A stretch of DNA of 64,000 nt from contig NZ_FZPD01000007.1 in the NCBI RefSeq assembly GCF_900188325.1, forward strand, positions 1 to 64,000, given 5' to 3'. This DNA is from Ekhidna lutea. Lineage in GTDB: Bacteria > Bacteroidota > Bacteroidia > Cytophagales > Cyclobacteriaceae. The notes beneath the pieces are model-generated. The model ran no database searches, had not been told where the DNA came from, and saw only the letters and a program-made list of their open reading frames with translations. The first letter of the stretch is position 1, and each line of letters starts with the position of its first letter. A program made the translations under genes and the position numbers. This document shows positions 1 through 64,000 of this stretch, piece by piece.

Positions 1-2
1 AG

Positions 3-266
3 GTCGGAACTCCTGAACGCGAACAGTATGAGGTTGAACTCAAATTGGAACTGATTGGAGACATGATCCAACAAGCCAGGAAGCAGCGTAACCTAACGCA
101 GCAACAACTCGGTGAACTTATTGGAGTTAAGAAGGCACAGATTTCAAGACTTGAGAACAACACAGGGAACGTAACTATCGAAACGATTCTCAAAGTATTC
201 AACGCTCTTGAAGCGAAGGTGAACTTCAACGTTAAGATGCTGAATAATAGAATAAACGTGGCGTAA
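3..266 (+). CDS. HTH (XRE/Cro-type) antitoxin-like regulator, 5' end outside window
   Basis: The frame is open to the first base, so the N-terminus lies upstream; a TTG at 45 is internal and not a convincing start. The visible 87 residues hold one helix-turn-helix: LTQQQLGELIGVKKAQISRL is the HTH, followed by the NNTGNVTIETILKVFNAL tail common in HigA/HipB-like antitoxins of Bacteroidota. The preceding GTPEREQYEVELKLE stretch is also typical of that group, which usually follows a RelE/HigB toxin. A toxin would be expected just upstream but cannot be seen. The gene is followed 4 bp later by a palindrome-ended intergenic element. The role as a DNA-binding autorepressing antitoxin is inferred from family membership. 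Confidence 0.75.
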   Translation, partial: VGTPEREQYEVELKLELIGDMIQQARKQRNLTQQQLGELIGVKKAQISRLENNTGNVTIETILKVFNALEAKVNFNVKMLNNRINVA

Positions 267-270
267 ACGG

Positions 271-496
271 TGTGTAACAAACACTAGCAGGCATGGCCAC
301 ATGAGCCATTTGCAGATTTCATTGGGCTAACCGCTCACCTTCCGCCAGGCAAATTTTGTTGCGTTCTACCCTGCCCTTCTGCTGGGGTTTCTTGTGTTTC
401 GCAGTGTCTTTCTGGAAGTTAATCGCACCGTTCATGTTCGCTCTTTCTCCGCTATTTATTACTTTTATGGCCACAGCCCGCTAGTTGGGCGATATC
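271..496. repeat. attC-like intergenic element, copy A
   Basis: A 226-bp noncoding stretch whose ends form an imperfect inverted repeat. The left end has ACTAGC (283-288), GGC and TGGCCA (294-299); the right end has TGGCCA (468-473), GCC and GCTAGT (480-485). It opens with TGTAACAAACACTAGC and closes with CCGCTAGTTGGGCGATAT. The body shares the 11-mer CTACCCTGCCC (366-376) with the element at 25000-25226. This layout recalls integron attC sites, but it is longer than most described attC sites. It lies between the HTH gene and an IS110-family transposase remnant. Confidence 0.5.
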
Positions 497-506
497 TATG
501 GTAAAA

Positions 507-1055
507 TCAAGTCATTTGCACTTTATTTTGTCCAACTCGATCCTCATAAGGTGTTCCACGCTTCACAACCGCCACAATCCGATGTAATAGTTTGTTTCTA
601 ATAGCATTTAGGATGGTCATCTTCCCTTTCCCTTCTTCTCGTTTGCGCTTGTAGTATTCCTTCAATTCCGGACAATGTCTAATCGCACTCATAGCTGCCA
701 TGTGCAGGTGATATTTCAACACCCTATTAGCAAAACTCGATGTTCCCGGTGATCCTTTGATACTTGTTCCACTACTGTACTCAAACGGAGCTACGCCACA
801 ATAGCAGGCCAGCTTCTTCCCGTCCAGCATCCGGGTAAACCCATGCGTATAAACGATCAGGTCTGTAGCCAATACTTTGCCTACACACTTAACCGAGGTA
901 ATCAGCTCATACAATGCCCGCACTTCTTTGTCGATCTCAATGACCTCCAGCATTTTGTCTTCTACTTTCTTCAGCGATTGAGCCAGCCCTTCCAATGCTG
1001 TTTTACTCAATCGTTTCAGCTCATTGGCAGCTTTCTTATCAATCACTGAGCTCAA
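507..1055 (-). pseudogene. IS110-family transposase fragment (C-terminal Transposase_20 part)
   Basis: These 182 residues match the C-terminal half of IS110/IS116/IS902 transposases: a helical linker, then the conserved SVKCVGKVLATDLI segment, and the GVAPFEYSSGTS motif that carries the conserved serine. The N-terminal DEDD RuvC-like domain (roughly 150-180 residues in full-length members of about 330-350) is absent. In-frame stops occur just upstream on the minus strand (a TAA a few codons before the TTG at 1055), so this is a 5'-truncated remnant and unlikely to transpose. Its 3' end lies 10 bp from the attC-like element at 271-496. That is notable because some IS110-family elements (the IS1111-attC group) insert into attC sites. 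Confidence 0.8.
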
Positions 1056-1064
1056 TTGGATTAA

Positions 1065-1208
1065 TTAGTTTTCTTGAAAAGAGTATCTGAACCATCTACT
1101 CTTGAGATATCAGAAAACTATGCAGACAAAGCTTACTTAGACGTTGAAGTGCGTAACCAAACCGCACAAAAGAAATACAATACTTTAAAGTTGAGTAAAA
1201 CTATGTAG
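1065..1208 (+). pseudogene. C-terminal remnant of an unrecognised gene
   Basis: An open frame with no good start runs from just past the TAA at 1062-1064 to the TAG at 1206-1208. It encodes about 47 residues including STLEISENYADKAYLDVEVR. It begins exactly where the IS110-family fragment ends, as if the upstream part had been removed by the insertion or a later deletion. I do not recognise the family. It could also be fortuitous open frame, so confidence is low. Confidence 0.25.
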
Positions 1209-1246
1209 TAAAAAGCTCCTACTTTCGCTTTTCAACTATTTTATCC

Positions 1247-1486
1247 ATGGATACACTCGAACTCATTGGCTGGCTGGGGGCCGGCTGCCTGCTCATCGGA
1301 TTTGCACTTAATATCTTTCAGAAGATTCATGCAGAATCTAATACCTACCTCTTACTGAATCTCTTTGGTTCCATCCTCCTACTTTACAATGCATACATGA
1401 ATGGTGCCTTTCCATTCGTAGCAGTAAATTTTGTTTGGGTAGTTTTTTCTTCTTTTAAGTTGATCCAAATGAGACTAAAAGCGTAA
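1247..1486 (+). CDS. Small CBU_0592-like membrane protein
   Basis: This 79-residue protein has three predicted membrane helices (about residues 5-24, 33-50 and 54-73). The opening LELIGWLGAGCLLIGF and the central LLNLFGSILLLYNAY resemble the small CBU_0592-type integral membrane family; function is unknown. The ATG at 1247 follows a TACTTTCG sequence that is one base off the Bacteroidota -7 consensus. The stop codon overlaps the ATG of the next gene (TAATG), so the two are probably translated together. Confidence 0.75.
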   Translation: MDTLELIGWLGAGCLLIGFALNIFQKIHAESNTYLLLNLFGSILLLYNAYMNGAFPFVAVNFVWVVFSSFKLIQMRLKA

Positions 1487-1677
1487 TGGACGGGACAAAA
1501 AGAAGTGATATTCAAATTGGTTCTGAAGTAGCTGTTGTTCAGAAACATCATCAACGATCCGGCGAACTGACCGAAGGAATCGTCAAACGAATTTTAACCA
1601 AATCACCAAATCACCCTCATGGGATAAAAGTGATGCTGGAAGATGGGATAGTCGGGAGGGTGAAGCAAGTATTCTGA
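1486..1677 (+). CDS. YwbE family protein
   Basis: A 63-residue protein fully matching the size and pattern of the YwbE family (DUF2196): an N-terminal RSDIQIGSEVAVVQK, the central SGELTEGIVKRILT, and the C-terminal HPHGIKVMLEDGIVGRV. The family is a small, mostly beta-stranded soluble protein of unknown function. Its start overlaps the stop of the upstream membrane protein gene by one base, suggesting translational coupling. Confidence 0.85.
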   Translation: MDGTKRSDIQIGSEVAVVQKHHQRSGELTEGIVKRILTKSPNHPHGIKVMLEDGIVGRVKQVF

Positions 1678-1817
1678 TTGAGTGAAGCCACCAAAGCTTA
1701 GCCGTTGTATTTGCTGATTGATCGATGGCATAATGCACTCCGTCTTATAATTAATTCTAAAGGCTATTTCAGGGTATATATTAGTGAAACTAGTTAGTCA
1801 CTATACCAAAAATAACC

Positions 1818-3536
1818 ATGAGAAAAATTCTTAGTCTGTCAATTATTGCATGCTTTTGTTTCAACCTTACAGCGCAGAATATCCCTGATCATAATAAAAA
1901 AATATACAAGAATGAAGAGGGGAAAGTCTATGTAAATAAGGAACTTCCGCTTTACCTAAGTATATCCACAAGCCCGGATGGATCAGGCGGACAGGTGCTT
2001 GACGGAAAAGATCCTAAATACAGTAGTCCCATGTATCTGGATTCAGAGGGTTACAATACAATACGTACACCTTGGAAAGTAGACCCGGAAACCAAAAAAA
2101 CCATCTACCCAAAAGAAGAGGTAATCTTCGAACTTTATGCCGATAGCAAACCACCAACCTCAAGTATTTCATTTGATTCGGATAAACCTGCCAGACTGGA
2201 TAACAAAGTCATTTTAAAGGCTTGTGCAATCAGTTTGTCATCAAAAGATGAAACCTCCGGAATCGAATCTATTTACTACTCATTGGACAATGCTCCTTTT
2301 CAAAAATATGCCTCTCCGATTTCTTTGACGGATGAAAAAACTTATTCATTTACATACTATGCAGTGGACAATGTTGGGAATGTAGAGGAACAGAAAAGTT
2401 TATCCATTCAGGTTGATAATAGCGCACCAACTACGTCTATGGAGGTTGAGGGTGATCTTTCAGAAAACATCGTTTCATCCAGATCAAGCATTTCTCTAAA
2501 CGCAAATGATAAAATTTCTAACGTTTCCAAAACTTTCTATACCATAGATGAAGGAAGAACATTTGAATATGGTTCGCCAATATCTTTAGCCGGATTGAGT
2601 GAAGGTGAGCATACCATTACCTATTTCTCAGTGGATATGGTAGATAATAATGAGGAAAAGAAAACTTATAGCTTCTACTTAGATAAGTCAGCACCTCGGG
2701 TTATCGATGAAATCATCGGTAATACATTCATTGCAAACGGCAAAGAATACTATTCCGGTAGAACGAAACTGAAATTGGTAGCCATGGATAATAAAGCTGG
2801 TGTTAAAGAAATTAGATACTCAGTCAATGGTGGAGAGTTTAAACTATATGAAGCTCCATTTTACCTTACCCAATCAGGAAATCTTAATATTGAAGTGTTG
2901 GCTATGGATAAAGTGAACAATAGGGTTCGCTCGACGGAATTTTCTGACAAAAACAACCTGTTGAGTTACGTTGATTTATCAGGACCATCCCTGAATTTTA
3001 ATCTTTCAGGGCCTTCTTTCACTGTAAAAGACACGGTATATATCTCCAAAGAAACGGCGATTTCTTTAAGGGGAACAGACAATGATTCCGGATTCAAAGA
3101 GATTGACTATCAGATTGATAATGGCTCAGCTACTACATATAGCGAACCATTTAAAATTGAAGACGAGGGATTTCATGCTGTAACGTACAATGGCTATGAC
3201 AATCTATCCAACTCCAGCACTGAATCTATTTTATGCATTGTAGATAATAGTGGACCTGAAGTATTTAGTCGATTCAGCATCGATTCGAATAAATCAAAAA
3301 TGGTAGAAGGTAAAGAAATGAAGGTCTATCCACCACATGTCGTTTTGTTCTTATCATCGACTGACAGCTATGCAGGACTTGATAAAATCAGTTATCAGAT
3401 AAATGATGGTCCCGTGCTTCCTTACAAAAGCCTGATCGAAAACTTCAAAAAAGATACACCATACAAAATAACGGTACTGGTTGTAGACAAGCTTGGCAAT
3501 GAAAATCAGAAAGACATAATGTTCTACATTGATTAA
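1818..3536 (+). CDS. Secreted protein with OmpL47/Ig-like repeats
   Basis: The 572-residue product starts with a signal peptide (MRKILSLSIIACFCFNLTAQ). The rest is built of about five repeats of 90-100 residues. Each has a 'DETSGIESIYYSLD'-like stretch, then 'Y..PI.L', then 'Y.A.DN.GN', and a closing 'VDNSAP'. This is the pattern of OmpL47-type beta-barrel / Ig-like repeats found in secreted Bacteroidota proteins. No enzymatic motif and no type IX sorting domain is visible at the C-terminus. A TPR sensor kinase follows 21 bp downstream on the same strand, so the two may be co-transcribed. Function is unknown; an envelope or surface structural role is an inference. Confidence 0.7.
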   Translation: MRKILSLSIIACFCFNLTAQNIPDHNKKIYKNEEGKVYVNKELPLYLSISTSPDGSGGQVLDGKDPKYSSPMYLDSEGYNTIRTPWKVDPETKKTIYPKEEVIFELYADSKPPTSSISFDSDKPARLDNKVILKACAISLSSKDETSGIESIYYSLDNAPFQKYASPISLTDEKTYSFTYYAVDNVGNVEEQKSLSIQVDNSAPTTSMEVEGDLSENIVSSRSSISLNANDKISNVSKTFYTIDEGRTFEYGSPISLAGLSEGEHTITYFSVDMVDNNEEKKTYSFYLDKSAPRVIDEIIGNTFIANGKEYYSGRTKLKLVAMDNKAGVKEIRYSVNGGEFKLYEAPFYLTQSGNLNIEVLAMDKVNNRVRSTEFSDKNNLLSYVDLSGPSLNFNLSGPSFTVKDTVYISKETAISLRGTDNDSGFKEIDYQIDNGSATTYSEPFKIEDEGFHAVTYNGYDNLSNSSTESILCIVDNSGPEVFSRFSIDSNKSKMVEGKEMKVYPPHVVLFLSSTDSYAGLDKISYQINDGPVLPYKSLIENFKKDTPYKITVLVVDKLGNENQKDIMFYID

Positions 3537-3557
3537 TGAATGACTTAAATTTGAAGT

Positions 3558-5282
3558 ATGAACTATAGAAAAGCTGTACTCGTATGTGTAGCTTTCTTAC
3601 ACACCGCCTATTTGTGTTTTACTCAGGAGTTAAGTGAAGAAACCCAGAGCCAGCTCACACATTATGAGCAAGCTCTGAAAGTGGCACAAGACGAGGGTAA
3701 ATACGATAATGCTGCAGGAATCTGTGGGAAAGTTGCATATATCTATTGGGACAATAGAAAGTACGCTGAAGCCATCTCCTATTTTGAGAAATCCATTGAA
3801 TACAATGAGAAAGTAAATAATAGAAATGGCGTAAAAAGTGCCTACTACAATCTTGGACTTCTGCGCATTGATAATGAGCAATACGTGGAGGCACTTAATG
3901 ATTTTAACAGCGGAATTGCCATCGCTAAAGAACTGAATCAAAAGAACCATGTGCTTTCGGGGCTGATAAATGCTGCTTCTGTAAGTCAAAGCTTAGGACA
4001 AAATCAGGAAGCAATCAATCTAGCTCTTGAAGCTTTGGATATCGCCAAAGAGATGGAAAACCTTAATTTGACAAAACGATGCTACGGCATACTTTATGAA
4101 AGCTATCAGTCTGTTGGTAATTCTGAAAAATCAATCGAGTACTTCGATCTTTATTCCACTGTAGACAGATTCCTAAGAAACGAGCAGGAAAAGAAAGTGA
4201 AAGAAGAGTCAGAGCGTCAAGTCGCAGTGATTTCCAGTCAAAAAGCACAGTCCGACCGAGACCTACTGAGCAGTAATCAAAAACTGCAAGTAGCAAAAGA
4301 TTCGTTACAAAGGGCACGCGAGATCACCGAACGTCAAAGACTTCAGCTAAAGTTGAATGAAGTAACCTTAAGAGAGCAGGAAGCCCAGTTAGAAAACGAG
4401 CGATTGATTCGTAATGGACTAATCATTATTACGTCTTTAACCTTCCTTTTCCTGGTAATTCTGTACCTCCAATACCGACAAAAGCAGAAGAAAAACAAGC
4501 TGCTTAGCAAGCAAAACGACCAAATTACCAAGCAAAAAGAAGAGATTCAAAAGCAAGGGAAAAACCTTTCCATTAAAAATGAAGAACTCTCTGCTGTAAA
4601 CAAAGAGAAGAATTTAATGATGAGTATGGTAGCTCACGATCTAAAAAAACCAATAAATGACCTGACTTCTCTTTCCCAAATTCTGGAACAATACAAGGAC
4701 AAATTACCCGAAGACTTCAATCACCTGGTGAGCGTTCTGAAAAAATCCTCAAGTGGCTATCGGGAGATGGTACATAAAATTTTGGATGCAGGGGCAATTG
4801 AAAGCAGAAAGCTTAACGTAGTTCAGGAAAAGCTTAACGTAAGAGAGGTTTTGGAGGATAACGCACAGTCCCAAAGCCTAACTGCAGGTAAAAAGAGTAT
4901 TTCTTTCGATTTGGGAAATATTCCTGATAACTCCTTCGTCAAAGGAGACCGAATTTATCTAACTCAGGCCATTGAAAATGTGCTTTACAATGCAGTGAAA
5001 TATTCTCCGGAAGGATCTGTCATTGAACTTGGTGCAGCAGCTTCGAACGGAGAAAGTCTTGAGATTTTTGTAAAAGACCATGGACCGGGTATAACAAGTG
5101 AAGATCAAAAATATTTGTTTGAAACCTTCAAGCCATTGAAAAATGGAGATATGGAATCTACAGGCTTAGGCTTATCCATTTCCAAAAAATACATTGAAGC
5201 AATGAGTGGAGCCATCCGATTCGAAAGCAGTGAAGGTGAAGGCACGACCTTCTTCATGGAATTGCCAAAGTGGGATAGCTAA
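3558..5282 (+). CDS. TPR-containing sensor histidine kinase
   Basis: The 574-residue protein has a signal peptide (about residues 1-23), four to five TPR-like helical repeats (about 30-205), a long coiled coil, one membrane helix (about 284-303), a second coiled coil, and a cytoplasmic kinase core. The DHp box reads MSMVAHDLKKPIND with the phospho-acceptor His360. The HATPase domain shows the N box (ENVLYNAVKYSP), G1 (DHGPGI) and G2 (GLGLSI), all intact. Such kinases sense periplasmic signals through the TPR region. No response regulator lies beside it, so its partner is elsewhere. The gap to the secreted repeat protein upstream is only 21 bp. Confidence 0.85.
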   Translation: MNYRKAVLVCVAFLHTAYLCFTQELSEETQSQLTHYEQALKVAQDEGKYDNAAGICGKVAYIYWDNRKYAEAISYFEKSIEYNEKVNNRNGVKSAYYNLGLLRIDNEQYVEALNDFNSGIAIAKELNQKNHVLSGLINAASVSQSLGQNQEAINLALEALDIAKEMENLNLTKRCYGILYESYQSVGNSEKSIEYFDLYSTVDRFLRNEQEKKVKEESERQVAVISSQKAQSDRDLLSSNQKLQVAKDSLQRAREITERQRLQLKLNEVTLREQEAQLENERLIRNGLIIITSLTFLFLVILYLQYRQKQKKNKLLSKQNDQITKQKEEIQKQGKNLSIKNEELSAVNKEKNLMMSMVAHDLKKPINDLTSLSQILEQYKDKLPEDFNHLVSVLKKSSSGYREMVHKILDAGAIESRKLNVVQEKLNVREVLEDNAQSQSLTAGKKSISFDLGNIPDNSFVKGDRIYLTQAIENVLYNAVKYSPEGSVIELGAAASNGESLEIFVKDHGPGITSEDQKYLFETFKPLKNGDMESTGLGLSISKKYIEAMSGAIRFESSEGEGTTFFMELPKWDS

Positions 5283-5466
5283 ACTTTCCCTTGTTTCACC
5301 CATTCTTTTCGGTTTAGCTTAATTATAGGTTATTATAGGAATAGAAGACGAATTTTATTATTTCGATTTCTTTAACCGCTCTCCTTGCTCATTCATTATA
5401 ATTCCGAATATTTACTATTTTAGATGATTAGGTTAATTTTTAATAAACCGTCGGATAGTTAAATAA

Positions 5467-7698
5467 ATGGAAACTAGACCCAAAGAGGGGATTCAGGGAT
5501 TAATTGAAAATTGGCGAAGTGATTTAATTGCGGCGGTGAGTGTCGCACTCATTGCTTTACCACTTTCATTAGGTATTGCGTTAGCAGCTGGGGCACCTGC
5601 GATGGCTGGTATCTTTTCAGCAGTTGTGGGTGGGGTGGTCACAACCTTTTATCGGGGAGGCCATATATCAGTCAACGGACCTGCCAAAGGAGTCATTGGC
5701 GTAATACTTTTGGGTATTACATTGATGGACGATGGTACAGGTCAGGCCTTTAATTATGTATTGGCAGCTGTAGTTGTTTCCGGGGCAATTCAAGTGTTAT
5801 TAGGATTATTGAAATTGGGTCGATTAGCGGATATCTTCCATTCTTCCGTGATTCACGGCATTTTGGCAGCCATCGGAATTATCATTTTTGCGAAACAGAT
5901 CCATGTTGCCCTTGGCACACATTCTGATAGTTCGAGCATCATACAAAACCTCATCGATGCGGTTGTATACTTACCTCAAGCCAATCCGTTTGTCGTGATC
6001 ATTTCTTTGGCAGGCTTGCTTTTACTATTGTATCATTCCAAAATAAGCCTCCGGTTTTTTCATTTTTTACCTGCACCCATGTGGGTCATAGCCCTCTCCA
6101 TTCCATTTGCCTATGCCTTCAATTTCTTTGACCAACATACCCTTTCATTCTTTGGAAAAGCATATGAGGTAGGTCCTCATCTATTGTTGGACATCCCCGA
6201 TACCATCAAGGATTCAATCATGCACCCGAATTTCAGTAAAATCGATACACTGGATTTTTGGACAACTGTATTCTCCATTTTGATTATCACAAGCATTGAA
6301 TCCCTGACTATAGCGAAAGCTGTTGATAAAATCGATCCTTATAAACGGAAGACTGATTTGGATAAGGATTTAACAGGTATTGGATTGAGTACCATGGCAG
6401 CTGGTTTGATTGGTGGTATGCCAATCATTGCAGTGATTATTCGGAGTACGGTTAATGTCCATAATGGTGCGAAGACCAGGTGGTCGAATATGTATCAGGG
6501 ACTTTTGTTGCTGCTTTTTATTGTGGTTTTGAGCCCAATAATGAGACAAGTACCGCTATGTGCTTTTGCTATTCTACTCGTTTATACAGGATTTAAATTG
6601 GCATCACCTTCGGTATTCAAACAAGCCTATAATCAAGGAACTGAGCAACTAATATTCTTTATAGCGACGATGATTCTAACCCTCTATACCAATTTATTAA
6701 TTGGTTTACTCGGTGGATTATTGTTGGCACTTGTCATTCACATGCTATTGGCAAGGCTGTCCATTTCTCAATTTTTTAGAATGGTTTATAACTCGCGCAC
6801 AAAATTGCTAAAGCAACCAGATGGCAGTTTCGATTTAAAAATTAGAGGGATTGCAAATTTTTTAGGCATTCTGAAAGTCGACAAACTAGTAGCTCAAATT
6901 CCTCCCGGGGCTAATGTCAATATTGATTTATCAGAAACAAGACTGGTAGGCATGACCTATATGGACTACCTGGTGGAATTCTTAAAAATGCAAAGGAATA
7001 CAGGTGGTAGCGTCTTTATAACAGGATTGGATTCACATGTTTCATCAACGACGTATAACAGAGCTTTAAAAATCAGTTTATCCGATTCAGCCGCTAAATT
7101 ATCGCAAAGGCAAAAGCGATTACGAAATTTAGCAACCAAGAAAGATTATCAATTCACGAGTCATGTTGATTGGAATACGCTATATCTAAAGAAGTTCCAC
7201 TTTTTTGAAATCAGGCCTATTGAACGCAAATACAATTGCCTCAAAGGAACATTTAACGATTTGAATGTGTCTTGGGAAATTGCGGACGTCACATTCAATG
7301 AAGGTCAGGCTTTTACAGCTGAGACGTTTAATACAACGCTAATGGTCATAAAGTTGAATAAAAAAATACCCATTTTCACAATGGAAAAAGAAGGGGTATT
7401 TGATAAAATATTTGATCGGGTGATTGCCTTTACAGGCTATAAGGATATTGATTTTGAGATGTACCCGGATTTTTCTAGAAAATTCCTGCTTAAGGGCAAA
7501 AGAGAATCTCAGATTCGGTCATTTTTTACAGATGAAATCATTCGCTTTTTCGAAAATCATCAAATTTATCATTTAGAAAGCAATGGCGAGGCGCTACTCA
7601 TTTTTGATAAAATTAAACTGGCCCGAACCGATGAAACCATTAAGTTTATTAATTACGGTGAAGAATTGGCCCGGCTTTTAGTTGCAAAAACACCATAA
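5467..7698 (+). CDS. SulP family inorganic anion transporter with STAS-like and extra C-terminal domain
   Basis: The N-terminal 440 residues are a SulP/SLC26 membrane domain: LPLSLGIALAAGAPAMAGIF and the following NGPAKG segment are diagnostic, with 10-14 hydrophobic segments. Residues about 455-545 fit a STAS domain (beta strand, NVNIDLSETRLVG, helix). After it comes about 190 extra residues, including PDFSRKFLLKGK and IRSFFTDEIIRFFE, that are not part of normal SulP proteins. Transport of sulfate, bicarbonate or a similar anion is the family role, but the substrate cannot be told from sequence. The 184-bp upstream gap suggests its own promoter. Length 743 exceeds the usual 500-600. Confidence 0.85.
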   Translation: METRPKEGIQGLIENWRSDLIAAVSVALIALPLSLGIALAAGAPAMAGIFSAVVGGVVTTFYRGGHISVNGPAKGVIGVILLGITLMDDGTGQAFNYVLAAVVVSGAIQVLLGLLKLGRLADIFHSSVIHGILAAIGIIIFAKQIHVALGTHSDSSSIIQNLIDAVVYLPQANPFVVIISLAGLLLLLYHSKISLRFFHFLPAPMWVIALSIPFAYAFNFFDQHTLSFFGKAYEVGPHLLLDIPDTIKDSIMHPNFSKIDTLDFWTTVFSILIITSIESLTIAKAVDKIDPYKRKTDLDKDLTGIGLSTMAAGLIGGMPIIAVIIRSTVNVHNGAKTRWSNMYQGLLLLLFIVVLSPIMRQVPLCAFAILLVYTGFKLASPSVFKQAYNQGTEQLIFFIATMILTLYTNLLIGLLGGLLLALVIHMLLARLSISQFFRMVYNSRTKLLKQPDGSFDLKIRGIANFLGILKVDKLVAQIPPGANVNIDLSETRLVGMTYMDYLVEFLKMQRNTGGSVFITGLDSHVSSTTYNRALKISLSDSAAKLSQRQKRLRNLATKKDYQFTSHVDWNTLYLKKFHFFEIRPIERKYNCLKGTFNDLNVSWEIADVTFNEGQAFTAETFNTTLMVIKLNKKIPIFTMEKEGVFDKIFDRVIAFTGYKDIDFEMYPDFSRKFLLKGKRESQIRSFFTDEIIRFFENHQIYHLESNGEALLIFDKIKLARTDETIKFINYGEELARLLVAKTP

Positions 7699-7883
7699 TC
7701 AAGATGCTATAACGAAAGCCCTCCAGTGTCATAGAATCAACACACTCGCACACTCATAGCATCAATGTCAGAAGGTCGTTTCTTTGGTCGTGTGAAAGTA
7801 ATATTCATTTAATCCCTCACAATTGGGGGGAGCAACTATTTCTAACTACTTTGGAGGTTCGATGCTATTGGTAAAACCTAACT

Positions 7884-9737
7884 ATGGATATTAATTACAC
7901 ACCTTTATTCATCATTATCGCCATCGCATGGCTTGTACCTCTTATACTCTCGTGGCTTCAGATTTCAGGATCTTATGCGGTCATACTAAAGATCATCTTA
8001 GGAGTTGTTATAGGCCCGTATGTGTTGGACTGGATGGCAGAAACACCTTACATGGACTTTCTGTCCAAAACCGGCTTCCTGTTCCTTATCTTTCTGGCAG
8101 GATTAGAAATAGATGTGAATAAGATTATCGCATCATTGCCTCGGAAATTAAGACTATCCGATATGGTCAGCAACACCCTAATAATGGCTACCATCATCTA
8201 TTTTGGCTCATTATTGCTTTCAATTCCGGCCGCCTGGCTAATGAATCAGATGCTAGGTGTAGATATCGTCTTTTTCACTCTGCTTCTCCCAACAGTTGCC
8301 GTAAGCATCACTGTGCCTATCCTCAAGTCTGAGGGCCAGTTGACAAGGAGATTTGGGCAGGTATTGCTGATGGAAGGTGCCATTGCTACCGTGATGAGTA
8401 TCATTTTGATCTCTATATATTCTGGGGTTCTTAACAAAGGTTTTCAGGTAGAATTGCTCCTGTTTGCGGTAATATTTGTTGTATTTGTTGTCACATACAT
8501 AGTGGGCAAACGCTTGCTCAAAGTCCGTACCTTTCAAAAGCTGCTCTATACATTAGAACATGCAGCCAGTCAAATCCGAGTAAGGGGCGCAGTTGCATTG
8601 CTACTTTTCTTTGTAATCGTCGCACACCTTATCAACACAGAACTGGTGATGGGTGCCTTTTTTGCAGGAACATTACTTAGCATGTTTGTCAGTAAAGAAC
8701 GTTCTGCGTTGCTGTTTAAACTAGATGGAATGAGCTATGGGTTCTTCATTCCAATATTCTTTATCATGGTGGGGGTAAATTTGGATCTTTCGGCACTTAG
8801 CAATTTTCAGGAATCCATTCCCTTAATTTTTACCCTGGTAGCCGGATTTTATATTATCCAGATTATTCCTTCTCTTATTATGACCAGGATATTCGGCATT
8901 AAGAAGGCTATCGCTGGAGGTATGCTCAATACAGCTCGAATGGGATTATGCATTGCTACAGCTCAAATCGGACTATCCCTAGGTGTAATTTCAACTGCAG
9001 ATAACGCAGGAATTGTGGCTTCCGCTATCATTGTCAGCTTAGTCTCTCCGATGATTTACAGACTCCTGAGCAGTGAAAAAGAAGAGCACCATGGTATCTA
9101 TATTTTCGGGGGTAGTAAGGCCAGTCTACACCTGGCAGAAAGATTAAACATGCATGATTCGTCATGCATCACCTATCTTCAGAATAAACAAATGGCTCCA
9201 GAGTTTGACCGCAAAGGCATCAACCATGAAGATGCAGATAAACTTGACACTGATTTTCTCAACACCCTTAACATTAGAAGAAGTGATTTAGTCATCGTGC
9301 TAACAGAGTCTCGTGTGCTTAATCTGGAACTCACACGACATTTAAAAAATGAACTAAAACACACAAAAATCATTACTCGAAAACAGTCAGCTGCTCATGA
9401 CCTGATCGACCCGCAAGGTGAACTGAAAATTGTGGATCATGATGAAGTACTGGCTGGACATATTGAAGAAATGGTTACACGGCCTAATGCTGTGGGTACC
9501 CTGCAAGAAAGCTTTGGTACTTATAGAGTGGAAGAAATACATATAAAAAGGAAAGATATCCACCGAAAACTAGTGAAAGAAGTAGCTTTCCCTCCATCAG
9601 GATCGCTCGTTATCCAAAGAAGAAACGGGGAGGTATTTATACCACATGGTGATACTCACTTGCTCTTAGGAGATATAATCACAGTAATTGGAAACACGTC
9701 GGCTTTGCATGACTTTAGGGATATTCTTGAGGGCTGA
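7884..9737 (+). CDS. Kef-type cation:proton antiporter (CPA2) with RCK/TrkA domains
   Basis: The 617-residue protein has an N-terminal CPA2 membrane domain of about 390 residues with 11-13 helices (LSKTGFLFLIFLAGLEID is the typical KefB/GerN motif). A cytoplasmic part follows, with a TrkA-N/RCK-like Rossmann domain beginning YIFGGSKASLHLAERL and a TrkA-C domain (about 525-617). The glycine motif of the Rossmann fold is degenerate (FGGSKAS), so nucleotide binding may be altered. Exchange of K+ or Na+ for protons at the inner membrane is the family role. The gene converges on tilS and their 3' ends overlap by 23 bp. Confidence 0.85.
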   Translation: MDINYTPLFIIIAIAWLVPLILSWLQISGSYAVILKIILGVVIGPYVLDWMAETPYMDFLSKTGFLFLIFLAGLEIDVNKIIASLPRKLRLSDMVSNTLIMATIIYFGSLLLSIPAAWLMNQMLGVDIVFFTLLLPTVAVSITVPILKSEGQLTRRFGQVLLMEGAIATVMSIILISIYSGVLNKGFQVELLLFAVIFVVFVVTYIVGKRLLKVRTFQKLLYTLEHAASQIRVRGAVALLLFFVIVAHLINTELVMGAFFAGTLLSMFVSKERSALLFKLDGMSYGFFIPIFFIMVGVNLDLSALSNFQESIPLIFTLVAGFYIIQIIPSLIMTRIFGIKKAIAGGMLNTARMGLCIATAQIGLSLGVISTADNAGIVASAIIVSLVSPMIYRLLSSEKEEHHGIYIFGGSKASLHLAERLNMHDSSCITYLQNKQMAPEFDRKGINHEDADKLDTDFLNTLNIRRSDLVIVLTESRVLNLELTRHLKNELKHTKIITRKQSAAHDLIDPQGELKIVDHDEVLAGHIEEMVTRPNAVGTLQESFGTYRVEEIHIKRKDIHRKLVKEVAFPPSGSLVIQRRNGEVFIPHGDTHLLLGDIITVIGNTSALHDFRDILEG

Positions 9738-11031
9738 CCTGAATTTTAATAAACGCATTGGTCTGATCGGTTATCTTATACAGATCTGATATTCGGTACC
9801 CAACAACCCATGCGATCTGGTTATCTGACTCAACAACCAGCACTTTATTTTTTCGTGTTATTGGCACTTTCTCATCAATCAATAGATCACTTATCCTTTT
9901 CTTCCCCGTCATTCCTAAAGGTTGAAACTTGTCTCCTTCCTTCCATGACCTTATCACCAAGGGGAAACTGATCTTCTCGGCATCAAAAAAAGCTATCTCT
10001 GAATTGTTAAAAACAACCTGATCACTTTCAACCCGGCTAATTTCAAATGACAGGTCTCCAATCAAATATTCACCTGTGTTATTAACTTTGACACTCTTTA
10101 GTTGTAGGGAATGATCTTTATCAATGAAAATAGATTCACGATCCATCGTAATGAGCCAGTTCTCAACCGGAAAGCTTTTTCCGGATTTTCCTCTAGCTTC
10201 AAAGATTTCCTTTGAAGTGGCATAATTAGCACCAAAAACAGAAGCAATCTCGGCTAATATTAAAACATCTGATTCACCACTGATCCAATCTAACCTGAGC
10301 TCATAACTTCCTGATTTTTCTAAAAGAAACTTAGACTTAATTTCATCAACTCTTCGTTGAATGAGATCATCTGCATAATTCAAACGTTCAGCTGTTTTCG
10401 AAAAAGTGCTGATCAGAGAAATATTTAATTTTTCTAACTCTGGAATTACTTCATGTCGGATCAGATTCCTGTCATAATCGGACTTATTGTTACTGGAATC
10501 CTCCCTCCACTCAAGCCCTACATCCATAGCATAATTGTGTAAATCTTGTTTTGAAGAGAAAAGCAAAGGCCTGATGATTCGTTCATTTTTAATCGGAATA
10601 CCTGAAACACCCTTTATACCTGTTCCGCGACTCAAGTTCAGAATAACAGTCTCTAAAGAATCATTTAAATGGTGTGCGGTAGCAATTTTATTTAGCTGAT
10701 ATTCAACAGCAAGTTCATTAAACCATTGATAACGGGCATTTCTTGCTTCAAGCTGGATAGATCCTGATCCAAGATCAAAGGCTTTTACAAAGCAATTAAT
10801 GTGATGATCGTCTGCCCATTTCATCACAAAAGCTTCATCTGCATCGGATTCATCACCTCTCAAACCGAAATTGCAGTGGGCGAGGGAAACTGAAATTCCT
10901 TCATCCATGAAAAGCTTAGCCATAACCATGCTATCGAGTCCACCACTGACCGCTAAGAGTACTTTTTCATCTTTCTCAATCAAATGATTGGAATGAATGT
11001 AATCATGGAACTGTTTTTGTAAAGAATGCAC
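9715..11031 (-). CDS. tilS: tRNA(Ile)-lysidine synthase TilS
   Basis: TilS attaches lysine to C34 of the CAU-anticodon tRNA(Ile), changing its decoding from AUG to AUA; it is essential in bacteria. The PP-loop is intact (AVSGGLDSMVM, residues 27-37), with the downstream HCNFGLRGDESDADE and TAHHLNDSLET signatures. The C-terminal TilS domain has SFPLVIRSWKEGDKFQPLG and VPITRKNKVLVVE. The 438-residue length is normal for Bacteroidota. The gene is divergent from the OstA-like gene, with 24 bp between the start codons. Confidence 0.95.
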   Translation of the reverse strand: MHSLQKQFHDYIHSNHLIEKDEKVLLAVSGGLDSMVMAKLFMDEGISVSLAHCNFGLRGDESDADEAFVMKWADDHHINCFVKAFDLGSGSIQLEARNARYQWFNELAVEYQLNKIATAHHLNDSLETVILNLSRGTGIKGVSGIPIKNERIIRPLLFSSKQDLHNYAMDVGLEWREDSSNNKSDYDRNLIRHEVIPELEKLNISLISTFSKTAERLNYADDLIQRRVDEIKSKFLLEKSGSYELRLDWISGESDVLILAEIASVFGANYATSKEIFEARGKSGKSFPVENWLITMDRESIFIDKDHSLQLKSVKVNNTGEYLIGDLSFEISRVESDQVVFNNSEIAFFDAEKISFPLVIRSWKEGDKFQPLGMTGKKRISDLLIDEKVPITRKNKVLVVESDNQIAWVVGYRISDLYKITDQTNAFIKIQVSPQEYP

Positions 11032-11043
11032 AACTCGATCAGT

Positions 11044-11051
11044 TAATTTTG
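11044..11051 (+). promoter_or_regulatory. Candidate -7 promoter element TAATTTTG
   Basis: A perfect TAnnTTTG match (the Bacteroidota -7 consensus) ends 4 bp before the ATG of the OstA-like gene. I find no well-spaced -33 TTTG; the nearest is 24 bp upstream. If used, transcription would begin at or next to the start codon. Confidence 0.35.
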
Positions 11052-11055
11052 CCGC

Positions 11056-12690
11056 ATGTGGAAGTTACTCCAAACCATTTTAGTTTTAATTTCCCTGTCC
11101 TGTACCTCTGGCCTCTTAGCTCAGAAGGTGGATAGGATCAAATACAAAGCTGATGATTTATTTGAATTTCGTAAAGATGGCGAAAAGATCAGAAGGTTAA
11201 TTGGCAATGTGGTTTTCGCGCAGGAGACCTCTACCATGTATTGTGATAGCTCATATTACTATGTGAAGGATAACATAATGGAGGCCTTTGGCAAGGTGAG
11301 AATAGTGGACGATTCAGTAACCATTACTTCTCGGAAATTAATTTATAATGGACAGGATCGCACCGCCAAACTCCGGGAAAATGTTGTCTATGTAAAAGGC
11401 GATCAGCGACTTACCACAAATTTCCTTGACTATAACATGGATACCGAAGTAGGTAATTACTTCAATGGTGGCAAGCTTAAAGATTCAGTGAATGTGCTTA
11501 CCAGTGAGACAGGCTACTACTACGGCATTCAGAAATATGCACTTTTCTGGGATGGTGTAGTACTCACTGCACCGGATTATGTATTAAAATCAGACACCCT
11601 CAGATACAATACCGTTCCGAAAATTGCCATTACCGAAGGGAAAACGACAATAATCACTGAAGATGAATCAATTCTTCATGCAAAAGGAGGAACCTTTAGA
11701 ACCAAAATAGAACAATCAGAATTCGTTGATGGAACAGTCGAAACTAAAGATTACTATATGGAAGGTGACGAGCTTTTGTTCGATGACCTTAAGAAATACT
11801 ATGATGCCAAAGGAAATGTAAAACTCACTTCCAAAGAAGATGATGTAGTTATCACCGGTGATAAAGGATTTGCTGATAAAGCCAATGGCATTAGTAAAGT
11901 GTACGGTAATGCACTGATGAGAAGATTTCTGGAAAAAGACACCCTATACCTTGCTGCTGATACCCTTGTTTCCATCGAGAGTGACTATGATTCAGCGAAG
12001 CGAATCCTGGCATATCATAATGTCAGAATATGGAAAAGAAACCTTCAGGGATTAGCAGATTCAGCCGCCTATTTCCTTCAAGACTCAATGCTGTACTTTT
12101 ATAAAGATCCTATATTCTGGAATCTCAAAAATCAACTTGAGGGAGACACCATAGCTATGGAGGTTACAGAAAAAGAAATCAAAAACATGTCTTTGCTTCA
12201 AAATGCATTTCTTGCCACAGAGGACACCCTTCAGAACTACAACCAGATAAAAGGGCGTACAATGCTGGCGTCTTTTAAACGATCGGAAATTAAGCGGATC
12301 GATGTGAATGGAAATGGTGAAAGCATCTATTATGTGCTTGATGAAGATGATCCGAATAATATTATCACCCTGGGTATGAACCGAATTTTATGTAGTGACA
12401 TGACCATCCGCTTCCAAAATGAAGAGTTGAAGAACATTTCGTTCTATGTAAAACCTGAAGCCAGATTTATCCCCCCTCATGAGTTAACAGATGGTGTCCA
12501 AAAATTAGGTGGCTTTGAGTGGCGTGGAGCTGAGAGGCCAAAATTGGAAGATTTACTTAGCGACCACATCACGCTTCAAACAGAAGAAGAAAAGCCCAAA
12601 CAAATCATACCTCCGAAGAGGTTGAACATAGAAGGTGGCCCTAAAAAAGGAAATGATTTGTTAAAATCCCTTAAAGAGGGCGGTGAATAA
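11056..12690 (+). CDS. OstA-like (LptA/LptD N-domain) envelope protein
   Basis: The 544-residue protein has a signal peptide ending near LLAQ (residue 23). Repeated beta-strand pairs follow, of the OstA/LptA type: VDRIKYKADDLFEFRKDGEK, then RLIGNVVFAQETSTMYCDS and AFGKVRIVDDSVTITSRKL. OstA-family proteins carry lipopolysaccharide across the periplasm. The Bacteroidota version is much longer than E. coli LptA (about 185 residues), and here the repeats run over the first 300 residues. The rest is family-specific and ends in a charged, proline-rich tail. It lies 59 bp before bamD, so the neighbourhood is devoted to outer-membrane assembly. Confidence 0.8.
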   Translation: MWKLLQTILVLISLSCTSGLLAQKVDRIKYKADDLFEFRKDGEKIRRLIGNVVFAQETSTMYCDSSYYYVKDNIMEAFGKVRIVDDSVTITSRKLIYNGQDRTAKLRENVVYVKGDQRLTTNFLDYNMDTEVGNYFNGGKLKDSVNVLTSETGYYYGIQKYALFWDGVVLTAPDYVLKSDTLRYNTVPKIAITEGKTTIITEDESILHAKGGTFRTKIEQSEFVDGTVETKDYYMEGDELLFDDLKKYYDAKGNVKLTSKEDDVVITGDKGFADKANGISKVYGNALMRRFLEKDTLYLAADTLVSIESDYDSAKRILAYHNVRIWKRNLQGLADSAAYFLQDSMLYFYKDPIFWNLKNQLEGDTIAMEVTEKEIKNMSLLQNAFLATEDTLQNYNQIKGRTMLASFKRSEIKRIDVNGNGESIYYVLDEDDPNNIITLGMNRILCSDMTIRFQNEELKNISFYVKPEARFIPPHELTDGVQKLGGFEWRGAERPKLEDLLSDHITLQTEEEKPKQIIPPKRLNIEGGPKKGNDLLKSLKEGGE

Positions 12691-12723
12691 TAAACGCTTG
12701 TTTTCGTTTAAGGTATAAGTCCT

Positions 12724-12731
12724 TAGTTTTG
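12724..12731 (+). promoter_or_regulatory. Candidate -7 promoter element TAGTTTTG
   Basis: A perfect TAnnTTTG match, 18 bp before the bamD start. A TTG lies 23 bp upstream, which is slightly too far for a standard -33 box. It could give bamD-rpoZ-coaBC a promoter separate from the OstA-like gene. Confidence 0.35.
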
Positions 12732-12749
12732 CCGACCTATTAAAAAATT

Positions 12750-13556
12750 ATGAGGGAAATTCGAATTCTTTTCTTGTTAATCATTGCCGTCAGTATTGTA
12801 GGGTGTGGCAAGTTTCGCAAGATTCAAAAAAGTGGAGACTGGAAAGTGAAGTATGAGGCAGCCCTTGCCTACTATGAAGAAGAAGATTATCACCGATCAA
12901 TCATGCTGCTTGAAGATATTCTACCCATCATTCGTGGTACAGAGGAGGCTGAATTAGGTAATTTCTACCTCGCATACAGCTATTTTCATCAAAAGCAATA
13001 CATTCTAAGCGCTCATCACTTCAGTGAGTTTGTGAAAATCTATGGACGATCAGAGTATGTCATGGAGGCAAGCTATATGAATGCATACTCCTTGTATCTT
13101 CAGTCACCTGACTATCAATTGGATCAAACAGTGACATATGAAGCCATTGCAGCCATGCAAAATTTCATCAATAGATATCCAACCTCAGATTATGCTTCTG
13201 ATGCCGATCGAATCATTGATGATATGCAGCAAAAGCTTGAAAAGAAGGCATATGAGCAATGTAAATTGTATTACAAGCTAAGAAGGTATAAGTCAGCATT
13301 GGTCGTGTATCAAAACTTTGCCAATGATTTCCCGGACTCTCATTACAACGAAGAAGTTTCTTACTTAAGAATCGAAACTTCATATGATTATGCGAGAGAA
13401 AGTATCCGATCCAGACAAAAAGAAAGGTATCAAAATGCCATTGATCACTACCTGGCATTCATTGACAAATACCCAAATAGCAAATATTTGAAAGATGCTG
13501 AGAGAATTTATGATGAAAGCATCAAAGAAATAACTAAATTTGCAGATTCAAATTAA
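12750..13556 (+). CDS. bamD: Outer membrane assembly lipoprotein BamD
   Basis: BamD is the TPR lipoprotein of the BAM complex that folds beta-barrel proteins into the outer membrane. The 268-residue product has a lipoprotein signal with the lipidated Cys19 (AVSIVGCG). The usual start of the mature protein follows (KYEAALAYYEEEDYHRSI), then five TPR-like repeats, including YKSALVVYQNFANDFPDS. Length and order match Bacteroidota BamD/YfiO. rpoZ and coaBC follow closely on the same strand, a neighbourhood often seen in this phylum. Confidence 0.9.
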   Translation: MREIRILFLLIIAVSIVGCGKFRKIQKSGDWKVKYEAALAYYEEEDYHRSIMLLEDILPIIRGTEEAELGNFYLAYSYFHQKQYILSAHHFSEFVKIYGRSEYVMEASYMNAYSLYLQSPDYQLDQTVTYEAIAAMQNFINRYPTSDYASDADRIIDDMQQKLEKKAYEQCKLYYKLRRYKSALVVYQNFANDFPDSHYNEEVSYLRIETSYDYARESIRSRQKERYQNAIDHYLAFIDKYPNSKYLKDAERIYDESIKEITKFADSN

Positions 13557-13566
13557 AAAGAGCGAA

Positions 13567-13899
13567 ATGCAGCACGTAACTTCTTCACTTATTACCAGAG
13601 ACAATCAGGACATTTTAGAGCCAACAGGCAATTTGTACGAATCTTTGGTGATTATCGCTAAAAGAGCAAGACAAATCAGTGCAAATCAGAAAGAAGAGCT
13701 TAACGCTAAGCTTGCTGAATTTGCTTCTTCAGTAGATAATTTGGAAGAAATCTTTGAAAATAGAGAGCAGATTGAAATCTCTAAGTTTTACGAGCGTATG
13801 CCAAAGCCTACCACCTCAGCAATTGAGGAGTTTCTTAATGGCGAATTAAATTTCAGATTACCTGAAGAAGAAGACGAGTCTCGCTCAGATTTAGCATAA
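13567..13899 (+). CDS. rpoZ: DNA-directed RNA polymerase omega subunit (RpoZ/Rpb6-like)
   Basis: The 110-residue protein has the Bacteroidota omega pattern: an N-terminal TSSLITRD, then TGNLYESLVIIAKRARQI (the conserved omega helix), then an acidic C-terminal half. Omega helps assemble and stabilise the RNA polymerase core. I chose the ATG at 13567, 10 bp after the bamD stop, over a TTG at 13540 that would overlap bamD and add nine residues not expected in the family. Its position between bamD and coaBC supports the call, since omega is often near coaBC. Confidence 0.85.
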   Translation: MQHVTSSLITRDNQDILEPTGNLYESLVIIAKRARQISANQKEELNAKLAEFASSVDNLEEIFENREQIEISKFYERMPKPTTSAIEEFLNGELNFRLPEEEDESRSDLA

Positions 13900-13909
13900 A
13901 TTAGTCGCC

Positions 13910-15100
13910 ATGTTGGCGGGTAAGAAAATATTATTAGCGGTTTGTGGGTCAATAGCGGCCTATAAAACCGCTTTTTTTGTGCGTTTACTAAAGAAGGAAG
14001 GTGCTGAAGTGAAGGTTATTATGACCGAAAGTGCCAAAGACTTCATCACTCCTCTTACACTTGCTACACTTTCTAAAAATCCTGTCTTTTCGGAATACTT
14101 CAATAAAGAGAGTGGCGAATGGCACAACCATGTAGAGCTAGGTATGTGGGCCGATCTGATGCTAATAGCTCCGCTTAGTGCTAATACATTAGGGAAGATG
14201 GCCAACGGGATTTGTGACAACCTCCTTTTAGCTACTTACCTTTCAGCCAAATGTCCGGTAATGGTAGCTCCTGCAATGGACCTGGATATGTATCAGCATC
14301 CTTCTACGAAAGAGAATTTAAAAAAGCTTCAATCTTTTGGAAACGAAGTGATCGAAGCTCGAGATGGGGAGCTAGCCAGTGGCCTTTCAGGTCAGGGTAG
14401 AATGGCTGAACCGGAAGAATTACTTGAGATAATAAAAAAAAAGTTTGAAAGCTTCGAAGCACTGAGGGGCAAACGTGTGCTTATTACATCGGGACCTACT
14501 TTTGAAGCGATAGACCCGGTGAGATTTATTGGAAATCACTCATCTGGCAAAATGGGAACTGCCATTGCAAAAGCATTTCAAAATGCAGGTGCTGAGACTA
14601 CCATGATATCCGGTCCGGCAGACTACTTTCCAGATCATGGAAACCTAATAAAAGTTCAATCAGCTAATGAGATGTTGGCTGAAGCAGAAAAACATTATTC
14701 AGAAGCTGACATTGTTATCTTTTCGGCTGCAGTATCTGACTACCGACCTGAAAATCCTGCAACGGAAAAAATCAAGAAAAAGGATGATACACTACAAGTC
14801 AACCTGGTAAAGAATCCGGACATTGCTGCGGAGCTTGGAAAGAAAAAGAAAAATCAATTCCACATTGGATTTGCACTGGAAACCAACAATGAAGAAGTCA
14901 ACGCAAAAGAGAAGCTTAAAAAAAAGAATTTTGATCTGATTGTGTTAAACTCCCTCAACGATAATGGGGCTGGATTTCAACGTGACACGAATAAGGTTAC
15001 CTTCTTTGACAATAACAATAACACATACAAATTTGAGTTGAAGAGTAAGACGGATGTGGCAACAGATATCGTGGATTATGTAATTAAAAACCTTAAATGA
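13910..15100 (+). CDS. coaBC: CoaBC: phosphopantothenoylcysteine decarboxylase / phosphopantothenate-cysteine ligase
   Basis: This bifunctional enzyme makes phosphopantothenoylcysteine and decarboxylates it to 4'-phosphopantetheine in coenzyme A synthesis. The N-terminal flavoprotein (CoaC) domain spans about residues 1-175, with KKILLAVCGSIAAYKT, the active-site His in HNHVELGMWAD, and VAPAMDLDMYQHP (the PAMN-type motif reads PAMD here). The CoaB domain (about 185-396) has ITSGPTFEAIDPVRFIGNHS and SGKMG. The 396-residue length is normal. It starts 10 bp after rpoZ and overlaps the next start by 4 bp (ATGA), so it is clearly in an operon. Confidence 0.95.
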   Translation: MLAGKKILLAVCGSIAAYKTAFFVRLLKKEGAEVKVIMTESAKDFITPLTLATLSKNPVFSEYFNKESGEWHNHVELGMWADLMLIAPLSANTLGKMANGICDNLLLATYLSAKCPVMVAPAMDLDMYQHPSTKENLKKLQSFGNEVIEARDGELASGLSGQGRMAEPEELLEIIKKKFESFEALRGKRVLITSGPTFEAIDPVRFIGNHSSGKMGTAIAKAFQNAGAETTMISGPADYFPDHGNLIKVQSANEMLAEAEKHYSEADIVIFSAAVSDYRPENPATEKIKKKDDTLQVNLVKNPDIAAELGKKKKNQFHIGFALETNNEEVNAKEKLKKKNFDLIVLNSLNDNGAGFQRDTNKVTFFDNNNNTYKFELKSKTDVATDIVDYVIKNLK

Positions 15101-15984
15101 AATACTTAGGAGTTATCCTTCTTTTTATCACCTCACTCTCTCATTCACAGGAGCTCAACTGTAGGGTGATTGTCAATGCCCAGCAAATTCAAACTACTGA
15201 ACGTGCCATTTTCACGGAAATGGAGACTGAATTCGCTCAGTTTCTTAATACAACCAAATGGACCAATGATGAATTTCAGGAAGAAGAAGTGATTAATTGT
15301 AACCTGGTGATTACTATGACTGATATGCCGAGTATAGGGGTATTTAAAGCATCGGTTCAGGTCCTTTCCAGCCGCCCTGTTCACGGAACCAGTTACGAGT
15401 CTGTAGTCATGAACTTCGCTGATCGTGACTGGGACTTTGAATATGTACAATCACAGCCACTTAGATTCAACGAAAACACTTTCACCAGTAATATCACATC
15501 TATGTTGGCGTACTACGCCTACATGATTATCGGATTTGATTATGACACGTTCTCTGAACTTGGCGGCACACCACATTTTGCAAATGCGTTCAAAATTGTA
15601 AATAATGCGCAGCAAACAAGCTACCCGGGTTGGCAGCAATTTAACAGTGTAAGAAACAGGTATTGGCTGGTTGAAAACGTACAAAATCCACAATTGGAGC
15701 CCATACGCAAAGCCTTGTACACTTATCATCGGCATGGATTGGACATCATGGCTGACAATCGTGAAGAAGCTGAAAAAAATATATTGGCTGCACTTTCTGA
15801 AATTCAAAAAGCAAACAGAGCACGACCGAGATCTATTCTTACCATCAGCTTCATGGATGCAAAAGCCGGTGAAATACAACAAATTTTTACCGAATCTAGC
15901 CTGGCTACCCGCAGACAGGCATACAACCTACTCAACAATGTAGATCCATCAAGAACAGATGAATATAAGGCGTTGATTGAGTAG
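15097..15984 (+). CDS. DUF4835 family secreted protein
   Basis: The 295-residue product has a signal peptide (about 1-17, cleaved near SHSQ) and matches the Bacteroidota DUF4835 family across its length: ELNCRVIVNAQQIQ, FLNTTKWTNDEF, and FNENTFTSNITSMLAYYAYM. Function is unknown; the conserved place between coaBC and recN and the signal peptide suggest a periplasmic or outer-membrane role. It overlaps coaBC by 4 bp and is followed 25 bp later by recN. Confidence 0.85.
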   Translation: MKYLGVILLFITSLSHSQELNCRVIVNAQQIQTTERAIFTEMETEFAQFLNTTKWTNDEFQEEEVINCNLVITMTDMPSIGVFKASVQVLSSRPVHGTSYESVVMNFADRDWDFEYVQSQPLRFNENTFTSNITSMLAYYAYMIIGFDYDTFSELGGTPHFANAFKIVNNAQQTSYPGWQQFNSVRNRYWLVENVQNPQLEPIRKALYTYHRHGLDIMADNREEAEKNILAALSEIQKANRARPRSILTISFMDAKAGEIQQIFTESSLATRRQAYNLLNNVDPSRTDEYKALIE

Positions 15985-15991
15985 TCTCTGA

Positions 15992-15999
15992 TATCTTTG
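15992..15999 (+). promoter_or_regulatory. Candidate -7 promoter element TATCTTTG
   Basis: A perfect TAnnTTTG match 10 bp before the recN ATG, with a TTG 16 bp upstream (15973-15975) as a possible weak -33 element. It would give recN a promoter independent of the coaBC operon and a very short leader. Confidence 0.35.
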
Positions 16000-16009
16000 T
16001 GATCCTTTT

Positions 16010-17680
16010 ATGATCAAGTCGCTACAGATAAAGAACTACGCACTTATTCGGGAATTGGAAATGTCCCCTTCTTCCCGATTAAATATCATAACCGGCGAGA
16101 CCGGTGCAGGTAAATCGATCATGCTTGGCGCAGTAGGTCTGCTTCTTGGCAAGCGGGCAGATACAAAGGTATTGTTGGATGAAAATCAAAAGTGTATAGT
16201 AGAAGGAGTATTTGACATCTCTTCATACGCACTTCAAAGTATTTTTAAAACAGAAGACTTGGATTATGAATCCGAATGTGTCATCCGAAGAGAGATAAAC
16301 CCTTCAGGAAAGTCACGTGCATTTGTAAATGATACACCTACCAACCTCAGCACATTAAAAGCTATTGGAGAGAAGCTCATGGATGTACACTCTCAGCATG
16401 AGTCACTGCAACTTGGTAGTAATTTATATCAACTCAATGCACTCGATGCTTTTGCTGCACATCCCGAATTGATAAGCAACTTTAAGCAGGCTTATAAAAG
16501 CTACTCAGCTGCAAAAAAGGATCTGGATAAGCTGCAGGCACTTGCTGCTCAAAGTGCAGAAGATGCTGACTATAAGCAGTTCTTGCTTAATGAGCTACTA
16601 GAAGCTAACCTTGACGACCTCAATCAGGAAGCATTGGAAAGTGAGCTTGAGGTGCTTGAAAATGCAGAAGATATCAAGCTCAAGTTATCACAGACAATTC
16701 ATATGCTTGATGAATCTGAGGTTGCCATTATTCAGCAATTGACTGAATCAAAATCACTCATTCACTCTATTGCGTCTTTCTCAAAGGAGCTGGAAAACAT
16801 TAGTGAACGTATTGACAGTGCTTCTATTGAACTTTCAGACATCTCCAATGAGATGCAGCGAATACAGGATAAAGTAGAACATGATCCTGAAAAGATTCAG
16901 GAACTAAAAGACCGACTGGATTTGCTGTTTAGACTACAAAAGAAACACACTGTTCTTACTGTATCAGAACTGATTCAAATTCGGGATGATTTAGATCTAA
17001 GTCTGAGTAAAGTTGCAAACCTGGATAGCGAAATAGCTAAAGCCCGGAAGGAGCTGGATGAAGCTGAGCGAGGAATGAAAGAAAAAGGAGCCAAACTTTC
17101 TGAATCAAGAAAACTCTCTGCTTTGAACTTCTCAGATGAAATCGAAAAGATCATTCATCAAATTGGAATTGAAAATGGGACAGTGGAGATTCAGGTAAAT
17201 CCCGGCGAACCTTCTTCCAATGGCCTTGATACCATTGATATGCTTTTTAGCGCAAACAAAGGCATTAAGCCTCAGGAGTTAAAAGAGGTAGCTTCAGGAG
17301 GAGAATTTTCCAGATTAATCTTTGCTGTAAAGTACCTAATCGCAGATAAGACGGCTATGCCTACTATCATTTTTGATGAAATAGATACAGGTGTTTCAGG
17401 AGAGGTGGCTTTGCAGATGATTCGTATGATGAAACATATGTCTCAAAACCATCAGGTGATTAGCATTAGCCATCTTCCGCAGTTCGCAGCTGGCGGTGAT
17501 GCGCATTACTTCGTATACAAAGATCACAGCTCTGATAGATCTGTAAGTAGAATCAAACGTCTTGCTGATGAAGATCGCATCGCGGAAATAGCTAAGATGA
17601 TTGGCGGGGAAAACCCTGGTGCCTCTGCTTTAGCCAGTGCGAAGGAGCTACTGCAAATGTCCCCTGAAAGATCAAATTAA
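16010..17680 (+). CDS. recN: DNA repair protein RecN
   Basis: RecN is an SMC-like ATPase that acts on double-strand breaks. The 556-residue protein shows the Walker A GETGAGKS (residues 29-36), a long coiled coil (about 150-370), the ABC signature EVASGGEFSRL, and Walker B TIIFDEIDTGVSGEVA. SHLPQFAAGGDAHY is the typical late His-containing motif. Length and domain order are normal. It is the last gene of the coaBC group before a hairpin-rich gap. Confidence 0.95.
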   Translation: MIKSLQIKNYALIRELEMSPSSRLNIITGETGAGKSIMLGAVGLLLGKRADTKVLLDENQKCIVEGVFDISSYALQSIFKTEDLDYESECVIRREINPSGKSRAFVNDTPTNLSTLKAIGEKLMDVHSQHESLQLGSNLYQLNALDAFAAHPELISNFKQAYKSYSAAKKDLDKLQALAAQSAEDADYKQFLLNELLEANLDDLNQEALESELEVLENAEDIKLKLSQTIHMLDESEVAIIQQLTESKSLIHSIASFSKELENISERIDSASIELSDISNEMQRIQDKVEHDPEKIQELKDRLDLLFRLQKKHTVLTVSELIQIRDDLDLSLSKVANLDSEIAKARKELDEAERGMKEKGAKLSESRKLSALNFSDEIEKIIHQIGIENGTVEIQVNPGEPSSNGLDTIDMLFSANKGIKPQELKEVASGGEFSRLIFAVKYLIADKTAMPTIIFDEIDTGVSGEVALQMIRMMKHMSQNHQVISISHLPQFAAGGDAHYFVYKDHSSDRSVSRIKRLADEDRIAEIAKMIGGENPGASALASAKELLQMSPERSN

Positions 17681-17685
17681 AAATC

Positions 17686-17759
17686 TGTCACCCCGAATAT
17701 ATTTCAGGGTCTATTTTTACTGAAATATATTTGAGCTCTGAAATAAGTTCAGAATGACA
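17686..17759. repeat. Intergenic hairpin repeat (TGTCA-ended)
   Basis: The gap between recN and fabI holds a perfect 11-bp inverted repeat, ATATATTTCAG (17697-17707) and CTGAAATATAT (17720-17730), nested inside outer TGTCA/TGACA ends. The ends resemble the TGTCATCCTGA-type repeat in the next gap. It may act as a terminator for recN; there is no clear T-tract after the outer stem. Confidence 0.5.
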
Positions 17760-17778
17760 ATTAATTGAAGAAAATATT

Positions 17779-18591
17779 ATGTCAAATAACCTACTAAAAG
17801 GAAAAAGAGGAATTATCTCCGGTGCATTGGATCAAAATTCCATAGCATGGAAAGTTGCTGAAAAAGCGCATGAACAAGGAGCAACATTTACACTAACAAA
17901 CGCTCCTATCGCCATGAGAATGGGAGAAATCAATAAGCTCGGTGAACAATGTAATGCAGAAATCATCCCAGCAGATGCCACCTCAATGGAAGATCTTGAA
18001 AACCTTTTTACCAAGTCCCAGGAAACACTTGGTGGAAAAATTGATTTTGTATTACACTCAATCGGGATGAGTCCTAATGTAAGAAAAGGCAAAGATTATG
18101 GTGACCTTAACTATGATTGGTTTCAAAAAACATTAGATGTTTCTGCTTTGTCCTTTCATAAAATGATGCAAACGGCAGAGAAGCTGGATGCGATGAATGA
18201 ATGGGGATCGATTCTTGGGCTTTCCTATATTGCTGCACAGCGAACATTCCCTGATTACTCCGATATGGCTCAAGCCAAAGCTTTACTGGAGTCTATTGCA
18301 AGAAGCTACGGCTATCGATTCGGAATAAGCAAAAAGGTACGAGTAAATACCATCTCACAATCCCCTACAATGACAACCGCAGGTTCAGGAGTGCCCGGTT
18401 TTGATGTATTCTTTAACTATGCTGATAAAATGTCGCCTTTAGGAAATGCCGACGCAGAGAGCTGTGCAGATTATTGCATCAGCATGTTCTCTGACCTTAC
18501 CCGCATGGTGACTATGCAGAACCTGATGCATGATGGTGGATTCTCTACTTCTGGCATTACGGATGCATTGGTTGAGGAACTTAGTAAGTAG
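17779..18591 (+). CDS. fabI: Enoyl-[acyl-carrier-protein] reductase (NADH) FabI
   Basis: FabI carries out the last reduction of each fatty-acid elongation cycle. The 270-residue protein begins with the divergent SDR cofactor site KGKRGIISGALDQNSIAW. It has the catalytic pair Tyr160 and Lys167 in the Y-x6-K arrangement (FPDYSDMAQAKA), and the HSIGMSP segment. Length is normal. It lies in its own unit between two hairpin-rich gaps. Confidence 0.95.
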   Translation: MSNNLLKGKRGIISGALDQNSIAWKVAEKAHEQGATFTLTNAPIAMRMGEINKLGEQCNAEIIPADATSMEDLENLFTKSQETLGGKIDFVLHSIGMSPNVRKGKDYGDLNYDWFQKTLDVSALSFHKMMQTAEKLDAMNEWGSILGLSYIAAQRTFPDYSDMAQAKALLESIARSYGYRFGISKKVRVNTISQSPTMTTAGSGVPGFDVFFNYADKMSPLGNADAESCADYCISMFSDLTRMVTMQNLMHDGGFSTSGITDALVEELSK

Positions 18592-18600
18592 CAACTTATT

Positions 18601-18739
18601 TGTCATCCTGAGCCTGTCGAAGGAGACATTATAGTAATTTTTCAAAGAACGTGTCATTCTGAGCCTGCCTGTCGGCAGACAGGCGTAGCGAAGAATCTTC
18701 TTAATTAAGGGTAGATCCTTCACTTCGTTCAGGATGACA
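18601..18739. repeat. Intergenic repeat with TGTCATCCTGA inverted ends
   Basis: The fabI-ispE gap is nearly filled by a 139-bp element. It has perfect 11-bp inverted ends: TGTCATCCTGA (18601-18611) and TCAGGATGACA (18729-18739). A second, internal copy TGTCATTCTGAGCCTG starts at 18652. A short stem GCCTGTC (18667-18673) / GACAGGC (18678-18684) follows inside it. This is the REP/MITE-like family common between Bacteroidota genes. A related CTGCC-GGCAG palindrome recurs at 27005-27026. Confidence 0.65.
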
Positions 18740-18758
18740 TCCTATAAAAATCACGTAA

Positions 18759-19547
18759 ATGATATCGTTTCCCAACGCAAAAATCAATCTTGGGCTCAAC
18801 ATTGTGAGCAAGCGGGGGGATGGCTATCACAACATTGAAAGCTGTTTTTATCCTATTCCATGGCACGATTGCCTGGAAGTGATAGAAGCAGCTTCTTTTA
18901 CTTTTCAAAGCTACGGGTTGAGCATTCCGGGAGGTGCTTCTTCCAATCTGTGCGTAAAAGCATACGAACTTCTAAAAGCAGACTTTGACATCCCTCCTGT
19001 AGAAATTCATTTACTCAAGAACATTCCTATGGGTGCAGGACTTGGGGGTGGTTCGGCGGATGGAGCATTTACGTTAATAATGCTGAATGAACTATTTGCT
19101 TTAGGAGTCTCTGACTTGCAACTTGAAAATTACGCATTGCAACTTGGTAGCGATTGCCCGTTCTTTATCAAAAACCATCCTGCAATTGCAAAAAGTCGAG
19201 GAGAAGAGTTGATGTCAATTGACCTGAAGCTATCAGGGCATTACTTAGCCATTCACAATCCAGACATCCATATATCTACCAAAGAGGCCTATGTCGGAGT
19301 GTCCCCAAAACAATCTGACCTCTCTGTTACTGAAATAATCAAGCGCCCCATTAGAGAATGGAAAGACACCTTAAAAAATGATTTTGAGGATTCAATATTT
19401 CCTAACCATCCCAAGGTCGAGCAGCTAAAAAATGAAATGTACGAAGCAGGAGCAACATATGCCTCAATGACAGGGAGTGGCAGTACGGTATTTGGGCTTT
19501 TTGAAGTGGCTCCTGAAAATTCAAATTGGAAGTTGATCAAGTTGTAA
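18759..19547 (+). CDS. ispE: 4-diphosphocytidyl-2-C-methyl-D-erythritol kinase IspE
   Basis: IspE phosphorylates CDP-methylerythritol in the MEP route to isoprenoids. The 262-residue protein has FPNAKINLGLNIVSKRGDGY at the N-terminus, the GHMP-kinase ATP motif PMGAGLGGGSADG (about residues 90-102), the LGSDCPFF motif, and the C-terminal SMTGSGSTVFGLF. Length is slightly shorter than E. coli IspE (283), as is usual in this phylum. It converges on the AsmA-like gene with a 24-bp gap. Confidence 0.93.
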   Translation: MISFPNAKINLGLNIVSKRGDGYHNIESCFYPIPWHDCLEVIEAASFTFQSYGLSIPGGASSNLCVKAYELLKADFDIPPVEIHLLKNIPMGAGLGGGSADGAFTLIMLNELFALGVSDLQLENYALQLGSDCPFFIKNHPAIAKSRGEELMSIDLKLSGHYLAIHNPDIHISTKEAYVGVSPKQSDLSVTEIIKRPIREWKDTLKNDFEDSIFPNHPKVEQLKNEMYEAGATYASMTGSGSTVFGLFEVAPENSNWKLIKL

Positions 19548-19571
19548 ATCAGCTGATGGAAGTAGCTAAAT

Positions 19572-22500
19572 TCACTCAATGAAATTTCGTTCGAATTTTT
19601 TCTCGGCTTTATCCGACTTATGAACTCCTATGCTACTCACAGCGCCACTTAACAACGATTTGCCCCAATAATTAAAAATAGCTCTGGAGCTGTCTCTACG
19701 TTGAAAAATGGTGCCCTTTCGTAAAAAAACAAGATAACTTGGATTCTTATTTTTAACCACGAACGTATTGGCAAAGAATGTCTTTATACCCTGTCCGAAT
19801 CCTTGCGTATCATGGGTCTTCGTATTCAGAATTTGGATTTTTAGGTCGTCGTATCGGAAACGCATTTCACCTCTCGAAAGCGTATCATTTGCCCTGAAAT
19901 TAAAATATAAATCCCTTGCATAGCCGCTCTTAATATTGACATTGGCCACCGGTCCAAGCATACGATTCATTGAATCAAGCTGAAAATCTTTCACCGTGCC
20001 GTTTAATGAAAAAGGCTCATTTTCATCTTTCAAATTAAACGCTCCATTGACTTCAAATCTGCCAGATTCCATCAATTTACCGTTAGCATGTAACAGCATC
20101 ATATCTGCTGAGGTCATATCAACATTCCCTACATTCCGTAAGGTGACATCCAGGCTATCAAATGAAATCTCACCATAAGTGAAATAATTATCCGGCTTTT
20201 CCCTGTATTTGATTGCTCCCTTTAAACTAATAGTATCTATATGAAAGGCGGTTTCCAGCTCTCTGATATAATGCTGAGGCAGATGACGAATCTGATTTTC
20301 CGGAAATGGTACCCCTTTATCGCGATAAATGAGCGCACTCAGATCATCAACATTAACTTTTCCCACCTCATACCTCTTTTCTGAAAGTATTGCTTTTAGA
20401 TCAATTTCATCTACGTAAATTGATCCGACAGATACATCAAACCAGTCATTTTGCCTTTCGAGGTTTTCAGAATATTCTAACGCTGAGTATTTAGGAATTA
20501 AATGAATATCATCCATGCCAAGTGTGTTTGCAGGATAATCAAATTGATACCTTTCAAGGGATAGGTTATAGTTTTCTCCAATCGGCATAAAATAGGGTCC
20601 GGCTTTAAACGACAGACGGTCCAGTCGATCCATAATTTGGTCTGCAGTCAATGTATCTTCAGACTGAAACGATTCAATTAAGAGGTCTCCATTTTGAACT
20701 AAATAATTCCGTTGATTTGTAGTGTCACTAAAATTAAAATTGATACCCGTTATAGATGTGTACCCGACCTCTATGGGTGAAGTAAATGGATTGTTTTTAC
20801 CACTATTACCTATTTGCAAGTCACCAGATGGATTTCTTACCAAAAGAGAATCGACTTTAAATTTCTTGCTCTCATAAAGCCCTTCCAAATCGAGATTTTT
20901 GAATTGAATTGATGGAACCAGCAAGTGTGAGAACTGCTTATGATCAGCATAATAAAAAGAGTCAATAGTTAGGTTTTTGGTGGCGCTGTGATATGAAGTA
21001 CGATTTAAGCTTAAAGAATCTCCAGAAGGTAGATATGGGCTAATCCGATTAGCAATAAAAATCATTGAATCTGAATAAATAGCTCCATCAGTAAATGGCT
21101 TGTCCCTGGGGAAACTCAGGTCGAATAATTCCACATTTAATACATCCAACCTAAGTGAATCGAGATTAGCCTCTCCTTGTGGGACGATCATTACATTTGA
21201 CGAATCTATTTTAAGCCGCTTCATCACCATGGTAAATGGATTTCTTGATTGCAATGAGTCTGAACCTGCTTTCTTTCCCATTTTAGCTAATTGAAGTCTA
21301 ATATTAGGACCGATTAAATGAACCAAATCAGTAAACAGGTGATTTTCATCAAAGAATTTGGATTGCTCAAATGCAGTTAATCTCACGAAAGGAACATCAG
21401 CATTCAAAAGCATACGGGAAGTATCGTGTGAATTGATTGGTTTAACCAGCAGGTCATAAAAGAGCATCTCACTATTGGAAGTATCATAGCTCCATTTCGC
21501 AAGCTCAACCTGATGATTATAGGCCGCCGATCGTAGGCTGATATTTTCAATACCCATACTCCTAAAAGCAGTAGAGTCTCCAACAAATATATCTGCATCC
21601 AGCCCGTCCATTGAGAGTTCTAGCGAATCGACATTTCCACTTAAGCGCCCACCACTTACGATCAATTCTTTCTCGATTCCTAAACCTCCTTTTTCACCTC
21701 CTTTTACCATGTGGACGTCAAATTCAAAATCTGGGTTTACTAAAAAAGCACGCCGAAAAGCAGTGTAGTTACCATCAATCAAGCTATCGATGCTGATTTC
21801 TGAAATCATCAGCGAATCAAAGCGCCCGTGTACATGCTGGTTATTTGTTTCAATGTCCACTTCCCAATCGATCAGCTGAAAAGCGGACATTCGATCATCG
21901 ATTAAAAGGTTTTCTCCGATCACTTTAATGCTATCGCGATCGAAGGAAAAATTTCTGGCAATTAATTTTGAATCATTAAACAATCGCTGAAAACTGCGAC
22001 TAGCGGCACTCACATGAATGTATCTCATGTCCAGATCAATCCGATTTACGTTGATGCCTTTTGGTAAGGTCAACTCCACATCCGAAAATCGTATCTGGTC
22101 AATTGAAATTTCCCTGAAGAAAGGAGCAATTGATTGGTATAGATTATTAACGGTAACCTTCTGCTGCTTTGTGGTACTTCCTGTATTTCTAACCACTAGT
22201 AAAGCATTGGAGAGTTCCATTGTTCCCGCGATAAGTACCTTATCAGCAATAGCCCGCTGAAAGTCTATATTCTTTAGCTTAAAATTGGGTACCTCAGCAT
22301 CTACCAGGATTTTTGTTTCATTGCCCTCCCTTTCATGACTTATCTGCATGTTTTTAAAACTCAGCTCAGAATCAAATGAATTGACGCGCAAAAGCTCAAA
22401 GAAAACCGTATGGGTGCTGTCAGGCAAAAGATAGGAATAGTTGTGAATATCTAGCTCTATGTCTTCAAAATATTTGAACCGATGATCAAATCGATAATTG

Positions 22501-23618
22501 CTTGTATCCAAATGGATATTATGAAATACAACACTTGACTCCTCCACCTTCAACCGCTGATAGGTATCTACCTTGTCTATCTTAATATCTACGTGAGCGT
22601 TGTTCACTCTAAGCTTACCTACATCCAATGATCCGAAAATGTTGAAAATAAGTGTAAGCAAGGAATTATCAGTTTTATCCTTTTGCTTGATTGTGTGTGA
22701 TTCATCATCCACAAACACGATTGGTTCATCCAAAATCAACTCTTCAATAATCAGGTGATTGTCCTGATAGGCTGATACATAATCAACCCCTTTAAAACTC
22801 AATTTAGGAACATGGATATCATATACGTTTACATCATTTTGTCCTTCAAATGTCACTCCTGACGAGGCTAATGGCTGTACTCTCAGATTCTCAAAAGTGA
22901 GAATAGAATCAGCAGTGGAAAGGATAAATTTGTCAAAGGTGATTTGGTGGATACTATCTGGTAGATGAAAGTGCTGGTTACGTATTTCCAGTTGGATTTG
23001 CTCCGAGTAAAAGACTTGATTTTTTCGAGCAGTTGAATCCATTAACAAATTCTTTACAAGAAAATCAATTTCTCCCAGTGCAAACTGATCCCCATCATAT
23101 TGCAGATCCCCATCCTGAATTCGGAAATAGTCGATCTTAAGCACTTTGAGATAATCTGATATGGCCTTATACATATTACCAGCCTCAAAACTGAATTTTG
23201 TACGTTTGTCCGTTTCCAGACTGACCATATCAATGTCAGGATCCACCACACGCACACTTTTTATGATCAGCTCTTTGTCGAGGTATAGTTCATAGATAGA
23301 CTCCAGATCGATGACCAGTTCAGCAAGATGAATTTCATAGATATTGTTGAGTCCCAGTTTGCTAAAATCGTGTGTAGAATCTGCTTGCAGATGCAGGTTA
23401 TTGACCTTGATTCTACTTTCAAACGCATCAAAATCCAATGACTCAAATTTTATCTGATAAAATCCATTTGTCTCCCTTTTGATGACTTCATTGAGGATGG
23501 TGCCTGCATAGCTTTTACCCACAAAGAAAAGGGTAGCCCCCAGCCCAAGAATAAACAGTATTATTCCCATGCTCCAGAGGATAGTCCTCCTTGTATTAGG
23601 CTTGAATGGGTTAGGCAT
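19572..23618 (-). CDS. Very large AsmA/TamB-like envelope protein
   Basis: The 1348-residue product has one N-terminal membrane helix (about residues 13-35) and then a long run of short amphipathic beta segments. Many carry recurring 'DSLLV.NP', 'I.IDSI' and 'NL.LD...HDFS' patterns, up to a basic C-terminus. The N-terminal region after the helix (INEVIKRETNGFYQIKF-like, then INVNNLHLQAD) is the AsmA-like start. Proteins of this group form long hydrophobic grooves bridging the inner and outer membranes and move phospholipids. That role is inferred from the family; I see no specific motif. Nothing else of this size is near, and it seems to be a single-gene unit. Confidence 0.7.
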   Translation of the reverse strand: MPNPFKPNTRRTILWSMGIILFILGLGATLFFVGKSYAGTILNEVIKRETNGFYQIKFESLDFDAFESRIKVNNLHLQADSTHDFSKLGLNNIYEIHLAELVIDLESIYELYLDKELIIKSVRVVDPDIDMVSLETDKRTKFSFEAGNMYKAISDYLKVLKIDYFRIQDGDLQYDGDQFALGEIDFLVKNLLMDSTARKNQVFYSEQIQLEIRNQHFHLPDSIHQITFDKFILSTADSILTFENLRVQPLASSGVTFEGQNDVNVYDIHVPKLSFKGVDYVSAYQDNHLIIEELILDEPIVFVDDESHTIKQKDKTDNSLLTLIFNIFGSLDVGKLRVNNAHVDIKIDKVDTYQRLKVEESSVVFHNIHLDTSNYRFDHRFKYFEDIELDIHNYSYLLPDSTHTVFFELLRVNSFDSELSFKNMQISHEREGNETKILVDAEVPNFKLKNIDFQRAIADKVLIAGTMELSNALLVVRNTGSTTKQQKVTVNNLYQSIAPFFREISIDQIRFSDVELTLPKGINVNRIDLDMRYIHVSAASRSFQRLFNDSKLIARNFSFDRDSIKVIGENLLIDDRMSAFQLIDWEVDIETNNQHVHGRFDSLMISEISIDSLIDGNYTAFRRAFLVNPDFEFDVHMVKGGEKGGLGIEKELIVSGGRLSGNVDSLELSMDGLDADIFVGDSTAFRSMGIENISLRSAAYNHQVELAKWSYDTSNSEMLFYDLLVKPINSHDTSRMLLNADVPFVRLTAFEQSKFFDENHLFTDLVHLIGPNIRLQLAKMGKKAGSDSLQSRNPFTMVMKRLKIDSSNVMIVPQGEANLDSLRLDVLNVELFDLSFPRDKPFTDGAIYSDSMIFIANRISPYLPSGDSLSLNRTSYHSATKNLTIDSFYYADHKQFSHLLVPSIQFKNLDLEGLYESKKFKVDSLLVRNPSGDLQIGNSGKNNPFTSPIEVGYTSITGINFNFSDTTNQRNYLVQNGDLLIESFQSEDTLTADQIMDRLDRLSFKAGPYFMPIGENYNLSLERYQFDYPANTLGMDDIHLIPKYSALEYSENLERQNDWFDVSVGSIYVDEIDLKAILSEKRYEVGKVNVDDLSALIYRDKGVPFPENQIRHLPQHYIRELETAFHIDTISLKGAIKYREKPDNYFTYGEISFDSLDVTLRNVGNVDMTSADMMLLHANGKLMESGRFEVNGAFNLKDENEPFSLNGTVKDFQLDSMNRMLGPVANVNIKSGYARDLYFNFRANDTLSRGEMRFRYDDLKIQILNTKTHDTQGFGQGIKTFFANTFVVKNKNPSYLVFLRKGTIFQRRDSSRAIFNYWGKSLLSGAVSSIGVHKSDKAEKKFERNFIE

Positions 23619-23664
23619 ATTTCAGTGCCGATTTGGCGGCAACCTAAAATACGAAAAGAAATGC

Positions 23665-23760
23665 AGAACGTGTCTGCTCAGAGAGCATTATGGAATAAAC
23701 ATTCCATACATCCGCTATTTTTGAAAGGTGTATATCACGCATATACGTGATATATTAATG
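23665..23760. repeat. Partial attC-like element, copy U
   Basis: This stretch upstream of the first cargo gene shares GTGTCTGCTC (23670-23679) with the element at 26928-27139 and AGAGAGCATT (23680-23689) with that at 25000-25226. It ends at a possible G/TT junction at 23760. It lacks the TAACA-like start, so it would be a truncated or recombined copy. It also contains two tight hairpins described separately. Confidence 0.35.
23689..23754. promoter_or_regulatory. Two adjacent palindromes upstream of the cargo block
   Basis: TATGGAAT/ATTCCATA (8 bp, 4-base loop; 23689-23708) is followed by TATATCACG/CGTGATATA (9 bp, 6-base loop; 23731-23754). Both are perfect. The second ends 6 bp before the inverted-repeat boundary at 23760. 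They could be operators, a recombination site or terminators; neither has a T-tract. Confidence 0.45.
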
Positions 23761-23798
23761 TTATATGCCATAAGTGCTACTTCAAAAATTTTCACCTC

Positions 23799-24998
23799 AT
23801 GAAAACCAGCAGCCTCACAAAACTCATTTTTACTCTAATAACTCTTCTACTTACCAATCATATTTATGCTCAATCGGATTCTAAAAAATTGAAAAATATT
23901 ACGTCTGAACTTGCAGATCTTTCAAATCAAACTTTTCATTCGTTTGTTGAAGACAAGGCATTTAAATTAATCCAAAATGGAAATGAGATTTACGATAACT
24001 CAAATACAAAAACGGACTTGGAAAAGCAATATTCGAAGTTCTTGGAAGTACAAAATGATATAAAATCAGTCGTCAAGGGAAAGTATCATTCAGCATATGA
24101 ACAAGGAAAGCAAAACGTTCTTGCTGGAACAGTCCCAGGGTTTACTTCTAGGTCTTTACCGAAGGAAGAAGCTCAAAAATTGATCAAATTCTCTGTGAAC
24201 CCCGCGTTAAATGAAGACTGGAATAGTTTGACAGAATATAGCCATATAATGACAGAGATGGAGCAGCTCTATCGTAACATTCAAGTCAATGGAGCAAATA
24301 AGTCTTCTAAAATAGAATATGATTCCCTTGACGCAATCTTTAAGAAGAACAAATACTACAAGAAGGTGGACATTAAAATTGAAGAATCAATATGTTCAAA
24401 AAACAAAAAATATCTTCAAACTTTAAAGCTAAACTTTGGATGGATAGCGGAACACACTAAGAATAAATCCAGACCCATTGCAGATATCACAGAGAGATTT
24501 AACCAATCCAAAAGAATTGCTGATGAATTGATTGGAAATGATTGCCTTTACGGTTTTTCAGTGCAGGACACTTTGACCAAATACCAAGAACGAATTAAAA
24601 ACTTTAACAGCATTTCTCCCAAACATGAAATCCAAACTGAGGAACTTGATGTCAGTTCTTTTAGCGAACAAGAAAAAAAGGTTGATTGTGCCATTGCAAA
24701 TAAATTCCTCGAACTAACTGGAGCAATTAAAACACATTTCTCATCAAATAAGCCGTCAGCACTCACATTAATTAACTTTTATAAAGATGGTTTAGGAATG
24801 GAGTACTATCGCTCTTACAGGGAACAACTAACCGAATCAGGGGCTCTATTTTATGATGAAATTCTTAAGATTGTTGGCTTGATAATGTACGACATAGAGA
24901 ACGGGGCAAGTTCTAACCGTCAAGCTGGAATAGTTATGCAGACTTCATTTGCGAACTCAGACTTAACAACTAGAAAAGAGAAGCTTTGTGGAAAATAA
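23799..24998 (+). CDS. Secreted protein of unknown function (cargo gene 1)
   Basis: The 399-residue protein has a signal peptide (about 1-25, cleaved near IYAQS). The mature part is lysine-rich and mostly helical, with six or so cysteines only in the second half (CSKNKKY, NDCLYG, DCAIANK and a C-terminal CGK). I do not recognise the family, and no catalytic motif stands out. The gene is flanked by an exact 11-bp inverted repeat, TGTTATATGCC (23759-23769) and GGCATATAACA (25000-25010). That is the arrangement of a gene cassette. It probably has its own promoter in the 38 bp upstream, since the nearest gene is divergent. Confidence 0.6.
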   Translation: MKTSSLTKLIFTLITLLLTNHIYAQSDSKKLKNITSELADLSNQTFHSFVEDKAFKLIQNGNEIYDNSNTKTDLEKQYSKFLEVQNDIKSVVKGKYHSAYEQGKQNVLAGTVPGFTSRSLPKEEAQKLIKFSVNPALNEDWNSLTEYSHIMTEMEQLYRNIQVNGANKSSKIEYDSLDAIFKKNKYYKKVDIKIEESICSKNKKYLQTLKLNFGWIAEHTKNKSRPIADITERFNQSKRIADELIGNDCLYGFSVQDTLTKYQERIKNFNSISPKHEIQTEELDVSSFSEQEKKVDCAIANKFLELTGAIKTHFSSNKPSALTLINFYKDGLGMEYYRSYREQLTESGALFYDEILKIVGLIMYDIENGASSNRQAGIVMQTSFANSDLTTRKEKLCGK

Positions 24999-24999
24999 A

Positions 25000-25226
25000 G
25001 GCATATAACAGACGCTCATCCGCCATGTGTCTAAGTGCTTTCTGAGAGAGCATTGGTACTCGCCCGCTACCCTGCCCATTCTGAAACTTCATCTCCCGCC
25101 CCCCTTCCTTCTTTCTGGACTTAGACTTGTAGAACGCATTTCTTCGTAGACACTTCATCGGTGTTGGGCAGTTTCGCTAGTTTAGTGCTCTTTACAACTA
25201 GTGGGCATACTCTCGCTAGTTAAGCG
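25000..25226. repeat. attC-like intergenic element, copy B
   Basis: A 227-bp noncoding element that begins in the last bases after cargo gene 1 with GGCATATAACAGACGCT and ends TCGCTAGTTAAGCG before TTGTGATCC. A second end-like copy, TCGCTAGTTTAGTG, lies 39 bp earlier (25174-25187). It contains GTGTCTA ... TAGACAC as an internal inverted pair. It shares CTACCCTGCCC with copy A, CCGCTACCC with copy C and TTCTGAAACTT with copy D. No open frame in it looks coding. Confidence 0.55.
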
Positions 25227-25271
25227 TTGTGATCCATTGACTGCAAATCGGAAATTCTCTAACTTTACTGT

Positions 25272-25502
25272 ATGGCAACTAAGGAAAAACTAAGAAAAGC
25301 GATCCTCAACAAGATCAAGAAACTTTCGGACGACAAACTTTCGAACCTGGATGCCTATATCTCTGATTTAGAGTCGCACTTGTCAACTGAGAAATCAACT
25401 TTGTCATTCAGCGGAATTTTCAAGGAACTTGAATTAACCGAACTAACTTCTGAACTCCATAAGTCAAGAGAAGATAATAACGAGCGAATTCCACAGTTTT
25501 GA
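25272..25502 (+). CDS. Antitoxin of a VapBC-type pair
   Basis: The 76-residue protein has a helical N-terminus (KKLSDDKLSNLDAYISDLE) and the C-terminal STLSFSGIFKELELTELT and ERIPQF. These are typical of the small antitoxins that precede PIN toxins in Bacteroidota. The toxin reading frame begins inside its stop codon (TTGA overlap of 4 bp), as expected for a coupled pair. A TAACTTTA sequence just upstream of the ATG is one base off the -7 consensus. Confidence 0.8.
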   Translation: MATKEKLRKAILNKIKKLSDDKLSNLDAYISDLESHLSTEKSTLSFSGIFKELELTELTSELHKSREDNNERIPQF

Positions 25503-25903
25503 ACCCTTCACTTATTGACACAGACATTCTTTCATACTTTTTGAAAGGCAACAAACAAGTGACCGAGAACTTTGAACTTTATCTTAAGGAACAATCGAAA
25601 ATCACTATTTCAGAAATAACCTATTTTGAGGTTCTGTCCGGCTTAACTTTCAAAAAGGCCACTAAACAAATCCAAGAATTCGAAGACTTCATTTCAACAT
25701 GTGAAGTTCTGAAACTCTCAACAACTTCATTGCGTATTTCGGCGAACATCTACGCTGAGCTGAGAGAAAAAGGAGTAACAATCGGAACTGCTGACCTGTT
25801 GATTTCTGGTATCGCCCTTGCTAATAAGCTAACACTGGTTACGAACAACCAGAAACATTACCAGCCTATTACGAAACTTGCAACTTCCAACTGGAACGAG
25901 TAA
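25499..25903 (+). CDS. VapC-like PIN-domain ribonuclease toxin
   Basis: VapC toxins cut tRNA or rRNA when the antitoxin is lost. The 134-residue protein shows the PIN acidic residues: Asp7 in LIDTDILSYF, Glu44 (YFEVLSG), Asp99 (GTADLLISG), and the late VTNNQKHY segment. The start is a TTG overlapping the antitoxin stop; no ATG is better placed. The pair sits between two noncoding stretches in the cargo block. Toxin-antitoxin pairs are common cargo in integron cassette arrays. Confidence 0.85.
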   Translation: MNPSLIDTDILSYFLKGNKQVTENFELYLKEQSKITISEITYFEVLSGLTFKKATKQIQEFEDFISTCEVLKLSTTSLRISANIYAELREKGVTIGTADLLISGIALANKLTLVTNNQKHYQPITKLATSNWNE

Positions 25904-25990
25904 AACCTGACTCCCGAATATCTATCTGAAACTTAAGATGGGAAAGCAGGTACCAAATCGTCCAATAGGCCTCAATACCTTGGTTAGCGC
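25904..25990. other. Short spacer after VapC, possible element remnant
   Basis: An 87-bp gap that ends GGTTAGCGCATGG, reminiscent of a cassette junction (G/TTAGCGC). It lacks the TAACA start and shares no long word with the other elements. If the VapBC genes were a cassette, its own recombination site seems to have been lost here. Confidence 0.25.
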
Positions 25991-26092
25991 ATGGTTCTTT
26001 ACCTGACTTTCCTATCTTTAAGTTACAAAATCAGTTTCTTGGAATATTTATACGAAGGGAAGCTAAAGGTTATCAGCAATATCCTTACAGAA

Positions 26093-26926
26093 TTGAGATC
26101 TACTTATCAACTAATACTAGTTTCCTTTTTGATACTGAGTTGTTCTAGTTCAACAACAGAAGAATCCAGTGAACGTCGTACTATCGATAGTCTTTATTCA
26201 AGTGATATGTCCTACTTGGCCCTTTTGAACTCAGAGGACAAAAGATATATTCTGACCATACTTCAGGATACACTTCACATTTTAGATTCAACAATAGCTT
26301 CGGAAGGTTACCATACCCCTTTGATTAATATGTCTTGGTCAGACTTGGCTTTGACCGTCAAAGTTGATAATGATTTTGGTGATAACATAAGAGAATTGAA
26401 ATTTGACTACTCATCAAACTATACACCTAAAAAAGATCCAAAAACAAAGATCAGTCAGATAACACTCACAGATAAGATTTACTTGTCTGGTTCAGAGAGA
26501 CATTTTAACAATAGTGAGAATTGTGAATTCTATTTTCCATGTGACTGCTGCATGGGTAAGTTACTGTTCACTAGTGCTAGTAACTATATGCTTGTCAACT
26601 ATTGTATGTCCGACTTTGTAGTGACCAAAGGAACCTATGAGATGAGAGACGGAAGTATAACCCTGAACTCCGACGGATCACGAATTGATGTAAAGTACAA
26701 CTATGAGCGTGAGGCTAACCCAGATGCAAAGCCAGCTTTTTTCGTAGAGGGCTCAACAACTTCAGGATATCAACTCAACTACAGAATTGATACCTGTACG
26801 CGAACTATGCTAGTAAGCGAACGGGATAACGGAACATTTATCGCAATAGAGACGGATTTACAGTTAACAGATGAACTTGAACATCTAAAGGAGTTTCAAC
26901 TAGCAGAACTCCTGGAATTGAAATGA
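26093..26926 (+). CDS. Lipoprotein of unknown function (cargo gene 3)
   Basis: From a TTG at 26093 the product is 277 residues and opens with a lipoprotein signal: LILVSFLILSCSSS, with the Cys as lipid site. An ATG at 25991 would add 34 residues before the signal, which is less plausible and would start right at the possible cassette junction. The mature part is rich in Ser, Thr and Asp, with a CEFYFPCDCCMGK cysteine cluster near the middle and a late CTRTMLVSERDNGT. I do not recognise the family. The next intergenic element begins right at its stop codon. Confidence 0.55.
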   Translation: MRSTYQLILVSFLILSCSSSTTEESSERRTIDSLYSSDMSYLALLNSEDKRYILTILQDTLHILDSTIASEGYHTPLINMSWSDLALTVKVDNDFGDNIRELKFDYSSNYTPKKDPKTKISQITLTDKIYLSGSERHFNNSENCEFYFPCDCCMGKLLFTSASNYMLVNYCMSDFVVTKGTYEMRDGSITLNSDGSRIDVKYNYEREANPDAKPAFFVEGSTTSGYQLNYRIDTCTRTMLVSERDNGTFIAIETDLQLTDELEHLKEFQLAELLELK

Positions 26927-26927
26927 A

Positions 26928-27139
26928 GCTGATAACAATTGCTAGCACGAATGCGCCTGAGTGCTATTCACAAATTTTATCTGATCTTCACAGCTCCGCT
27001 ACCCACCTGCCTGCCGGCAGGCAGGTTCTGAAAGTGTCTGCTCTCCTAGCAACTTTGGTGCTTCTGGCATTTGTCTTTTAGAAGCATTTTTCCTTAGATA
27101 GCTTTTGAGGGTGGTGCACCTTCGTTACTTTTAGTGGCA
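26928..27139. repeat. attC-like intergenic element, copy C
   Basis: A 212-bp noncoding element that opens AGCTGATAACAATTGCTAGC and ends TTTTAGTGGCA before the junction TTGTACTCA. It shares CCGCTACCC and TTCTGAAA with copy B and GTGTCTGCTC with copy U. A perfect 22-bp palindrome at 27005-27026 (CTGCC/GGCAG-type) sits in its middle and looks like a later insertion of the REP-like family seen at 18601-18739. Confidence 0.5.
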
Positions 27140-27162
27140 TTGTACTCAATTAAAACTACACA

Positions 27163-27597
27163 ATGGATTCAAAATTCTACATACCCAGCGGACAAGGAGA
27201 AAACTATGACTACTCGCAGGATCACTGCTTTATCAAAGTTTCATCCAAAGACACTAATGGTGAATTATGCTTGATTGAGGACACAATTAAACCTGGCTTC
27301 CATCTAAAAAGACATCATCATAAAATAATGACAGAAGTGTTTTATATGCTGGAAGGTGAAATGGAATTGATTTTTGACGATAGTACAATTCTGCTAAAAT
27401 CTGGAGATACGATCACAGTAGCTCCTAATGTCTGGCATGAGGCTAGATGCAGTAAAGGTGGTAAGATGCTCACCATTTTCAAAAATGGTCAGTTCGATGT
27501 TTTCCTGGAACAGCTTTCTACAATGTCACAAGAGGATTTTTCCAACGTTGAATTGATGAAATCGTTTTCGGCTAAATTCGATATTTACGAAGAGTAA
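27163..27597 (+). CDS. Cupin-domain protein (cargo gene 4)
   Basis: The 144-residue protein is a single cupin barrel: HHHKIMTEVFYMLEGE carries the first metal-binding motif, and GDTITVAPNVWHEARC the second (final His). A small-molecule enzyme or sensor role is possible; substrate unknown. It is flanked by a perfect 9-bp inverted repeat, TTGTACTCA (27140-27148) and TGAGTACAA (27601-27609), which marks it as a second cassette-like unit. Confidence 0.75.
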   Translation: MDSKFYIPSGQGENYDYSQDHCFIKVSSKDTNGELCLIEDTIKPGFHLKRHHHKIMTEVFYMLEGEMELIFDDSTILLKSGDTITVAPNVWHEARCSKGGKMLTIFKNGQFDVFLEQLSTMSQEDFSNVELMKSFSAKFDIYEE

Positions 27598-27600
27598 AAC

Positions 27601-27768
27601 TGAGTACAACAAACGATTTTGTGGTATGATAAACTTTTTTCTGAAACTTGTTTTAATCAGTTTGGCAAATACCTAGAAATCCCATCTTCATCGAAAACCG
27701 TTTTTGATTTTAATAGCCAATTGCCTTTTATCCCATCATTTAGTTAGCTTAGTGAAATCTCATTTTTG
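27601..27768. repeat. attC-like intergenic element, copy D
   Basis: A 168-bp noncoding stretch that opens TGAGTACAACAAACG, directly after the cupin gene, and ends near CATTTTTG before TTAACGCCTAGCC. It shares TTCTGAAACTT (27639-27649) with copy B and has TAGTTAGCTTAGTG near its end. It is shorter and more diverged than copies A-C, and marks the downstream edge of the cargo block. Confidence 0.4.
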
Positions 27769-27791
27769 TTAACGCCTAGCCAATTAAAACC

Positions 27792-29219
27792 ATGAAAAGA
27801 ATCATTGCAATAGCTTTCATCGCTATTTTCAGTTTAACACTATCAAATCAAACCATAGCCCAAGTCAAAATCTCCAAAGTGCCCATAGAATGGCTGGCTG
27901 GGGAACAGCCTAAACTACTTAGTGCTATGGCCAATTCGCCATCTTCCAGAGAGCAATTGGCAGGTAATAGTAGAAGCCTAACCTCTCTTGCCGGAGGCTG
28001 GCATGCACAGGCCATTAGTCAATACAAAGACTATGTATATGTCGCATTCAGTGACGGCACAAAGGGAAAAGGAGACCTTGCTGTTGGAGAAAAGAACCCT
28101 GCAGGAAAGCTTTGGATCTACAATATAAAAACCAAGGAGAGTAAAATTATTGACCTGGAGAAAGGATACGCTCATCCATGTTCCATTCAGATCACAGGGA
28201 ATTACCTGGCTATTACGACAGAAGCAGAATATGGAGTGAGTCAGGGTCTTGGTGTAGAGCGAGAAAGACGTTCATTGATTCAGATTTTCGATCTTTCAAA
28301 AGATCCCAATTGTTCGGTGGAAGTAGGAAGAATTTCACAGGATGACACAAACAGTGGAGGCGGTGGCCTTACGTATAGTCCGGTGAACAAGTGCTGGTAT
28401 ATGCTGGTGGATATGCTCAACCATAAAAAGGTAGCTTTATATAAGACCACTGATGAAAAATTAGATTCCTGGCAAAAGGAACCAGTAGCCTACTACAAAA
28501 GGTATGGAACAGGTGCAGGCCTAAACCTGATCACTGCCTCTGACAATTCCATCTGGGGTCTGTACTATGGGAATTCTGAACTTCACGGAAAGAATCTGGA
28601 AAATTTCGATATCGCATCAGACCATGTGAGGCTGTTTAAAATCATGAACCCGGATGGTAAAACTGTGGCGCAGCGGGATGTTTACAAGCAAATAGTAAAC
28701 GTAAGCTCACCGCGTGTAAAAGGTGCGGGAGAGCTACTTGCAGATAGACCTGGAATGCGATTTGGAGCAAGCCTAAGGTATGAGGGGAGCAATCTTGAAT
28801 TGCTTGTATGCCAGCGGAACATGAATGAAATATTCAACATTGATAGAGTCCCTCTAAAAGAGGGGAACCGATCACAAGTAATGTTTGCCAATCTTGCAAA
28901 AGCAAAAGGTGAGATTTACGCGTCTTCAGTTTCAAATGCTTCTCAAAGCTTTCACCTCAAGAAAAATCAATCAGAATCAGAGAGTGTGATCCTACAATCA
29001 CCTATTAAAGGCGATGTTAACTACTTCTCAGAAAAAAGTGTTTCTTCGTCCGGTTTTGGAGGACTTAAGAGCCTGAAGAAGGCAGTTGAGTGGACCGATG
29101 CTTTGGAAGCACAATCTAACGCACCATTGGTTTTCTTTTACCTTGAAGGGCTCACAGATATTAATGCTCAAATGATTGAGTTTAAAGCTGAAAAAGAAAC
29201 TGACACTAAACTAGAATAG
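27792..29219 (+). CDS. Secreted protein of unknown function
   Basis: The 475-residue protein has a signal peptide (about 1-23, cleaved near TIAQV). Segments such as AQAISQYKDYVYVAFSDG, GKLWIYNIKTKESKIIDL and GGGGLTYSPVNKCWYMLVDM recur in a way that suggests a beta-propeller of perhaps six blades. I do not recognise a named family or catalytic residues. It follows the last cassette-like element but has no matching inverted repeat after its stop, so it is probably ordinary chromosome. It converges on the TIGR02757 gene with a 12-bp gap. Confidence 0.6.
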   Translation: MKRIIAIAFIAIFSLTLSNQTIAQVKISKVPIEWLAGEQPKLLSAMANSPSSREQLAGNSRSLTSLAGGWHAQAISQYKDYVYVAFSDGTKGKGDLAVGEKNPAGKLWIYNIKTKESKIIDLEKGYAHPCSIQITGNYLAITTEAEYGVSQGLGVERERRSLIQIFDLSKDPNCSVEVGRISQDDTNSGGGGLTYSPVNKCWYMLVDMLNHKKVALYKTTDEKLDSWQKEPVAYYKRYGTGAGLNLITASDNSIWGLYYGNSELHGKNLENFDIASDHVRLFKIMNPDGKTVAQRDVYKQIVNVSSPRVKGAGELLADRPGMRFGASLRYEGSNLELLVCQRNMNEIFNIDRVPLKEGNRSQVMFANLAKAKGEIYASSVSNASQSFHLKKNQSESESVILQSPIKGDVNYFSEKSVSSSGFGGLKSLKKAVEWTDALEAQSNAPLVFFYLEGLTDINAQMIEFKAEKETDTKLE

Positions 29220-29231
29220 AAGTATGGGAGG

Positions 29232-30002
29232 CTAAAATTTCTCCTCCACTCCTAATCCAAATAAGGCAAAATCATATTTAACTGGATCCAATGGGTCCAG
29301 TTTTTTTAGGTTTTGAGTAAGCTCTTTGGCTGTCAGCCAATCTGTTTGCTTCCGCTTGATCAATCCCAGCTTACGAGCAACTCTATCTACATGAAGATCG
29401 CAAGGACAAACCAATTGATCGGGCTTTATTTTTTTCCAAATCCCAAAATCAACTCCTTTATCATCTTGTCTCACCATCCAGCGAAGAAACATGTTGATCC
29501 GCTTACATGCAGATTTACGTGCCGGATTCGGAATGTGTTTGTAAGTGCGGACCGGATGATCGGGCAAGGAGAAAAACAGTTCAAAAAAATGTGTCAGCAT
29601 GGCTTCCATCTGTGCACCTTCACCAAGGTTTCCCACAAATGCCTCCTCCAGGGAATCGTGTCTTTCATAAAACCAACGAAAGAAATAAAGAAAATAAAGG
29701 GCATCTGTGCTGTTGAACGTCCGGTGCTTAAAAGCAAGGAAGGGCTTTAGGTCATTCTCTGAGTAATTAAGGACGAACTCATGAGGCTTGTCATCCATTA
29801 ACCTAAGAAATTCATGGCTCTTATTGATGATCGTTTTTCGCTGACCCCATGCAAAGACAGCAGCCATAAGTCCGGCTATCTCTATGTCTTGCTTCTTTGT
29901 AAAAGAATGCGGAATACATACCGGATCGTTCGCAATAAACCCGGGCTGATTATACTCCTCAACCTTTAAGTCTAAAAAGTCCTTTAGCTGATGTTGGTTC
30001 AC
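29232..30002 (-). CDS. TIGR02757 family (DUF2400) protein
   Basis: The 256-residue protein matches the TIGR02757/DUF2400 family over its length: IANDPVCIPHSFTKKQDIEI, AAVFAWGQRKTIINKSHEFL, KRINMFLRWMVRQDDKGVD and LVCPCDLHVDRVARKLGL. The late motifs resemble the HhH-like DNA glycosylase fold, so a DNA-related role is possible but unproven. It starts inside the stop of the LysM gene (4-bp ATGA overlap), so the two are translated together. Confidence 0.85.
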   Translation of the reverse strand: MNQHQLKDFLDLKVEEYNQPGFIANDPVCIPHSFTKKQDIEIAGLMAAVFAWGQRKTIINKSHEFLRLMDDKPHEFVLNYSENDLKPFLAFKHRTFNSTDALYFLYFFRWFYERHDSLEEAFVGNLGEGAQMEAMLTHFFELFFSLPDHPVRTYKHIPNPARKSACKRINMFLRWMVRQDDKGVDFGIWKKIKPDQLVCPCDLHVDRVARKLGLIKRKQTDWLTAKELTQNLKKLDPLDPVKYDFALFGLGVEEKF

Positions 30003-31027
30003 TGCTGATTGTATGAAACCTCAACACGAGATTTAGAATCGAGTATGCCCAGCTGATCATAAGCCGGCTGAGAGAGTCTAAGTAACAAGTTTTTATTCAA
30101 CCCTGTATTGGGGAGCTTGCCTACCACTTTTACATGGACCACCTGATTGTTCATAAGATTTCTCACCTCCAGGTTAGTTCCAATTGGCAGTGTGCGATGA
30201 AGCGCCAAATATCTTGAAGTATTCATCGTTTGGATCACCGAAGCTACTCCCTCTTCATATACTCTTCTGAATCCTTTTTCATCAATCTGAGTTCGTACTT
30301 TTTCTTTCGGTGCATTGATTGATGAGGTATCTCCCTCCTTCGATTCTTTAAAAAAAAGCTGCTGCCCAATCTTCAGGTAATCGCTTCTCATATTATTCCA
30401 AACCTTCAAACTATCTATACTTACTCCAATTTTATGTGCTATTGTCGATAAGGTTTCGCCAGTTTGGACCAGGTATTTTCCAAAATCAGCGTAGGGATCG
30501 CTTTCCACATCCACACTGTCTTCTTCAACTTCCTCAATAACTGTAGGTGAGGTCTCTTTCTTCACCTCGTCCTTTCTGGTGTCAGGCTCAGCATCTTTGC
30601 TAAGCTTAAGCTGCATCCCCGGAGAAATATTGTTATCTGGCAGATTATTCCATCTTCGCAAGTCTTTTAACTTAACATCATGTTTGCGTGAAATACTATA
30701 GAGGGTTTCGCCCAGCTCAACTATATGAATTCCATCAGAAGATGAAGGTTTTTCGACCACAACCGCCTGAACCGGATTTTCACTTTCAATCAGGACATAA
30801 ATGACCTGACCTATTTCAATCCTATTGTCAACGATTTGATTGTGCTTAACAATTCCATGTACCGATCCGCCGTATCGTCTTGCTATTGAATAGATAGTTT
30901 CCTCCTCTTCAACCTGATGAACGACGAACATGCCTTCTTCCCGCTGTTCTGCTCTCAAGCTATCCATGGAATTTGCCAGAGAAACAAATCCCAAAAACAT
31001 ACTAGCCAGTGTAAACGCAAACTTCAT
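29999..31027 (-). CDS. LysM-repeat secreted protein with RlpA-like double-psi beta-barrel
   Basis: After a signal peptide (about 1-20) there are three LysM domains. They begin near FVVHQVEEEETIYSIARRYG, IHIVELGETLYSISRKH and YLVQTGETLSTIAHKIG. The last 95 residues (from about 245) look like a double-psi beta-barrel: EGVASVIQTMNTSRYLALHR and PIGTNLEVRNLMNNQVVHVK. LysM binds peptidoglycan; RlpA-like barrels act on denuded glycan strands or play a structural role. It overlaps the upstream gene by 26 bp and the downstream gene by 4 bp, so the three genes form one unit. Confidence 0.85.
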   Translation of the reverse strand: MKFAFTLASMFLGFVSLANSMDSLRAEQREEGMFVVHQVEEEETIYSIARRYGGSVHGIVKHNQIVDNRIEIGQVIYVLIESENPVQAVVVEKPSSSDGIHIVELGETLYSISRKHDVKLKDLRRWNNLPDNNISPGMQLKLSKDAEPDTRKDEVKKETSPTVIEEVEEDSVDVESDPYADFGKYLVQTGETLSTIAHKIGVSIDSLKVWNNMRSDYLKIGQQLFFKESKEGDTSSINAPKEKVRTQIDEKGFRRVYEEGVASVIQTMNTSRYLALHRTLPIGTNLEVRNLMNNQVVHVKVVGKLPNTGLNKNLLLRLSQPAYDQLGILDSKSRVEVSYNQQ

Positions 31028-31637
31028 TTCGATTTTTTATAAATATTAATTGATCTTGAAATACAAAAAATGCGCCAGGTGAGAATCCTTTCATTGCAGT
31101 GTCCTGTTTCAGCTTCCACTTCTTCTCCTCTCCTTCCAAAAGCAGCAAATATCGATCATATCCACCACCAGAACGAAGATAGTAGCTGATTATGATTTTA
31201 TCATCCCACTCTAGGTATTCGCAAGACAATGGTAGCTCCAACGCAAGAAAGGATGCAACAGTTTTATGGTACGCAGTTCCTTGTTCATAAACATTTGGAG
31301 GCCAAATAGCTGGTGTTTTCTCCGGTATTGCGTCAACCTTGCTCAAGGTATCATCACCCCATTGCATTTTAAAATACGATTGATTAGCAGGGTCATTCTG
31401 ATCTTCGTATTTCACAAAATAGATTTCTTGCTCATATACATCCATCATTTGGCTCCACCATGAGTTACTAACTGACTGAGTTGCTGCTTTAAGCTCATTT
31501 AGATCTATCTGAACGAGCTGGATTGTTCGATTTTTCACATCTCTTACATCGAGGTATAAGATTTTGGATTCCTCATCCAGTACAGTTCCCCATACTACAC
31601 CTTCCAGTTTGATTTGATTTACAGAATCGGGAATCAT
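31002..31637 (-). CDS. Hypothetical protein, possibly DUF4905 family
   Basis: The 211-residue protein has no signal peptide or membrane segment. It is rich in paired beta strands with aromatic residues (GVVWGTVLDEESKILYLDVR, SFLALELPLSCEYLEWDDKI, YYLRSGGGYDRYLLLLEGEE), as in the Bacteroidota DUF4905 group, to which I assign it tentatively. Its end overlaps the LysM gene by 26 bp. Function unknown. Confidence 0.6.
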   Translation of the reverse strand: MIPDSVNQIKLEGVVWGTVLDEESKILYLDVRDVKNRTIQLVQIDLNELKAATQSVSNSWWSQMMDVYEQEIYFVKYEDQNDPANQSYFKMQWGDDTLSKVDAIPEKTPAIWPPNVYEQGTAYHKTVASFLALELPLSCEYLEWDDKIIISYYLRSGGGYDRYLLLLEGEEKKWKLKQDTAMKGFSPGAFFVFQDQLIFIKNRNEVCVYTG

Positions 31638-31737
31638 TCACCAGAGAAAATTAGTCGCTCGTTCAATTTTAGGATAACTTTAACCTCCGTTCTTCAGTTT
31701 CAAAGTTGAAGCTTTTGTATGGATTTATGTATCTATT

Positions 31738-33072
31738 ATGAGAAAACTATTTGCACTACTTGCATTGCTCTTTTCATCCATTTTAATGGCACAGGACAAT
31801 GAAAAACCCACGGTTCTTCACCTGAAAATTAATGATGTCATTGATCCAAGAACAAACCGCTATTCAGAGCTTGGCCTAGAAAGAGCAGAGGAAATTGGTG
31901 CTGATTATGTAATACTTGAATTGGACACGTATGGAGGCGCCCTCAATGATGCCGACGATATTCGTACCCGAATACTGAATTATGAACGACCCATTTTTGC
32001 TTTTATCAATAAAGATGCCGCCTCTGCCGGCGCGCTGATTTCGATAGCATGTGATAGTATCTACATGGCGAAAGGGTCAAGTATTGGCGCTGCGACTGTA
32101 GTAACTCAAGACGGAGCTGCTGCTCCGGACAAATACCAGTCATATATGAGATCTATTATGCGATCTACTGCAGAAGCTAAAGGTCGAGACCCCCGAATGG
32201 CCGAAGCAATGGTGGATGAGGATATTGAGCTGGATAGCATAGCTTCAGAGGGCAAAATCCTCACACTTTCTACTTCTGAAGCTATCAAATTCGGCTTCTG
32301 TGAAGCAGAAGTCAGCAGCATTGATGACATCATGAGTCGAGTGGGTGTGAATGAATATGAGCTGGAAGAATTTAATCTTGGGGCAACAGAAAAAATTATA
32401 TCCCTTTTTCTCAACCCGTTTGTTAGTGGCATCCTAATCCTGATTATCATAGGTGGGATTTATTTTGAGCTACAGACGCCCGGTGTTGGATTTCCAATAT
32501 TGGCCTCTCTTATAGCAGTCATCCTCTACTTCGTACCAAACTACCTGAATGGGCTCGCAGAAAATTGGGAAATTATCCTGTTTGGAGTTGGTGTCATTCT
32601 TATCGCGATGGAGGTTTTTGTTATCCCAGGATTTGGAATCGCGGGAATCGCAGGATTGATATGCACAATTGGGTCTTTGGTCTTAGTAATGTTAAACAAT
32701 GATGTATTCGATTTTTCTTTCGTTGGCGAAGAGCAAATTTTTATCTCTGTTACTACAGTTATTGCAGGTATGTTGGGCGCCATAGTAGTTATGTTTTTTG
32801 GAGGTGCAAGACTTCTCAATAGTAATGTTTTCAAACGTATTGCTTTACAAGAAGTACAAAACAAAGATGAAGGATATACTTCTACCTTTTACAAATCAAA
32901 ATCACTTGTGGGTAAGAAGGGAAAGACATTTACCCGCCTCAGACCTAGTGGGCGCATTGAAATAGAAGGTGAAATCTATGATGCATTTACCAGGGGTAAT
33001 TTCATCGATGAAGGAGTGGAAATTGTTGTTGTCTCAGATGAAGGTACTAGTTTAAAAGTGAAGGAGGCTTAA
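31738..33072 (+). CDS. NfeD-family membrane protein with ClpP-like serine protease domain
   Basis: The 444-residue protein has a signal peptide (1-18), a ClpP/SppA-like protease domain (about 25-210) and four to five membrane helices (about 225-355). A C-terminal soluble NfeD OB-fold follows (KGKTFTRLRPSGRIEIEGE). The expected catalytic pair is visible: Ser96 in DAASAGA and Lys132 in PDKYQSYMRS. This is the long NfeD1b type, which cleaves or regulates membrane proteins, often with a stomatin partner; no stomatin gene is adjacent. The start is the ATG at 31738. Confidence 0.85.
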   Translation: MRKLFALLALLFSSILMAQDNEKPTVLHLKINDVIDPRTNRYSELGLERAEEIGADYVILELDTYGGALNDADDIRTRILNYERPIFAFINKDAASAGALISIACDSIYMAKGSSIGAATVVTQDGAAAPDKYQSYMRSIMRSTAEAKGRDPRMAEAMVDEDIELDSIASEGKILTLSTSEAIKFGFCEAEVSSIDDIMSRVGVNEYELEEFNLGATEKIISLFLNPFVSGILILIIIGGIYFELQTPGVGFPILASLIAVILYFVPNYLNGLAENWEIILFGVGVILIAMEVFVIPGFGIAGIAGLICTIGSLVLVMLNNDVFDFSFVGEEQIFISVTTVIAGMLGAIVVMFFGGARLLNSNVFKRIALQEVQNKDEGYTSTFYKSKSLVGKKGKTFTRLRPSGRIEIEGEIYDAFTRGNFIDEGVEIVVVSDEGTSLKVKEA

Positions 33073-33155
33073 GTCTTTAATCACAGAAAAATCTGAGAAA
33101 TAACATTGAGCTTTCTGAGTTATTCTCTGCGTCCTTTGTGGTTACATTTGTGGAC

Positions 33156-33332
33156 ATGAAGCTATTCCCAACCCTTATCTGGACATTCACCATATTGGCG
33201 TTCGCTTTTCTTTTCTTCTCATTACGAACTGAAACCAACCAATTAATTTATAGTTTAGTCGCTTTGGGCATGTGGGGCATAGCATTTTTACTCAACAAGT
33301 TTAAACCCGGTGAAAAAGAGAAGGAAACATAA
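33156..33332 (+). CDS. Small two-helix membrane protein
   Basis: From the ATG at 33156 this is 58 residues with two membrane helices (about 5-22 and 30-48) and a charged C-terminus (KPGEKEKET). A start at 33138 would add six residues with no gain. I do not recognise the family. Its 3' end overlaps the GTG start of the DUF3667 gene by 23 bp. Confidence 0.55.
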   Translation: MKLFPTLIWTFTILAFAFLFFSLRTETNQLIYSLVALGMWGIAFLLNKFKPGEKEKET

Positions 33333-34272
33333 AGCTTGCCTCAATTGCGGTGAGCTACTTCAACAAAAACATAATTATTGCCCTAACTGCGGTCAGGAAA
33401 ACACTGACAACCATGTGAGTATTGGGCTTTTACTCAGGGAGTTTACCTCTAATTTCTTTTCATTGGATTCGCGGTTTGGAAGGAGTTTTAAACCTTTTCT
33501 AATTAGACCCGGGGACTTAACCAATGCTTTTAATCAAGGTAGAAGAGTACTCTATGCCAATCCCATTCGCTGGTACCTGGTTATCAGTATTTTCCATTTT
33601 TTCTTCCTCTCCAAAGTATTTGAGCCTACAATCAAGGATAAGCAGCAACGAACTTTTATTGGTGAAGACCTGGAGTTATCTGAAGCAGAGTTTGACAGCC
33701 TATATAATATAACTGACACGACAGATTCATGGCCTTTTTCAAACGAGCAACAGAAGCTAGTCAATCATCTGATAAACCATTCCAGTTTGCCTGATGAAAA
33801 AATTTATGACACATTGAAGTTGGAGCGGTCATGGATAAGTGAATTTGCTACGAAGAAATCAATCAGGATATCCAGAGAGACAACTGCTTCATTAAACGCT
33901 TACATCTTACGCCAAATCCCTATAATCATATTCTTTATTCTCCCCATTTACGCCTTTTTACTTAAACTATTCTTTTGGCGTAAGGGGCTCTATATTAAAC
34001 ATTTGATCCACTCCCTTCACTTACACTCTTTCTTTTTCTTCGTCTTAGGATGGATATGGGTTATTGCTTTGTTCTACACTCCTTTGAAAGATTCGGTAGG
34101 AAGTATTGCTTCCCTTATAACCATTATCTACATCGTCATAAGCTTCAAACGTGTCTATCAGCAAAAAACGATTTGGTGTATCCTTAAGCTTTTTATGATC
34201 GGTTTGATCTATGCGATACTCCTGGGAATCACGCTCCTGCTAGGCGTATTACTATCCCTGGCTTTGTTTTAG
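33310..34272 (+). CDS. DUF3667 family membrane protein with zinc ribbon
   Basis: The 320-residue protein starts with a CxxC zinc ribbon (ACLNCGE ... [10 protein letters not shown]). The DUF3667 signature follows: [20 protein letters not shown] and [18 protein letters not shown]. It then has five or so membrane helices. Function is unknown; the family is common in Bacteroidota. The start is GTG at 33310, inside the upstream small gene. The 3' end overlaps the end of convergent hemL by 21 bp. Confidence 0.8.
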
Positions 34273-35544
34273 AAATTGATCAAACGTTTGAATGATTTTC
34301 TGCACTTCTTCACCACCAATACAGGTTGAAATAAACCAGGTTTCAAATTGTGATGGTGGCAGGTAAACGCCATTTTCAAGATTAAACCTAAAATATTTAC
34401 CAAAAAGCTCAGTATCACATGATTTTGCAGTTTCAAAGTCAAATACTTTTTGATCAGTGAAAAATAAACTGATCATACTCCCAATCTGGTTCATAGTGTA
34501 GTTTAGCTTGTGCTTTTTCAGCACTTTCTGATAACCTTCCAGTATCTGCTTTGTTGTTTTTTCCAGATCAGTATAAACCTCAGGGTTCTCATTAAGGTAG
34601 CTGAGCTGCGCATAACCTGCAGCCATTGCTACCGGGTTTCCCGATAATGTCCCAGCTTGATAAACAGGTCCTTGTGGAGATACAAAATCCATGATGTCTT
34701 TCCTACCACCATAAGCCCCCACCGGCATTCCTCCACCGATAATTTTCCCCAGTGTGGTTAAATCTGGCTTAATTCCATAGACTTCCTGAGCTCCTCCTTT
34801 GGCAAGACGAAATCCGGACATTACCTCATCAAATATCAACACGATCCCTTCTTCGTCGCATAGCGATCGCAATCCTTCTAAAAATCCTGAATTTGGCAAC
34901 ACACACCCCATATTTCCAGGTACAGGCTCTATGATGATAGCAGCTATTTCACCTTTATTTGATGCCGTTACTTCTTTTACCTTTTCAAGATCATTGAAAG
35001 GTGCCAGAAGTGTATCCTTAGCTGTTCCCTCTGTCACTCCAGGGCTATTAGGTATACCCATGGTAGCTGCTCCACTACCGGCGGCAATCAAGAATGAGTC
35101 ACCATGGCCGTGGTAACATCCTTCAAATTTTAAGACTTTATCACGCTTAGTAAATCCGCGCGCTAAACGAATTGCAGACATGGTAGCCTCAGTGCCCGAG
35201 TTTACCATCCGCACCTTCTCAATGGAAGGAACCATCTCAGTGATCAATTCGGCTAGTTCAACTTCCATTCGACTTGGAGCTCCAAAGGATGGGGAACCAA
35301 TCACTGCTTTGAAAATTGCTTCTTCTACTTGTTTATTAGCATGCCCAAGGATCATAGGGCCCCAGCTATTGATCAAATCCAGATAGGCGTTTCCATCCTC
35401 ATCATACATGTATGCACCTTCGGCTTTTGCAAAAAAAATGGGGTCACCCCCCACCGCTTTAAAAGCCCGAACCGGTGAGTTTACTCCACCCGGTATATAG
35501 TCTTGTGCTCGCTCAAAAAGTTCTTTACTTGTCGCTATATTCAT
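34252..35544 (-). CDS. hemL: Glutamate-1-semialdehyde 2,1-aminomutase HemL
   Basis: HemL makes 5-aminolevulinate, the first committed tetrapyrrole precursor. The protein is a PLP fold-type I enzyme. It has [18 protein letters not shown] at the N-terminus, [27 protein letters not shown], the [10 protein letters not shown] aspartate, and the PLP lysine in [15 protein letters not shown] chose the ATG at 35544 (430 residues) because it has a GAAGGAT ribosome site about 5 bp upstream; a TTG at 35556 adds four residues. Its start overlaps the end of the upstream TPR/binding-protein gene by 20 bp. Confidence 0.95.
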
Positions 35545-37369
35545 CTGATCCTTCAACTTCTTGTTTTGCGTTATTGATTTGCAACTGCAAATCTTTCAAT
35601 GTAGTGATTGGTACAACCTGATTGTCTTTATAAGGCCCATACTTTAGGCCTTCCATGATATTCCCTGACAGATATTCTCCACTTATCCATCCTCGCTGAA
35701 AATACTTTCCGTGCTTTTTTAGTGCCTGTCCAATATGCCAAATCAATTCATAACCGTAGATATGGTACTCAGAAGGAGCTGTCCCAATACTATCTACAAA
35801 CTTGTCTGATACTATTTCAAAATCAATGTCTTCTTCATTGTAGAATGATGGACTTAAGAAATCAACCTGTAGTCGTTCCAACTGATCGTAGGCAACTAAG
35901 GAAAAATCAAGCCAATCATCATAGCCGATGATCCCGATACTATCACTTCTCACTTCAGCCATGCTTATGAAGTTATTGGCAAGCAGATTACTTGAAGTTG
36001 CTGCGAAAATATGACCAATACTATCCGGCTGCACCTTAAACTTCACTTCATATGACTCAATAACATCTTCACCATTTGAATCTCGAATAATTCGGCCAGA
36101 CACCTCATTCCTTAAACTTCTCGTTCTTACCAGCCTGCCAGGAATCTCAGCAATTGAATCAATCTCAGCTTGAGAATACATCGTATCTAATCGCACCTCA
36201 TACTGTTCTGTGAAATCTTTTTGGATTTGCTGAGCATCCTCATTCGTCAGTCGTTCAAACCTTACCACAAAAAAGCTGTCTCGCTCAATCGTCTCACGAT
36301 AGGCATTTGCTACGATACTATCCCGATCTGTTTCATAAAAAATGAAAAGCTTCTTATTGTCTTCAAACTTCCTTGCGGCAAACTTTGCGGCCTCTCTACC
36401 CTGTGTGCTATAAGATGGTTTGAAAAGATAAGAATACGGATTATCACCTATGATCTCATCATTGGATGAAACAGGGTTGACCATAGTTACCTTGTTTTCT
36501 TTTGAAAATTTGCTGATATACCTTGAGGGGCCGGAATACAATGGCCCAACAATAACATCCGCCTTATCCAGGTGTTTATTCTTTATCAAATCATAAGTAA
36601 CAGCCCCCTTTTTCTGCGTATCAAAGGGAAATAGGTTTAGGTTGATGTTAACATTTCTCAGCTCTTTCTCGGCTAACTGCATACCCTGATACAAGTCGAA
36701 AATAATCGAGTTTCTTATCACCGATTGTGGTGTTTCGAGGGATTCAAACATGAATGGTAAGACAACAGCAACAGCATATTCATCTTTCTTAATAATTGGC
36801 AAATTTTCATCGGAACCAATCTCAATATTATGCTTCTCAGCAAGTTCAGTGAGCATGAAATAATCCCGTTCTTCATATGGCAGGGCCTTAATAGCCTCCG
36901 CATAGTATTTCGCTATATATGCATTTTTAGGATTAAGCGCATATGCTGAGTCTAATCCCGAAACAGACATCTGTCCTAAGAACTGGTCGATAATGAAATT
37001 TTTATCATCTTCCGGTAAAGATTCTGCTTCTCTAAATGCTTGCCATAGTCTTCCTTGCTGAAAGGCCACATATGTAAGCCAGAAATTAACTTCAGGTTGG
37101 TTTTCCCAGTCAGGATACCTAACCCTGATCTGCTTCCACATGTCTTCAGCAACTTTAAGTTCCTCTAGCTTTAGAGCGGAAAGCGCATAGTAAAAGGAGG
37201 CATACTCACCAAATGTATCATCATTGCTGAGCGACTGAAAAGACTGCTTGGCTACTTTGTAGTTACCCAGTGAAAATTGACGCTTGGCCTCAAGATACTC
37301 CCCTTGACTTGACTGGGAATACCCTAATAAAAAATAACTGATGAGTAGACTAAATAGTGTTAATCTCAC
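35525..37369 (-). CDS. TPR and periplasmic-binding-protein-like (LivK/LpoA-type) protein
   Basis: The 614-residue protein has a signal peptide (about 1-18), a TPR-like N-terminal part ([18 protein letters not shown], about 25-180) and a type I periplasmic-binding fold (about 205-600). The latter shows [39 protein letters not shown], and the late [20 protein letters not shown]. The combination resembles LpoA, the outer-membrane activator of penicillin-binding protein 1A, but I see no lipobox. A substrate-binding role is the alternative. It is followed by hemL with a 20-bp overlap and preceded by guaA on the same strand. Confidence 0.75.
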
Positions 37370-37397
37370 GGCTGATTCTTTTTTTCAAAGCTAATGA

Positions 37398-38921
37398 TTA
37401 TTCCCACTCGATCGTGGCAGGTGGCTTGGAACTAATATCATAAACCACCCGATTGACTCCTTTAACCTGGTTGATGATTTTATTCGATATTCTTCCAAGA
37501 AATTCATAAGGCAAGTGCACCCAATCGGCAGTCATTCCATCCAGGCTGGCAACAGCTCTCAAGGCTACCACATTTTCGTATGTTCGCTCATCTCCCATTA
37601 CTCCTACCGACTGAACAGGAAGCAACATTGCTCCGGCTTGCCACACCTCGTCATAAAGCCCTTCTTCCTTTAATCCATTAATAAAAATAGCGTCAACATC
37701 CTGCAGGATTCGTACTTTTTCAGGGGTAATATCACTTAGAATTCTAATACCAAGGCCTGGTCCCGGAAATGGATGTCTTCCTAAAATAAAATCAGGAATT
37801 TCCAGACTTCTACCTACATTTCTTACTTCATCCTTGAATAATGTGTTGAGAGGTTCCACCACTTTTAGATTCATTTTGGCTGGTAGACCACCTACATTAT
37901 GATGTGATTTAATGGTGACAGAAGGTCCATTGACAGAAACAGATTCGATAACATCCGGGTAGATGGTTCCTTGTCCGAGCCACTTTACGTCTTTGATACT
38001 TTTGGCTTCTTCGTCAAACACCTCAATAAATACTCGCCCGATGATCTTTCGCTTCTTCTCTGGATCACTCGCTCCTTTAAGCTCATCATAAAACCTTGAT
38101 TTTGCGTCAACACCTTTTACGTTGAGCCCTAATCCTTCATAAGATTTAAGCACTCCTTCAAATTCATCTTTTCTTAGCAATCCATTATCAACGAAAATGC
38201 AGTAAAGGTTTTTCCCAATAGCCTGATGAATTAACATGGCAGCTACTGATGAGTCCACTCCCCCGGAAAGTCCCAAAACAACTTTATCATCCCCCAGCTG
38301 CTTTTTCAGATTAGCGACCGTCTCTTCAACAAAAATATCAGGTGTCCAATCCTGCGATGCTCCGCATATATGAACCACAAAATTTCTAAGTACAATTTTG
38401 CCCTGAGTGGTGTGAGTTACTTCAGGGTGAAATTGAATACCATAAACGGGTTTACCTTCTATTTTATAGGCTGCTACCGGAATCGATTCAGTAGCAGATA
38501 TTAGCTGGAATTTATCTGGAAGGTTTGTGATGGTATCTCCATGTGACATCCACACCTGGCTTCCTATCTCTATCTCCTTTAATAGGTCAAAATGTGAGTC
38601 GACAGTCTTAAGATTGGCACGCCCGTATTCTCTATGGTTGGATTTTGCTACTGTCCCGCCGTTTTTCTTGACCAACAGCTGTGCGCCGTAGCAGATTCCC
38701 AGCACGGGCAATTCACCAAGCTCTTCCATGTCCATATCCGGGCTTCCTTCATCCAGTACTGAGCAAGGACCACCGGAAAGGATAACTCCTTTTACATCCG
38801 GGGTTATCTCGAACTTACTGAAAGGATGAATTTCACAGTATACGTTTAATTCACGAACCCTGCGAGCAATGAGCTGTGTATATTGTGAGCCAAAATCAAG
38901 GATCAGGATTTTATCTTGCAT
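37398..38921 (-). CDS. guaA: GMP synthase (glutamine-hydrolysing) GuaA
   Basis: GuaA converts XMP to GMP using glutamine nitrogen. The 507-residue protein has a class I glutamine amidotransferase domain (catalytic Cys77 in GICYGAQ, His165 and Glu167 in QFHPEVTHT). The ATP-pyrophosphatase domain has the P-loop SGGVDS (219-224), and the C-terminal dimerisation domain ends [15 protein letters not shown] as in other GuaA. Length is normal. It lies upstream of the TPR/binding-protein gene by 28 bp. Confidence 0.97.
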
Positions 38922-39051
38922 GGCCGCAAAATTACAGGCTTAAGGTGATACTGAAGGTGTACTCCTTTATCGAAAATTCATAGATATGCAGGATTTATTA
39001 ACTATGGAATAATTTTGGATTTATACCTTCGCCATATCTAAACCTCCAAAC

Positions 39052-40662
39052 ATGAAGAAATTCTTTTTCACGCTACTCCTAATGCTATTTTTTCGGGGAT
39101 TCTCTCAAGAAAAACCGAAGCTAGTTGTAGGGATTGTAGTTGATCAGATGAGATACGACTATATATCCCGATATTATTCAGATTTTGAAGATGGTGGATT
39201 TAAACGACTTATAGAAGAAGGATTTTTATACCGAAATGCTCACTACAACTACATGCCTACCAAAACCGGCCCGGGTCATGCATCTATTTTCACTGGTACA
39301 ACTCCAGCAAGGCATGGTATTATTGGAAATGATTGGTTCGTGCCCTCCATCAACCGACGATTTAACTGCGTAGAAGACACTGCTTCCTCAGTAGTTGGAG
39401 GCGTTTCAAATGGAGCGGTTTCATCAAGAAACCTAAAAGCAACAACCATCACTGATGAGCTCAGACTCTACTATAACTTCACTTCAAAGGTGATTGGAGT
39501 TTCGCTAAAAGATCGTGGAGCAGCACTTCCCGCAGGGCATAACCCAACGGGAGCATATTGGTATGACCTTCAAAGTGGTAATATGATTACTAGCACATAT
39601 TACAGAGATGAATTGCCCTCTTGGGTAGATGCCTTTAATAAGGAAAATAGACCCAGTGCATTCCTGTCCAATAAATGGGAACTGTTTAGAGATGAAGAAG
39701 TATATAATGAAAGCATTGAGGATGAGAATCCTTATGAGCAGGAGCTGAGAAAAGGACTGGGCGTTTCCTTTCCTCACGATCTTCCCAAACACAAAAAAGA
39801 TCTTTCATTGCTTAAATACACTCCTTTCACCAATACTTTAATCAAAGAGTTTTCAATGAAGGCGGTGGTAGAAGAAGAAATGGGACTTGACTCTATTCCG
39901 GATTTTTTAACCATGAGCTTTTCCGCTACCGACGACATTGGTCATAGATTTGGTCCCCGATCCGTGGAGGTACAGGATACATATCTGCGATTGGACAGGG
40001 AGTTAAGCGAATTTCTAAGTTTTCTTGACGATACAATCGGTAAAAACGAGTATGTCGTATTCCTTTCTGCAGATCATGGAGCTACTGATGTCCCATCCTA
40101 TATGTATAAAAACAAAATGCCTGGAGGCTATCATAATAATGGTTTTATTAAGAGTCTGCTAAATGATGGTCTTGGTGAGGTGTTTGGTGAAGGGAAGTGG
40201 ATCAGTTCAATTATAAATGAACAGATTTATTTGAATCATGAGCTCATTTCGGAGAAAGGTGCAAATACGGATGAAGTCAAGCAAAAAACCATTGAAATTC
40301 TGATGGGTGAAGACTATGTGTATGAAGCCTTCGATGCTAACCTTGTTGCCAAACGAATGTTTACCGATCCTTTACTCATCAAACTGCAGAATGGATATGA
40401 AAATAAACGTTCAGGTGACATCCTTTACGTCTTAACTCCAAGTGATCTTAATGATTCATGGGGACGGCAAGGGACAGATCATCGCTCGCCTTATACATAC
40501 GACACGCACATCCCAATCATCTTCTTCGGTAAGGGAATAAAGCCAGGAAAAACCGTACGACCAGTTTCTATCACTGATATTGCTCCGACTCTGTCTATGC
40601 TATTAGATATTTCACTACCAAGCATGTCGAATGGGCAACCACTAAAAGAGTTATTTGAATAA
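39052..40662 (+). CDS. PafA-like alkaline phosphatase
   Basis: The 536-residue secreted enzyme (signal peptide about 1-18) belongs to the PafA group of the alkaline phosphatase superfamily. The nucleophile is Thr72 in KTGPGHASI, followed by Asn93 in GIIGNDW, and Lys153 and Arg155 in SLKDRGAALPAG. These match the known PafA active-site set with nearly the same spacing. Metal ligands are in VGIVVDQMRYDY, SATDDIGHRFGP and LSADHGATDVP. It releases phosphate from organic monoesters in the periplasm. The DUF4159 gene follows 31 bp downstream. Confidence 0.9.
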   Translation: MKKFFFTLLLMLFFRGFSQEKPKLVVGIVVDQMRYDYISRYYSDFEDGGFKRLIEEGFLYRNAHYNYMPTKTGPGHASIFTGTTPARHGIIGNDWFVPSINRRFNCVEDTASSVVGGVSNGAVSSRNLKATTITDELRLYYNFTSKVIGVSLKDRGAALPAGHNPTGAYWYDLQSGNMITSTYYRDELPSWVDAFNKENRPSAFLSNKWELFRDEEVYNESIEDENPYEQELRKGLGVSFPHDLPKHKKDLSLLKYTPFTNTLIKEFSMKAVVEEEMGLDSIPDFLTMSFSATDDIGHRFGPRSVEVQDTYLRLDRELSEFLSFLDDTIGKNEYVVFLSADHGATDVPSYMYKNKMPGGYHNNGFIKSLLNDGLGEVFGEGKWISSIINEQIYLNHELISEKGANTDEVKQKTIEILMGEDYVYEAFDANLVAKRMFTDPLLIKLQNGYENKRSGDILYVLTPSDLNDSWGRQGTDHRSPYTYDTHIPIIFFGKGIKPGKTVRPVSITDIAPTLSMLLDISLPSMSNGQPLKELFE

Positions 40663-40693
40663 CTATTTGATTCAGGATGAGTATAATTGATCT

Positions 40694-41344
40694 ATGAGAA
40701 ATCTCTGGGTTCTTTTTGTAGTCGCGTCAGTATCATCTTTTGCACAGCCTGTCAAAATAGGCAAGCTTAAATATGATGGTGGAGGTGACTGGTATGCGAA
40801 TAAAACAGCACTCCCAAATTTGATTGAGTTTTGTAACCAACAGATCAATACAAACCTGGCTGTTTCTGAAGATGTAGTGGAAGTAGGCAGTCCTGATCTC
40901 TTTCTCTACCCGTATATTTATATGACAGGGCATGGCAATGTGGTTTTCAACAATGCACAGGCTGAAAACCTAAGAAGCTACCTTACATCAGGTGGTTTCC
41001 TGCACATTGATGATAATTATGGCCTTGATCCATTCGTGCGAATCGAAATGAAAAAGGTATTTCCGGAGCTTGAATTAGTCGAGATTCCTTTTGACCACCC
41101 TATTTATCATCAGAAGTTTGACTTTGATGATGGGTTGCCCAAAATCCACCAACATGACGGAAAACCTCCAAAAGGATACGGAATTATTTATGAAGGACGT
41201 CTTGTTTGCTTTTATTCCTATGAGTCTGACTTAGGAAACGGATGGGAGGATCAATCGATTTATAATGACCCGCAGGAGGTAAGAATAGAAGCGCTAAAAA
41301 TGGGAGCTAACATCATCTCTTACGCCTTTACATCCTCACTCTAA
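40694..41344 (+). CDS. DUF4159 family protein
   Basis: The 216-residue protein has a signal peptide (about 1-17) and matches DUF4159: IGKLKYDGGGDWYANKTALP, then GGFLHIDDNYGLDPFVRIEM, VEIPFDHPIYHQKFDFDDGLPKI-like, and a late ALKMGANIISYA. The DUF4159 fold resembles glutamine-amidotransferase-like domains without the catalytic Cys. Function unknown. It is 31 bp after the PafA-like gene and may share its transcript. Confidence 0.85.
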   Translation: MRNLWVLFVVASVSSFAQPVKIGKLKYDGGGDWYANKTALPNLIEFCNQQINTNLAVSEDVVEVGSPDLFLYPYIYMTGHGNVVFNNAQAENLRSYLTSGGFLHIDDNYGLDPFVRIEMKKVFPELELVEIPFDHPIYHQKFDFDDGLPKIHQHDGKPPKGYGIIYEGRLVCFYSYESDLGNGWEDQSIYNDPQEVRIEALKMGANIISYAFTSSL

Positions 41345-41353
41345 AAGAGTAAA

Positions 41354-41381
41354 GCCCCAATCCTCCGAAGAATCATGGGGC
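41354..41381. terminator. Possible bidirectional terminator hairpin
   Basis: GCCCCA (41354-41359) pairs with TGGGGC (41376-41381) between two convergent genes. On the minus strand it is followed by TTTACTCTTTT; on the plus strand there is no T-tract. The stem is short, so it is a weak call. Confidence 0.35.
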
Positions 41382-41410
41382 AATTACCTACCTGAAGAAC
41401 TATTTGACTC

Positions 41411-42244
41411 CTAGTTTCTTTTACCTCTTGGCTCTACTGTGTGTGTGGTTGTCTCACCATTTATTGTAATAGTTACTTCATTATCACAATCACCATCTCC
41501 AAAGTTGATTACAGCTACATTGTCTCCAAAAGTGATTTGTTTGATACCAGAGACCGGAATAAACACTCTGCTGGCACGGCAAGATCTCTTAAAAACTAAT
41601 TTCTCCAGAATTTCAACCTCATACCGAATGTCCTCCCTATTAGATCCGCTGGCGCCACCTTCTACATGGAATTCATCATTAAGTGGGTTATTTGCTCTGA
41701 TCCAGGTCTTAGTATGGTCCGCATCTCTTGTCGCTGTTGAACCATCTTCGAATGTTAGCTTTCCGTCTTCAAGGACGATATTAAATGTCAGATTGTCATC
41801 AAGACTTTCTGAAATATTGGTTAGCGTTCTAGTGCCTTCTACTTGCACTTCATCTATAAAGAAGTCTTCCAACGTGATGATTCTAAATGCTCCCGGGACC
41901 AATTTTCTTTCATTGTATTCAATGATGATTTTTCCTTTCAACACACGTCCTCCTCTTATTTCACATCCATCACCATAATCAATGGTTAAGGTTTTATTTT
42001 CTTTGTCGTGCGTGATTTCTGCACATTCAAGAACCGTATCTCGCTCTACCCTTCCTGACTCATCGGCAAATGCCAGACCTGCCTCTGCAATTAGATCTAC
42101 ATCTTCATAATTAGCTTCAAGAGCTGCCTCTGAATCTGCGTCAAGCTCTGCAACCAGGTCAACAGGGGCGGTTTCACTGTCATCACTACATGAACTAAAG
42201 ATGATGACAAAGATTAGTGCAGGGATAAATAATAACTTTTTCAT
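41411..42244 (-). CDS. Lipoprotein of unknown function
   Basis: From the ATG at 42244 the product is 277 residues with a lipoprotein signal (LIFVIIFSSCSDD). An upstream ATG at 42253 adds only three residues. The mature part is acidic at first, then beta-rich with recurrent 'LTIDYGDGCEIRGGRVLKG' and 'VINFGDGDCDNEVTITING' stretches, each with Gly-Asp-Gly and Cys. I do not recognise a named family. The gene ends before a weak hairpin and converges on the DUF4159 gene. Confidence 0.7.
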   Translation of the reverse strand: MKKLLFIPALIFVIIFSSCSDDSETAPVDLVAELDADSEAALEANYEDVDLIAEAGLAFADESGRVERDTVLECAEITHDKENKTLTIDYGDGCEIRGGRVLKGKIIIEYNERKLVPGAFRIITLEDFFIDEVQVEGTRTLTNISESLDDNLTFNIVLEDGKLTFEDGSTATRDADHTKTWIRANNPLNDEFHVEGGASGSNREDIRYEVEILEKLVFKRSCRASRVFIPVSGIKQITFGDNVAVINFGDGDCDNEVTITINGETTTHTVEPRGKRN

Positions 42245-42443
42245 GATATTCATTTTTCGTGTTTTTCAAATTGTTTGCTCCTTTGACATTCATGAAATAA
42301 GAAGGTTTAATCCTTCAATATTTTTTTAAAAAAGTCAGACAGGCGATTACAAATAGTAGACACTCGTATTATGGTCTAGTTCCTATAGGTGAAGTGGTTC
42401 ATGATTGTTTATTATTGTATAAGCATAATTTAATCACACTGCT

Positions 42444-43403
42444 ATGCTAAAACTGCGTCATCTTATTCTTATTGCTAGTTCTTTACTTTTGGTTTCGCAA
42501 CCATATGCTCAAGGCTGTAGTGATGCCGGGTTTTGCACCATGGGTGCTATGAAGCCTGATCAGAATTATAGTAAAAGAATCGCCATTAAGCTTCGATCTA
42601 TTGAGCTTAATTATTACAAAGGAACCAGTATCATCTCTCCTGTGATTAGTGCTGCTACCATTGATTTCAATCTTGGAATCAATGATTATAGTGCCTTCCA
42701 AATCAAAGTTCCTTATATGTGGATAACGGGGAACCTGGGTGATAATGCAGGGCTAGGTGATATTTCTTTAAGTTACACTCGTCTTCTAAAAGCGACTAAT
42801 AACTGGAATGTCAACGGGACTTTAGGAGCTAAATTACCCTCAAATGATGCCAATGCGACTATCAGTAATGAGCACACTGGTGGAATGGAGTCACCGCTTC
42901 ATATGTATTATCAGACAAGTTTGGGATCTTATGATGCAATTGCGGGCGTTTCTGCTCTAAGTGGGGAGTGGCTACTGGCAACAGGCATCCAAATAGCGCT
43001 TACAGAAAACAATAATCAGTTTGTTTGGAGTGATTTCCCAAACTACCCAGATCGGGAGTATCTTGAAAAAAACAATCGTGGAATAGAATTGAAACGTGGG
43101 ATTGATGTAATGCTTAGAGTAGAACGAAACTGGAGGTTTACAAACTTCAATTTTTCACTTGGCGCTTTACCTATTTACCGAATTACAAAAGATGAGGCGA
43201 TCATTCCAGGAACGACTGAAAGAGGTAAGATAGAAGGTACAACTGGACTTGCTTTGTCTATTTTAGGAAGCTTTGGTTATCACTTTGACGTTAATAATAG
43301 TGTTAAAATTATTCAGGGAATTAAGCTGGTAGACCGAGATGTAAACCCTGACGGGCTTACTCGAGATGAGGTATTGAGCATAAGTTATGTGTACAAATTT
43401 TAA
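42444..43403 (+). CDS. Outer-membrane beta-barrel protein with N-terminal Cys pair
   Basis: The 319-residue protein has a signal peptide (about 1-22) and then a CSDAGFC pair at the start of the mature protein. Alternating amphipathic strands typical of a 10-14-stranded barrel follow (FQIKVPYMWITGNLGDNAGL, LSYTRLLKATNNWNVNG), ending in the aromatic terminus VYKF that the BAM complex recognises. The role is not known; a channel or an anchor are both possible. The CHAT gene starts 3 bp after its stop, so the two are almost certainly one transcript. Confidence 0.7.
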   Translation: MLKLRHLILIASSLLLVSQPYAQGCSDAGFCTMGAMKPDQNYSKRIAIKLRSIELNYYKGTSIISPVISAATIDFNLGINDYSAFQIKVPYMWITGNLGDNAGLGDISLSYTRLLKATNNWNVNGTLGAKLPSNDANATISNEHTGGMESPLHMYYQTSLGSYDAIAGVSALSGEWLLATGIQIALTENNNQFVWSDFPNYPDREYLEKNNRGIELKRGIDVMLRVERNWRFTNFNFSLGALPIYRITKDEAIIPGTTERGKIEGTTGLALSILGSFGYHFDVNNSVKIIQGIKLVDRDVNPDGLTRDEVLSISYVYKF

Positions 43404-43406
43404 GGA

Positions 43407-46091
43407 ATGAAGCAGCTACTTTTCTTTTTCATTACACTATTTTCTATTGAGTCTCTTGCTCAGGAAACTCAACTAAAACAAGCAGAAGCAACATATGCTA
43501 ATGGTGATTTTGATAACGCTTATGTGCTCTTCAAAAAGGCTGGGGATTTATATTTTGCCAATGAAGCTTTTGTCCAATACATAGACACGCATCTGAAAAT
43601 GATTGATTGCCAGTTGCAGGCCGGCAACCCCTTTCATGCAAAAAGTTTGGCCGAAAACACATTGGATTTTATTGAAACTGAGGTTGAAGAAGAGCAAAAT
43701 CTTCGAGCCAGATGCCTGACACTCCTTGGCCTCAGTTACCTCAACCTCGGACGAAATGACGATGCGCTTGAGGTTCTCTTGGAAGGAGAAGGTTTTTTTT
43801 CAGCAGAAGACACAAAAGCCAAAGCCAACTGCCTGGATGCGCTTGGATTGGTCTATACCAATAATGAAAATAAACAACTTGCCGCACAGTATCATGAGCA
43901 GGCATTCGTCATGCGAAGGAAGCTATTTGGTGCGCAATCCATCGAAGTGGCCAATTCATACAACAATCTGGGCCGGGTATTTTTAAATAGTGACCCTCTT
44001 CAGGCACTTATCTATTTCAATAGAGCGAAAGGAATTTATGAGGAAAAACTTGGCAACAGCAGCAGAAGAGCACTTCGTGCAAACCTGAATATAGCTTTTG
44101 CTAACATGGAGCAGAACAATTATGATGAAGCTTTAGAGCAACTAAATGATGTGAAGCTTATTTATGACGCTACCTACCAGGACGATCATCCTAATAAGGC
44201 ATACATTCAGTCGATTATTGGTCGGGTATACTTGCTAAAAGAAGAATATGAGAAGGCTCTGCTTAATCAAAAAGAGGCTCTGCAAATGTATATTAGCTTG
44301 TTTGGTGAAAAGCACCCTGATGTTGCCAACACCTACTATTTGATTGGTGAAATCTATAAGGCTAAAAGTGAATTTAAGGTAGCTGTCGAATTTTATCAGC
44401 GAGCGATCTACGCTAATCTTCCTGAGCAGGTTTACACCGAAATTTATGACCTACCAAAGCTGGAAAACTACTTTAATGCAGACATTCTTTTAAGAACACT
44501 TCAGGCAAAAGCGATCGCACTCGGTGCATTGCATTTTGAGAAATCGCTGAATGTAAGAGATATAGTTGGGGCGATAGAGACCTATCAAAAATGTGATGAC
44601 CTGATCACCATTATCCGAAGGAAACGCCTCAATGAGCAGGATAAACTACGACTCGGTCAGATAGCCAAAGAAGTGTATGAAAGCGGAATTCAGCTTTCTC
44701 TCATCTTAAGCGAGCAAAGCTTTAATCGAAAAAAACACCTGCAAACGGCATTTGACTTTTGTGAGCGTAGCAAATCATCCGTATTGCTGGAAGCAATAAC
44801 GGAATCCAAAGCCAAAAAATTTGCTGGCATTCCGGATGAGCAAATCCAATTGGAGGATAGCCTCAAAGATGAGATCTCCTTTCTTGAGCAGCAGTTGGCT
44901 CTTCAGGAAAATGCTGACAACAGAGAGATGAAGGATCTGCTATTTGCATATCAAAATTCCTACAGAGCATTTATTGCTAACCTGGAATCTCAATATCCTG
45001 AATATTATAAGCTCAAATACGATCAGCAGATTGCAACAGTGGCTTCAGTGCAGGAGCATCTGACGGAGCGTGCTGCTCTCTTATCTTACTTTATTGGCGA
45101 AAACGAGTTGTACATTTTCGTAATTACTAAAAAAGATGTTCGAGCAGAACGTAGGCCAAAAGGCGCTGATTTTCAGAAAATGATAACAGGCCTTCGAAAT
45201 GCCATCAAGTACAACAGCGAACGAACCTTTCTGTCAACAGCCAGATCGCTGCACTCCCTAATAATGCCAGATTTTTCATCGAGTATCAAAGAGTTGATAA
45301 TCCTGCCTGATGGAATTTTGGGGACCTTGCCATTTGAAGCATTTGTTTCATCTGGAGATGAGACTAGCTCCTACACTAATGCTAATTTCCTCATTGAGGA
45401 TTTTCAGATTTCTTATGATTATTCTGCAACGCTTTTCACACAGCGTGTTGCAGATGATGAGCAGATACTTCCGGAAATTCTTTTGATCGCTCCGATAAGC
45501 TTTGAGGACAATGAGGTGAGAATGTCTAACCTGCCCGGATCAGAAAAAGAAATTGATGAGATCAGATACCTCTTTATGGGCAGTAATTGTGAAACAAAAG
45601 TTCAGACTGGTTCTGAAGCCAGTGAATCGAATTTTAAAAGTGAGGATCTGGGCAAATACCGATACCTCCATTTCGCAACCCATGGGATTGTCAATGAATC
45701 AGAGCCTGCGCTTTCACGAATATTTCTGAAACCCGGAAACAACGAAGATGGTAGCTTGTATACTGGCGAAATCTATAACCTTAATATCAATGCAGATCTA
45801 GTTACACTCTCAGCGTGTGAAACTGGATTGGGAAAAGTAGCCAAAGGCGAGGGAATCGTCGGACTAAGTAGGGCGTTGCAGTATGCCGGAGCGAATAATA
45901 TTATTGTTTCATTGTGGCAGGTAGCTGATGCCTCCACAGCTCAAATGATGATCGAGTTTTATAAATACAACCTAAATAATGACCACCACGGTTATAATTC
46001 AGCACTTAGAGAAGCAAAGCTATCACTGCTAAATTCTGAACAATACGCCAGACCTTATTACTGGGCTCCTTTCATTTTGGTAGGAATGTAA
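43407..46091 (+). CDS. Secreted TPR-CHAT (caspase-like) protein
   Basis: The 894-residue protein has a signal peptide (about 1-18, SLAQE) and ten or more TPR repeats (about 20-420, e.g. VANSYNNLGRVFLNSDPLQA). A helical linker and a C-terminal CHAT protease domain (about 600-894) follow. The catalytic dyad is intact: His759 in HFATHG and Cys804 in LSACETG. GEGIVGLSRALQYAGANNII and the ending YWAPFILVG are standard CHAT features. CHAT domains are relatives of caspases and separases. The signal peptide puts this one outside the cytoplasm. It sits 3 bp after a barrel gene and 4 bp before a LytTR gene. Confidence 0.85.
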   Translation: MKQLLFFFITLFSIESLAQETQLKQAEATYANGDFDNAYVLFKKAGDLYFANEAFVQYIDTHLKMIDCQLQAGNPFHAKSLAENTLDFIETEVEEEQNLRARCLTLLGLSYLNLGRNDDALEVLLEGEGFFSAEDTKAKANCLDALGLVYTNNENKQLAAQYHEQAFVMRRKLFGAQSIEVANSYNNLGRVFLNSDPLQALIYFNRAKGIYEEKLGNSSRRALRANLNIAFANMEQNNYDEALEQLNDVKLIYDATYQDDHPNKAYIQSIIGRVYLLKEEYEKALLNQKEALQMYISLFGEKHPDVANTYYLIGEIYKAKSEFKVAVEFYQRAIYANLPEQVYTEIYDLPKLENYFNADILLRTLQAKAIALGALHFEKSLNVRDIVGAIETYQKCDDLITIIRRKRLNEQDKLRLGQIAKEVYESGIQLSLILSEQSFNRKKHLQTAFDFCERSKSSVLLEAITESKAKKFAGIPDEQIQLEDSLKDEISFLEQQLALQENADNREMKDLLFAYQNSYRAFIANLESQYPEYYKLKYDQQIATVASVQEHLTERAALLSYFIGENELYIFVITKKDVRAERRPKGADFQKMITGLRNAIKYNSERTFLSTARSLHSLIMPDFSSSIKELIILPDGILGTLPFEAFVSSGDETSSYTNANFLIEDFQISYDYSATLFTQRVADDEQILPEILLIAPISFEDNEVRMSNLPGSEKEIDEIRYLFMGSNCETKVQTGSEASESNFKSEDLGKYRYLHFATHGIVNESEPALSRIFLKPGNNEDGSLYTGEIYNLNINADLVTLSACETGLGKVAKGEGIVGLSRALQYAGANNIIVSLWQVADASTAQMMIEFYKYNLNNDHHGYNSALREAKLSLLNSEQYARPYYWAPFILVGM

Positions 46092-46095
46092 CCCA

Positions 46096-46944
46096 ATGAA
46101 TAGAAGAACCTCCATATTATTGATTGCCTTCATCATTGGACTTATATTTTTCGATGCGTTTCAGCAGAAGTACTACCTGGAAACATTTGACCTCTCCCCT
46201 ACGGGTAATGTTTCTTTTCTTGAGCTTTTGGGCAACCATTTAATTCGCTGGTTTTTCTGGATAGTAGTTAATATTCCTTTTGGATTAATTGTTTGGAATC
46301 TATACTTCAAAAAAAAGCCGCCGACAAATAAAGACTGGATGCTTATATCCATTTGCATTTTTGTTAATGCGCTTTTTTCAATCGCACTAATTAGCACACA
46401 TTCAATCATTGCTCAGGGAGTTCCCTTTATTGAATTCTGGGAGTTTTTTGAATTTTTCATCTTCCAGAAAGGCCTGACATTTGCTCTGGCTTCTTCTATG
46501 GTTACCCTTCTACTTTTCAATCATTCCAAACTGAAAACCATTAGTAAACAGGAAGTAGAAATAAAGAATCTAAAGAAAACAACTTCTGATTTAAAGGAAG
46601 TATTACATCAGGATGAAACCCCCCACCTAAACATAAAGACGGGTTACAAACTAAAACCGGTACCCTTGGAAGACATTATCTGGATTCAATCCGATGATTA
46701 TTGTGTCAAAATACATACGGCTGAGACGACATTCACCCTTCGTCAAAGTCTAAAAGCTCTTGAAGATAAGCTTTCACCATTTCGCTTTATACGAATCCAC
46801 CGCACAGCACTTGTCAACTTAGATTATCTTGATCAGATCAACTATGAAACAGCGAAAGTGAGGCTTTTGAATGAAACCGAAGTGCCATACTCAAAAACCG
46901 GATATAAATCACTCAAGGAGAAGATGAGAGATATTTCAGCCTAG
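46096..46944 (+). CDS. Membrane-bound LytTR DNA-binding regulator
   Basis: The 282-residue protein has four membrane helices (about 7-24, 47-68, 80-100, 120-145) and a short coiled coil. The C-terminal LytTR domain (about 180-280) has PLEDIIWIQSDDYCVKIHT, LRQSLKALEDKLSPFRFIRI and the RIHRTALVNLDYL helix. LytTR regulators bind paired direct repeats as dimers. It lacks a receiver domain, so the signal probably enters through the membrane part. It closes the three-gene barrel / CHAT / LytTR run. The 12-bp direct repeat right after its stop is a candidate binding site. Confidence 0.85.
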   Translation: MNRRTSILLIAFIIGLIFFDAFQQKYYLETFDLSPTGNVSFLELLGNHLIRWFFWIVVNIPFGLIVWNLYFKKKPPTNKDWMLISICIFVNALFSIALISTHSIIAQGVPFIEFWEFFEFFIFQKGLTFALASSMVTLLLFNHSKLKTISKQEVEIKNLKKTTSDLKEVLHQDETPHLNIKTGYKLKPVPLEDIIWIQSDDYCVKIHTAETTFTLRQSLKALEDKLSPFRFIRIHRTALVNLDYLDQINYETAKVRLLNETEVPYSKTGYKSLKEKMRDISA

Positions 46945-46945
46945 C

Positions 46946-46989
46946 TTACTGCAAAACCAGCGGTGTTTACTGCAAAACATAGTGTTTTA
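46946..46989 (+). promoter_or_regulatory. 21-bp-period direct repeat, candidate LytTR operator
   Basis: TTACTGCAAAAC occurs exactly at 46946-46957 and again at 46967-46978, 21 bp apart. The flanks are similar (AGCGGTGTTT and ATAGTGTTTT). The spacing fits two LytTR monomers on the same DNA face. It lies between the LytTR gene and the next gene's start, so it could control the latter. Confidence 0.5.
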
Positions 46990-47027
46990 AAATGACAGAA
47001 GAGTTTAGTTTAAAAAAACAAAAACTC

Positions 47028-47594
47028 ATGAAAGCACTTAACCTGATTTTACTATTTGTTGCCGGCTCTGTATTTGCTCAGTATGAATACCAGCCTACCG
47101 CCGAAAATCCATACGGAAAACTGAACCCTGAAGCACCGGAGCAAACGGCTGACTTTGCCCCCTTAATCGGCACATGTACATGCAAGTCCGTCTCCAGAGT
47201 TGACCAAAATAACTGGGCAGATACTGTTATGATGAACTGGACTTTTAAGTATATCATGAATGGCATGGGCGTACAGGATGAGACATTGAAGGAAGATGGT
47301 GCTCATTCCGGAAGTATCAGGCAATACAACGCAGATAGTGCCAAATGGTATGTACATTATTACTCATCAATCACACCAACTCCTACCCTATCCAGCTGGG
47401 AAGGCAACAAAAATGAAAATGGTGATATCGTGCTCTACCGTGAGCAAAAAGCTCCAAATGGAATGGATGGATTTTACCGATTGACCTTTTCAGACATTTC
47501 CGAAAACGGATACAACTGGGCCGGCGAATGGGTCAATACCTCTGAAACATTCAGTTATCCAACATGGAGAATCTTTTGTCGAAGAAGCGAGTAG
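47028..47594 (+). CDS. Secreted DUF1579-like protein
   Basis: From the ATG at 47028 the 188-residue product has a signal peptide (MKALNLILLFVAGSVFAQ). A start at 46992 would add 12 polar residues in front of it, so I reject it. The mature part has FAPLIGTCTCKSVSRVD, NWTFKYIMNGMGVQDETLKE and GDIVLYREQKAPNGMDGFYR. This is a lipocalin-like DUF1579-type pattern seen in small secreted proteins. It follows the candidate LytTR repeats. Confidence 0.65.
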   Translation: MKALNLILLFVAGSVFAQYEYQPTAENPYGKLNPEAPEQTADFAPLIGTCTCKSVSRVDQNNWADTVMMNWTFKYIMNGMGVQDETLKEDGAHSGSIRQYNADSAKWYVHYYSSITPTPTLSSWEGNKNENGDIVLYREQKAPNGMDGFYRLTFSDISENGYNWAGEWVNTSETFSYPTWRIFCRRSE

Positions 47595-47690
47595 TAATTC
47601 ATAAATATTTACAAATAGTCAGCTGATTGTCAGCGTTCTCTGGAAATATTTTAGCACATTGCAATACCTAATAACCTGGAATCGATTGAT

Positions 47691-47873
47691 ATGAAGAGGA
47701 TAAAAATCGGTGACATGGTGGAGAGTGATTATGGCAAAGGACGTGTCCTGGCGGAAACGAATGAATGGATAATTCATGATAATTCAGCCAATGGAAGTGA
47801 TACAGAATTTGCTATTTTGAAGACCGACGATCATTATGAAATAGTGAACGAAATGGAACTTCAGACATCCTAA
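47691..47873 (+). CDS. Small protein of unknown function
   Basis: A 60-residue, beta-rich, acidic protein (IKIGDMVESDYGKGRVLAET ... NEWIIHD). The start ATGAAGAGG is well placed and the frame is compact. It may be a small KOW/SH3-like barrel, but I do not recognise a family. It stands alone between two noncoding gaps. Confidence 0.5.
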   Translation: MKRIKIGDMVESDYGKGRVLAETNEWIIHDNSANGSDTEFAILKTDDHYEIVNEMELQTS

Positions 47874-47891
47874 ATGTCAAAAAATAAATGG

Positions 47892-49097
47892 CTACTCAGC
47901 TAGTAGCTGATCGACTATTTCATTAAAACGTCGATCAAATGCCTGATAATATTCACCTGTTGCCGGGCCATTGAAATAGCTGTGTACATACCTTACATAT
48001 CCTTGCTTGTCTAGAATGACGAGTGTAGGGAAGGCTTCAATGCGCTTCATAAAAGGAAAAGGCATTGCAGCTCCTGTTTTACTCAATCTTCCTCCCAAAA
48101 CCATGTCGTAAGGAATACCATTCATTTCCTTATAATCATCCAAACGTTCTAACCCATACTCCTGAGAGTAATTTGCTTCAAACGAAGAGGCCAGTATCGC
48201 AACATCTCTAGCCTTGTTCTTCTCGTACCAATTCACCAAATATGTGGTTTGATCGTGGCTATTAGGACACCAGGTGCCGAATAGTTGAATGATGAGTACC
48301 TGCCCATCATATTTCAATGGGTCTATTGCATCTTTCCCTTCACCAGCTCCTAGCAGATCATAATAGGGTTTCTCCTTACCGGGCTCAACCTCTACCATCT
48401 CAAACGGATCTTTTAATTCCGCTTCCTTATCATAAGTAGCCGTCCATGGTTCAGCATATCCGTCATCATAAATCATCATGCCGGCCCATCCCGCATCCGG
48501 AGACCATTTACCATAGAAACCAAAAGCATGAGCTCCGTCAAAACAGGATAGCTTAATGGAGTCTCCATCAAGAATGCCTTCGAAATATCGATAATCACTT
48601 ACCTCTGTCATGATTGTGCCTGACACTACATTTCCCTTTTGTTTAAATAGCCCGACACCACGTGACATACCGGAGGAAGAAGGCGAAAAAGTGATTGCCC
48701 ATCGTTCTTCAATCACAGGAGAAGGACGTACACTTTTTTTCATCATTCTAGGTTTTCCGAAGGCAGCAGAAAATGATCTGCTGGCATTTCGATAATGCTT
48801 CAGGTAATTTCCACGCATATCCATGGCAGAAAACTTTGCGCGAATTTCAACATCAAAAGGATCCAGTGGTATGGAAATACTGTCACCTTCAATAGTGGAA
48901 TTGCTAATCACTCTCCGCTCTTTTCCGTTGATCAAGGTAATTTCAGGCACCTCATCAGTGGGATATCCCACCTCAAACGTAAAAGGTATGCTTGCATCGG
49001 AGTAATGAATCTCCCCTTGCCATTGTCCGGGCTTAATGAGTTGACTATATCCAGAAAAACAAATGATAGCGCAGCTAACAGCAAGCAGATATTTCAT
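47892..49097 (-). CDS. TlpA-like thioredoxin-fold protein with CxxS active site
   Basis: The 401-residue protein has a signal peptide (about 1-19), a beta-rich N-terminal domain of about 220 residues, and a thioredoxin fold at about 245-395. The active-site sequence is GTWCPNSHD (Cys277, Ser280), so the resolving Cys of the usual CxxC is a Ser. AFPTLVILDKQGYVRYVHS is the normal cis-Pro region. It may act as a monothiol reductase or a binding protein. The start at 49097 is divergent from the small membrane protein gene. Confidence 0.8.
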   Translation of the reverse strand: MKYLLAVSCAIICFSGYSQLIKPGQWQGEIHYSDASIPFTFEVGYPTDEVPEITLINGKERRVISNSTIEGDSISIPLDPFDVEIRAKFSAMDMRGNYLKHYRNASRSFSAAFGKPRMMKKSVRPSPVIEERWAITFSPSSSGMSRGVGLFKQKGNVVSGTIMTEVSDYRYFEGILDGDSIKLSCFDGAHAFGFYGKWSPDAGWAGMMIYDDGYAEPWTATYDKEAELKDPFEMVEVEPGKEKPYYDLLGAGEGKDAIDPLKYDGQVLIIQLFGTWCPNSHDQTTYLVNWYEKNKARDVAILASSFEANYSQEYGLERLDDYKEMNGIPYDMVLGGRLSKTGAAMPFPFMKRIEAFPTLVILDKQGYVRYVHSYFNGPATGEYYQAFDRRFNEIVDQLLAE

Positions 49098-49173
49098 AAG
49101 ATGAAAGTAAAAAGAACTGACCGTATTGAAGAGTTTAAGGTATATTTATTCTAATAACCAACCTAAATTAATT

Positions 49174-49608
49174 ATGACAAATCAATCAGTAAAGCCACCT
49201 ATTTGGTTTTGGGTAGTCGCCGTTTTTGCACTTCTTTGGAATTTAATGGGTGTGAAAGCCTATCTGGATCAGGCATTTATGTCTGATGACGCGTTTGCTC
49301 AGTTAGAAGCAGCAATGCAGGATATTTTCAATCAAACCCCGGCATGGGTAACAGCAGCTTTTGCTATAGCCGTGTGGGGTGGAGCACTTGGTAGCTTGCT
49401 ATTGATCCTCAGGAAATCGCTGGCGCATACGGTCCTTATCATTTCATTGGTAGGTATTGTTATTCAAATGTTCCACAATGTTTTTCTTAGTGACAACCTG
49501 GATGCGTACGGACCCGGTGGGATTCCTATGGCACTTATGATTCTAGGCTTTGGAGTTGGTTTGGTCTTCTTTTCTAAAAAATCCAAATCTGCCGGATGGA
49601 TTAGATAA
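49174..49608 (+). CDS. Small four-helix membrane protein
   Basis: From the ATG at 49174 this is 144 residues. An upstream start at 49126 would place 16 extra residues in the gap that likely holds the promoter. It has four predicted membrane helices and a loop AMQDIFNQTPAWVTAAFAIA. I recognise it only as a common small hypothetical in Bacteroidota. A strong terminator hairpin follows directly. Confidence 0.65.
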   Translation: MTNQSVKPPIWFWVVAVFALLWNLMGVKAYLDQAFMSDDAFAQLEAAMQDIFNQTPAWVTAAFAIAVWGGALGSLLLILRKSLAHTVLIISLVGIVIQMFHNVFLSDNLDAYGPGGIPMALMILGFGVGLVFFSKKSKSAGWIR

Positions 49609-49617
49609 ATTTTATCA

Positions 49618-49662
49618 GAAGCTGTATAGACTGATTTTTGATCAGCCTCGCAGCTTCTTTTT
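49618..49662 (+). terminator. Rho-independent terminator
   Basis: GAAGCTG (49618-49624) pairs with CAGCTTC (49651-49657), with a further inner CTGAT/ATCAG stem, followed by TTTTTA. It ends the small membrane protein gene just before the helicase gene. Confidence 0.8.
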
Positions 49663-49691
49663 ATTTCAAGGATTAATGCATCTTTGCCGCA

Positions 49692-50822
<1,131 letters not shown>

Positions 50823-50934
50823 ACCTATTGTAGTCGGTTAGTTTGTAGATAAAGTATCCCTTCACGTTATTTGTAAATAAAATAACGTTTAAATGGATTT
50901 ATGAATGTTTCTTTATAGATAAAGGTAATTGAAA

Positions 50935-51084
50935 ATGCGAAGAAACAGAATTACCATAAATAGAACAGTCAGATTACGAGTTAAAAGAAAGGCTAACTCG
51001 AAATCATCCAGTAAACTCTCGCCCTCGTTGGTGTTGTCACCGACGATCCTCCTGAATGTTAAATCCATCACACAAATCAGTTAA
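50935..51084 (+). CDS. Possible 49-residue small basic protein
   Basis: An ATG frame encodes a very basic N-terminal half (MRRNRITINRTVRLRVKRK) and a Ser/Leu-rich C-terminal half, without Cys. It ends 16 bp before a strong hairpin. No family is recognised and no clear ribosome site precedes it, so it could be chance. Confidence 0.25.
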   Translation: MRRNRITINRTVRLRVKRKANSKSSSKLSPSLVLSPTILLNVKSITQIS

Positions 51085-51100
51085 TCCCCTCAATAAAAAA

Positions 51101-51122
51101 TTGTTGGTCACAAGACCAACAA
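51101..51122 (-). terminator. Hairpin with T-tract on the minus strand
   Basis: TTGTTGGTC (51101-51109) and GACCAACAA (51114-51122) form a perfect 9-bp stem with an ACAA loop. Read on the minus strand the stem is followed by TTTTTTA, as in an intrinsic terminator; on the plus strand the T-tract is missing. It could end an antisense transcript from the toxin-antitoxin remnant. Confidence 0.5.
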
Positions 51123-51230
51123 TGGCAAAAAGTTGATACATAAGCACTTTGATTTTAAGTTGTTTGAATAATGATATCAATGAAAGTCAATCATTTGAAA
51201 TGATTCCATGAAAAATCGTTAATTTGTAAT

Positions 51231-51428
51231 ATGAGTATTCAGGAACGAAAATATTCGGTAATTGAAAAGATCATGCATCTGAATGAAAATGATCTTGATA
51301 AGATAGAGGCGATCCTTCAAGATGAAATAGAGTTGAACGATGCACTCGATAAATCCCTGCAACAAGTAAAAGAAGGTAAGGTTACCTACCACTCACAAAT
51401 TCGAAAAAAGTATGAAAAATGGCTTTAG
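51231..51428 (+). CDS. Antitoxin-like small protein next to a broken ParE toxin
   Basis: A 65-residue protein with a helical, acidic central part (LNENDLDKIEAILQDEIELN) and the C-terminal VTYHSQIRKKYEKWL, as in the antitoxins that precede ParE/RelE toxins. The frame is intact, although the toxin downstream is not. Its stop overlaps the toxin start. Confidence 0.65.
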   Translation: MSIQERKYSVIEKIMHLNENDLDKIEAILQDEIELNDALDKSLQQVKEGKVTYHSQIRKKYEKWL

Positions 51429-51711
51429 AAATTGTCTGGACGGATGAGGCCAAAAATCAACTTGATGAGATCATTGCATATTAAGAAAACTGGACACACA
51501 AGGAAATATCAAAATTCTTTATCCGATTAGAAGAATTCTGATAGAGATAAGTCAGAACCCACGCATTTATAAAGATTCCCAAAGAAAACCGGGGACTAAA
51601 GAATTTCAACACTCAAAACATACAACTATCTTTTACTCCTATGACAAGAAGGTAGTGAATGTCTTATTGCTGTGGCCCAACCGTAAGAATCCAAATCGGT
51701 TAGGTAATTGA
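51419..51711 (+). pseudogene. Broken ParE/RelE-family toxin
   Basis: Starting at ATG 51419 the frame encodes ALEIVWTDEAKNQLDEIIAY, the usual ParE start. It then hits TAA at 51482-51484 where a Leu codon (TTA or CTA) is expected. The next segment resumes (ENWTHKEISKFFIRLEEF), then a frameshift near 51530 moves it to another frame. There ISQNPRIYKDSQ, TTIFYSYDKKVVNVLLLW and the final TGA at 51709-51711 complete the family pattern. One nonsense change and one frameshift make it non-functional. Confidence 0.85.
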
Positions 51712-51763
51712 AGACATTAGTCCAATCAAAAAAATCTCCAAATCGTCCAATCTTCAAATCAAA

Positions 51764-54319
51764 CTACCCTTCCCTCCTCAACACCTCCAACGGTGACTGT
51801 CGCACCACACTTCTGCTATTAAGTAAACCAATGGTCACACTCATTCCGGTCACTAAGAAGAACACCGTAACCATCTGGACAAAGTTTGGAATGAAAGTAA
51901 ACTCAAACACAAACTGACCGAGCAGTGTAGAGAATAGACCGGCCAGAAAGATGCCGCTGATAGCTGCAAGACTTCCCAAAAAGAAATACTCAGCAATGGT
52001 GATGGTCCAGAGTTGTTTTTTTGAAGCTCCAAGTGTGCGTAGAAGTACATTTTCCTGCACCCGCTGAAACTTGCTGAGGATGATTGAGCTGATCATGACA
52101 ATGATGCCCGTACCAATACTGAAGAAGGCCATAAACTGAATCACAAATGCCACTTTGCCCAACACATCTTCCAATGTTTTCAATATCAGTTCAAGATCAA
52201 TGATGGATACATTTGGAAACTGCTTCACCACTGCCTGCTGATACTTCGCAGAAGTTATCATGTCATCGATGCGGGTTACCAGGACATGAAACTGTGGTGC
52301 CTGCTCCAATACACCTTCCGGAAACAATACAATGAAATTGGTCTGTACCCTGCGCCAGTCTATCTCTCTGAAGCTACCCACATAGGTTTTTATGATTGCG
52401 CCCTGTACATTAAACAAAAGCTCATCTCCCAGTTCTATATCGAGGTTGTCTTTAAACGATTCGGCAATACTGATGAAAATACTATCATTGCGAACCTGAC
52501 CAATCCACTCCCCTTCCACAATCGTCTCCGAATCAATCAATGAATCCCGATAAGTCACCCGATATTCCCGACTGTAAGCCCAGTCTGAAATGGAAACGGT
52601 TGTGTCATTGAATGCTTCATCTTTTGTGAACCCTTTCACTTCACGCAACCGCATCGTTACAATTGGCACATCCTGAATAATGGGTAAGTTATATTCGTTG
52701 GTAACTGCTTTTACAGCCTCATGTTGGCTGGACTGTATATCAAAAAGTACGGTATTCGGTCTGTCATTTGCGGCAGATAAGGATACTCGCTGCACCAATA
52801 AGTCCTGCATGAAGTACAGCGTAGCTAAAAAGGCCGTCCCCAGTCCCAGTGCCATAATGAGAATGACTGTCTGGTTATTTGGGCGGTAGAGATTGGAGAA
52901 TCCCTGTCGCCAAACATAGGAAAGGTTTTCAGGGATCAATTTTCTGGTAAGCCAGCTAATCCCCTTTCCCATTGCGCCGAGAAAAAGGATAGCGCCGATC
53001 AGTATTCCTGAAAAGGCAAGTGCCTGAGTGAATGATTGAATCTGCCAATAAACAGATAGAAAGATGAAGATAAGTATACCACCGATAATAGGGATTAAGT
53101 ACTTATCAAACTTGAGCTTGCTCTCTCCAAAACCTAATCGTATGGCTGAAAGTGGACTGATGTTTCGGAGACTAATAAGTGAAAGTAATCCAAACATCAG
53201 GGAGATCACGATTCCAATCAACACCCCTACCAGCACAGCAGGCCAGTATGGCACAGGAACTATATCAATCGGAATAAAATCCTGAACGATTGCCGGGAGG
53301 TAGAGATGAATGACCATCCCGAGTATGCTCCCAATTATGGAACCTATGAGTCCAAATAAGGAAACCTGAATGAGGTACACACCTACTGCCTGTTTTGCCT
53401 TCATACCCAGACATCTGAGCACAGCAACCGACTGCACTTTTCCTTTCGCATATACATAAATGGAGCTTGCAACACCAAGGCAACCAAGGAGTAAGGCTGT
53501 AAATGCCACCAATTCCAGAAAATTGGATAGGTTATCAAAATCTTCACCGGTCTCCCGTTTTTCTTCCTCTATGGTCTCTACATCAAAGCCTTTACTCTCA
53601 GTCTTAGCTGCCAATTTTCCCCAGCCAGTTGAGTCCACCTCTTCTGAAAACTGGAAATAATGCACATAATTAACACGGCTTCCTTTCTGAATTAAGCCCG
53701 TTGCATCCAGGTATTGATGAGGAATGTAAACAACAGGAGAAATGGAGGCTGAGACATCCGTTTGCCCGGGTATTTGAGTGATCATACCAATGATCTCAAA
53801 ATTGACAGCACCCACACTTAAGCTATCGCCCACTTGCGCATCATACTGGATCATCAGCTTCTCATCTACCAATGCATACTTTCCGGATTGAAACTGATCG
53901 GCAGCTTCTATTGGCTTGGTGACAATATCTCCATAGTAAGGATAGGCTCCTTCAAGTGCTCGTACTTGCACAAGTCGGGTACCTCCGGTCTCAGGAAACA
54001 GGACCATCGATGCGAAATAGTTTTCCTTAGAAAAATCGGCGGCTTTGGATCGAAAGGATTGTAAAACGGTATCGGCCAGGTCTCTTCTTCCTCGAATCCG
54101 CACATCTGATCCTACCAGCTCTTGCGCCTGCTTATCAATTTCATCCATCAGGTTTTCCCTAAAGGAAGTGATGCCAACCATCGCCGCAATCCCAAGTGAA
54201 ATCGAAGCAATAAAAAGCAGGAGTTTGCCTCTACTTTTTCTGCTATCGCGCCAGGCCATCTTCCAGGGCCATGATCGGCTGTACTTTGCTTCTTCTATTT
54301 TGATTTTCTTATCCATCAT
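51764..54319 (-). CDS. FtsX-family ABC transporter permease (YbbP-like)
   Basis: The 851-residue protein has the YbbP layout: an N-terminal membrane helix (about 30-50), a large periplasmic MacB-PCD domain (about 50-235), helices near 265-400 and 420-500, a second periplasmic domain, and a C-terminal FtsX block with three helices (to about 830). It pairs with the ATP-binding protein next door, 1 bp upstream. The unit is divergent from tesA, as in E. coli tesA-ybbAP. The substrate is unknown; lipid-linked or lipoprotein cargo is the usual idea. Confidence 0.85.
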   Translation of the reverse strand: MMDKKIKIEEAKYSRSWPWKMAWRDSRKSRGKLLLFIASISLGIAAMVGITSFRENLMDEIDKQAQELVGSDVRIRGRRDLADTVLQSFRSKAADFSKENYFASMVLFPETGGTRLVQVRALEGAYPYYGDIVTKPIEAADQFQSGKYALVDEKLMIQYDAQVGDSLSVGAVNFEIIGMITQIPGQTDVSASISPVVYIPHQYLDATGLIQKGSRVNYVHYFQFSEEVDSTGWGKLAAKTESKGFDVETIEEEKRETGEDFDNLSNFLELVAFTALLLGCLGVASSIYVYAKGKVQSVAVLRCLGMKAKQAVGVYLIQVSLFGLIGSIIGSILGMVIHLYLPAIVQDFIPIDIVPVPYWPAVLVGVLIGIVISLMFGLLSLISLRNISPLSAIRLGFGESKLKFDKYLIPIIGGILIFIFLSVYWQIQSFTQALAFSGILIGAILFLGAMGKGISWLTRKLIPENLSYVWRQGFSNLYRPNNQTVILIMALGLGTAFLATLYFMQDLLVQRVSLSAANDRPNTVLFDIQSSQHEAVKAVTNEYNLPIIQDVPIVTMRLREVKGFTKDEAFNDTTVSISDWAYSREYRVTYRDSLIDSETIVEGEWIGQVRNDSIFISIAESFKDNLDIELGDELLFNVQGAIIKTYVGSFREIDWRRVQTNFIVLFPEGVLEQAPQFHVLVTRIDDMITSAKYQQAVVKQFPNVSIIDLELILKTLEDVLGKVAFVIQFMAFFSIGTGIIVMISSIILSKFQRVQENVLLRTLGASKKQLWTITIAEYFFLGSLAAISGIFLAGLFSTLLGQFVFEFTFIPNFVQMVTVFFLVTGMSVTIGLLNSRSVVRQSPLEVLRREG

Positions 54320-54320
54320 T

Positions 54321-55043
54321 TCAAGAAGCTGCAGTTCTCATATGAACTTCGTTGTTACCTTTTCGATGATCAATAATCTTCCCTCCTTTTAATTGAATGA
54401 TCTGATTCGTCTTTTCCGCCAGCTCCATGTCATGTGTCACCAAAATAAGGGTGGTGCTTTTTTCTCTGTTTATTTCGAAAAGCAATTCCTCCACAGATGT
54501 CCCGGTTTCTTCATCGAGATTTCCTGTAGGTTCATCAGCGAAAAGGATCTTAGGTTCATTGGAAAATGCCCGTGCGATAGCTACCCGTTGCTGCTCTCCT
54601 CCGGATAGCTGTGAAGGGTAATGGCTCATTCGTTCACCCAGGCCTACCCGCTCTAATAGCCCACTGGCTTGTTTTCTTGCTGTCTTCACCCCTCTCAGTT
54701 CCAATGGGATCATTACATTCTCTAGTGCGGTCAGTGTTTGAATCAGTTGGAAATTTTGGAAAACAAATCCCACAAATTGGTTCCTGACCTGTGCCAACTC
54801 ATCCTCGTTTAGCCGATCCAGTAAAATGTGATTAAGCGTAATTGAGCCTGTAGTTGGTCGGTCTAGCCCGGCACATAGTCCAAGTAAGGTTGTTTTCCCA
54901 CTTCCGGATGGGCCCACCACAGCGAGTGAGGAGCCCTCTTCTACATGAAACTCAATGTCGGCAAGCACCTGGATTTCATTGGAACCGCTTTTGAATGACT
55001 TGGAAAGAGTTGAAACTTCTAAAATTGATGATCCGTTCGACAT
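54321..55043 (-). CDS. ABC transporter ATP-binding protein (YbbA/LolD-like)
   Basis: The 240-residue protein has Walker A GPSGSGKT (44-51), the signature LSGGEQQRVAIARA and Walker B ILFADEPTGNLDE. This is the LolD/MacB-type subgroup. The YbbP-like permease follows 1 bp downstream, so the two form one exporter. The start is divergent from tesA, with 99 bp between. Confidence 0.92.
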   Translation of the reverse strand: MSNGSSILEVSTLSKSFKSGSNEIQVLADIEFHVEEGSSLAVVGPSGSGKTTLLGLCAGLDRPTTGSITLNHILLDRLNEDELAQVRNQFVGFVFQNFQLIQTLTALENVMIPLELRGVKTARKQASGLLERVGLGERMSHYPSQLSGGEQQRVAIARAFSNEPKILFADEPTGNLDEETGTSVEELLFEINREKSTTLILVTHDMELAEKTNQIIQLKGGKIIDHRKGNNEVHMRTAAS

Positions 55044-55142
55044 GTAAAAATTTTAACTAGTTAACGAAAAGCCCACCCACATGTTTGTAACTTCCATGTT
55101 TGGTCAAATACATCATCCAATGGGGACTCGTACGCTAAATCT

Positions 55143-55817
55143 ATGACATACATTCGAAACATACTGCTTACTCTACTTTTGATCGGTTGTGGTAGTACTC
55201 AGGAATCTGGTAACAATGAGTCCTCAGATCAGAAGGCCACAAAGGAAGTTCAGAGCCCAGCTGAAGAAAAAAAGGTGATTTTATTCTTTGGCAATAGCAT
55301 CACCGCAGGCTATCAACTGGATATGGATCAGGCATTTCCTGCACTTATTCAAGAGCGGATTGATTCACTCGGCTTGAACTACAAAACCATCAATGCCGGG
55401 CTCAGTGGAGAAACCTCCGCAGGAGGTAAGAGCCGAATTGAATGGGTGCTACAAACGGTTCCGGATATTTTCTTTCTGGAATTGGGTGCCAATGACGGCT
55501 TGCGTGGTTTACCTTTAGACGAAACCATAAAAAACCTTCAGGATATCATTGATGCAGTGAAGAATGAGAACCCTGAGGTTGAAATCATCATAGCGGGCAT
55601 GATGGTTCCACCAAACCTTGGTCAAGGCTATAGCGACAAATTCAGTCAAATATTTCCTAAACTAGCTGAGGCAAATGATGCAACACTCATTCCATTTGTA
55701 CTGGAAGGTGTGGCCGGAAACCCAGAACTAAATCTATCGGATGGCATTCACCCGACTCCTGAGGGACATGAAATAGTGGCTGATACAGTTTGGAAGTATT
55801 TAGAACCTCTGCTCTAA
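55143..55817 (+). CDS. tesA: SGNH-hydrolase lipoprotein (TesA-like arylesterase)
   Basis: The 224-residue protein has a lipoprotein signal (LLTLLLIGCGS). The four SGNH blocks follow: GNSITAG (block I reads GNS where most TesA have GDS), GLSGET, LGANDGLRG and DGIHPTPEGH. TesA is a multifunctional thioesterase/esterase/lysophospholipase in the envelope. The place divergent from ybbA-ybbP is the same as in E. coli, which suggests a shared role. It ends exactly one base before the convergent LuxR gene end. Confidence 0.88.
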   Translation: MTYIRNILLTLLLIGCGSTQESGNNESSDQKATKEVQSPAEEKKVILFFGNSITAGYQLDMDQAFPALIQERIDSLGLNYKTINAGLSGETSAGGKSRIEWVLQTVPDIFFLELGANDGLRGLPLDETIKNLQDIIDAVKNENPEVEIIIAGMMVPPNLGQGYSDKFSQIFPKLAEANDATLIPFVLEGVAGNPELNLSDGIHPTPEGHEIVADTVWKYLEPLL

Positions 55818-56579
55818 TCACTCAAAGTAGAGCTGAAACGCATCAACATACTGTTTTGCCTCCATCACGGAAGTGATTTCGAGCTTTTGATTGATGGCTT
55901 TACGATGTGTAGCAACCGTGTGAACAGATAGAAACAATACAGAAGCTATTTCTTTAGAGGTCATCCCTTTCGCCATCATAATTAATACTTGCTTTTCTCG
56001 TGGAGTCAAAAGCAAATATTGCTTCATATGATGTTTTACAAATTCTCCCTCTTCGGATAAGTACTTGAAGGATTTTAGAGCACTGATCACACTTGTAGAA
56101 GGTGTTTTCACTGTGAAAACAGAGTGTCCATTTTCATCTTCACCCTCAAATGTGATTTTGGTTTTTCCAGATGCATTGAACTCTTGTTTGTCATAATCCA
56201 ACCATTTACGTGCCCTTTCTTCCGAAGAAAAATGCCTCACTTCACTATCAATCGGGTTATCATCAAAGTGATCCATGACCATTAAATGGACTAATGCGTC
56301 CTCCCCAACGACAAAAGCGACTTTGGTTGCTGTCTCAGAACATGGCACATTTATATTTTCCTGCACCCAACCAAGTTGTTTCTCCGTCAAAGCCAGATTG
56401 TAGTTTTTATGTAGCCATAAAGCTTGTTTAATCTCATTCTCAATAAAATACTTTTTGTAAACCAACATTTCCTTTTGAAATTCCTTAAAATGGGAAGGTG
56501 GCTTATGCCAAAACATCACATAGCGATGAGCTTCTTTTTCATATTCTATCGTAAGATGATCTCCGTTGTGAATTATCAT
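55818..56579 (-). CDS. LuxR-type HTH transcriptional regulator with unusual N-terminal domain
   Basis: The 253-residue protein has a C-terminal LuxR/GerE HTH (about 188-245): LLTPREKQVLIMMAKGMTSK and EIASVLFLSVHTVATHR. The N-terminal 180 residues are not a receiver; the DHLTIEYEKEAHRYVMFWHK start suggests a SpoIIAA/STAS-like fold, seen in other Bacteroidota proteins, but this is tentative. It lies next to the kinase-like TPR protein on the same strand, 89 bp away, so the two may work together. Confidence 0.8.
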   Translation of the reverse strand: MIIHNGDHLTIEYEKEAHRYVMFWHKPPSHFKEFQKEMLVYKKYFIENEIKQALWLHKNYNLALTEKQLGWVQENINVPCSETATKVAFVVGEDALVHLMVMDHFDDNPIDSEVRHFSSEERARKWLDYDKQEFNASGKTKITFEGEDENGHSVFTVKTPSTSVISALKSFKYLSEEGEFVKHHMKQYLLLTPREKQVLIMMAKGMTSKEIASVLFLSVHTVATHRKAINQKLEITSVMEAKQYVDAFQLYFE

Positions 56580-56668
56580 TTGATAAGATTAAATCGCAAT
56601 GTAAAGAATCGTTTATGGTAGTCTAATACTTATTCAGCAAGACTCCAACATGAGTTGGTTCAAAAAAC

Positions 56669-58453
56669 CTAATCTTCGGGTTTAAGAATTTCGCTCACCT
56701 TTCGAATCACCTGATCCAACTCCTCCGCTGAGGATAGAATACTTGCATTGAGCTGTTTTCTTTGCTCTTCATTTAATGGGTCGCTCGACTTTAGTTGAGC
56801 AGTGATGCCTAGAATCCGAGCCAAAGGAGCGCGAACATGATGAGCATTTGAAAATGCATACTCTTTGAGCTTCTCATTCTGCGCCTGAATTTTATTTGTT
56901 CTTTTCTTTACTTCAGCCTCGAGAGATTCATTTATACTTTGAATTTCCTCATTTACTCTGATCAGTTCGTCTGCCTGCTCAGCAAGAATTTTTGATTGAA
57001 GTGTTATCTCTCTATTTTTTCTCTTCAGTAGCTCAATTGATCTTTTTCTTGACTTATAATATCGGTATCCAATATACATCGTCCCTAAGGAAAGGAGAAA
57101 CATTATGGTGCCTCCATATATCAACAAATTTTGTCGTTGAATTTGGAGGCGGCTCTTTTCTAATTCAGCCTGGTTGAGCTCGTTCTGACTTGCCAGCATT
57201 TTATTCTCAGCTGAGATTCGCTCCATCTCAAACCTATTCTCATACATAGCTATCTCTTTAGCATGTGTGTCCTGATTGATGCTATCACGGTAAGCTTTAT
57301 GCAACAAGGAGTATTCAAATGCTTTCTCATAATCGCCTATTCCCTGATAAGATTCATAGAGCAATTGAGCTGCCTGGCTAATTTCCTTCTTAACCTTGAG
57401 TTCCTTGGATAATTCTAAACTTCTTTGGCCCATAGCAATTGCGTATCCGTAGCTCTCTAGACCTTTATATACCTGCCCAATATATAGCTGTGATTGGCTA
57501 ACGCCAATTCTGTGTCCTATTTCAGTATAAATGTGCCTAGCAGTTTCAAAATTGTTCAACGCCAGTTCATAAGCTCTTCTTTGCAAATGCAATCTTCCAA
57601 TGTCAATTTTCAAATTAGCTTCCAGAATTCTACTACCATGATTCTTAGAAGTTTCAAGGCTGGCTTCATAAAAATTCATAGCGGAATCATACTGTCCCAT
57701 TTCAAAATGAACTTCTCCTATATTTTGATAAAGTGTGGCTACCCTAATTGTTTTATTATAAGAAGAGTCAATTTCCAAAGACCTTTTATAATATTCCATT
57801 GCAAGCTTATAATCACCAGTTTCTTTATGAATGGATCCAATATTCGAATAGGTAGTTGCAAAGGCTTCCCTATCTCCTAACTCCTCCTTTATTTGAATGG
57901 ATTCAATATAGCACTCCAGTGCTTTCTTGTAATCTCCTAATTCATGATATACAAGCCCCATATTATTCAATGTTCCACCCCTTCCGCTTAAATCACCTAT
58001 TTGCTCCTTGACTTGAAGAGACCACTGATAATATTCCAGTGATTGAGAGTAATTGCCAAGAAGTTTATTAACAATCCCAATGTTGTTCAATGCGCGATTC
58101 ATTCCTTCTAAATCACCAAGTTCCTCGGATAACTCAAGGAAAGTGTGATAGTGCCTTCTAGCCTCCTCAAAATTCGATTGAGAATATGCAAGCGTGCCTA
58201 GGTTATTGTATCCATTGGCCATTCCTTTTTTATAATTAAGTTCCTCAGCTAGCTCCATAGCCTGGTGTGTATACTTGATAAGTGAGTCCGGAGAGGTCTG
58301 ATAATATCGAAACCCGATTTTAAGAAGTAGTAAGACCCTGGTAGTATCCTCCTGGGAGACCTTTAATTCAGAAATAAGGCTATCCAATTCCCTCTTCTGA
58401 CCAAAAAGGGATGTACACATTAGCACAAGTGCAATTTGAAAGTATTGCTTCAT
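56669..58453 (-). CDS. TPR protein with kinase DHp-like domain but no ATPase domain
   Basis: The 594-residue protein has a signal peptide (about 1-18), eight or so TPR repeats (about 30-380, e.g. ATTYSNIGSIHKETGDYKLA), a membrane helix (about 440-460) and a coiled coil. It ends with a HisKA/DHp-like helical pair: SNAHHVRAPLARILG, with His538 as the likely phospho-acceptor. It stops 56 residues later with no N, G1 or G2 box, so it cannot bind ATP itself. No frameshift is visible after the stop. It may be phosphorylated by another kinase or act as a dimerisation partner. A LuxR regulator gene follows. Confidence 0.8.
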   Translation of the reverse strand: MKQYFQIALVLMCTSLFGQKRELDSLISELKVSQEDTTRVLLLLKIGFRYYQTSPDSLIKYTHQAMELAEELNYKKGMANGYNNLGTLAYSQSNFEEARRHYHTFLELSEELGDLEGMNRALNNIGIVNKLLGNYSQSLEYYQWSLQVKEQIGDLSGRGGTLNNMGLVYHELGDYKKALECYIESIQIKEELGDREAFATTYSNIGSIHKETGDYKLAMEYYKRSLEIDSSYNKTIRVATLYQNIGEVHFEMGQYDSAMNFYEASLETSKNHGSRILEANLKIDIGRLHLQRRAYELALNNFETARHIYTEIGHRIGVSQSQLYIGQVYKGLESYGYAIAMGQRSLELSKELKVKKEISQAAQLLYESYQGIGDYEKAFEYSLLHKAYRDSINQDTHAKEIAMYENRFEMERISAENKMLASQNELNQAELEKSRLQIQRQNLLIYGGTIMFLLSLGTMYIGYRYYKSRKRSIELLKRKNREITLQSKILAEQADELIRVNEEIQSINESLEAEVKKRTNKIQAQNEKLKEYAFSNAHHVRAPLARILGITAQLKSSDPLNEEQRKQLNASILSSAEELDQVIRKVSEILKPED

Positions 58454-58535
58454 AGAATTAATTGGCCGATGACCTTTTAAGATAGCAATACTTTTAATAA
58501 TCCCATTTCAGATTCTTCTTAAAGTTTATTCATCT

Positions 58536-58543
58536 TAACTTTG
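58536..58543 (+). promoter_or_regulatory. Candidate -7 promoter element TAACTTTG
   Basis: A perfect TAnnTTTG match 8 bp before the mtaB ATG. No clear -33 TTTG is seen. The leader would be only a few bases long. Confidence 0.35.
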
Positions 58544-58551
58544 CGCTCCCG

Positions 58552-59859
58552 ATGAAAAAAGTCGCTTTCTATACGCTGGGCTGTAAGCTAAATTACTCTG
58601 AGACATCCTCTATCTCACGGATGTTTGAGGATAAAGGCTATGCAAAAGTTGACTTTACAGATACTCCTGACATCTTCATCATCAACACGTGCTCGGTCAC
58701 TGAAAATGCTGACAAGAAGTGCAAGAAGATTGTAAAAGAAGCAAAAAAAATATCTCCAAATAGCTTTGTGACTATCATAGGTTGCTATGCTCAGCTGAAA
58801 CCAAAAGAGATTTCTGAAATTCCCGGTGTAGATGCCGTTTTGGGTGCTGCAGAGAAATTTCGACTATTTGATTATCTGAATGATTTCACCAAAGGCGGAG
58901 TTTTCGCCTCTGAAATTAAAGAAGCAAAAGCCTTCAATGCATCTTATTCCATTGCCGATCGTACCCGAACATTCCTAAAGGTACAGGATGGATGTAATTA
59001 TGGATGTGCCTTTTGTACCATTCCACTAGCCAGAGGTAAAAGCCGAAGTGACACTATCGCCAATATTGTAGCTCAAGCTGAAGAAATAGCACAAACTGAA
59101 GTAAAAGAGGTAGTGCTTACCGGAGTGAACATCGGAGACTTTGGCATACAGGACGGAAGGAGAAAAGAGAAATTCATAGATCTGGTTAAAGCCCTCGATG
59201 AAGTTGAAGGAATCAACCGCTTTCGTATATCATCGATTGAGCCAAATCTGCTATCCAATGAAGTGATTGAGTTTGTGGCTCAGTCTAAACGATTTGTACC
59301 TCACTTTCATATTCCATTGCAATCAGGGAGTGACAATATTTTGAAGAAAATGAATCGTCGTTATCTCAGCGATTTGTATCAAAGCAGGGTAGAAAAAATC
59401 AAGTCACTGATGCCAGATTGCTGCATTGGTGTAGATGTCATTGTTGGCTTTCCCGGAGAAACGGAAGAAGAGTTTCTTACAACTTACAACTTCTTAAATG
59501 AACTTGACATTTCTTACCTGCATGTATTTACTTACTCGGAACGTCCAAATACGAAAGCGGTAGACATGGATGGAGTTGTTGATCAGAGGGTTCGCAATGA
59601 GCGCTCCAAAATGCTGCGTGGACTCTCCGAGAAGAAACGTCGTTTTTTTTATGAGCAGCAGTTGGGTCAGGAATTTAACGTTCTTTTCGAAGAAGACATT
59701 CAGGATGGCACTATGCATGGCTTTACTGAAAACTATGTGCGTGTAGCAGCAAAGTATGACCCTATTCTCATCAATGAGGTAAAAGCAGTAAAATTAAAAT
59801 CCGTCAACGCTGCAGGGTACGTGGAAGTAGAAGAGATAGAAGAAGTTCTCGTTCACTAA
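58552..59859 (+). CDS. mtaB: tRNA t6A37 methylthiotransferase MtaB
   Basis: MtaB adds a methylthio group to t6A37 in ANN-decoding tRNAs. The 435-residue radical-SAM protein has the N-terminal UPF0004 domain with cluster cysteines Cys11, Cys47 and Cys78. The radical-SAM motif is Cys148, Cys152 and Cys155 in DGCNYGCAFCTIP, followed by the SSIEPNLL and PLQSGSDNILKKMNR motifs. The C-terminal TRAM-like part is divergent. Length is normal for MtaB rather than MiaB or RimO. Confidence 0.93.
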   Translation: MKKVAFYTLGCKLNYSETSSISRMFEDKGYAKVDFTDTPDIFIINTCSVTENADKKCKKIVKEAKKISPNSFVTIIGCYAQLKPKEISEIPGVDAVLGAAEKFRLFDYLNDFTKGGVFASEIKEAKAFNASYSIADRTRTFLKVQDGCNYGCAFCTIPLARGKSRSDTIANIVAQAEEIAQTEVKEVVLTGVNIGDFGIQDGRRKEKFIDLVKALDEVEGINRFRISSIEPNLLSNEVIEFVAQSKRFVPHFHIPLQSGSDNILKKMNRRYLSDLYQSRVEKIKSLMPDCCIGVDVIVGFPGETEEEFLTTYNFLNELDISYLHVFTYSERPNTKAVDMDGVVDQRVRNERSKMLRGLSEKKRRFFYEQQLGQEFNVLFEEDIQDGTMHGFTENYVRVAAKYDPILINEVKAVKLKSVNAAGYVEVEEIEEVLVH

Positions 59860-59898
59860 CTCGCTTCAATCAAATCTAAATTTCCCCTTCCATAAAAG

Positions 59899-59919
59899 AT
59901 TCAGAAACAAGTTCTGAAT
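59899..59919. repeat. Short intergenic hairpin
   Basis: ATTCAGAA (59899-59906) pairs with TTCTGAAT (59912-59919), loop ACAAG, followed by GACCC. It resembles a piece of the TGTCATTCTGA-type intergenic repeats. It may help end the mtaB transcript. Confidence 0.4.
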
Positions 59920-59961
59920 GACCCTAAATCATGTATATTTTTGAGTCAATACAATTTGACT

Positions 59962-60570
59962 ATGAAGATTATCTGCATCGGCCGGAATTACGCTGAACAC
60001 ATCGAAGAACTTGGGAATGAACGCCCGGAGCATCCCATCATTTTCATGAAACCAGATACTGCACTTCTTAAAAACAACGAGCCTTTTTACTATCCGGACT
60101 TTTCCAAAGACATTCACCACGAGGTTGAAATACTTGTCAAAATCAAGAAGGAAGGAAAATCTATTAATCAACAGTTTGCACATCAATACTATGATGAGAT
60201 CGGATTGGGCATTGATTTTACAGCACGTGACTGGCAGACAAAAGTCAAGGAAAAGGGCCACCCTTGGGAAATAGCGAAAGCTTTTAATGGCTCAGCACCA
60301 ATCTCAAAATTTATTCCCAAAGGTGAACGAGATATGACTGGTGTTAACTTCCGGCTTGAGAAAAACGGTGAAGAAGTCCAGAACGGAAACACCAGTCTGA
60401 TGCTCTGGCCAATTGATGAAATCATTTCGTATGTTTCACGGTTCATTCTTTTGAAAACCGGAGACATCATCTTCACAGGAACACCTAAAGGTGTTGGGCC
60501 TGTTTCAGTTGGAGATCATTTGGTAGGATATTTGGAAGATGATCAAATGTTTGATTTTGAAGTAAAGTAG
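59962..60570 (+). CDS. Fumarylacetoacetate hydrolase (FAH) family enzyme
   Basis: From the ATG at 59962 the product is 202 residues: KIICIGRNYAEHIEELGNE, then PIIFMKPDTALL, HHEVEILVKI and GIDFTARDWQ. Metal-binding acids are in the HHEVE segment. The late FTGTPKGVGPVSVGD is also typical of FAH-domain hydrolases and oxaloacetate tautomerases. A TTG at 59941 would add seven residues and is rejected. Substrate unknown. The M23 peptidase gene starts 4 bp downstream. Confidence 0.88.
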   Translation: MKIICIGRNYAEHIEELGNERPEHPIIFMKPDTALLKNNEPFYYPDFSKDIHHEVEILVKIKKEGKSINQQFAHQYYDEIGLGIDFTARDWQTKVKEKGHPWEIAKAFNGSAPISKFIPKGERDMTGVNFRLEKNGEEVQNGNTSLMLWPIDEIISYVSRFILLKTGDIIFTGTPKGVGPVSVGDHLVGYLEDDQMFDFEVK

Positions 60571-60574
60571 CTGA

Positions 60575-62407
60575 GTGAGAAACTGCATCAAATACCTTTT
60601 ATTAATTGGATTTTTCACGCTCCAGGGACAGGAGTTCAATGGAGTTAAATATCAATTTCCTATAAACCCGGGTCAACAAAATTACCTGGCTGGTACCGTT
60701 GGTGAAATCAGAAGTTCTCATTTTCATACGGGTATAGATGTGAAAACGGGAGGACGGACAGGCCTTCCCATTTATGCGGTAGCTGATGGGTTCATTTCAC
60801 GCATAAAAGTATCCGCTTCCGGCTATGGATACGCGCTTTATATGCAACACCCGAACGGGACATTTTCAGTGTATGCCCATCTGGAAGCATTTGATCCAAA
60901 AATTGCCGAGTGGGCGCTTAAGGAGCAATACAGAAAAGAATCCTTCGAAGTAGACCTGTTTCCGGAAACTAATCAGTTTGCATATAAACGTGGCGACATC
61001 ATTGGGTATTCAGGAAATACAGGTAGTTCTAGCGGGCCTCATCTGCATTTTGAAATTCGAGATCCCAACCATCGACCGATCGATGTGTTAACGCTGGGTT
61101 TTGATGAAATCCGGGACAATATTGCTCCTGTTGTACAAAAGGTTGCTTTTGTAACGCTGGATCATAAGGCTCGTGTTAATGGATTCTTTGGAAGGTATGA
61201 ATTTGACCTGATCAAAACACCCAGCTGGTATCAAACAAAAGAACCAATCAATCTAAAGGGCAAAATTGGTGTTGAAATCTACTCTTATGACCCAATGGAT
61301 GGTATCCCTAATAAGAATGGGATAAAGAAAACGACATTCCAGCTGGATGGTGACACCCTGTTTTCAGAACATAAAGAAGCCTTTTCTTTCGGAAAACAAC
61401 GAAATGTGCTAGTTCATTATAACTACCCTGCCTACAAAAGAGGAAGCAGGAGATTCAACAAGCTGTACCTGGCCGATGGAAATGAACACAATATTTATAC
61501 GAAAGTAAACCGAGGTATCACTTTTGATGATCAAAATGAGATATTGATCGAGACAGAGGATAGTTATAAAAATACCTCCACATCAAGAATTCTGCTTAAC
61601 AGTGAAGCAGTAATCAATCAACCTAAACTGAATAAACCTGAACAAATTGGCAATTACCTTCATTTTAAATCAAGTCAGCAGGGATCTGTAATGCTGGAAG
61701 AATGGACTGCATTGGAGCCATACGCACAAGAAGGCGATGACAAATACTATATCTGGGACTTGAGAAATGGAACTCCAAAGAGCTTATTTATTGATGGAGA
61801 AACCAAACCTACTCATCTGGTCGGTCTAATTCCATCAAATCAAGAAATTAGCTATGTGCAAAATGAGTTTATGCTAAATCTCAAACACAGATCTCTATTC
61901 GATACGCTATACCTGGCATTTGAAAAAGAGCTTGATACGCTTGAGGAAAAAGAGTTTTTTCATTTTAGAAACGCAACTCAACCTATTCGATCGAATATGG
62001 AAATCACCCTGAGACCAGAGCTTGATTATGATGAAGAAAAAGCAGCGGTATACTCAGTGTTTGGAAGGAGAAGAAATTTTATGGGTGGAGAGTGGCAAGG
62101 CGGTGATATCACCTTTTCGACCCGTGATTTGGTTTCCTATACCATTTTAGAAGACTCCATTCCCCCATCCATTGATCTGAAATTGGCCAATGAGGATCAG
62201 TTAAAATTCAGGATTGATGATGACCTCTCTGGAATCAAAAGCTTTAAGGCAACAATAAACGGTGAATTTGTGCTGATGCATTACGAGCCAAAGCGTAAAC
62301 TGATTTGGTCGCAAAAGCTAAATGAAAACATTCCATTCAAAGGAATGTTTATGTTAGAAGTAATTGACAATTCGAATAACGGAACGATTTATACCAAGGA
62401 ACTATGA
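60575..62407 (+). CDS. M23-family metallopeptidase
   Basis: The 610-residue protein starts at a GTG, 4 bp after the FAH gene, and has a signal peptide (about 1-18). The M23/LytM domain (about 30-175) has the zinc ligands His51 and Asp55 in HFHTGIDVK, His102 in YAHLE and His158 in GPHLHFE. All ligands are intact, so it should cut peptidoglycan cross-bridges. The remaining 430 residues are beta-rich and family-specific. Its stop overlaps bcp by 4 bp. Confidence 0.88.
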   Translation: MRNCIKYLLLIGFFTLQGQEFNGVKYQFPINPGQQNYLAGTVGEIRSSHFHTGIDVKTGGRTGLPIYAVADGFISRIKVSASGYGYALYMQHPNGTFSVYAHLEAFDPKIAEWALKEQYRKESFEVDLFPETNQFAYKRGDIIGYSGNTGSSSGPHLHFEIRDPNHRPIDVLTLGFDEIRDNIAPVVQKVAFVTLDHKARVNGFFGRYEFDLIKTPSWYQTKEPINLKGKIGVEIYSYDPMDGIPNKNGIKKTTFQLDGDTLFSEHKEAFSFGKQRNVLVHYNYPAYKRGSRRFNKLYLADGNEHNIYTKVNRGITFDDQNEILIETEDSYKNTSTSRILLNSEAVINQPKLNKPEQIGNYLHFKSSQQGSVMLEEWTALEPYAQEGDDKYYIWDLRNGTPKSLFIDGETKPTHLVGLIPSNQEISYVQNEFMLNLKHRSLFDTLYLAFEKELDTLEEKEFFHFRNATQPIRSNMEITLRPELDYDEEKAAVYSVFGRRRNFMGGEWQGGDITFSTRDLVSYTILEDSIPPSIDLKLANEDQLKFRIDDDLSGIKSFKATINGEFVLMHYEPKRKLIWSQKLNENIPFKGMFMLEVIDNSNNGTIYTKEL

Positions 62408-62856
62408 TCACATTAAAACCAGGCGATAATGCCCCAGACTTTGAAAGCAAAGACCAGGATGGCAATCCAATAAAGCTATCTGATTATAAGGGTAAAAAAG
62501 TGGTATTATACTTCTACCCGAAAGACAACACTCCGGGCTGTACAGCTGAATCCTGTAACTTAAGAGATAATTATGAGGAGTTGCAAAAGCAAGGATACGA
62601 AGTACTGGGTGTTAGTAGCGATGGTGAAAAATCCCATCAGAAGTTTATTGCTAAACATGAACTTCCTTTTAAGCTTGTAGCAGATGAGGATAAGTCAGTT
62701 CATGAAGCCTACGGCACCTGGGATTTAAAGAAATTTATGGGTAGAGAATATATGGGCACAGTTAGAACAACCTTTGTAATTAATGAACAAGGGAAGATTG
62801 AAGAGGTAATAGAAAAGGTGAAGACCAAAGATCACACCGCTCAGATTTTGAAATAG
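62404..62856 (+). CDS. bcp: Thioredoxin-dependent thiol peroxidase Bcp
   Basis: Bcp reduces peroxides using thioredoxin. The 150-residue protein has the peroxidatic Cys46 and the resolving Cys51 in PGCTAESCNLRD, an Ala-Pro-Asp-Phe start (NAPDFESKDQDG) and the RTTFVINEQGKI segment. Length is normal. It overlaps the M23 gene by 4 bp (ATGA) and ends before a strong bidirectional terminator. Confidence 0.95.
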   Translation: MITLKPGDNAPDFESKDQDGNPIKLSDYKGKKVVLYFYPKDNTPGCTAESCNLRDNYEELQKQGYEVLGVSSDGEKSHQKFIAKHELPFKLVADEDKSVHEAYGTWDLKKFMGREYMGTVRTTFVINEQGKIEEVIEKVKTKDHTAQILK

Positions 62857-62877
62857 CCTTTATTGACGGAAAACAAA

Positions 62878-62908
62878 AAAAGGCCGGAATTTAAAAATCC
62901 GGCCTTTT
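62878..62908. terminator. Bidirectional rho-independent terminator
   Basis: AAAAGGCCGGA (62878-62888) pairs perfectly with TCCGGCCTTTT (62898-62908), with T-tracts on both strands. It ends bcp on the plus strand and the SusD-like gene on the minus strand. Confidence 0.92.
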
Positions 62909-62924
62909 ATATTAATTAATCTAA

Positions 62925-64000
62925 TCAGTTATCCCACCAAAGAGGAGTCTGAAGATTTCCATCTTTGATTGGAACATTTGCATTGTTCAAATCAATTTCC
63001 GTTTGTGGATATGAAACCCTTCTTGGAATCTCTCCATTCAAATTAAAAGAGTTTATACCATTTGAATTTGGAGTCAAATTAGGATATCCGGTTCTCCTAT
63101 AATCCGTCCATGTTTCAAGCCCATTCGAATACATGGCTATGTACTTCTGCGTGATAATCTGCTCCAAACGCGCTGCATTGTCAGCCAGACTGACAAGATC
63201 AGAATTAGCCGCAACATAAGCTGCATCATTTGCTCCCGTGAGCTTTGTAATTGAAGCACCGATTGCTTCAGCTAATGCTGCTTGAGCCGCAACCACATCA
63301 TTATTACCCATTAATTCGATCTCAGCCTCAATGAATTTCATTTCAGTGTAGCTTGTCATGATAACCGGTGCATTGATATTCGTATAAAATGTCCCCGCAT
63401 CAAAAGTGGTCGAATAACCCGAAGGAGTGCTTGCATCAGTAAGGAATAAAGCCGATCGCCTTGGGTCATTCAAGCCGTTAAGCATTCCAAAGAAAAATGG
63501 ATCGATGTTTATATTTCCACCTCTATCTTGTGAAAACTGATATGCCGGATTAGGCTCATTTGGGGAAGTACCAAAATTCAATTGCAAATCACCTGCTGAA
63601 GAAGAAATTGCATCGGCTAATTCAGCTTCCGCATCGGCATAGGCAGTGTTACTCACCTTGGTTAGCCTTAAATAATACTTCGCCTTTAAAGAATGAGCTG
63701 CAGCAATCCAACTGCTTGTGTTACCACCATAAATCAGGTCATCACTTCCTAACGCCGGACCAACACCTGCTGGGCCATTTAGCAAAGTAATTGCTTCATC
63801 AAGCAAGCTATGAATGGTCTGGTATATACTTTCCTGCGTATCATATGTTGGTTGAAGTTCTCCTGATCTGGCACCAAACGCATTGGTATACGGAATATCA
63901 CCAAACATATCAGTCATCGAACCCAGCCCGTGGGCAATAAGAATTTTAGCCATAGCTGAAGTGTGATTTGACTCCTCAGCGGTAGCTTTTTCTTCAATTA
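62925..64000 (-). CDS. SusD/RagB-like nutrient-binding outer membrane lipoprotein, N-terminus outside window
   Basis: The frame is open to the window edge, giving 358 residues of what should be about 480-550. AMAKILIAHGLGSMTDMFGD, PYTNAF, SWIAAAHSLKAKYYLRL and the C-terminal YPQTEIDLNNANV are typical of the SusD-like nutrient-binding lipoproteins. These cap a SusC-type TonB-dependent porin to import glycans or peptides. The signal peptide and lipid Cys lie beyond the window, and a SusC gene is expected further out. An internal ATG at 63953 is not the true start. Confidence 0.85.
   Translation of the reverse strand, partial: IEEKATAEESNHTSAMAKILIAHGLGSMTDMFGDIPYTNAFGARSGELQPTYDTQESIYQTIHSLLDEAITLLNGPAGVGPALGSDDLIYGGNTSSWIAAAHSLKAKYYLRLTKVSNTAYADAEAELADAISSSAGDLQLNFGTSPNEPNPAYQFSQDRGGNINIDPFFFGMLNGLNDPRRSALFLTDASTPSGYSTTFDAGTFYTNINAPVIMTSYTEMKFIEAEIELMGNNDVVAAQAALAEAIGASITKLTGANDAAYVAANSDLVSLADNAARLEQIITQKYIAMYSNGLETWTDYRRTGYPNLTPNSNGINSFNLNGEIPRRVSYPQTEIDLNNANVPIKDGNLQTPLWWDN

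Follow-up and report, generated by a model that had tools for sequence, protein, structure and literature searches.

What places a run of small genes between unusually long attC-like sites in Ekhidna lutea when no integrase is encoded nearby? An earlier note on the window, the 64,000-nt stretch of DNA analysed here, had raised this question by describing an integrase-less cassette array. We consider it highly probable that the locus belongs to an integron-type cassette capture system of Bacteroidota that is not a canonical integron. At 23716-27768, an attI-like site heads four cassettes, partly decayed. Together they form a satellite of a larger array, the distal end of which is seen at window positions 1-494, with other fragments on contigs C5, C14, C15 and C16. 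The opening GTT plus 7 nt of an intact cassette complements the cassette's own 3′ end but not those of other cassettes, as would be expected if circular cassettes paired in a folded single-stranded form; this own-end match is given below where it applies, together with covariance model (CM) scores.

1-266, forward strand: distal end of the main array, last cassette, with an HTH (antitoxin-like) ORF at 45-266 (Pfam HTH_3)
275-494, forward strand: long attC-like element, 220 nt, CM R1 126.6 bits (used in the model)
23716-23763, forward strand: attI-like site with a TAnnTTTG box, an inverted repeat and a crossover-type G^TT whose G is at 23760
23760-25009, forward strand: cassette 1, ORF 23799-24998, 399 aa, no Pfam match
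25006-25229, forward strand: attC 1, full-length, long type, 224 nt, CM 168.2 bits (used in the model)
25226-25903, forward strand: cassette 2, PIN-domain ORF 25499-25903 preceded by a 76-aa ORF at 25272-25502
26069-26936, forward strand: cassette 3, lipoprotein-like ORF (by eye) ending at 26926, no Pfam match, own end 9/10
26933-27133, forward strand: attC of the long type, 3′ half decayed, CM 68.6 bits (outside the model-building set)
27139-27610, forward strand: cassette 4, cupin ORF 27163-27597, own end 9/10
27607-27768, forward strand: possible remnant of a further attC, opening with AACAAACG (sequence inspection), no CM match

The attI-like site has 92% identity to the site behind a recombinase on contig C8, and cassette 1 opens with GTTATATGCC, the exact complement of its own end (10/10). 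In cassette 2, the 76-aa ORF has no Pfam match and is antitoxin-like by position alone. A matching own end was looked for in this cassette and not found, and thus its attC is probably decayed, at about 25904-26068. The lipoprotein-like ORF probably starts within cassette 3 rather than at 25991. The five short words quoted in the earlier note as shared between element copies are exact at both of their positions and occur nowhere else on the forward strand of the window. Its five element copies fared less evenly. Those at 25006-25229 and 275-494 are full and that at 26933-27133 is decayed (168, 127 and 69 bits under a model for the long element built partly from the first two), while 27598-27768 and 23665-23790 gave no match to this model at E up to 10. 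The former is no more than a remnant; the latter was rejected as an attC, and its right part is the attI-like site. A TAACA-like opening, ascribed to four copies, is present at 275, 25006 and 26933; the remnant has CAACA at 27606.

The first 95 nt of the window are identical to the start of contig C15 read on the minus strand, and therefore the window begins inside the array. At the end of contig C8, a tyrosine recombinase is followed by an inverted-repeat attI and then by the first 95 nt of a cassette, a cassette start that also ends contig C15. The recombinase is located past the opposite end of the array from the window. The only trace bearing on cassette excision or insertion is a set of alternative contig joins. 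"Integrase-less" is accordingly correct for the window and its locus and incorrect for the genome, where a recombinase of non-canonical type adjoins the main array. Compared with the C15 copy, element 275-494 has its last bases replaced beside an IS110-family fragment. When the whole genome was searched as proposed, the element gave 39 matches at E≤0.1, far more than chance would produce. Dozens of copies sit at the boundaries of cassettes, chiefly on contigs C5, C14, C15 and C16, and some are dispersed singly. Copies mainly between housekeeping genes had been named as a refutation; they lie instead mostly in arrays of small ORFs, where cassettes share a single orientation and mostly hold one ORF or gene pair each.

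Across 21 cassettes of the main array, own ends matched at 7.0 of 9 positions versus 2.97 for other cassettes, a difference reached in 0 of 100000 permutations. In eight other genomes, 38 of 50 intervals had an own-end match of at least 6/7 versus 1.7% of mismatched pairs, in a test that took 66 of 74 matches, leaving out the five from L188 together with three weak matches (156-178 nt, between two size classes). As expected of attC, the R and L arms of the elements pair and the GTT/AAC ends are conserved. Among 74 elements outside the model, 94.6% of arm pairs are standard, both-side changes occupy 279 cells versus 78 when shuffled, and the covariation score of the arms, which lie about 200 nt apart, is 0.708 versus at most 0.088 when slid; covariation is strong between genera. 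The paired single-strand structure called for in the earlier note was therefore found, as arms with compensatory changes, and its view of a cassette array with unusually long attC-like sites is supported by these changes, by own-end complementarity and by the copies at boundaries. It is exceedingly unlikely that the position of the elements between genes is accidental and that they are instead structured RNAs or REP- or MITE-like dispersed repeats. Some do occur singly and scattered, and REP-transposase-like ORFs (by eye) lie near one locus, but the array contigs have no Rfam match at gathering thresholds, and the arrays are unidirectional, each element accompanying a single small ORF or ORF pair, with own-end pairing and linkage to a recombinase.

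The attC-like spacings cluster near 54, 118 and 181 nt, and family elements near 111 and 227 nt. Described attC sites span about 57-141 nt, and the attC models of IntegronFinder and HattCI have an upper size limit of 200 nt; the 54, 111 and 118-nt classes fall inside the described range or close to it, and the 181 and 227-nt classes are outside it. The arms appear in the predicted fold of 20 of 24 elements on the bottom strand and 14 of 24 on the top. Whole-element folding energies are ordinary (mean z -0.85 bottom, -0.37 top). The bottom strand is the more stable one in 21 of 24 elements, though by a small margin, and its use in recombination is therefore only a possibility.

The search for a recombinase with the integron-specific domain was half successful, as a tyrosine recombinase was found and its integron-specific insertion is missing. 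The C8 protein, of 289 aa, has no counterpart of the ~42-residue insertion by which integron integrases are defined, and the same holds for all 80 relatives examined. From GKG to LRH the C8 protein has 67 residues and all 80 relatives 67-72, a count that omits 27 family rows (51-136 residues) mixed with Xer and misread ORFs, versus 109 residues in 27 of 30 canonical IntI proteins (one has 72, two have 113). It has 28 residues where the VchIntIA structure 2a3v has 71. Matches to TIGR02249 (207.4 bits, split, cut-off 265) and NF040815 (207.3 bits, cut-off 220) are both below threshold. The array is split over short contigs and therefore sequence may be missing, so one could suppose a canonical integron with its true IntI in an assembly gap and the C8 recombinase as an unrelated Xer-like neighbour. 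Other parts of the phylum often have canonical IntI as well (above cut-off in 105 of 395 genomes). Against this, no canonical IntI above cut-off was found in this genome, which is rated 99% complete; among the canonical-IntI genomes listed, only one (G154) is labelled as the same class and the others as the same phylum; and the C8 recombinase stands immediately before an attI-like site and a cassette start, as relatives do in many genera. We regard a hidden canonical integron as very unlikely.

VchIntIA 2a3v is the nearest match to the predicted fold of the recombinase (Z 23.2), level with the archaeal Xer 4a8e (22.7). The recombinase was rejected as an orthologue of XerC or XerD, genes like both of which lie elsewhere in the genome. 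In the tree it is apart from the genome's own XerC and XerD (100/99) and the Xer rows fall together across one branch; bootstrap trees recover the canonical group as one clade in only 34% and the new recombinase group in only 58%, with L043, L058, L060, L063, L064, L066, L159 and L160 omitted as wrongly extracted ORFs and the canonical row L169 very long-branched. Perfect inverted repeats with arms of at least 8 occur past the recombinase stop in 16 of 76 cases versus 1 of 76 shuffled, and the attI-like site with its putative G^TT crossover adjoins the recombinase. Orphan attI copies sit behind housekeeping-like genes, such as groEL (by eye). It is distinctly unlikely that cassettes move as double-stranded DNA by Xer/dif-like recombination at this inverted repeat, without a hairpin attC. 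The attI is about the size of a dif site and the recombinase is Xer-like in fold and in span (67 versus 71 and 75 residues), yet the junctions have no fixed core past GTT, each private word pairs with the far end of its own cassette, and double-strand recombination has no need of the distant covarying arms. Close to the recombinase stop, a TAnnTTTG box was found on the plus strand in 22 of 76 cases and on the minus strand in 3 of 76, versus 12 of 456 control windows. As a putative promoter between recombinase and attI, it probably drives the first cassettes.

The sequence of the element is family-specific and the architecture is broader than the family. The element occurs in 38 of 118 family-sample genomes, this one included, and the 227-nt model matched 4 of 395 genomes class-wide, two of these within the family. 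Of 395 genomes sampled from the class, 195 encode a close relative of the recombinase. Non-Bacteroidota titles among the matches (e.g. Rickettsiales) may stem from mis-binning. Cassette chains lie downstream of recombinase relatives at 20 of 41 loci (p≤0.01) and upstream at 0 of 37, leaving 21 of 41 downstream regions with no significant chain at the threshold used. Requiring perfect matches at k=10 proved overly stringent for C5 and the window, and one mismatch was then allowed. A second sample, with gaps allowed from 40 nt versus 50 in the first, gave chains downstream at 7 of 16 (p≤0.05) and upstream at 0 of 16, with 9 of 16 lacking a significant chain; its 20 regions were hand-picked for an intact frame and apparent room, one per genome, and some eligible hits were skipped. 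Contigs end within 2 kb downstream at 39 of 80 relatives' loci and upstream at 7 of 80. The median cassette interval in relatives is 800 nt. Among 20 family genomes with elements, a recombinase match at E≤1e-30 is missing in G036, G059 and G092, and matches in G016 and G057 are of Xer level only; one array (G042 C37) is on the opposite side of its recombinase.

From the boundaries, pairing and linkage seen in these sequences we infer how an integron-type system might work, including the strand used, recombination, promoter activity and action in trans. An insertion-free tyrosine recombinase would be encoded just upstream of a short attI, usually in the same direction, and the attI would be an inverted repeat stopping a few nt short of G^TT. 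Each circular cassette would carry one attC, which would fold as a single strand, the own ends forming an R stem of 10 bp with a 7-bp L-like stem and the second arm after it. The recombinase would join the circle to attI, or attC to attC, at G^TT, so that cassettes would build up in one direction, and it could also excise and reorder them, with the TAnnTTTG promoter driving the first. The window locus would then be a satellite attI with four partly decayed cassettes, served by the recombinase in trans. Evidence against such a system includes the absence from the recombinase of the IntI insertion regarded as indispensable for integron recombination, the ordinary folding energies and slight strand difference, the family genomes with elements but without a close recombinase match, the array on the opposite side of its recombinase and the downstream regions with no significant chain. 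The chances seem about even that this is a second integron lineage found in about half of the class, taken as Bacteroidia, in which an insertion-free recombinase acts on folded attC hairpins with a longer R stem, the lengths of attC stems differ by a constant step of about 63-64 nt, close to three helical turns of hairpin, and dispersed attI modules are served in trans.

Chromosomal (sedentary) integrons, e.g. the Vibrio superintegrons, have arrays that run in one direction and carry toxin-antitoxin-like and unknown genes, own-end complementarity, attC whose R and L arms pair, a G^TT crossover and attI beside a tyrosine recombinase, and the system described here is alike in all of these. It differs in a recombinase without the IntI-specific insertion, in own-end pairing over 10 bp where the integron R box has 7, in attC length classes up to about 227 nt and in an attI that is an inverted repeat. 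The window locus resembles a CALIN, as the earlier note had suggested, in having two attC (25006-25229 and 26933-27133) with no integrase in the cluster, but it has an attI-like head and a matching recombinase elsewhere in the genome. Likewise, the recombinase resembles Xer/XerA in size, fold and its sub-threshold NF040815 match and differs in being separate from the genome's XerC/XerD and linked to attI and cassette arrays. In Treponema integrons, the part of the published account consulted describes a recombinase transcribed toward attI, in the direction of the cassettes, as here (PMC3607928). The same account gives these integrons an integron-type intI and attC of 63-132 bp, in which the present system differs.

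Integrons are the best-known natural gene-shuffling platform, and their extra IntI domain is described as essential in the sections consulted of two papers (PMC8138268; PMC9668308). A widespread system that apparently does likewise without it makes the role of this domain directly testable. Since the recombinase lacks a supposedly essential part of integrons, surveys that rest on that part, as the consulted sections indicate for PMC2426708 and for the IntegronFinder rule given in PMC9668308, would miss the system. In titles and abstract openings of open-licence PMC literature, preprints excluded, we found no account of such a system, and a survey, in its consulted part, reports few integrons from this major bacterial class. 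Integron-type systems would extend through the class, offering a large unexplored pool of cassettes and a new structure-specific recombinase. In the manner of integrons, Ekhidna lutea and many related Bacteroidota apparently keep a stock of interchangeable gene cassettes.

The genome of Ekhidna lutea (4.23 Mb in 16 contigs, completeness rating 99%) gave 16 blastn matches to the attC-like element at window 25040-25260, and those outside contig C12, of which the window is the start, were confined to the short contigs C5, C15 and C16. Read whole, these three contigs are tandem cassettes, each made of a small ORF or a toxin-antitoxin-like pair (judged by eye) followed by an element of ~224 nt starting in AACA and ending in CGTTA or CGTTG. 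A covariance model built from 24 copies of this long type found 39 matches in the genome at E≤0.1, among them matches on C14 and others dispersed over C6, C7, C8, C10 and C11; part of these matches are only about 110-113 nt long. Several contigs share their ends. The final 95 nt of C8 recur without a mismatch at the end of C15, C15 and C12 have their first 95 nt in common, and C14 (L013) and C16 (L010) have both 95-nt ends in common with different cassettes inside. These ends look like assembly forks, and mean either duplicated cassettes or borders, or alternative cassette orders within the population sequenced. The left edge of the window is thus the distal end of the array, and the recombinase is at the proximal end. 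One cassette is present twice within C15 (96.6% over 768 nt). Against ten array loci from the family, the array's own sequences matched mostly within attC, and among the 40 longest matches two were seen outside it: C10 against L190 (73% over 619 nt) and the C15 HTH cassette against L186 (72% over 286 nt). At the window's left edge, the attC at 275-494 has its final bases replaced and is directly followed by an IS110/IS116-family transposase fragment (182 aa, minus strand, window 494-1055). IS elements that target attC sites are known.

Circulation of cassettes as folded single-strand hairpins would predict that the first nucleotides of each are complementary to its own last nucleotides. For 21 cassettes of the main array, the mean own-end match was 7.0 of 9 vs 2.97 with the ends of other cassettes, a value equalled by 0 of 100000 permutations, even with one cassette that the boundary rule misread (score 4) kept in the mean. 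The pairing extends over GTT plus seven variable bases and none beyond. Among 50 intervals from eight further genomes of the family, 38 matched at 6 or 7 of the 7 bases, vs 1.7% of mismatched pairs. Three window cassettes match their own ends at 10, 9 and 9 of 10, where a match of 9 is reached by 4 in 100000 random pairs. For cassette 2, which starts at 25226, the search gave no own end: the best candidates, within 2 mismatches, are at places that do not fit, and the attC of this cassette is probably decayed.

RNAalifold predicted 13 pairs on the top strand of the element, with double changes in 10, and 20 pairs on the bottom strand, with double changes in 11. A set of 74 matches, drawn from eight other genomes and all outside the model-building set, was used to assess the arms. 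In this alignment, which was fitted to the covariance model and so favours structure, 94.6% of cells pair, both sides changed in 279 cells vs 78 (sd 9) after shuffling, and the covariation score was 0.708 vs 0.163 shuffled and ≤0.088 with partners slid. The numbers of varying pairs and pair types in the same 74 matches showed no clear excess over shuffles, 169 and 80 of 500 shuffles being as high. With DNA parameters, 21 of 24 copies were more stable as the bottom strand, and predicted folds contained the arms in 20/24 bottom and 14/24 top copies. Whole-element folding energies in the 24 copies were ordinary (mean z -0.85 bottom, -0.37 top), and so neither show a fold for the ~170-nt middle nor decide between the strands.

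The attC-like spacings fall into classes of ~54, 118 and 181 nt (~111 and 227 nt in the window's family) and are not continuous. Among 104 spacings from 26 chain loci, 20 were 51-56 nt, 42 were 114-121 nt and 11 were 176-186 nt, vs 4, 1 and 2 of 103 spacings in shuffled sequences. The 66 model matches in the window's family comprise 21 at 100-129 nt and 45 at 220-234 nt, the model having been built from the long type and three weak matches of 156-178 nt being among eight excluded. Two elements of the main array are enlarged by insertions, to 275 and 290 nt. The step between classes is near 63-64 nt; helical phasing of these steps is speculation.

The end of C8 carries P0001, a tyrosine recombinase of 289 aa, followed by GGTATATTTGAAAGG, an inverted repeat TATCACGC ATAC GCGTGATA and then ATTAATG^TTAGAGAC. 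The catalytic residues R146, K171, H235, R238, H261 and Y270 are invariant in a 32-row alignment. P0001 scored 207.4 bits against TIGR02249, below the cut-off of 265, with the match in two pieces. In a separate comparison with VchIntIA, 28 residues of P0001 lie between the matched pieces, compared with 71 in the integrase. The GKG-to-LRH distance is 67 residues in P0001, 67-72 in all 80 relatives, and 71 and 75 in the XerC and XerD of the genome, vs 109 in 27 of 30 canonical integrases (one 72, two 113). The tree sets Xer on one side of a branch (support 100/99), with the canonical and new recombinase groups mostly apart and their separation not cleanly resolved. The AlphaFold model of P0001 (mean pLDDT 84, low at 264-276, catalytic tyrosine included) is closest to VchIntIA 2a3v (Z 23.2, rmsd 2.6, 258 aligned), with which the archaeal Xer 4a8e ties (Z 22.7, rmsd 8.6).

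Perfect inverted repeats with arms of at least 8 lie in the 90 nt after the recombinase stop in 16 of 76 loci vs 1 of 76 shuffled, with GTT 4-8 nt beyond the repeat in 14 of the 16. The median best arm over the 76 loci is 5, as in the shuffled set, so some relatives do not show the repeat. TAnnTTTG is the -7 box recognised by sigma-A in flavobacteria (PMC9723704). In the interval running from 40 nt upstream to 60 nt downstream of the stop, this motif occurs in 22/76 loci on the coding strand vs 3/76 on the other strand and 12/456 control windows. This enrichment suggests a candidate promoter reading into the array.

Sequences similar to the C8 attI occur elsewhere in the genome:

Window 23716-23763: 92% identity to C8 attI
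C11:565935-565988 (L027:7935-7988): attI-like copy, 94% to C8 attI
C6:569296: attI-like copy, 86% to C8 attI
C6:755232: attI-like copy, 76% to C8 attI
C13:32927: attI-like copy, 78% to C8 attI, weak
Orphan copies in locus coordinates: L027:7935-7988 (C11), L192:3296-3346, L023:10232-10281, L193:1927-1975

The C11 copy follows what by eye are groEL and its terminator-like sequence, and the one cassette it heads matches its own end exactly. For the two C6 copies, at 569k and 755k, an own end was looked for and none was found, and the C13 copy is without clear crossover. The genome thus holds at least two attI-headed cassette loci with no adjoining recombinase, the larger being the window locus of the earlier note (23665-27768), and up to three more attI-like copies. 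Two orphan copies stand directly after terminator-like sequences of apparent housekeeping genes (groEL and a C6 gene; by eye), each with an ORF behind. On C11, a REP-associated transposase-like ORF (by eye; L027:6683-7114) is inserted in an attC remnant, and a related ORF is close by (L027:5855-6163). The window locus is adjoined by a minus-strand ORF of 1348 aa (window 19572-23618) with a weak match to DUF748 (31.9 bits, cut-off 50).

At E≤1e-45, chosen to exclude Xer-level matches (~1e-31 to 1e-34), a recombinase relative was found in 195 of the 395 class genomes sampled, and in 112 of 197 genera. Of 395 genomes of the phylum, 105 had canonical IntI over the cut-off; among the genomes listed with it, one (G154) is labelled as the same class and the others as the same phylum. 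Outside the window's class, canonical integron integrases are thus a common feature of the phylum. Own-end cassette chains with a score reached by 0 of 100 shuffles lie downstream of the relatives in 20 of 41 loci (those of the 80 with at least 2 kb downstream) and upstream in 0 of 37. In a second sample of 20 hits hand-picked from the class, 16 had at least 2 kb to test; downstream chains reached p≤0.05 in 7 (≤0.01 in 4), 9 were not significant at 0.05, and upstream there were none. Of the 80 loci, 39 run into a contig end no more than 2 kb downstream of the recombinase and 7 no more than 2 kb upstream, as expected if a repetitive array follows the recombinase. Among 20 family genomes with elements, three had no recombinase match at E≤1e-30 and two had Xer-level matches only. 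In one genome (G042) the array is on the opposite side of its recombinase. The nine non-significant loci of the second sample, these family genomes and the G042 array count against generality.

According to the IntegronFinder 2.0 paper, In0 alone had previously been seen in Bacteroidetes, and a complete integron in Salinibacter is added there (PMC9024848); a review places Bacteroidota among the integron-bearing phyla (PMC8618304). The additional domain of IntI is described as essential to integrons (PMC8138268; PMC9668308). We found no description of such a system in the open-licence literature, and earlier work elsewhere is possible. Compared with integrons, the array system is integron-like in most features visible in the sequence, whereas the C8 recombinase does not pass the domain test by which integron integrases are defined. 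On this combination of sequence features, we class it as a variant, an integron-type system whose recombinase is without the IntI domain, and not as a canonical integron.
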